A DNA stretch of 26,497 nucleotides from IMG/VR virus record IMGVR_UViG_3300025070_000191, positions 1 to 26,497 of that record; one strand, given 5' to 3'. Below are positions 1 through 26,497 of this stretch, one piece after another. The notes beneath the pieces are model-generated. The model ran no database searches. It was not told the DNA's origin and saw only the letters and a list, made by a program, of their open reading frames with translations. Source of the DNA: a virus. Each line of letters opens with the position of its first letter. The first letter of the stretch is position 1. A program made the position numbers and the translations under genes.

Positions 1-18
1 ATACGATTTATTAAAATC

Positions 19-53
19 AAAAACGCCAGTAATTAATTTTACTGGCGTTTTTT
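19..53 (-). terminator. Bidirectional intrinsic terminator ending the late gene block
   Basis: Bases 19-32 and 39-52 form a perfect 14-bp inverted repeat with core ACGCCAGTAA / TTACTGGCGT and a 6-base loop. The stem has a run of A on its left flank and a run of T on its right flank. On the minus strand the hairpin is followed by TTTTTGATTTTAA. On the plus strand it ends in TTTTTT. It lies 28 bases past the stop codon of the last minus-strand gene, so it should end the late transcript. The symmetry means it could also stop plus-strand transcription arriving from the left, outside the window. Confidence 0.9.
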
Positions 54-80
54 AGTACAGGGGCTTTAGGTATGGTACGC

Positions 81-335
81 CTATTTCTTTTTGCTCCCTT
101 TCTTTATCTTCCCTACATTCTTTGAGGAAGTTTTCTTTCTCTTAAAGCTTTCCTTTTCAGCCTTAGTTAGTTCGCTAACCGTAGTAGGTGTATCTTTAGA
201 TATTCTTTTGCTTGGTCTACAAGCAGGGTATCCCTTTCTCTTTTCACCATCAGACCTACCACAAGGCTTTCCAGTCTTTATGTCAACCCACTTCTCTTTA
301 AACCACCTATTTAAGTTTCCTTCAGTCTTTGCCAT
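81..335 (-). CDS. Small basic DUF5872-like protein
   Basis: This 84-residue protein is rich in Lys and Arg and is the last gene of the block. Its core reads WFKEKWVDIKTGKPCGRSDG, followed by KGYPACRPSKR and then TPTTVSELTKAEK. This is the pattern I associate with DUF5872-type proteins of phages and large DNA viruses: a Trp-Val-Asp opening, a Cys-Gly-Arg turn and a Tyr-Pro-x-Cys-x-Pro turn. The two Cys residues could bind a metal or form a pair, but this is inference. The tail is almost only Lys, Ser and Gly, which suits binding to DNA, RNA or another acidic partner. Its start overlaps the stop of the preceding gene by one base (TAATG), which suggests translational coupling. Its position with virion genes suggests a late or packaged protein. 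The biochemical function is unknown. Confidence 0.75.
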   Translation of the reverse strand: MAKTEGNLNRWFKEKWVDIKTGKPCGRSDGEKRKGYPACRPSKRISKDTPTTVSELTKAEKESFKRKKTSSKNVGKIKKGSKKK

Positions 336-604
336 TACTTTTTCTTTTTAGAACCACCAAACTTACTTGGGCCTCCAGCCTTAGTACACTGAACTCCCCA
401 CCCAGATGCATATGCGCTTGGCCATACTTTAAACTTGTTCTTAGCGGCTCTTTTACACGCAGCGGATATAGCGTTTATTCCGTTACCTTTAAACCTCTTA
501 GAACTCATCTTAGGGCCTCCTCGTAGTGCCTTAAAGTCTGACGCTTCAATAACACCGTCATTGTCTACATCTAATTTCTTTTGCTTTTCAGTTAGTTGTT
601 TCAT
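335..604 (-). CDS. Small basic protein with an EF-hand/dockerin-like calcium loop
   Basis: I chose the ATG at 604, giving 89 residues. It starts 10 bases past the upstream stop, as is usual in this block. The in-frame ATG at 661 would overlap the upstream gene by 47 bases and add a low-information Lys/Thr-rich stretch. From the 604 start, residues 12-23 read DVDNDGVIEASD, with acidic residues at loop positions 1, 3, 5, 9 and 12, Gly at 6 and Ile at 8. This is a near-textbook EF-hand loop, with Asp rather than Glu at position 12 as in dockerins. A second half contains NKFKVWPSAYASGWGVQC, a motif I recall from small proteins of aquatic phages. The C-terminus is SKKKK. Only one EF-hand-like loop is present, so calcium binding may need dimerisation or a partner. 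The gene is coupled by TAATG to the next gene. The role is unknown. Confidence 0.75.
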   Translation of the reverse strand: MKQLTEKQKKLDVDNDGVIEASDFKALRGGPKMSSKRFKGNGINAISAACKRAAKNKFKVWPSAYASGWGVQCTKAGGPSKFGGSKKKK

Positions 605-614
605 AAATGGTTTT

Positions 615-1148
615 TTATTTTTTGTTGTATGTGTTATCTCCTTTCTTTTTGTACCTTCCATCAGGCAGCATAGATTTCGTTTCTTTGCTATCTATAAGTT
701 CTCTCTTTTTATCTTTAGACCTGTCCATAGCTCCAATAATTGAGCCTGCAAAGTTATTTGTTAAGTCTTCCGCAGTTTCAATGAAAGTGTCAAGCACAGG
801 CTTTCCCTTTTTTATGTTTGCATATCCAGCCTTAGCTTCGTGAGCAGCCCCTAGAATATTAGAAACCCCAACAGCAACTAATTTATTTACAGTAGAGTTT
901 GAAAATGGAATCTTATCAAGTTTATTCCTTACACCCTCTGTAGTATATTGAGCCGTAGTCATATGTCTTGCTCTATCTCTACCTTCTGTAAACATACCAC
1001 CCTTATCGGTAGTATACCTTTTATTCACCTCGGCAACAGCTCTTTTTGGGTTTCCGATAAAGTCGTTAACTATTGATTCTAATGTTTTAGGCTTTTTTTT
1101 ATCGTCATCTCCACCTAACTGTGGAAATCCTTTCATTTTGTATTTCAT
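615..1148 (-). CDS. Unknown 177-residue virion-block protein with RH/HE/NN motifs
   Basis: The protein starts with an acidic and Lys-rich linker (GGDDDKKKPK). It then has an ordered set of polar motifs: RDRARHMTTAQYTTEG at residues 57-72 (Arg61, His62), ILGAAHEAKAG at 98-108 (His103, Glu104) and EDLTNNFAG at 127-135. This order of RH, then HE, then D-L-x-N-N-x-x-G resembles what I recall for DUF6973-like domains found in secreted or toxin-associated proteins and in phage structural blocks. The His, Glu and Asp/Asn residues look like a possible active or metal site, but no activity can be assigned. The C-terminus is Lys-rich. The gene lies 15 bases after the giant ejection-protein gene, so it may be a packaged or late accessory factor. 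There is no signal peptide or clear membrane segment. An alternative start is Met5. Confidence 0.7.
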   Translation of the reverse strand: MKYKMKGFPQLGGDDDKKKPKTLESIVNDFIGNPKRAVAEVNKRYTTDKGGMFTEGRDRARHMTTAQYTTEGVRNKLDKIPFSNSTVNKLVAVGVSNILGAAHEAKAGYANIKKGKPVLDTFIETAEDLTNNFAGSIIGAMDRSKDKKRELIDSKETKSMLPDGRYKKKGDNTYNKK

Positions 1149-1163
1149 AAGTATTTATTTAGG

Positions 1164-4100
1164 CTACCTTGTTGATTTCTTTGCTTCTCTTGTTGACTTC
1201 TTAGTTCTTCCACTTCCTTTTGACTTGTTTTTGTTGACTGCTCCAAAAAGATATTGGTTGTATATTTTTCTTAATGACTTATAACCTGGAATTACACCCA
1301 TATTCCCTGCTATTTCAAAAGGTATTCTTGTTGTTAGTTCACCAAAGTTTCTATCTCTTGCTTCCTCGGTCTTTAATGTTTTAGCTCTCGTGGCTAACTT
1401 TCCAGCCCTTGTTGCAGTTTTAACCATTGGAGTGTAAGAACCAAGTGATGAGGTTACAATTTTTTCCACCATATTATCTTGAGGTTTAACCTCTTGAGGT
1501 ATCTTTGAAAAAACCATACCGTCTTTATACTGGTTATACTCTCCTGACCTTGTTATACCTTCTCCGTACTCCTTATTTAGCCACTCAGTTCCATAGTTTA
1601 TTGGCATCTGAGAAATATTACCGAAACTTCTTCCAAGAGCCAATGTAGCAACTGCACCAAGAACACCCTTTGTTAAATCCTTATCAAAATCTATTTCATC
1701 CTCCTCTTCGTCTATACCCATCATAGAAAATATCATAGAGAACACCATATCTATACCCATCTTGTACAGTGATAATCTAACTACTGTCCCAGCTAAAAGC
1801 ATAGCTCCTTGCGTTGGTGTTAGTTTGCCTTTACCCATTAACCCTTGAATACCTTTCAATGCAGAGTAATACTCAAAGGTTCTAAACCTTGTCATATACC
1901 TATCCACCATCTGTAGTGCCTGCTTTGTTGGGGTAGCATCCTTATCAAGTACGTTCTTAGGAATACCATCAAACGGATTGTTAGAGGCAGCGTTATCTAC
2001 AACAGCAGCGTCTGCATCCTCTGTAGCTTGATTGATAGCTTCTCTAAACTTATCTCTGTATGCTTGGTCGTTTGCAATCTTATCCCAGTTAGGTTTTTCT
2101 TGTGCTATATTCTCGAAAGACTTATTAAAAACACCAACAAACAAAGGTCTAGCTACAATTGTATCTGGTCTTGAAATCAAGTTTTCGTTAAACTTTATAA
2201 TTGCACTTGCTGGTTTCTTAGCAAACTTAAATATAGTGCTTACTTTAGCTCTAAACTCAGAAGTCATCTCCTCTTGTTCAAATACGTTTAAGGAGTCGTC
2301 TATCAATCTACTATCTATCTCCTTACTATCTTTAACTCCCTCTCCACTTAATCTATTTAACTGATTTGTTGGTAGAAAATTAATAGCTGCATCCATAACC
2401 TCTCTGGAGTTATCTCTTAAAGTATTAAACCCAGAAATCAAACCATCTGGATTTACAAATAGTGCGTGAGTTAAGTTTGTTGTTAGCTCAACAACAGCTT
2501 TAACAGGTCCTGCAAGCTGTGCTAAGTAACCTGCTCTACCTAAAAACGCTAAAGCCTTTTCTATGAAAGCTCTTTCTCTAGCTAAGTGAGCATATTGGCT
2601 TTTAACTATTCCATCAAAAACACTCTCTAATGCGTCTGCCGTTTCTTTCTGAAAGTCAGTTTGTGCATTTTGCTTAACACCTTCTAATGTAATTTTAGCT
2701 TTCTTAACGGCAGGGTACATATAGTAACTAATTGCAGCCTTTTTTGTTATTCCGTTTACATTAAATGTAGGGTCAAACGATATTGCGTGAGCCTCACCAG
2801 TTCTTTGCGTTAAAGCTTTGTTTTTTAGTGCTGGATTTGTAAAGCTATTTGATATTGCTTCTAAATCAGAACTCATTGAATTATCAGATTTAGTAACCTT
2901 AGGTAAGTGAACGTAGTTCTCTCTACGAACAAAAGATTTCCCTTGCATCTTTGCGTCAGCAGCAACCATAAACTCTACGCTCTTATACAATTCATCTATA
3001 ATCGCCATATACTTCTTCTCCTTACTCGTAAGGCTATCTAAAAGCTTTTTAGAATCTATCTGTCCGTTTACAGTAAACTCGTCTCTAATCTTCTCTATAG
3101 CTTTTCTTTCTTTATCTGAAATATTTGATTTAGCATCGTTAAGTGTAGCTTTAATCCACTTTGTCGCTTCATTTACCTCTTTGTTCTTTGGATTACTTTC
3201 AAACTCTCTTTGAATTTGATAAATCATTACCTTAGCCTTTTGAACGTACCTCTTATTTATGTTTATATCTAAAATACTATCAGCTACCTGTAGTTTTTTC
3301 TTTACTTGTTTTAAGAAGTTTTCTGTTTTTGAGAATGCAGCTCCAGCAGGCCTAAATATAGATTCATAAATTCTTGTAGACTTAAACTTTTTAGCTCCTG
3401 CGTTAAGTATTTGGTCTACATTTGTAAGTGGAGTTGATTTAATCCTATTCTCTATAGAGGTAATCATCTTATCTCTCTTTCTAAAAAGATTCTTTACAAA
3501 TACTTTAGCTTTAGATATAGCACTGTCAATCTTCCCTCTTTCTTCTGTTTCGCTTATAAGGGTATTTGTTACTTCTCTTTTACCCTCAATAATTGGTTTT
3601 GATTGAACTAAGTTTGTAGTAACAAAACCTGCTTGAAGCATCTCAAGACCCCTTGTAAGCATCTTTATTTGTGCAGTACTTAAACTTTCAAGGTCTTTCA
3701 TTTTAAGACCATTTGCAAACCTTAATGCTTCTAAATCGTCTTTTGATAGGTTTGGTAGTGACGATGGAATCTCGTCCATAGCCGCCTCAAAGTCTTCTAT
3801 TGCAGCATCCCTCCTTTCTTTTGCCTTCTGCTCTAACTCCTCTAATGTAAGTTCTTCCTTAGATGTATTACCAATAAAGTCCTTAAACCTTGTCATAAGT
3901 TCAAAGTCAGAGTCAGATATTAGCCCATCCTTTAGCATTTGCTTTAGGTTCTCGCCCTTCGTTTTTGTTAAGTCAAGGTTTGGATTTATTGTTTTTTCAG
4001 CTAACTCTTCAGCTCTAATGTTGTCATTTGTAAAACTTTTTATGACCTCTTCGGCAGCATTTTTAAGGTCCTCTCTAGAGTCTCTACTATCAAACTTCTT

Positions 4101-7100
4101 CTCTACGCTTGCTAAGTTTATAACCACCCTATCGTAAAACCTTAAAGCAGTTTTAGACAAGTAGTCAGGGTTTATACTTAACACCTCCATAAGAGGCTTT
4201 TGAAGTTCCTTTAACGCACCAAGTCTTGATAGCTTTTTTATAGCAACTTTAAGTGTTTTGTATCTTGCAGCTCTAACTTTTCTGTCAATGTCTCTATTAA
4301 CAACGTCCATAACCTCATCAACCATCCTCTGCATATTGCTTACATTGGCATTTTTGACGTTTGTCATTATCTTGTTTATAGTTCTCTTAGAAAACTGACT
4401 AATTCCTGAGTCTTTTATTATAGCTCTAATCTCCTTGACAACAGCAGCTCTTGCTGTTTTGTTATCCTTCTCTTTCTGTAATTTTTTCTTAAAAGATTCT
4501 CTTACTTTGTTTAATTTTTCTTTTAAGTTTTCCGCAGCTTTTTGTCTTGCTTCTTTTTTACCTCTTTTTATAGCATCAAAGAACTCCGCAAACCCTTGCT
4601 TAAAAGCTTCTCTTGGTGATAGTCCTGTTGTTTCAGACGCTACAGACCTAGCCTTCTCCTTAACAGGCTTCATCGCACTTCTTATCTCATCCTTATTAAA
4701 TCCAAGTTCCTGTAAAACCTCTATGGTTTCTTTTCTTGTAAGGTTTTCTTTTTCAGCATCTTCTATTACGTCTTGTATTGTAAAGTCGTCCTGGGCTTTC
4801 TGCTGACGAGTTTGTGCTGCGGTTATGTTTTTAACTGCACTTGGAACTGCACCGCCATAAGGAGATATGCTTGAAGTCTTTTCTGAAATACCTTTGCCTG
4901 ATATTTTTTCTTTAATATCTGTAGGCATAATTTCTTCAGCGTTCATTCTAATATCTGGCACACCTACTAATTCTCCTAATATATCAGTAGAATAAGTAGA
5001 ATGTTTGGATTTGCCTCCTAATTTAGTTGGTTTTAAAACCAACATTATATCATTCTGAGAAAAATTATTTTCTTTATAAAAGCCATCCCTTAATTCATTT
5101 AAGTCTACAAACCCCCCTAATTCTTGAACTAATTTATGAAATTTAGTATTTGGTTTTTTAAATTGTTCATTAACTGCTATTAAAAAAGCTTTTCTTCTAG
5201 GACTTTTTCTCATATCGGTCCAGCTATCAAAATCCTCTAAAGTTTCTCTTATTGCTTTAGTTGGGTTAGTAGCTAATGCTTTTTCCTTAAAAGATTTATA
5301 ATTTCCTAACTTATTTTTGTAAATATCAAAAACTTTTTTATTGAATAACTTACTTACTATAGGAGAACCACTAATAATAAATATAAAATCAGCCTCTTTT
5401 ATATTTCTATTTAATTTAACATCATCTAATCCACTAGCCCATATTGCTTTCTTTTTTCTGTTTTCAGGTTGTAAAGCAAAACTAGGTCCCGCATCCATCT
5501 GAAACCCTTCATACTCTCCTAATCCTAATTGGTCAGCTACCCAGAACCAAACTTTTTGGTTCTTTTTAATTATGTCATCTATAAGTGAAATTAAATCTAT
5601 TTTATCTTTAGAAGTTACTAATGACATTTTGTAAGACTCCTTAAAGTTGATTTGTTTTCTTTTTTCAAGAGATGGTTTATTTATTATGGTTGGATTCCCT
5701 ATAGGAGCAGTTGATTGTAATATATCTATATCAGACTGCTCAATAACTTCTCCTCTTGCAACCTTACCAGACACAACATCTAAAAACTCTAAAACTTGCT
5801 TGTCGCTGTCTAGGATGCCCTCTACTGGCACATTAAGAATCTTAGCAAGCTTTCTTAACCATTCATTTATTAAGTCCTTTACAGACTGCGGAGACGACTC
5901 ATAGTTTGCTGCTAGTATGCCAAAAAGTTCGGCAATACTCTCTTCAGATTCAAGCCCTTCATTTTTGTATTGGTCAGCAAATGCGTCAAGCTGTTTAAGT
6001 AACTTTGGAGATGCAACCTTACGAACAGCAGCCATCATATCCGATGTAACTTTCTGCGCTCTAGCGTTTGTTATTCCATCCTTAAGTAATAGTGCGTGGA
6101 ATACTTCGTGTGCAACCGTTCTTGGGTTTGCTTTCTCAAGGTTTATCTTTATAGTCTTTGTTGATGGGTCGTAAATACCTGGCGAGGAGTATCCATTAGT
6201 AGCAGCTTCAAACTCTGCTTGAGTTTCGTATACCTCTATGGCAACACCCTTAGCAATCTTTGATAAAGCTTTTCTAGCGTTTTTTACTTGCCTTCTAATT
6301 CTAGCCTTGCCATACTTATTAATTAGCCCTTCTCTCCCAGTAGCCTTTGTGGTCTCTGTTGGAGCAGCCTTTGTAGTTTCTTTTGGTTTGGGGGAACCTA
6401 ATACCTCAACGACAAATTCTTTGAAATAAAACTCATTTGCAGAAAACCCTTGCTCTTCTATGAAAGACAATGCATCGTCTATAGATTGCATTAATGTCAT
6501 CCCAGCAGCATAAGAGTTTCTTAAAACTTGCAATGATTTTGTTACAATTGACTCAGGCGCAGATATTCTTTCGTTAAATGCAGGTTTTGACCCCTCTGCC
6601 TTTTGTTGTCTTGCAGATAAACGCTCGTTAATAGCATCGTCTATTCTTTGTGATTCTTCTTTTTTAAATTCATCTATAAGTTTTTCTGCTTTAGCTAAAG
6701 CCCTTTTTTCTTGGTTTGACTTCTTAGACTTAAATACACCTATAGCCTTACGTCTCTTTCCTTCCTCTCTAGTGCCAATCAGTCTACCGCTTTCGTTCAT
6801 CTGAGATACAGAGAAAGACCCATCGTCATTCTTTGTTACTTGAAATATATTCTCTCCAACTTGAACTAAGTCTTTGTTCTTGGACTCTTGAGCAGCCTCT
6901 TCAAGAGCCATTTCTTCAAACTCTTGAACACTTCTCTGAGACTCCTCTTCTATTTGAGATAACTCCTCTAAAGATTTTTTGTCAGACTCCTCTCTAGCTT
7001 TCTTTTTCTCTGCAACTCTTTTAGCTCTTCTTTCTTTTTTAGTAGGAGTAGCAACTTCTTTTCCTTCTGTTGTTAAAGGTAATGGAGCTTCCTTTTTTTT

Positions 7101-9356
7101 CTTTCTAAGTTGAAGGTCTTTTAATACCCTTTCAGCCCTAGCCCCCTTAATTCTTCTTACTAATCCTGTACCTACTTCTTTTACTTTTACTACAGCCTTT
7201 CCTTTTTTATCTTTACGTCTACCTATTACATTGTACTCTTTACCATCTATAGACACAACATCTGCGTCCATAGTTTCAGCTTGAACATCTAAACCTTCAG
7301 GTGGCATTGTAGTTAATCCAAATCCAGCGATAGGCTCAGAACCTACCTCATCCTTATTTCCAAGTTCAATTATCTCATCACCTGACTCAAATATAATAGT
7401 GTTTTCGTTTATAATAGTCTTTCCGGTTTTTGGGTCAACGCTTGATTCAAATTTAATATTACCCTCTTTACCATTTAGGTAAACTTTTTCTTCTTTCTTT
7501 GCATTTTCTAGAAGATTACCTTGCTCTTTTCTTGATTTTTGAGACTCTCTTACTCCCTCTAAATCTTCCTGAGATATCACTTCTTCCGCAGGTGCAGTTT
7601 CTACAATCGCTGGCTCTTCTGGGGTTGGTGGGACACCAGTATCCTCCTCTATCTCTGTTTCTGATACTTCTTCTTCTTTAAAATTACTAATTTCTTCTAA
7701 TCTAGCTTGTACTTCTTTAAGTCTTTCTGATTCTGTTTTGGTTAACGCTGCATTGTCAACATCCTCTATCTTATTTTTTAACTTCTCTTCTTCTATTAAA
7801 AGCCTTACAGCCTCTGGCTTGTTTTCTTTTGATAGCCTATCAATCTTATTAGCGGTGTTTACAGCCCCCTGAGTGGCTCTAAAGTTTTCTTTTATAGCTT
7901 CGGACTCTTCTTCTGTCATTCGTCCGTTAGCGACCTCTATTTCGACTTGTTCGTCAACTATGTTAGATGTGTTTTTGTTGGCAGCAAGTTCCATTGTTGT
8001 TTCGTCAATATCTGTATTAGGGTCAAATACTGATGAAACATTTTCATATCCACCTTCCTTGGCTTTTTTAGTGGCATCAACCCTACCACTTACAATATTT
8101 ATATTTTTTACTGCAGTTGGAAGAACGGTTAATGGAGCAGAGCCTAGTCCAGCAATCCCCTCAAAACCAATTTCTTTTACATCCATCTCTTGGCCAGCAG
8201 CTAATCTACCTGCAACTTCACCTGTAGAGCCACCAACAACTTCTACAGCACCACCAGCTAATGTAGTTGCTGCCTTTCTTGCCGTTCTACCTGCAACCGA
8301 TTTGCCTTTCTTCACTGCGCCAGCTACTGCTTTTGTAGCCTTACCAGCTAACCCAGCCGATAAAGCCTCTACTGCCCCAATGGCTGCACCCCTACCAATC
8401 GCTTTTCTTCTAAGTTCTGAAAGCTTTTCTGGGTCTTGCAATATTTTTTGTACTTTATCTATTGTAATTTCACCGTCTATTTCCTCTTGTAAAAGCTCAG
8501 AAAAAGTAAGTCCAGCTTCCATAGCGGTTGCTAGTCCAGCAAACCCACCACCTAATGCTCCTGTAGCAGTACCTATTAATGGTATTGCAGACCCAGCTAC
8601 AGCTCCTGTTCCAGCACCAGCTGCAGCAGATGCAGCAACTTCTTCAGACGCAAGAGAGCCTATCTGAGTGGCCATAGAGCTTACAAATAGGCTAGGCAAG
8701 ACTGTTGGGCTTTCTAAAACACCCATTAAAAACCCCATAGCACCGCCACCGCTTTCTTCAAATACTCTATTAAAGTCCTTCATTTCATCAGACTCAGCAG
8801 AACCCTTTTGTATTCTTTTTTGAGTTTGAACATAATTATATAAATCTTGAACGGAAGCATCTTCTCCTGCTGTCATTATGTCTAGTGATGGGTCTACAGA
8901 TTCAGCCTGCAAAAAACCCTGCTTACCTGCTCTATATATGTCTCCAAAGAAATCAGTAAATTCATTCTTTCCGAAGGTTCTTTCAAGCCAAGTGTCTTCT
9001 TCTTGTGATTCCGATAAACCATCTTCCGATACTAAATCCATATCTGTCGCTGCCGCAGAATCCTCGACAGCTATTGGCTTTCCCAGGCTATCTACTCTTG
9101 TAAGTACGCCTTGCTGTACATAGTCGTCAAAATCATCAGGATACAAGTCTCTAAGTGAAGACTCTGGATAAGATACTCCCTCATACTCATATAAAGATTC
9201 TTCTTGAGTGTCTACAACATCAACAGGCTCTTCGCCTCCAACCTTTGTCAATACTCCTTGCTCAACGTATTTGTCAAAATCATCAGGATATATCTCTCTA
9301 AGTGATGATTCTGGGTAAGATACTCCTTCGTATTCAAATAAATTTTCTTCTTCCAT
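1164..9356 (-). CDS. Giant 2730-residue internal virion/ejection protein with metalloprotease domain
   Basis: The layout suggests a multidomain protein packaged in the head and injected with the genome. The N-terminus has a duplicated motif (residues 5-39 and 54-88). Residues about 204-280 are Gly/Ala-rich and hydrophobic, like membrane-inserting segments. Charged coiled-coil and linker regions follow. HEVFH at residues 1083-1087 is a zinc metalloprotease HExxH motif, with a possible third ligand in ESEESIAELFG (Glu1136 to Glu1143). Residues about 1223-1498 form a separate domain coded by unusually AT-rich DNA. The remainder is mostly helical, with hydrophobic stretches near 2266-2301 and 2513-2581 and a basic tail ending TKKSTREAKKSTR. 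The gene order after the nozzle and transglycosylase genes matches ejection proteins of podoviruses. The mix of enzyme domains fits the polyvalent proteins of phages. The role as an injected effector is inferred. Confidence 0.8.
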   Translation of the reverse strand: MEEENLFEYEGVSYPESSLREIYPDDFDKYVEQGVLTKVGGEEPVDVVDTQEESLYEYEGVSYPESSLRDLYPDDFDDYVQQGVLTRVDSLGKPIAVEDSAAATDMDLVSEDGLSESQEEDTWLERTFGKNEFTDFFGDIYRAGKQGFLQAESVDPSLDIMTAGEDASVQDLYNYVQTQKRIQKGSAESDEMKDFNRVFEESGGGAMGFLMGVLESPTVLPSLFVSSMATQIGSLASEEVAASAAAGAGTGAVAGSAIPLIGTATGALGGGFAGLATAMEAGLTFSELLQEEIDGEITIDKVQKILQDPEKLSELRRKAIGRGAAIGAVEALSAGLAGKATKAVAGAVKKGKSVAGRTARKAATTLAGGAVEVVGGSTGEVAGRLAAGQEMDVKEIGFEGIAGLGSAPLTVLPTAVKNINIVSGRVDATKKAKEGGYENVSSVFDPNTDIDETTMELAANKNTSNIVDEQVEIEVANGRMTEEESEAIKENFRATQGAVNTANKIDRLSKENKPEAVRLLIEEEKLKNKIEDVDNAALTKTESERLKEVQARLEEISNFKEEEVSETEIEEDTGVPPTPEEPAIVETAPAEEVISQEDLEGVRESQKSRKEQGNLLENAKKEEKVYLNGKEGNIKFESSVDPKTGKTIINENTIIFESGDEIIELGNKDEVGSEPIAGFGLTTMPPEGLDVQAETMDADVVSIDGKEYNVIGRRKDKKGKAVVKVKEVGTGLVRRIKGARAERVLKDLQLRKKKKEAPLPLTTEGKEVATPTKKERRAKRVAEKKKAREESDKKSLEELSQIEEESQRSVQEFEEMALEEAAQESKNKDLVQVGENIFQVTKNDDGSFSVSQMNESGRLIGTREEGKRRKAIGVFKSKKSNQEKRALAKAEKLIDEFKKEESQRIDDAINERLSARQQKAEGSKPAFNERISAPESIVTKSLQVLRNSYAAGMTLMQSIDDALSFIEEQGFSANEFYFKEFVVEVLGSPKPKETTKAAPTETTKATGREGLINKYGKARIRRQVKNARKALSKIAKGVAIEVYETQAEFEAATNGYSSPGIYDPSTKTIKINLEKANPRTVAHEVFHALLLKDGITNARAQKVTSDMMAAVRKVASPKLLKQLDAFADQYKNEGLESEESIAELFGILAANYESSPQSVKDLINEWLRKLAKILNVPVEGILDSDKQVLEFLDVVSGKVARGEVIEQSDIDILQSTAPIGNPTIINKPSLEKRKQINFKESYKMSLVTSKDKIDLISLIDDIIKKNQKVWFWVADQLGLGEYEGFQMDAGPSFALQPENRKKKAIWASGLDDVKLNRNIKEADFIFIISGSPIVSKLFNKKVFDIYKNKLGNYKSFKEKALATNPTKAIRETLEDFDSWTDMRKSPRRKAFLIAVNEQFKKPNTKFHKLVQELGGFVDLNELRDGFYKENNFSQNDIMLVLKPTKLGGKSKHSTYSTDILGELVGVPDIRMNAEEIMPTDIKEKISGKGISEKTSSISPYGGAVPSAVKNITAAQTRQQKAQDDFTIQDVIEDAEKENLTRKETIEVLQELGFNKDEIRSAMKPVKEKARSVASETTGLSPREAFKQGFAEFFDAIKRGKKEARQKAAENLKEKLNKVRESFKKKLQKEKDNKTARAAVVKEIRAIIKDSGISQFSKRTINKIMTNVKNANVSNMQRMVDEVMDVVNRDIDRKVRAARYKTLKVAIKKLSRLGALKELQKPLMEVLSINPDYLSKTALRFYDRVVINLASVEKKFDSRDSREDLKNAAEEVIKSFTNDNIRAEELAEKTINPNLDLTKTKGENLKQMLKDGLISDSDFELMTRFKDFIGNTSKEELTLEELEQKAKERRDAAIEDFEAAMDEIPSSLPNLSKDDLEALRFANGLKMKDLESLSTAQIKMLTRGLEMLQAGFVTTNLVQSKPIIEGKREVTNTLISETEERGKIDSAISKAKVFVKNLFRKRDKMITSIENRIKSTPLTNVDQILNAGAKKFKSTRIYESIFRPAGAAFSKTENFLKQVKKKLQVADSILDININKRYVQKAKVMIYQIQREFESNPKNKEVNEATKWIKATLNDAKSNISDKERKAIEKIRDEFTVNGQIDSKKLLDSLTSKEKKYMAIIDELYKSVEFMVAADAKMQGKSFVRRENYVHLPKVTKSDNSMSSDLEAISNSFTNPALKNKALTQRTGEAHAISFDPTFNVNGITKKAAISYYMYPAVKKAKITLEGVKQNAQTDFQKETADALESVFDGIVKSQYAHLARERAFIEKALAFLGRAGYLAQLAGPVKAVVELTTNLTHALFVNPDGLISGFNTLRDNSREVMDAAINFLPTNQLNRLSGEGVKDSKEIDSRLIDDSLNVFEQEEMTSEFRAKVSTIFKFAKKPASAIIKFNENLISRPDTIVARPLFVGVFNKSFENIAQEKPNWDKIANDQAYRDKFREAINQATEDADAAVVDNAASNNPFDGIPKNVLDKDATPTKQALQMVDRYMTRFRTFEYYSALKGIQGLMGKGKLTPTQGAMLLAGTVVRLSLYKMGIDMVFSMIFSMMGIDEEEDEIDFDKDLTKGVLGAVATLALGRSFGNISQMPINYGTEWLNKEYGEGITRSGEYNQYKDGMVFSKIPQEVKPQDNMVEKIVTSSLGSYTPMVKTATRAGKLATRAKTLKTEEARDRNFGELTTRIPFEIAGNMGVIPGYKSLRKIYNQYLFGAVNKNKSKGSGRTKKSTREAKKSTR
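4861..5700 (-). other. AT-rich domain-sized segment inside the giant gene
   Basis: A hand count gives about 29% G+C over these 840 bases, while sampled 60-base lines on either side have about 38-50%. The reading frame stays open throughout. The segment codes for residues about 1219-1498, directly after the metalloprotease region. It contains well-formed globular motifs: DAGPSFALQ (starting near 1288), DLNELRDGFYKEN, and HSTYSTDILGELVGVPD (from His1452). These resemble a domain I recall in large polyvalent phage proteins, but I cannot name its fold or activity. The compositional step suggests a domain acquired separately from its neighbours. Confidence 0.65.
9093..9344 (-). repeat. Tandem duplication coding the N-terminal motif of the giant protein
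   Basis: Two copies of a 105-base unit (9240-9344 and 9093-9197) begin 147 bases apart. They encode residues 5-39 and 54-88. Both share YEGVSYPESSLR, then YPDDFD-x-YV-x-QGVLT-x-V. The DNA is also clearly similar, with shared stretches such as tcaaaatcatcaggata, pointing to a fairly recent duplication or to conserved selection. The unit is short and acidic and could act as a docking or packaging tag at the protein's N-terminus. That function is inferred. Confidence 0.85.
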
Positions 9357-9362
9357 AATATT

Positions 9363-11705
9363 TTATTTCGAGAACTTGTTGTAGTATTTAGTTAAAGATG
9401 TTCCTAGTTCGTCTGATGGGTTTGCTTCTCCTTTTGATTCTAACCACTTCTTCATTCCTTCTTTGCCACCTAAGTGAGCTACAGCTCTTAATCCGTTTCT
9501 GTCATACCCTTCTGCTAATTTACCTAGCTGGTCTATGTATCTGTCTATATCCCCAATATGCCAAAGTCCAACCTTTGATTGTAGGTTTGGATTTTTTTGA
9601 AACTCATCTAAATCAAATGAAGCTCCAGTAGCATTTTTATAATCACTTAATCTCGACTCACCAAACTGTAATTCTCCAACATATCTCTCTCCAGATTTAT
9701 TTACTCTTGAAGCTGTTGTATCATTAGACGATTCGCTTTGTTTTAATTTATTGTAAAATGATAACAAATCTAAAGTGGGCTTTCCACCTTCACCACCTTC
9801 TTGCTTCTTAGGTTGACTAATAAATTGCTTGTATGAAGGACTCATTAAGATAGCACCTCTCATATTTCTTTCAAACACATCCTTCCAACCATCTTTTTCT
9901 AAGTCAATTTCAACTTCTTGTCCGTTAGGCTTTGTCATTAGAATTACATCAGAACCAATACTAGTTTCTTCTAATCCAATTCCTAACTGAGACATCTTTT
10001 TTAAGTAGTCATCTGACAATGAATCCATAAAAGTTTCTTCTGATATGTTCTCTTTGAAGTTCTTTACTGGGTCAGTTAAGTCTGAAACAATAGGAGGCAT
10101 TTCTATTTTTTCTTTTGGTTCAATTACCCCTTTTACTCCAGCACCAAATAGTCTTAGTAGTTTGTTTTCAGCATCAGCGCCATCTCTTAAATCAATTTTA
10201 AAATCGTTAAGTGGCTGCATTTCCTTATCTTTTAGTTTGTCGTAGACAACTAAACTATATGGGTCAGTAACATTACCTTCTTTGTCTGTTTCTGGTTTAA
10301 TAGAATATCCATTTATTCCATCCAACATAGAGTAGTTTATCTGTTCGCCTTTCCCTGAATTAATTGTTTCTGAAGCTAAACGAACAAAATCAGTAATGAT
10401 ATTAGCTTCTTCACTTCTAGGTCTTGGTTGCATATACTGAGGAGCTGTCTTTGTTGTTTCAATAGGGTTATTTAATGCACCAGTTCTTTTTAGTGCATCA
10501 TCCAACCCTATTTTCTGAACAGCATTTATCACATCGTCACTATATCCAGTTTTACCAAACTTTTCGTAGTTTCTATTAGCTAACTCGTCTTCTAATATTA
10601 ATATTTCTTCCCCACGCTTCACATTTCCATTTTCATCCCTACCTTCTACTGGCGGGTGAGCAAAATAAGTTTTTCCGTCAATCTCAACTTCTTTGGAGTT
10701 AGTTCTAACGTAATCATAAACCTCAGACCCCTTAAAGCCAAGCAAAGTATTAACCCTTGCGTTTGTTGATGTTTGAAGCATTGCTGATGCAGCATCTATG
10801 TCAATAGCTCTTTTGTTGGCTATAACTGGAACCTTCCCATAACCCTTTATTGACTCAGACTTCATATATGTCCCACAGTCCTTAACGTATTCGTCAGTGA
10901 AGTTACCATCTCTACCTAAAACACCTTCCTCTTTAAGAGACTCTGTAATACTTGGTATTCCTTCCGCATCACCACCCATTATTCCTGGTATAGTAGAAAA
11001 TACGCCATTGTTGTATGGACTGGCTCCTGAAGCTAGGGTCTGAGAAAGTAAGGTCTTTGAAGATATTGTGTATGAATCTCCCTCTATTCCTTCTGCTTTA
11101 TTTAATTCTTCTATTGCCTTACCTTCAGCAATATACAATACATCTCCATCAACAATTTCGTATCTAAGTTTTGCGTCTATATTGTTGTTTGCCTTTTGAG
11201 CTTCCATAACAACTTGAAAGCGAGGGTCAATATTTGCACTTACAGCACCTGCGATACCATCCATACCATTTTCAAGAATAGCCTTGTCATATGCGTCAAA
11301 AATTTCAGAAGTAGCCCCAAGTTGTTGTTCTAACCCAACACTCAAAAACATTTCAGTAGAATTTATAAAAGCCTGGTCATCCCCCATTCCATCATAATAA
11401 CTTGATGCAGCATTGAACCTCATCTTAGCTTGAGCTAATTTATCGACAGTTGTTTGAGTTCCTGAAATAAGACTTTGGTAGTCTACATTATTTTTAACAG
11501 CAATCTTGGCTAAGTTTTTGTCAATATCTGATTCATATTGACTTATTTTCTTTCTTAACTCAAAGTTCTTCTCTCTGTTTTTCTTGGCTACTTCAGCATA
11601 GTTAACAGTGGTTTGGGCGATACTTTGCTCTACATCTTTAACGTAGTCAATAAACGCATCCCCTAGTTTTGTATCTACTACTAATCTTGGATTTCTATAA
11701 CTCAT
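9363..11705 (-). CDS. Internal virion protein with C-terminal lytic transglycosylase-like domain
   Basis: The protein has 780 residues. The first 110 or so are charged and helical (ANTTVNYAEVAKKNREK-like heptads), followed by a long mixed region without recognised domains. From about residue 650 the sequence resembles a lysozyme or soluble lytic transglycosylase fold: QSESSNDTTASRVNKSG, then YVGELQFGESRLSDY, with Glu658 as the likely catalytic acid and GELQFG in place of the usual Gly-x-x-Gln core. A later AVAHLGGKEGMKKWL segment fits the rest of such a domain. Injected proteins of podoviruses, such as T7 gp16, carry a comparable domain to open the peptidoglycan during entry. The neighbours, an Ala/Gln-rich protein upstream and the giant ejection protein 6 bases downstream, fit the same role. 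The start is supported by tight spacing to the upstream stop (10 bases). Confidence 0.75.
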   Translation of the reverse strand: MSYRNPRLVVDTKLGDAFIDYVKDVEQSIAQTTVNYAEVAKKNREKNFELRKKISQYESDIDKNLAKIAVKNNVDYQSLISGTQTTVDKLAQAKMRFNAASSYYDGMGDDQAFINSTEMFLSVGLEQQLGATSEIFDAYDKAILENGMDGIAGAVSANIDPRFQVVMEAQKANNNIDAKLRYEIVDGDVLYIAEGKAIEELNKAEGIEGDSYTISSKTLLSQTLASGASPYNNGVFSTIPGIMGGDAEGIPSITESLKEEGVLGRDGNFTDEYVKDCGTYMKSESIKGYGKVPVIANKRAIDIDAASAMLQTSTNARVNTLLGFKGSEVYDYVRTNSKEVEIDGKTYFAHPPVEGRDENGNVKRGEEILILEDELANRNYEKFGKTGYSDDVINAVQKIGLDDALKRTGALNNPIETTKTAPQYMQPRPRSEEANIITDFVRLASETINSGKGEQINYSMLDGINGYSIKPETDKEGNVTDPYSLVVYDKLKDKEMQPLNDFKIDLRDGADAENKLLRLFGAGVKGVIEPKEKIEMPPIVSDLTDPVKNFKENISEETFMDSLSDDYLKKMSQLGIGLEETSIGSDVILMTKPNGQEVEIDLEKDGWKDVFERNMRGAILMSPSYKQFISQPKKQEGGEGGKPTLDLLSFYNKLKQSESSNDTTASRVNKSGERYVGELQFGESRLSDYKNATGASFDLDEFQKNPNLQSKVGLWHIGDIDRYIDQLGKLAEGYDRNGLRAVAHLGGKEGMKKWLESKGEANPSDELGTSLTKYYNKFSK

Positions 11706-11715
11706 TTCTTATTGT

Positions 11716-12381
11716 TTATTCTTTATTACCGCCACCATCTTTACCGCCATAACTACTTATTCCATAAGCTCCTGCCATAAGTCCTGTTGCCCCTAAGTCG
11801 TACATACTTTGTCTAGCTAAAACCTGGTTTGCCTGAGATGCTCTTGATTGCGCCCTTGCTTGGTCAGACAATGCTGCATACCTGTCTAATTGTGATTCTT
11901 CTCTCCTCTCTCTAGCAGAAAATTGTCTCTGCTGTTCTGCTAATGTTTGAGCTTCTAAATATTGCTGACCTTGCGCTCTTAGTTTTTCATTCTGAACCTC
12001 TTGTTGTTCAATATTTGCAGAAACATTTTTCTTACTTTGTAGTGCAGCTTGTGCTAATGCAGTTGCACCACCAGCGGCAGCACCTGTTGCTCTAATCGTA
12101 TCTAAGGTATTTGCCAATGCAATATCAGTCTGCTCTATTTGCATATCAGTGGCTTGCGTAGCAACACCAAGATTTGCGTAAGGGTTGCTTAAGTTCTTAC
12201 TCAAGTCTGTTATGTCTTGCCTATTATTTTCTAGCTGAGTTAACTTATTACGCATCTCTGCTGCATAAGCTGCATCTGCTGATGCCTGCTTTCTTAAAGA
12301 CTTATAAGTCTTCTTAGCTCCAAAGAGTTTAACACCTATTGATGCTAGACCTAGTCCTGCTGAAATTGCTCCTATTGCCAT
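11716..12381 (-). CDS. Small Ala/Gln-rich internal virion protein
   Basis: This 221-residue protein opens with a Gly/Ala-rich hydrophobic segment (residues 1-21) that could insert in a membrane. A long helical, Ala-, Gln- and Arg-rich middle follows (for example NIEQQEVQNEKLRAQGQQ, then EQQRQFSARERREE) and is likely coiled coil. It ends in a second Gly/Ala-rich stretch and a Gly/Lys tail. This architecture and its position, between the nozzle proteins and the transglycosylase-bearing protein, match the small ejection proteins of podoviruses (the T7 gp14 role). It would help form the conduit for DNA across the envelope. The assignment rests on architecture and context, as no diagnostic motif is visible. 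Confidence 0.6.
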   Translation of the reverse strand: MAIGAISAGLGLASIGVKLFGAKKTYKSLRKQASADAAYAAEMRNKLTQLENNRQDITDLSKNLSNPYANLGVATQATDMQIEQTDIALANTLDTIRATGAAAGGATALAQAALQSKKNVSANIEQQEVQNEKLRAQGQQYLEAQTLAEQQRQFSARERREESQLDRYAALSDQARAQSRASQANQVLARQSMYDLGATGLMAGAYGISSYGGKDGGGNKE

Positions 12382-12392
12382 TATTTATTTTT

Positions 12393-14081
12393 TTAAGATT
12401 TTACAAAATTTGATGACACTGCAAATAAGTTTTTAAATCCACCAATATCTGTTGTATCGTCTGTACTTAATTTAACGGTGGCATAGAATCCTTTTATACC
12501 ACTCATACTTATGTTTGAGGCCACTTGTCCTGGCATACCAAACTGTACATTATCATTACCATTTACTTGTACACCATTACTTACTAAGTTAGCCATATAT
12601 TTATTTTCTTTCTTATTAAACCCAACTCTATATGTAACACCAGATTCTACATAAGCTCCCTCTTCGTAGCTTTTTACTGCCGATGCTTCATCTTTATAAT
12701 CATTTCTTTGAGAGTCTAATAAAAGGCTTCCTGTTGGGTCTGATAAGAAGAAATCAGCTTGCCACCCATTTGTTCCTTCGTAGTTTACTGTGTTAAAGTT
12801 TTTAGATACAGAAACCATTGGGTTGAATGATAACTGCACTGATGTCGGGTAATACGTTCCGTAAAAGTACCCTCTATTATTAATTACACCTTCATCGTAA
12901 TGTTTCCATATTGAACCACCTTTTGCTGTATAATATACATTATCTAATGTACCTCCAAAGCTTGGGTCGTAATCCCAAAAACTAGTCCATCCATTATTAG
13001 AATCTTCAAACGACAATGTGTCGTATGTACCTAAGTCAGATTGTTGCATAGACACAACATACTTATCATAGTAATTATCGTATGCTCCGACAACCTTATC
13101 TTTAACTGGCTTGTAAAATGTTACATTACCATATGGCGTTATAGATGTAATAGTTCCATTAAATGTAACGACACTTCCATTTATGTCAACGACATACAAT
13201 CCATTAGGCTCGAAGTCCCCTGCTACAACTTCCATTCCGTATTCTAACTCACTAAAAGTATTAAAATCAGAATCATTAAAATTTATTTGGGTTCCTGGAA
13301 TTACAGGTTGAGGCTCTAATGGACCTGGCAATGTAAGCACAATCTCTTTCGTTTGAAATTGTTCAGAAATATCTGCTAACGTATCACGGAAGTAATCTCT
13401 CATACCGTATCTACTTATCTCAGTAATACCATCTCTTGATAGCCTCATAATAGCACCTCTATTTTTGTCCGAGAAGTACATTCTATACCCCTTAAACGCA
13501 AATGATTCTGGGTTGTCACTTATACCATACTCCCCAGCGTATTGGTTAATCTGCCCAATAACAAGTTGGGTCGCAGTAAGTGCAGGGTTTCCATCGGCAG
13601 TGTATATAGCATCTTTATCAATCAACGCCATACTGACTTTGTCCTCTTGAAACAATATTAAGTTAGTATCGGATGTATACATTTTTTGTATATCACCATA
13701 CCTTGGGTCAAGCTCTTTTGTTATGTTTTCTCCTGTTGAAAATACGTTTGTTTCGTTAACACCTGTTCTTGAGTTATATAGTCCTGAATATATAATCCCA
13801 TTACCTAATATTAACTCTGTATCTTCTGATTCTGTTATAAATGCCTTAACCCCAAAGTCTACACTTGTGTTATTGTACCCACCCCTTATTCTAGCCTCTT
13901 CTACATACCAATCATATTCGTTATGTGTTGATGATGCATAAAGAGGAAATGTAGGGTATCCATCAGGATTCCACGGAAGTGACGGCCAAGTGGCTTTACT
14001 AGGATTACCGCTCCCATCGTCTTCAACCACTTTTTTGGCCAAGAAAGAATTAAAGTATGTTATTTCTTTTATTAACGGCAT
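12393..14081 (-). CDS. Probable tail nozzle companion protein, beta-rich
   Basis: The protein has 562 residues, is rich in Asn, Gly, Tyr, Ser and Thr, and has no membrane or coiled-coil segment. It contains DWYVEEARIRGGYNNTSVD near residue 57, repeated propeller-like strands (NLILFQEDKVSMALIDKD, FKGYRMYFSDKNRGAIMRL), and a C-terminal block GFYATVKLSTDDTTDIGG ending LFAVSSNFVKS. I associate these motifs with the distal part of the large stabilization or nozzle proteins of crAss-like and related phages. It follows the 1262-residue nozzle protein by 13 bases. My reading is that the nozzle is made from two chains here, this being the distal one. It could instead be a receptor-proximal tail-tip protein. 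Confidence 0.6.
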   Translation of the reverse strand: MPLIKEITYFNSFLAKKVVEDDGSGNPSKATWPSLPWNPDGYPTFPLYASSTHNEYDWYVEEARIRGGYNNTSVDFGVKAFITESEDTELILGNGIIYSGLYNSRTGVNETNVFSTGENITKELDPRYGDIQKMYTSDTNLILFQEDKVSMALIDKDAIYTADGNPALTATQLVIGQINQYAGEYGISDNPESFAFKGYRMYFSDKNRGAIMRLSRDGITEISRYGMRDYFRDTLADISEQFQTKEIVLTLPGPLEPQPVIPGTQINFNDSDFNTFSELEYGMEVVAGDFEPNGLYVVDINGSVVTFNGTITSITPYGNVTFYKPVKDKVVGAYDNYYDKYVVSMQQSDLGTYDTLSFEDSNNGWTSFWDYDPSFGGTLDNVYYTAKGGSIWKHYDEGVINNRGYFYGTYYPTSVQLSFNPMVSVSKNFNTVNYEGTNGWQADFFLSDPTGSLLLDSQRNDYKDEASAVKSYEEGAYVESGVTYRVGFNKKENKYMANLVSNGVQVNGNDNVQFGMPGQVASNISMSGIKGFYATVKLSTDDTTDIGGFKNLFAVSSNFVKS

Positions 14082-14094
14082 TATTTACTTTTTA

Positions 14095-17000
14095 TTAATT
14101 TGTAAGATAGAACTGGTATAGAAAAACAGAAGAAGGACTATCATCAATATCCCCCGTAGACATACCTAGTGAACCAGCCAAATTATTAGCATCTTTAACT
14201 TTTAAAAATACATTAAACTGAGTACCTAAAACTCCAGTACTAGATGGCTCTATATAAAGGTCATTGTATGTTGTTGGGTATCGATTGTATGGTCTAAGTA
14301 AGTTTGAATATTCAAGTCTATACTTAACAACCCCACTTTCTACTACTCTTCGCAACTTTATTTTGTCATCATAATCTCTATCAAGGTCAGAAAAATAGCC
14401 TGGATATGTAGTGTTATAAAATCTTACGGTGGATAAATTTATTTTTATGTCACTGTAAAGTATCTTGCCTAAAATTCCTCTGTCTAATGATAGTTTATTA
14501 AATTCAACTACAAGTTCTTCATCCTGCAAATTAGAATCATTTGCTCCATTTTGAAATTGGAAGTCTTGTAATGTGGACCATTGTGGAGTATTTATATCTA
14601 AAGCGGGAAATTGTATTATTGAGGGATTTCCAAAAGCCCAACTATTCCAAGTTATCATTTTATTGGTAGGGTATGCAGGAACAACCCCACCTGGAAACCC
14701 TTTTCTTGAATAATCAAAATTATCAGCTTCAACACTACTACCACTTGTTTCAATTATTGGAGAATTTGAAAGCTTATTTATTTCCCCTGTTATAGTATAT
14801 TTACCTGTGTAATCAACCCCACCGTTTGTGTTAGTTAATTTAAGGTTTATCGTGTAAGAATTGCTTGGTGATGTGTAAACAAATGAACCAGCAGTAAGCC
14901 CAGTCCTTAATTGAAACTTAAAAGGAGCCACACCCTGTTGAACCACTCTAAATAAATCTTTATCTAAAAATACATCGTTTTCATCTATAATAGATAATAT
15001 CTCTACAGATACATTAGCCCCATACAGTGATGTTAAAGAAACTCCTTGTGCGTTTAATACGTCAAATGGAGTTGTACTAATTAATTGGTCAGAGGTATAA
15101 TTCTCGTTTAAAACAAATGTCCAATCAGAAATTTCATAAGGAACTAATCCAGATATTCCATCCTTAATATCTGTATTTAACTCTGATATTAACCCAGATG
15201 TACTTGTTTCGTAGTATATATCTAAGGCAGACTCAAATGCTTCAGTTTCGTAAACATTTAATCTTACATTCTCAAAAGTAACTGTGCTTGCATCTGCTCC
15301 AGCAGCACCAATTTGCTCTTGAGTTGAAACTTTACCTATGTACGGATTTGCACCTAAGTTTAATATTCTATTAGTAGTTCCAGTTTCTGCAACAGGTGCG
15401 TCTGGTATACTATAAAATGGCGACACAGTGTATGCTGCTCCATCTACTTTTGTATCTAATCCTAATTCATCTCTTGTACCAATAGATACAACCTTATCAG
15501 GAGTTTTACTTGTGCTTATCTGTTGATTTGTTGATTCAGATGAATTAAACAATGAGTTTGACACCCTTGGAAATAATTCAACTGAACTTGAGAACTGGAC
15601 ATCTTGAGGTCCAACCTCTTTTAAATCTCTTGGTACTTTATTCACATTATCAGAAAACAATGTTATAAATGCAGTATCGTTAGATGTTGGTGTTGTTGCG
15701 TCTTGAGGGTAATTATTTAGTATTGTAGGGATATATACATTGTAGTATTCCTGCTCTCTTTGTTGTACAACCACTTTGTAACTGTACCATCCATTTGGAT
15801 TTGTTTCACTATATAATCCAGCATACCCGCTTCTTGTTATTGTTCCTGGTATTTCTGATTCAAAGTTTATTTTTAGTGAATTTCCTCTATAAATTTGACC
15901 CAATGTTGAAGCAGTTGGGTCTATTATATAATCTGGATTTTGACCAAGATAAGGAGCATACGTTGTAGAGTTTGGAGATGTAATTACATCAGACTGCCTT
16001 CCAAACTTATCAGCCAAGACAATTCCAACTTTATATGACCTGTTTTGCTTTAGTATGTGATTAGGGTACTCTATTTCGCTTACTGAATTTAATTGACCTA
16101 ATTCTGATTTTTCATCTGTAGATATTGAATAGTCTAAAGAGTTTGGCCTAGCTGTTCTAACCAAGTAGTTACCATACATAACTCTGTTTCCAGCGACCTC
16201 TTGAGATTTGGCCCTAATTGGAACCTTATCTGAAGCTCTTGTTGTCTCGTTTTGAGGTAATGTTTTTATAGGTAGTTGAGAATTGTATGTATATACTAGA
16301 TTTGCATTAGAGTTAGTGACAATGTCGTCTCTAGCTATAGTGTCAATAACTTTTATTGCATTTTGGTCAGACTGCTTATAAACTATATCTATCTCGTTTA
16401 CCTTTAATTCGTCTATTAATTCATTAACAGAATTAACACCTTCTGGCATATTAATAACTAACTCCAATGAATTAACTTTATTTTCAAAAAAGCTAATTAT
16501 AGTACTTTTTATAGCCTCGTTTTCATCTGATGGATTAGCTTGGTCATTAACTGTTGCTGGTACACCATTTTCATCTAAAAAGTAACCATCTTGCTTTGGT
16601 ATGAATGCTATTTGAGAGAAGGGTGCGATTAGTGAATACTCGCCATCGTCATACTTAAACCTATAGCTAAACCTTGCAAATTTGTCCGATAAAAAATCTG
16701 AATCTCCATCAAATCCACTATCGTAATATGAATTAGCACCAATAGTTATATCATCGGTATTAAAGGTTACATTATTTGGATTATTTATAGTAATTGTGTC
16801 TGTAGCTCCAGTTGTTATGCTAGCTATTGTCACATTGCTATCAACTGTAATTGAATTTGTTGCTTGAGTTATGGTTGCTCCAACCCAATTTGTATTTACT
16901 CCAGTAGGCACATCTAAAGAAGTTGTTGGGACTCCAGTAACAGAATTTACCGTAGACGTTATCGACAATGGAAGATTTTCAGAGACAACATCTTTCATTG

Positions 17001-17883
17001 TTCCCTCTTTAGCCATATTCTCATCTCTGACGACAAAAACTAAGTCGCCAGTCTGACCTGTAAGTGTTCCGCTTGGAATAGTTATTTCGTCACCAATATT
17101 AAAATCCTGCCCTACATAATACTCTGCATCTCCAGTTGTTTTAATTGCTTGGACGCTTGCTACAGCACCGCCAGATGCTATCACTTGAAATTCAGCCACA
17201 GTTCCACCAACAGGGTCTACGGTAAATGTAGAGGTTGTATATACGCCATCAGTTATTGCTGTTACGTTTGTAGTAATTCTAAATGTACTATTAACTAATA
17301 AGCTACCATCACCCCTGTCTTTTACAAGCCTTGGGGCATTGTATGGATAGTATTTAGCAACAGATATATGCTCTTCCTTTGAATAGTAATTAGGGTTAAT
17401 AAGTGCCGTATTTACATTTATTTTTCTTGGTTGATTTCTATTGTCGGTGAAAAATAAAAGGTTTTCAAGCAAGTTAATACCAAGAACTGGATGTGTTTTG
17501 GAAAAGTTTAAGAAGCTTCCACTGGCCAAAGTTGTCCCTTGATTTGTTCTTGTGTCAAATACACATATATAGTGGTGAGATGTAGATGATGCAAAGTTAG
17601 ATAGTTGGTCATTAGACACATCATTCCAATCGGTAATAAAAGCAAATATCCTGTTATTTGTAGTGTCTATATAGAACCCTATAACCTCTAAGTTAACGCC
17701 CTCTAAACCAAAGTCAGTTAACTCAGTGTTACCACTTACGTTTTGCAATAACCCAGAGTCACTCCCCTCAGAGTTAATTACGGCTGCATTTCTTGCGTCT
17801 ATGTACTCTTGGTTTGAAATCATCCTTGGGTTAAGGTCTTTGTTCATCTTAGCCCCAACGAATATATTTTTAACTTCTGGCAT
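14095..17883 (-). CDS. Tail nozzle / stabilization protein, crAss-like type
   Basis: The protein has 1262 residues. The N-terminus has NKDLNPRMISNQEYIDARN and SGLLQNVSGN, the signature start of phage stabilization (nozzle or muzzle) proteins. At residues about 404-421 it has FSYRFKYDDGEYSLIAPF, another family hallmark. RVMYGNYLVRTARPN and SYKVGIVLADKFGRQSDV follow, which fit beta-propeller blades. In podoviruses of this kind the protein forms the tube below the ring proteins and gates DNA release. Residues about 199-289 contain a Gly-rich beta module that resembles one in a neighbouring ring protein. A Thr/Asn/Val-rich stretch follows at about 305-380. The gene starts 6 bases after the upstream stop, with an AT leader ending AATATAAT just before ATG. 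Confidence 0.8.
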   Translation of the reverse strand: MPEVKNIFVGAKMNKDLNPRMISNQEYIDARNAAVINSEGSDSGLLQNVSGNTELTDFGLEGVNLEVIGFYIDTTNNRIFAFITDWNDVSNDQLSNFASSTSHHYICVFDTRTNQGTTLASGSFLNFSKTHPVLGINLLENLLFFTDNRNQPRKINVNTALINPNYYSKEEHISVAKYYPYNAPRLVKDRGDGSLLVNSTFRITTNVTAITDGVYTTSTFTVDPVGGTVAEFQVIASGGAVASVQAIKTTGDAEYYVGQDFNIGDEITIPSGTLTGQTGDLVFVVRDENMAKEGTMKDVVSENLPLSITSTVNSVTGVPTTSLDVPTGVNTNWVGATITQATNSITVDSNVTIASITTGATDTITINNPNNVTFNTDDITIGANSYYDSGFDGDSDFLSDKFARFSYRFKYDDGEYSLIAPFSQIAFIPKQDGYFLDENGVPATVNDQANPSDENEAIKSTIISFFENKVNSLELVINMPEGVNSVNELIDELKVNEIDIVYKQSDQNAIKVIDTIARDDIVTNSNANLVYTYNSQLPIKTLPQNETTRASDKVPIRAKSQEVAGNRVMYGNYLVRTARPNSLDYSISTDEKSELGQLNSVSEIEYPNHILKQNRSYKVGIVLADKFGRQSDVITSPNSTTYAPYLGQNPDYIIDPTASTLGQIYRGNSLKINFESEIPGTITRSGYAGLYSETNPNGWYSYKVVVQQREQEYYNVYIPTILNNYPQDATTPTSNDTAFITLFSDNVNKVPRDLKEVGPQDVQFSSSVELFPRVSNSLFNSSESTNQQISTSKTPDKVVSIGTRDELGLDTKVDGAAYTVSPFYSIPDAPVAETGTTNRILNLGANPYIGKVSTQEQIGAAGADASTVTFENVRLNVYETEAFESALDIYYETSTSGLISELNTDIKDGISGLVPYEISDWTFVLNENYTSDQLISTTPFDVLNAQGVSLTSLYGANVSVEILSIIDENDVFLDKDLFRVVQQGVAPFKFQLRTGLTAGSFVYTSPSNSYTINLKLTNTNGGVDYTGKYTITGEINKLSNSPIIETSGSSVEADNFDYSRKGFPGGVVPAYPTNKMITWNSWAFGNPSIIQFPALDINTPQWSTLQDFQFQNGANDSNLQDEELVVEFNKLSLDRGILGKILYSDIKINLSTVRFYNTTYPGYFSDLDRDYDDKIKLRRVVESGVVKYRLEYSNLLRPYNRYPTTYNDLYIEPSSTGVLGTQFNVFLKVKDANNLAGSLGMSTGDIDDSPSSVFLYQFYLTN

Positions 17884-17889
17884 ATTATA

Positions 17890-18825
17890 TTATTTTATCC
17901 ACTTAGATTTACCTCTCATAATCTGTGTAAGCTCACCTACCTTAATGTTAGACAACCTTATCTTAGCGTTTCTTAGCTTTGCACTTCTCTCTCTTTTTAA
18001 CCTGTTAACTATGTACTCAGGTTGGTTAATTCTACTTGCTATAATAGCGTGGCTTATGTGTGCATACATAGCCTCTTCTATCATCTTGGGGACTCTAGTA
18101 TCCAGGTCGTATGCTAAACCGTCTGAGATGTACTCTATGACGATTAGACGGCCTTTTAGATTACTAGAGAATGTAAATACCCCTCTAACATCATCAACAC
18201 CAAACCATCCATTGTTTTGAGTTAATGTAGGGTCTTCTCCGTACCGTTGACCATATGCAGCACCCCAATAAATATTTCCAACGTATTCGTCAGCTATGTC
18301 GTATCCATCGTTTAACGAGTCTGCGTCATACAGTCCTGTTATCTTTTTAGTATCAGCTTCTCTCCACCTTGTTACTGTTTGTGGTGGGTCAGTGTCTATG
18401 TTTTCGCCATCATCATCCTGTATGGGTACACCATCAGAATCTTGCTCTAAAGCCTCCGCAGGATTTATCGTTAAGTTTGTGTTTGGGTATATTATTCTTT
18501 TTACACCTAGGCTATCAATCCAAGACAGTCTAACGTAGTTCACATAGTCTTGTGGCATTATAGCCGTTAAACTTGGAGATATAGTTAGTTCTTGAGATTT
18601 AATAGTCTTTAGTGTATCATAACTAAACTCCTGCATACCACGTTTTGCGTGGAATATTACATCAGTCCTTTTAACACTTGGTATTAATTTACCTGCTCCA
18701 ACGTATGCAACAATAAAGTTATTAATAACATCGTTTAAAGAAGTGTACTGATAGCCCCCATAATTATCGCCATCATAGTATTGTGCATTAGTTTCGGTGA
18801 TTAAACCACCATTTGGATTTGGCAT
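17890..18825 (-). CDS. Head-tail ring / adaptor protein, crAss-like type
   Basis: This 311-residue protein contains SLNDVINNFIVAYVGAGK, then QEFSYDTLKTIKSQEL (about 65-80) and PQDYVNYVRLSW (91-102). I recognise this pattern in ring or tail-tubular-A-like proteins from crAss-like phages and uncultured aquatic relatives. Such proteins stack between portal and nozzle. An acidic stretch at about residues 126-147 is probably a surface loop. The C-terminal half has a helical, basic region (RLKRERSAKLRNAKIRLSN) and ends at a conserved-looking MRGKSKWIK tail. The gene sits 6 bases after one probable ring-protein gene and 6 bases before the nozzle gene, consistent with co-assembly of the collar. Confidence 0.75.
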   Translation of the reverse strand: MPNPNGGLITETNAQYYDGDNYGGYQYTSLNDVINNFIVAYVGAGKLIPSVKRTDVIFHAKRGMQEFSYDTLKTIKSQELTISPSLTAIMPQDYVNYVRLSWIDSLGVKRIIYPNTNLTINPAEALEQDSDGVPIQDDDGENIDTDPPQTVTRWREADTKKITGLYDADSLNDGYDIADEYVGNIYWGAAYGQRYGEDPTLTQNNGWFGVDDVRGVFTFSSNLKGRLIVIEYISDGLAYDLDTRVPKMIEEAMYAHISHAIIASRINQPEYIVNRLKRERSAKLRNAKIRLSNIKVGELTQIMRGKSKWIK

Positions 18826-18831
18826 ATCTTA

Positions 18832-19887
18832 TTAGCTTTTTTCGTTTATCTCATTTCTTTGTACTTGACTGGCAGCAACTTGAATTACTTGTGGGTCTTT
18901 TACAACAACTCCGAAGTAAAACAACACTCGTAGTATAAATTCTGTTTGCTCCGATACGTCTAATTCTATTTGAGTTGAGCCGTATGTGCTATTATCATAG
19001 AAGTCTGTACTTAAAAGTGTTATTTGTAAATCATCTGTTCCATTAAGAACACTAGCAGACACAGTAATTACATTACCTGCTGTATATAAATTATTTCCTC
19101 CATCTATAACATTGACAGATGTAGGAGAACCTCCTGTAATTACAACCTCTAATTGAAGCCCTGTTCCAGCAGTTAACCCTCCAGACCATCCAGGAGTAAC
19201 ATCAACAGTTCCTGCATAAGTTGCGTCAGTGTAATCTTCACTATTTTGCGATATACTATTATTTAATGTATTGTCACCTATATTTATGCTTCCTGGAATA
19301 TACGGGTTAGAGTCGTACACATATTGACCAACAGAACCAACGGAATATCCCCATCTAGGGTCTTTTGGTTTTCTTAAAAAATTTACACCTACATCACTTG
19401 TAATGCTATCAGGCTTTACAAATAGCTTTTCATTCTCAAACAAGTAAGTTGGAAAAGATTCTGTAGATTTAGTTAAAGGAGATTTTTGAATGTTGTAGAA
19501 ATCCATTCTTTGCAGTCTCTGCAATTCAGTTGTATCGTTATATACAACAGTACCTAACCGATAAAACTCCACCGTGTCACCGTATATGTCGGTTGTTGGT
19601 AGAGTAAAGTAAGGGTTTGTTGGTACGGTCGCCGCATCATATGTAGCTGTACCGAATGTCTTGAATATGGCAAGCCTTTCATCAATATTAGAAACTCTGT
19701 CAGCGTAATCTGTGTCAGACTGAGGTACTCTTAACTGCTGATTTAAGTCATCACTGTACTGCTCAAATACTTCTAGTTGTACTTGGGCAGAAATTTTGTT
19801 AAACTCATCAGGAGTAACATACCCTCGCTCTTCTTTATTAAGTATCAGTAATACAGTCTTATATACCGTATTTACATTTATTGCCAT
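18832..19887 (-). CDS. Head completion / ring protein with inserted Gly-rich beta module
   Basis: The protein has 351 residues. The N-terminus reads INVNTVYKTVLLILNKEERG then YVTPDEFNKISAQVQLEVFE, a helical start I recall from head-completion or ring proteins next to the tubular protein in Bacteroidota and aquatic podoviruses. A beta-rich middle follows, then an Asn-, Gly- and Thr-rich region at about 215-300. Within it LQLEVVITGGSPTSVNVIDG and YTAGNVITVS look like a common phage surface beta module. The last 45 residues return to the helical core (TEFILRVLFYFGVVVKDPQV). The gene starts 15 bases after a strong RNA hairpin in a 72-base gap, so translation may be affected by that structure. Confidence 0.65.
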   Translation of the reverse strand: MAINVNTVYKTVLLILNKEERGYVTPDEFNKISAQVQLEVFEQYSDDLNQQLRVPQSDTDYADRVSNIDERLAIFKTFGTATYDAATVPTNPYFTLPTTDIYGDTVEFYRLGTVVYNDTTELQRLQRMDFYNIQKSPLTKSTESFPTYLFENEKLFVKPDSITSDVGVNFLRKPKDPRWGYSVGSVGQYVYDSNPYIPGSINIGDNTLNNSISQNSEDYTDATYAGTVDVTPGWSGGLTAGTGLQLEVVITGGSPTSVNVIDGGNNLYTAGNVITVSASVLNGTDDLQITLLSTDFYDNSTYGSTQIELDVSEQTEFILRVLFYFGVVVKDPQVIQVAASQVQRNEINEKS

Positions 19888-19902
19888 ATTAATATTTTGT
19901 TT

Positions 19903-19949
19903 TATTTATAAGGGTAGACCAACAATTAAGTTAGCCTACCCTATAAATA
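19903..19949 (-). promoter_or_regulatory. Strong sense-strand RNA hairpin between capsid-proximal and ring genes
   Basis: In the minus-strand RNA the arms are TATTTATA, GGGTAG and GCTAAC, then loop TTAATT, then GTTGGT, CTACCC, a single bulged T and TATAAATA. All 20 pairs form if two G.U wobbles are allowed. On the plus strand those two pairs become A.C mismatches, so the structure is favoured in the sense RNA. It starts 10 bases after the upstream stop and ends 15 bases before the next ATG. The following bases are A-rich, so it is not a typical terminator. It may be a processing, stabilising or translation-control element. Confidence 0.7.
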
Positions 19950-19959
19950 TAGTTACATA

Positions 19960-20727
19960 TTAAGAGAATTTTTTCTCTATACTTTTGTATACTGCCATAC
20001 CTTCGTCAGTCTTAAACCAACTAGCTAATGCTGAGTATGGATGTTCGTCAAATGGTACTTCCATTAGCTTCTTGCCATTAGCAGCCCACTTGAATGTTTT
20101 TTGGTCAGGAGACAATTTGATAATGTTTGCCTCTGCTGCTCTAATACCAAAGCTTCTAAGCTCTACATTCTCATCGTGTGCAAGACTTATAAACAACGCT
20201 GGGTTGCTCTTAGCGAGTAACATCAAGTCTCTCTTAAGTTCCTTGCTTGTCATTTTAGTTACAGAACTTCCAAGTTCAGTTCTTAGTATTGCTTCTGCGT
20301 GGTCTAAGTCTAATTGTTGTGCTAAGTTTAACGCTTCAATTTCAAGTTCAATATCCTCTAACTGATTAACCGCTTCAGCAACTTGGTCTTGCTCTGCGTA
20401 CAGTATATCTTTTTGAGGGTGATATAATGATAAAAGCTTCTGTAAACTTTGTTTTGACTTTGGAATCATTAACACTCCGTTTTTAAACATAATATGAGCC
20501 AATGTAGCAGGCCCTTTCTGCTCATCAACAAATGGAGACACTTGGTTTGTTGCATACCTAAGCTCTCTTTCGTAACCTAACTCCTCATCAAAATACATCA
20601 AAGGATGTCTTTGTGAATGTTTACTTGCTAATGTAAATGTCAATGGTGACATTCCGTTTTTTAAATAGTATCGTCTATCTTTAATTTCCCACTTTGCTGT
20701 GGCTTTTTCTTTTACTTTTGTAGCCAT
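19960..20727 (-). CDS. Unknown protein next to the capsid gene, conserved-looking
   Basis: This 255-residue protein is soluble, with no membrane segment or signal peptide. The N-terminal half holds RRYYLKNGMSPLTFTLASKH, ELRYATNQVSPFVDEQKG, then GVLMIPKSKQSLQKLLSLYHP. The middle is an acidic helix (EDIELEIEALNLAQQLDLDH) and the C-terminal half is helical. I recall similar sequences in uncultured marine phages but no assigned function. The position just after the major capsid gene, and its isolation between two hairpins, suggest different expression from its neighbours. Candidate roles are a capsid accessory (decoration) protein or a head-assembly factor. The A/T-only leader before ATG is TTATTAAATTTTATTATATT. 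Confidence 0.7.
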   Translation of the reverse strand: MATKVKEKATAKWEIKDRRYYLKNGMSPLTFTLASKHSQRHPLMYFDEELGYERELRYATNQVSPFVDEQKGPATLAHIMFKNGVLMIPKSKQSLQKLLSLYHPQKDILYAEQDQVAEAVNQLEDIELEIEALNLAQQLDLDHAEAILRTELGSSVTKMTSKELKRDLMLLAKSNPALFISLAHDENVELRSFGIRAAEANIIKLSPDQKTFKWAANGKKLMEVPFDEHPYSALASWFKTDEGMAVYKSIEKKFS

Positions 20728-20756
20728 AATATAATAAAATTTAATAATAAATAAGA

Positions 20757-20796
20757 GTAATAGTTACCCCCATCTAAAAGACGAGGGTAACATTAC
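20757..20796 (-). promoter_or_regulatory. Strong sense-strand RNA hairpin after the major capsid gene
   Basis: In the minus-strand RNA the arms are GTAAT, GTTACCC, T and CGTCT, then loop TTT, then AGATG, G, GGGTAAC, a single bulged T and ATTAC. This gives 18 pairs, two of them G.U wobbles that become A.C mismatches on the plus strand. It begins 15 bases after the capsid stop codon. The next bases (TCTTATTTATTATT) are T-rich but interrupted, so it might be a weak terminator. It may also be an attenuator or a 3'-end stabiliser that keeps capsid mRNA high relative to downstream genes. Confidence 0.7.
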
Positions 20797-20811
20797 AATA
20801 ATTGTTTGCAA

Positions 20812-22308
20812 TTATGCAGCCGTGAACAATACGAAATTGTTAGCAGCTTGAGTAACTAAACATCTTTCAGATAAGAAGTTTACAGTCATTGCATCTAAAT
20901 CAGAAGTGTAAGCACCACCTACAGAACCAGTAATCCAAGACTTCATTCTTCTGTCGTCAGCTTCTGAAGCTCTGTAACGTACGTGCAAGAATGGTCGTCT
21001 GATGTTAGTACCTAACATTTGGTCGTATACTGTGCTTGTTCCAGCAGGAACTAATACGCCTTCAATATTGTCAACTAAACCACGAGTTGTAGCATCGTTT
21101 AAGTATTTCCAGTCAGTCTTATAGAAGTCGTAAGAACCTCTTCTGAAACCGTCAAATCCTAAGTTTAATGCCATTTCTTCAGAGTTTTCAAATACACCGT
21201 AAGATGTACCACCTGCTCCGTAAGAATTTTGTGCAGCTAACATATCATCAAAATCCAAAGAAATATCTCTGTTTAAGAATAACATATTCTCTTCAATAGC
21301 TCCTTGCTTATCAAGATTTTGTAGAATTGTATCAAAGTCACCTAAAGCACTTCGTGTTCCAGCACCACTTGTTCCAGTTCCATTTGCATAGTTTTGATAT
21401 ACATTACCTCTTTCAGTAATAGCAGCAAAAAGACCTTCTGTACCAGCAGTATTAATTGTCGCACCATTTACTTCATCGTTATTTAATCCATTAACAACAA
21501 CCCCAGAGCCAGCAGCAGCAAGTTCACCTTCAACTACAGCCATTTCTAAGTAATCTTGGAAACGTAATCTTGTCTCTCCTTCAGACTTCAAATACCATAA
21601 GTATCCTGATGTTCCATCTTCAGCAGCAACTTCAACCCATCCAATTTGTGCAGCATCAGAACCACTAATTCTATAGTTGTCTTTGATGATGATTGGCTTG
21701 TTGTTAAACTGTGTAAATGAAGCTTCCAAAGAACCTTGCATTCCTAATTGACCTTTAGCAAATTCAGAACCGTAAACAAATAAATTTACCTGTCCGTCAG
21801 TAATAGTACTTAAAGTAGGAGTCGTATAAGATAATACTGTAATTTGATTATCTGCTGGTACATCAGATACATAACACTTTAATGTAATTAAACCAGTAGC
21901 AGCATCAGCAACAACAACAGTGTTACCTTTTCTTATAGAATGTTTTCCACCTTCTAAGTGTCCAGCACCAAACTCAATAGTTGAACCAGTAGCAGTAGCA
22001 GCACCACTCAATGTTACTGTAAGGTCTCCAGCACCAGCTTCGTATCCAATGTGTAATCTGTTTTGCTCAGACCATACAACTTGGTCAGAAGTCATTGGCA
22101 TTTCAGCACCTACCATTCTTAAGAATCCTGACAAGGTTCTGTTTCCGTATCGCTCTACCTCAGCTTCATAAAGCTCTGGTAAGTATTGTTGTGCAAAGTC
22201 ATTATTACCATCTGTAAAACTTAGATAGTTATCAGCCAACGCTGTTTTCGATGGCATAGGTTTTAGGTTAAATACACCTAAAGGGTCGTTTGTTCCAAAT
22301 TGTCCCAT
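20812..22308 (-). CDS. Major capsid protein, crAss-like HK97-fold type
   Basis: The protein has 498 residues. It starts GQFGTNDPLGVFNLKPMPSK, then has DFAQQYLPELYEAEVERYGN and TLSGFLRMVGAEMPMTSDQV, an N-terminal arm I recognise from crAss-like major capsid proteins. The middle has a beta-rich Gly/Ala/Thr region at about 95-180, which could be an inserted or extended domain. KPIIIKDNYRISGSDAAQIG and LWYLKSEGETRLRFQDYLEM follow, and the C-terminal part is typical of an HK97-like shell protein. It lies 6 bases after the scaffold-like gene, the usual order. Sampled lines have somewhat higher G+C than the tail genes, which may reflect codon selection for high expression. No separate protease gene is visible in this window. 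Confidence 0.85.
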   Translation of the reverse strand: MGQFGTNDPLGVFNLKPMPSKTALADNYLSFTDGNNDFAQQYLPELYEAEVERYGNRTLSGFLRMVGAEMPMTSDQVVWSEQNRLHIGYEAGAGDLTVTLSGAATATGSTIEFGAGHLEGGKHSIRKGNTVVVADAATGLITLKCYVSDVPADNQITVLSYTTPTLSTITDGQVNLFVYGSEFAKGQLGMQGSLEASFTQFNNKPIIIKDNYRISGSDAAQIGWVEVAAEDGTSGYLWYLKSEGETRLRFQDYLEMAVVEGELAAAGSGVVVNGLNNDEVNGATINTAGTEGLFAAITERGNVYQNYANGTGTSGAGTRSALGDFDTILQNLDKQGAIEENMLFLNRDISLDFDDMLAAQNSYGAGGTSYGVFENSEEMALNLGFDGFRRGSYDFYKTDWKYLNDATTRGLVDNIEGVLVPAGTSTVYDQMLGTNIRRPFLHVRYRASEADDRRMKSWITGSVGGAYTSDLDAMTVNFLSERCLVTQAANNFVLFTAA

Positions 22309-22314
22309 TTCTTT

Positions 22315-23502
22315 TTAATTTTTAAAGTTTGTTTTTTTAATTTTTAGTTTTGAAGAGTCCACTCCGCTTATAGACTTGACTCTAATCCCGTTTACAAACA
22401 CGCTATCGCCAGCAGTCTGTCTTGGTTCGTCTGATAGGTTCTTAGAACCATTAACGACTTCCTTAACAGCATCGGCTTTACCTTGCTCATAAAAGTGACT
22501 TGCAATCTTGTCTACGTTAGACGCAGCATACATCGCCTTATGGTAGCCTTTGTGGTCTGAAACCTCTCCATTTTCATTCAGGAACTTCCCGATTATGTTA
22601 GAAACATCAGATTGTTTTTCAGCAAGACTTGTTGGATTATTAACACCATACCTGAATTTTTTGTCACCAACCTCGAAATCAAAACCTTTGAAGTCATTGT
22701 TGAACATTTCAGACGTAGCTTTTTTAAACCTGTCGTGCTTTTGGCTATTTAAGCTCTTCTCTTCGTTGTATCGGTTAAAGAACTCCATTGCTTTTTGTTG
22801 CTCTTGGGTTACGCCTGGTCTTAACTTAATCTCATCGTAATATTTACCCTTCAAGTCTTCTAAAAAGTCTTTGGCTTCTTGAACCTCTTCTTTAAACGCA
22901 AGCTTTTTCTTGCGTATATCTCTTTCTTCATCTAAGTCTTCGTCATACGAAAAATTATCTTCTAAAAGGAAATTAATCTCGTCATCATTAAGATGCGGTT
23001 TACTTTTTCTATAATACTCTTTTAGCAGTGTATCGTTATCTACACTACTGTAATCAGCGTTTAATCTAACATAATCCTCTACAGTCCCACCTGTATCCTC
23101 CATAAAAGAAACTAGCTTCTCTACATTCTCAGGTAGTGGCTTTCCAGAAACACGCTCATCTCTAATTGCCTCTTGAGCTTCTTTAGATACAGCCTCTACA
23201 TTCTCTTCTGTTACTTCTTGGATAGTGATGACCCCTTCATCTTGAACGGTGTCTTCCCCTGATGGTACTTCTGTATCCACTTCTTGTACAACTTCGGTTG
23301 GTTTATCTGCAACCACTGTTGTTGTTTCTTGCTTTTTATTGGCATCTTCTTTGTTTAAGTTAACCTTAGTTACTTCTTCTTCAACTTTTTTACTAGCAGA
23401 TAAGTCTACTTTAGTTGTTTCGTTTTTCTTTCCAAGGTTTTTCATCTTAGGCTTACTTTTTATTTTAAAGTCACCTTCTTGCTTTACTTCTTTTTCTGAC
23501 AT
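22315..23502 (-). CDS. Scaffold-like protein between portal and capsid genes
   Basis: The protein has 395 residues. The first 120 or so are low-complexity, rich in Lys, Glu, Val, Thr and Asp (for example KVEEEVTKVNLNKEDANKKQ). The middle is charged and helical (DEERDIRKKKLAFKEEVQEA) and likely coiled coil. The C-terminal third is more ordered (FRYGVNNPTSLAEKQSDV, then VFVNGIRVKSISGVDSSKLK) and ends in a basic tail. Position between portal and major capsid genes, acidity and helicity are the usual marks of a scaffolding protein that shapes the procapsid. No motif proves this. The start follows a 32-base AT-rich leader, one of only three gaps above 15 bases. Confidence 0.65.
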   Translation of the reverse strand: MSEKEVKQEGDFKIKSKPKMKNLGKKNETTKVDLSASKKVEEEVTKVNLNKEDANKKQETTTVVADKPTEVVQEVDTEVPSGEDTVQDEGVITIQEVTEENVEAVSKEAQEAIRDERVSGKPLPENVEKLVSFMEDTGGTVEDYVRLNADYSSVDNDTLLKEYYRKSKPHLNDDEINFLLEDNFSYDEDLDEERDIRKKKLAFKEEVQEAKDFLEDLKGKYYDEIKLRPGVTQEQQKAMEFFNRYNEEKSLNSQKHDRFKKATSEMFNNDFKGFDFEVGDKKFRYGVNNPTSLAEKQSDVSNIIGKFLNENGEVSDHKGYHKAMYAASNVDKIASHFYEQGKADAVKEVVNGSKNLSDEPRQTAGDSVFVNGIRVKSISGVDSSKLKIKKTNFKN

Positions 23503-23534
23503 AATATAATATAATATAAATTAAAAAATTCTAT
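23503..23534 (-). promoter_or_regulatory. AT-rich leader before the scaffold-like gene
   Basis: On the minus strand the leader is AGAATTTTTTAATTTATATT followed by ATATTATATT and ATG. It contains no Shine-Dalgarno sequence. Similar TATATTATG or AATATAATATG ends precede the genes starting at 20727 and 17883. This fits unstructured A/T-rich ribosome entry as described for Bacteroidota. A promoter is possible but no TAnnTTTG element is clear. Confidence 0.35.
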
Positions 23535-25940
23535 TTAGCTTGGTTCAAATTGGTCTAGTCCAATCCCCCCCATAACATCATTACCTGAACTTTCAAAATT
23601 TTTCGGTAATAGGTTGTTTTTTCTTTGGTCAATCAGCTCAGATTGCTGAGTTCCTTGCATTCTTATTCTTTCATCCTTTCTGTCTTCAATCTCTTGCTCT
23701 TTTTGCAATTCAGCAACACCCTTAGCTTGTGCAAGTTGTACATTGTAGTTAAACTCTTCAGCCATAAGTTCTCTTTTGACTTGAGCCTCTGCTTGAAGTT
23801 TTTGTATCTCAAACTCAGTCTTAGCTTTCTCAAGACTTACTTTTTCGGCAGTTATAACCTGTTGTTTTTGTGCTTCTGCTAACGAAGCAGCTTCTGAAGC
23901 CTTTGCATTTGCTTCTGCTTGCGCCTGAATATTTTGCAATTGAGCTTGTCTTGCTGCTTCTTGCTTTTTCTTTCTTCTGTCCTTTAGCATTTCGTTTGCT
24001 AACTGAAGATTTTTTATTTGTCGTATATCTATTGCATCTTCTAAGTCTATACCTCCACCTTGTAAGGCAACTTGTATATTTTGCTCTAACTGAGCCTTAG
24101 CCTCATCGTCTGGCTCTAACTCAAGAAAGATACCAAAGTCGTGTAGATTTAATTCAGACATTTCTAGCATCGTAGCAGTATTAAACTTTGTAATACTATT
24201 CTGAAGGGAGTTTGCTGTTAAAGCAAAACTTAATGAATCGGCAATTCTTCTAGAGATGTTTTCGCAGGCTCTAAGAGTTAAATAGCAACTTGCTTGTAGT
24301 ATGTGTCTAGTTGCAACATTGGATTGATTAGCGGCCATCTTTTGAAGTCCTACGAGTGCATCTTTAGATGGTGCTGAACCATCTCTTGCCTCATTCAATC
24401 CAGTTACATCTCTTATCATTTGCAAGTAGTACTGATACGTTTGGATTAAAGACTGTATCTTAGCTCCTCCACTTGATGTTGTAAGCTCTTGGATTGGAAC
24501 TTTACCTCTATTCAATTCACCATCTTGTGTTAAAGACCTACCTAAAACACTACCTGTTTGGAAATACATATTTAGTGCCTCCGCAGGGTTGTAGCTTGTT
24601 CCATTTCCTAAGTCAACTTCTGCTAAACCGTCAACATCTAAGAAAACTCCGTCAGGAACCATTCTTGTCATAACCTGCTGTAGCTTCAAGTGTGTTATTT
24701 GAATCATATCAGCAAACCCTGTAATTTTACTTACAACGGACTCAATCCTTCCGTTATACATTCTTGGCGCACATAGCACATAGTTCATTTCCACCTTAGT
24801 AGTGTCTGCGTATGGTCTTGTCATATTTTCAGACAAATCCCACTTCAACATTATGTTTGTTCCAAGAACTTTAGCCCCACTGTAAAGAACCTCTATGCTT
24901 CTTGATACTTTTTTAAATGTATCATTTTCAGGTGGATTAAAGTCATCTGACTTCTGTATAACTTTTTCAAGACCGTTTGGTCCTTTCTTTATTTTGAATA
25001 CTTGATTTTTATATGTTTTATAGTCAAAGTATAAAACCTGAACAGTATTGTCATCGTATCCCTTCCATCCAGTTAAGTACTCTCTATTCCCTGGCATATC
25101 CTCAATCTTTTTGAGTTCATCTTCAGGAATGTTAGGGAATTGTTTTTTAAGTTCAGGTATCGTAACTGCCTTAACTTCTCCAATATAGTATATGTCTTCA
25201 AAGTTTGGGTCTTCAGTGTATGAGTAAACTAAGTTTGCAGGGTCGCAGTATTCTACCTTTACCCCATTAGCTTTGTTCCAATTTGTTTTAACAGCACCTA
25301 TACCTAAAACAGTTAAGTCGTAGTTGAACCTTTTTCTTATTTCATCAAACTTGTTTTTAGCAAGCACTTGATTGATAGCCTCTTCTTCTGCTATCTCAAT
25401 TGACTGCTTGTAATCTAACTGCATATGCAAAGAAAGCTCCTCTTTTGTTTGAGGCAACTCCTCTGGATTACTTGTGTTAAATGCATCTATACCAAGGGTT
25501 TCTTTTAATGCTGTTAATTGTTCTTTAACAACCATATCACGCATTATAGATTCAGCGTAATTTGTTCTTTGCTTTATAGACTCTGGGTCTTGTGCGTATG
25601 CACTAATCTCATATTTTTTTTCTGTTATCCCATTTGTGACAATGTCGACAAACTTTGATATAACAGGTACAGGTTTCCAGTCTAAGTTTAGGTAAGACAA
25701 GTCTCCGTTTATAGCAAGCTCGTCTTTATATTTTTGTACAGGCTGCTCACCTCTTGCGTATAACCTTAAACTATGGAAGTGATTAAAATTTGTAGCGAAT
25801 CTATTTCCATAGCCTCCTTGATTGAACCACTCAGATTCTATAGCTTGGGCAACTTGCCTTCCGTATTCAGGACTATCTTTCTCAGCGTTAGTAACAACCT
25901 GACTAGGAAATACGCTATTTGGATTTGCAACTACATTCAT
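23535..25940 (-). CDS. Portal protein, crAss-like type
   Basis: This 801-residue protein matches the pattern I recall from portal proteins of crAss-like phages: FPSQVVTNAEKDSPEYGRQV near the N-terminus, then LRLYARGEQPVQKYK and LNLDWKPVPVISKFVDIV. VLGIGAVKTNWNKANGVKVE and DVTGLNEARDGSAPSKDALV further along fit the clip and wing regions of a portal. Twelve copies would form the DNA gate at one capsid vertex. Residues about 657-773 are a long Gln/Ala/Glu-rich coiled coil (KASEAASLAEAQKQQVITAE), likely the C-terminal barrel reaching into the head. The ATG abuts the terminase stop (TAAATG), implying coupled translation. Confidence 0.88.
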   Translation of the reverse strand: MNVVANPNSVFPSQVVTNAEKDSPEYGRQVAQAIESEWFNQGGYGNRFATNFNHFHSLRLYARGEQPVQKYKDELAINGDLSYLNLDWKPVPVISKFVDIVTNGITEKKYEISAYAQDPESIKQRTNYAESIMRDMVVKEQLTALKETLGIDAFNTSNPEELPQTKEELSLHMQLDYKQSIEIAEEEAINQVLAKNKFDEIRKRFNYDLTVLGIGAVKTNWNKANGVKVEYCDPANLVYSYTEDPNFEDIYYIGEVKAVTIPELKKQFPNIPEDELKKIEDMPGNREYLTGWKGYDDNTVQVLYFDYKTYKNQVFKIKKGPNGLEKVIQKSDDFNPPENDTFKKVSRSIEVLYSGAKVLGTNIMLKWDLSENMTRPYADTTKVEMNYVLCAPRMYNGRIESVVSKITGFADMIQITHLKLQQVMTRMVPDGVFLDVDGLAEVDLGNGTSYNPAEALNMYFQTGSVLGRSLTQDGELNRGKVPIQELTTSSGGAKIQSLIQTYQYYLQMIRDVTGLNEARDGSAPSKDALVGLQKMAANQSNVATRHILQASCYLTLRACENISRRIADSLSFALTANSLQNSITKFNTATMLEMSELNLHDFGIFLELEPDDEAKAQLEQNIQVALQGGGIDLEDAIDIRQIKNLQLANEMLKDRRKKKQEAARQAQLQNIQAQAEANAKASEAASLAEAQKQQVITAEKVSLEKAKTEFEIQKLQAEAQVKRELMAEEFNYNVQLAQAKGVAELQKEQEIEDRKDERIRMQGTQQSELIDQRKNNLLPKNFESSGNDVMGGIGLDQFEPS

Positions 25941-26497
25941 TTAGTTTCTTATTTTTGAATAATTCCCAGAGTTGTCATACTTTTTAAACCCTAGACTTAT
26001 GTTTTTTCTTACTACTTTATTTACTGGTGCGTAACGATTCTTGTTACAAGCCATAATGGCTAATCCAGAACTTATAGAGGCATCGTGTGCCGTCCTATTA
26101 TTTATATTAAACTTTGCCCAATCTTCTAATGTTCTTTGAAAGTAAACATCCCCCATTTCATCATCACCTAAAATTCCAACAAGTTCCTCTATATATGTTT
26201 CTATTGCAGCAGCGTGTGCCTGCTTTATATCTTCACTAGAGTTTGGTATTCCACCAATCTCTCTTTCTGTAGAAGATAGCTTTGTATACTTCTTATCAGG
26301 TCTATTCATTGAAAACCCTCTGTACCCTCTATTCTTAAAGTGATATAATAATCTTGGTTTGTTATTTTCTGCAAGTATTGGCATACCGTAAAAAACACAA
26401 GCCATTAATATGTCTTCAAAAAATATCTCAGCAGTTTGAGGTCGTGCAATGTATTCTAAAAAGAAATGATTGCTTGGTGCGTCCTCCATACTAAACT
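25941..26497 (-). CDS. Large terminase subunit, C-terminal part (5' end cut by window)
   Basis: The frame stays open to the window edge. Two more codons (Phe, Ser) precede the ATG at 26489, which is therefore an internal Met and not a start. The visible 184 residues contain RPQTAEIFFEDILMACVFYG, then LAENNKPRLLYHFKNRGYRG, and IPNSSEDIKQAHAAAIETYI. I recognise this pattern at the C-terminal, nuclease-side end of TerL proteins of crAss-like and related aquatic phages. TerL pumps DNA into the procapsid and cuts it. The ATPase motifs and most catalytic nuclease residues lie outside the window. Position directly before the portal gene supports the call. Confidence 0.8.
   Translation of the reverse strand, partial: FSMEDAPSNHFFLEYIARPQTAEIFFEDILMACVFYGMPILAENNKPRLLYHFKNRGYRGFSMNRPDKKYTKLSSTEREIGGIPNSSEDIKQAHAAAIETYIEELVGILGDDEMGDVYFQRTLEDWAKFNINNRTAHDASISSGLAIMACNKNRYAPVNKVVRKNISLGFKKYDNSGNYSKIRN

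Follow-up and report, generated by a model that had tools for sequence, protein, structure and literature searches.

In phage T7, the processing sites for RNase III are long-stem intergenic hairpins that lack a U-tract. T7 and LUZ100 also share a local promoter and a terminator immediately downstream of the capsid gene (PMC10134795). In Bacteroidota, TAnnTTTG is a known promoter element (PMC6847099), and in crAss001 the auxiliary capsid protein gp36 is present in a copy number equal to that of the capsid protein (PMC10172136). Here we describe two hairpins that flank the gene next to the major capsid gene in a marine flavobacterial phage. In the paper library searched, no published map of transcript ends turned up for such phages.

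The window, the whole stretch of 26,497 nt that was analyzed, is a 26.5 kb virus fragment from a marine flavobacterial phage. Capsid protein identity is 50% with ctfjg026, 48% with Maribacter phage Panino, 43% with Elemovirus phages and 38% with Callevirus phages. The minus strand carries all late genes, starting with terminase and portal, followed by the 395-residue gene, the capsid gene, the 255-residue gene, the 351-residue ring-position gene and further genes (Table 1). The 395-residue gene, for which a search returned no family match, would be the first gene of the capsid unit. The hairpin that ends the late block is near-perfect, has a U-tract, and is terminator-like when read on either strand.

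Table 1. Positions of the hairpins, genes and start motifs in the window, and of sigma factor genes in related contigs.
Feature	Position	Strand	Basis
U-tract hairpin ending the late block; internal yardstick for a full terminator	18..53		hairpin scan, terminator score
351-residue ring-position virion gene, first downstream of hairpin B	18832..19887	-	phrog_14543
Hairpin B, long stem without U-tract, behind the 255-residue gene	19903..19949	-	folding, conservation, pair counts
255-residue gene between hairpins A and B	19960..20727	-	phrog_34748
AT-rich motif immediately before the start of the 255-residue gene; putative promoter or leader	20728..20747	-	motif scan
Hairpin A, terminator-like, behind the major capsid gene, with interrupted U-rich tail (UCUUAUUUAUUAUU)	20757..20796	-	folding, conservation, paired changes, terminator score 4.5
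Major capsid gene	20812..22308	-	phrog_13704; named major capsid protein in Calle_1
395-residue gene, scaffold position	22315..23502	-	position only
AT-rich motif immediately before the start of the 395-residue gene; putative promoter or leader	23503..23522	-	motif scan
Sigma factor sites	L173:2812-3564; L176:5750-6493	minus	phrog_351

A preliminary description of this DNA had placed a strong hairpin just after a stop codon in each of the two longest intergenic gaps of the block, and both the gap lengths and the folding agree with it. Gap A, behind the capsid gene, is 84 nt long (20728-20811), and gap B, behind the 255-residue gene, is 72 nt (19888-19959). Hairpin A (GUAAUGUUACCCUCGUCUUUUAGAUGGGGGUAACUAUUAC) starts 15 nt after the stop codon and has a stem of 18 pairs with a folding energy of -22.0 kcal/mol (z -7.5); hairpin B (UAUUUAUAGGGUAGGCUAACUUAAUUGUUGGUCUACCCUUAUAAAUA) starts 10 nt after the stop codon, has 20 pairs and -24.8 kcal/mol (z -7.9), and ends 15 nt before the start codon of the ring-position gene. 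For both, 0/200 shuffled sequences folded equally well. As described, the two hairpins bracket the 255-residue gene and set it apart from the capsid gene and the ring gene. They rank second and third among the minus-strand hairpins of the whole window, and no Rfam family matched the window at the gathering score. The sequences of A and B show no resemblance to each other, so that they form a pair in position and class only. Each has the G+C-rich core, the AT-rich outer stem and the bulged U on the 3' arm that had been pointed out, as well as two G.U pairs that become A.C on the plus strand. The bulge, however, is not conserved: it is absent or located elsewhere in the alignments of relatives, and a common "bulged U" design was rejected. 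The bulge that A and B have in common looks coincidental. (The top-ranked hairpin of the window, at 10460-10512 on the minus strand, lies within a 780-residue ORF; it has a 10 bp / 2x2 loop / 10 bp architecture with -25.3 kcal/mol and z -8.4, and no relative in the comparison set yielded an alignment of this region.)

The comparison set consisted of 160 viral-contig loci together with cultured relatives, in which the homologous gaps were found by locating the three genes; conservation was counted over distinct gaps of at most 150 nt. The gaps of related phages had been suggested as the place to check the pairing, and a hairpin was found in all of them, 103/103 for A and 102/102 for B, with a median z of -4.9 and -5.7, respectively. 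Sequence turnover is high, and between subclades entire hairpins are exchanged rather than individual pairs. Within alignable families, cells with changes on both sides of the stem exceeded those in shuffled alignments for A (13 vs. 3.6); the excess was smaller for B (9 vs. 3.2), where the count is weak taken alone because the B alignment comprises two imperfectly joined subfamilies and one slid control equaled or surpassed the pair counts on two measures.

The hairpins favor the coding strand. G.U pairs on the coding versus the opposite strand numbered 184 vs. 48 in A and 217 vs. 43 in B, and the bias persisted after clustering to 34 A and 36 B hairpins (63 vs. 9 and 78 vs. 6). The coding strand gave the better fold in 82 of the 103 A gaps and 95 of the 102 B gaps, and CUUCGG loops occurred on the coding strand in 45 gaps and on the opposite strand in none. 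The G.U and CUUCGG biases thus indicate that the hairpins act as mRNA and not as DNA palindromes, in line with the coding-sense RNA function originally claimed for them.

Some relatives have additional genes at these boundaries. In one subclade (L045, L098, L108 and others), an additional gene of ≈90-130 residues follows the capsid gene in gap A, and the hairpin, near-constant in sequence (AAGATCCCGCTTCGGCGGGGTCTTT), sits behind this extra gene. In gap B of L121, L123, L124, L128, L142 and L153, a gene of ≈50-60 residues, whose product ends in CGC.KR...LNK.FPY, precedes the ring gene; hairpin B is located upstream of it, still immediately behind the 255-residue gene. This placement around the inserted genes suggests that the hairpins track the ends of units. 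Two larger contigs, G001 and G005, have a packed late block with short gaps and contain both hairpins and the block-end terminator. One more folded gap, of 59 nt, occurs in the tail fiber region of G001, while the other folded gaps in the two contigs are long stretches that probably hold unlisted small ORFs. The left end of G001 also has, in gaps (L170:1492-1753 and L170:3631-3941), a pair of palindromes that are related and have TGTGACA arms, and the same contig carries GroEL-like and GroES-like chaperonin genes (L171:1281-2846 and L171:4751-5377).

The two hairpins differ in their terminator form. We applied a terminator score of the d'Aubenton-Carafa form, trained on E. coli. By this score the relatives had a median of 30 for A and 3.4 for B, and 99/103 gap A hairpins scored as terminators; in the window, A scored 4.5, B 5.6 and the block-end terminator 31. 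In most relatives, the tail is U-rich in gap A and A-rich in gap B. The tail of hairpin A in the window is U-rich yet interrupted (UCUUAUUUA), compared to a strong tail in most relatives. Behind the G+C core of hairpin B (UUAUAAAUA), only four of nine nucleotides are U, which makes termination at B doubtful. In a FastTree phylogeny built from the 255-residue protein, 57/85 classed members lack a U-tract at B, and the B hairpin has switched between the U-tract and U-tract-free classes at least 11 times. B stems shorten as the U count rises, and those without a U-tract are longer. In the clade of the window, B has an AT-rich outer stem that ends ≈10-17 nt upstream of the ring start codon and is followed by an A-rich leader.

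U-tract hairpins are found behind the capsid gene in Elemovirus, Callevirus, Baltivirus, Panino and ctfjg026, and also behind the homologue of the 255-residue gene in Elemovirus, Callevirus and ctfjg026; in several cultured relatives, a TAnnTTTG-type element comes next. The cultured Cellulophaga phage phi38:1 and Flavobacterium phage elemo carry the form with a U-tract. The hairpin behind the capsid gene has a U-tract in crAss001 and little of one in phi14:2. (A further U-tract hairpin lies behind gp36 of crAss001, at L190:33330-33400.) The attenuation proposed in the preliminary description is well supported for A, whose homologues are mostly U-tract terminators. A and B had been treated there as hairpins of one kind; among the relatives, the U-tract is mostly present at A and mostly absent at B, so that the two probably differ in strength or mechanism.

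The predicted fold of the 255-residue protein encoded between the hairpins (pLDDT 87, pTM 0.52) had no significant match in the PDB, and in a viral library it matched only uncharacterized phage proteins, from Gundel_1, crAss-like phages and phi14:2. In phi14:2, the gene immediately after the capsid gene encodes a product of 294 residues, the same length as the fold-matched protein. The gene at the same place in crAss001 encodes gp33, to which the virion structure paper (PMC10172136) makes no reference in its main text. In the Elemovirus and Callevirus records, the homologue of the 255-residue protein is annotated as "hypothetical" and most of its neighbors as "structural". The protein may have a non-virion role.

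We consider it probable that hairpin A is a leaky terminator that ends the capsid unit and that hairpin B is a terminator-like end to the unit of the 255-residue gene. The hairpins, their conservation and strand bias, the terminator form in relatives and the positions of the start motif are seen in the sequences; from there we infer termination, read-through and an effect on expression ratios. Hairpin A would act as an intrinsic, leaky terminator at the end of the scaffold-capsid unit, stopping part of the polymerases, so that capsid mRNA would exceed downstream mRNA, and giving the capsid mRNA a structured 3' end. The 255-residue gene would begin from its own leader or promoter motif and form a unit of its own, closed by hairpin B. 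At this place, B alternates with U-tract terminators among the relatives; in the clade of the window it has no tract and a longer AT-rich outer stem, and it looks like a modified stop without the usual tail. B is probably a weak polymerase stop, or else the mark of a processed or protected 3' end, and the ring operon would be expressed by read-through or restart.

The AT-rich motif TATATTATATT, or one close to it, occurs in the window only at the starts of the 255- and 395-residue genes. Among relatives, it abuts the scaffold-position start in 93/119 and the 255-residue start in 93/110, compared to 1/112 capsid starts and 1/108 ring starts. At the starts of these same two genes, isolated relatives have host-type TAnnTTTG elements. 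The window has no TAnnTTTG behind the hairpins and no host-type promoter in its two gaps, and TTTG is depleted in the two gaps of its clade (14 vs. 61 expected and 8 vs. 24 expected). B gaps that lack a U-tract are enriched in TATAAW (37/54 vs. 21 expected), which often falls within the 3' arm of the hairpin or just past it. A sigma-like protein of ≈250 residues (phrog_351, FliA-like) is encoded in the early arm of G001, G002 and G005; G010, G015 and G018 encode related proteins. None was found in phi38:1, elemoF or ctfjg026, and two contigs of ≈55 kb gave no match. Together, the motif and the sigma factor hint at a possible phage-specific late promoter. Since many of the contigs surveyed are fragments, the window has no early region and the two ≈55 kb contigs are matchless, we regard the connection of the motif with the sigma factor as a lead rather than a result.

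A possible but doubtful variant is that the 255-residue gene is a phage-controlled cassette, in which a phage-encoded sigma factor would read the motif that precedes only the scaffold-position and 255-residue genes, A would stop transcription, and the 3' foot (TATAAATA or similar) of the U-tract-free B would serve in addition as part of the ring operon's promoter or as a processing site. Rather unlikely, in our judgment, is RNase III-type processing at the hairpins, particularly at B, with a single late transcript being cut at each of them into mRNAs that decay separately, as happens at the RNase III sites of T7. The 20-pair stem of B without a U-tract, the greater length of U-tract-free stems in general, and the near-fixed spacing of 10-17 nt between the 3' foot and the ring start, which would leave a short unstructured 5' end, all agree with such cutting; stems of ≈20 pairs (20 in B, 18 in A) are also as expected, but are not specific to it. 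However, several relatives have short-stem U-tract terminators at the same place, the B class has switched repeatedly, and there is no conserved internal loop. We find it improbable that, without any stop or cut, the hairpins serve only to keep exonucleases off the 3' ends of the upstream mRNAs or to shape the ring gene's 5' leader: stable sense-strand stems just after stop codons, and a 3' foot of B that lies near the next start codon and has an A-rich leader behind it, would suit these roles, but they leave the U-tracts at A unexplained, and protection requires a nearby 3' end, making it a companion of termination or processing rather than a full alternative. Finally, a function as DNA palindromes (protein-binding sites, recombination junctions or mobile inverted repeats), which the intergenic inverted repeats and the variation of entire hairpins between relatives might bring to mind, would give no strand bias and was rejected as extremely improbable given the strong coding-strand preference in G.U pairs, folding energy and CUUCGG loops.

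Hairpins recur at the capsid gene boundary in highly diverse Bacteroidota phages, and for A this extends to crAss001 and phi14:2. That positions are kept while sequences turn over suggests that the hairpins are important for late gene dosage. They offer concrete sites for study in the cultured phages phi38:1, elemo and crAss001, and the interchange of U-tract and U-tract-free forms at one place provides a natural series on the role of such hairpins in Bacteroidota phages.

Compared to the terminators of Elemovirus, Callevirus, Baltivirus, Panino, ctfjg026 and crAss001, the hairpins of the window share the place behind the capsid gene, the G+C-rich stem and the coding strand. Those terminators have uninterrupted or strong U-tracts, several of them with a TAnnTTTG-type element, whereas in the window the U-tract is weak or missing and there is no such element. 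Hairpin B resembles the RNase III sites of T7 in being a long-stem intergenic hairpin without a U-tract, but relatives have terminators at the same place. The closest likeness is to the T7-like post-capsid terminator (T-phi in T7, and that of LUZ100): in both cases, a terminator-like hairpin stands right behind the major capsid gene, the capsid unit has a separate start, and capsid is split from the later tail genes. Hairpin A is most likely a leaky transcription stop, like the one found at this place in T7. T7 and LUZ100 have a single terminator there, whereas in the window another hairpin follows and sets off one further gene; the phages compared here are unrelated Bacteroidota podoviruses, and the tails of the window's hairpins are weak. 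Of the arrangements compared, the window would appear to work most like that of T7 and LUZ100, with a second hairpin added.
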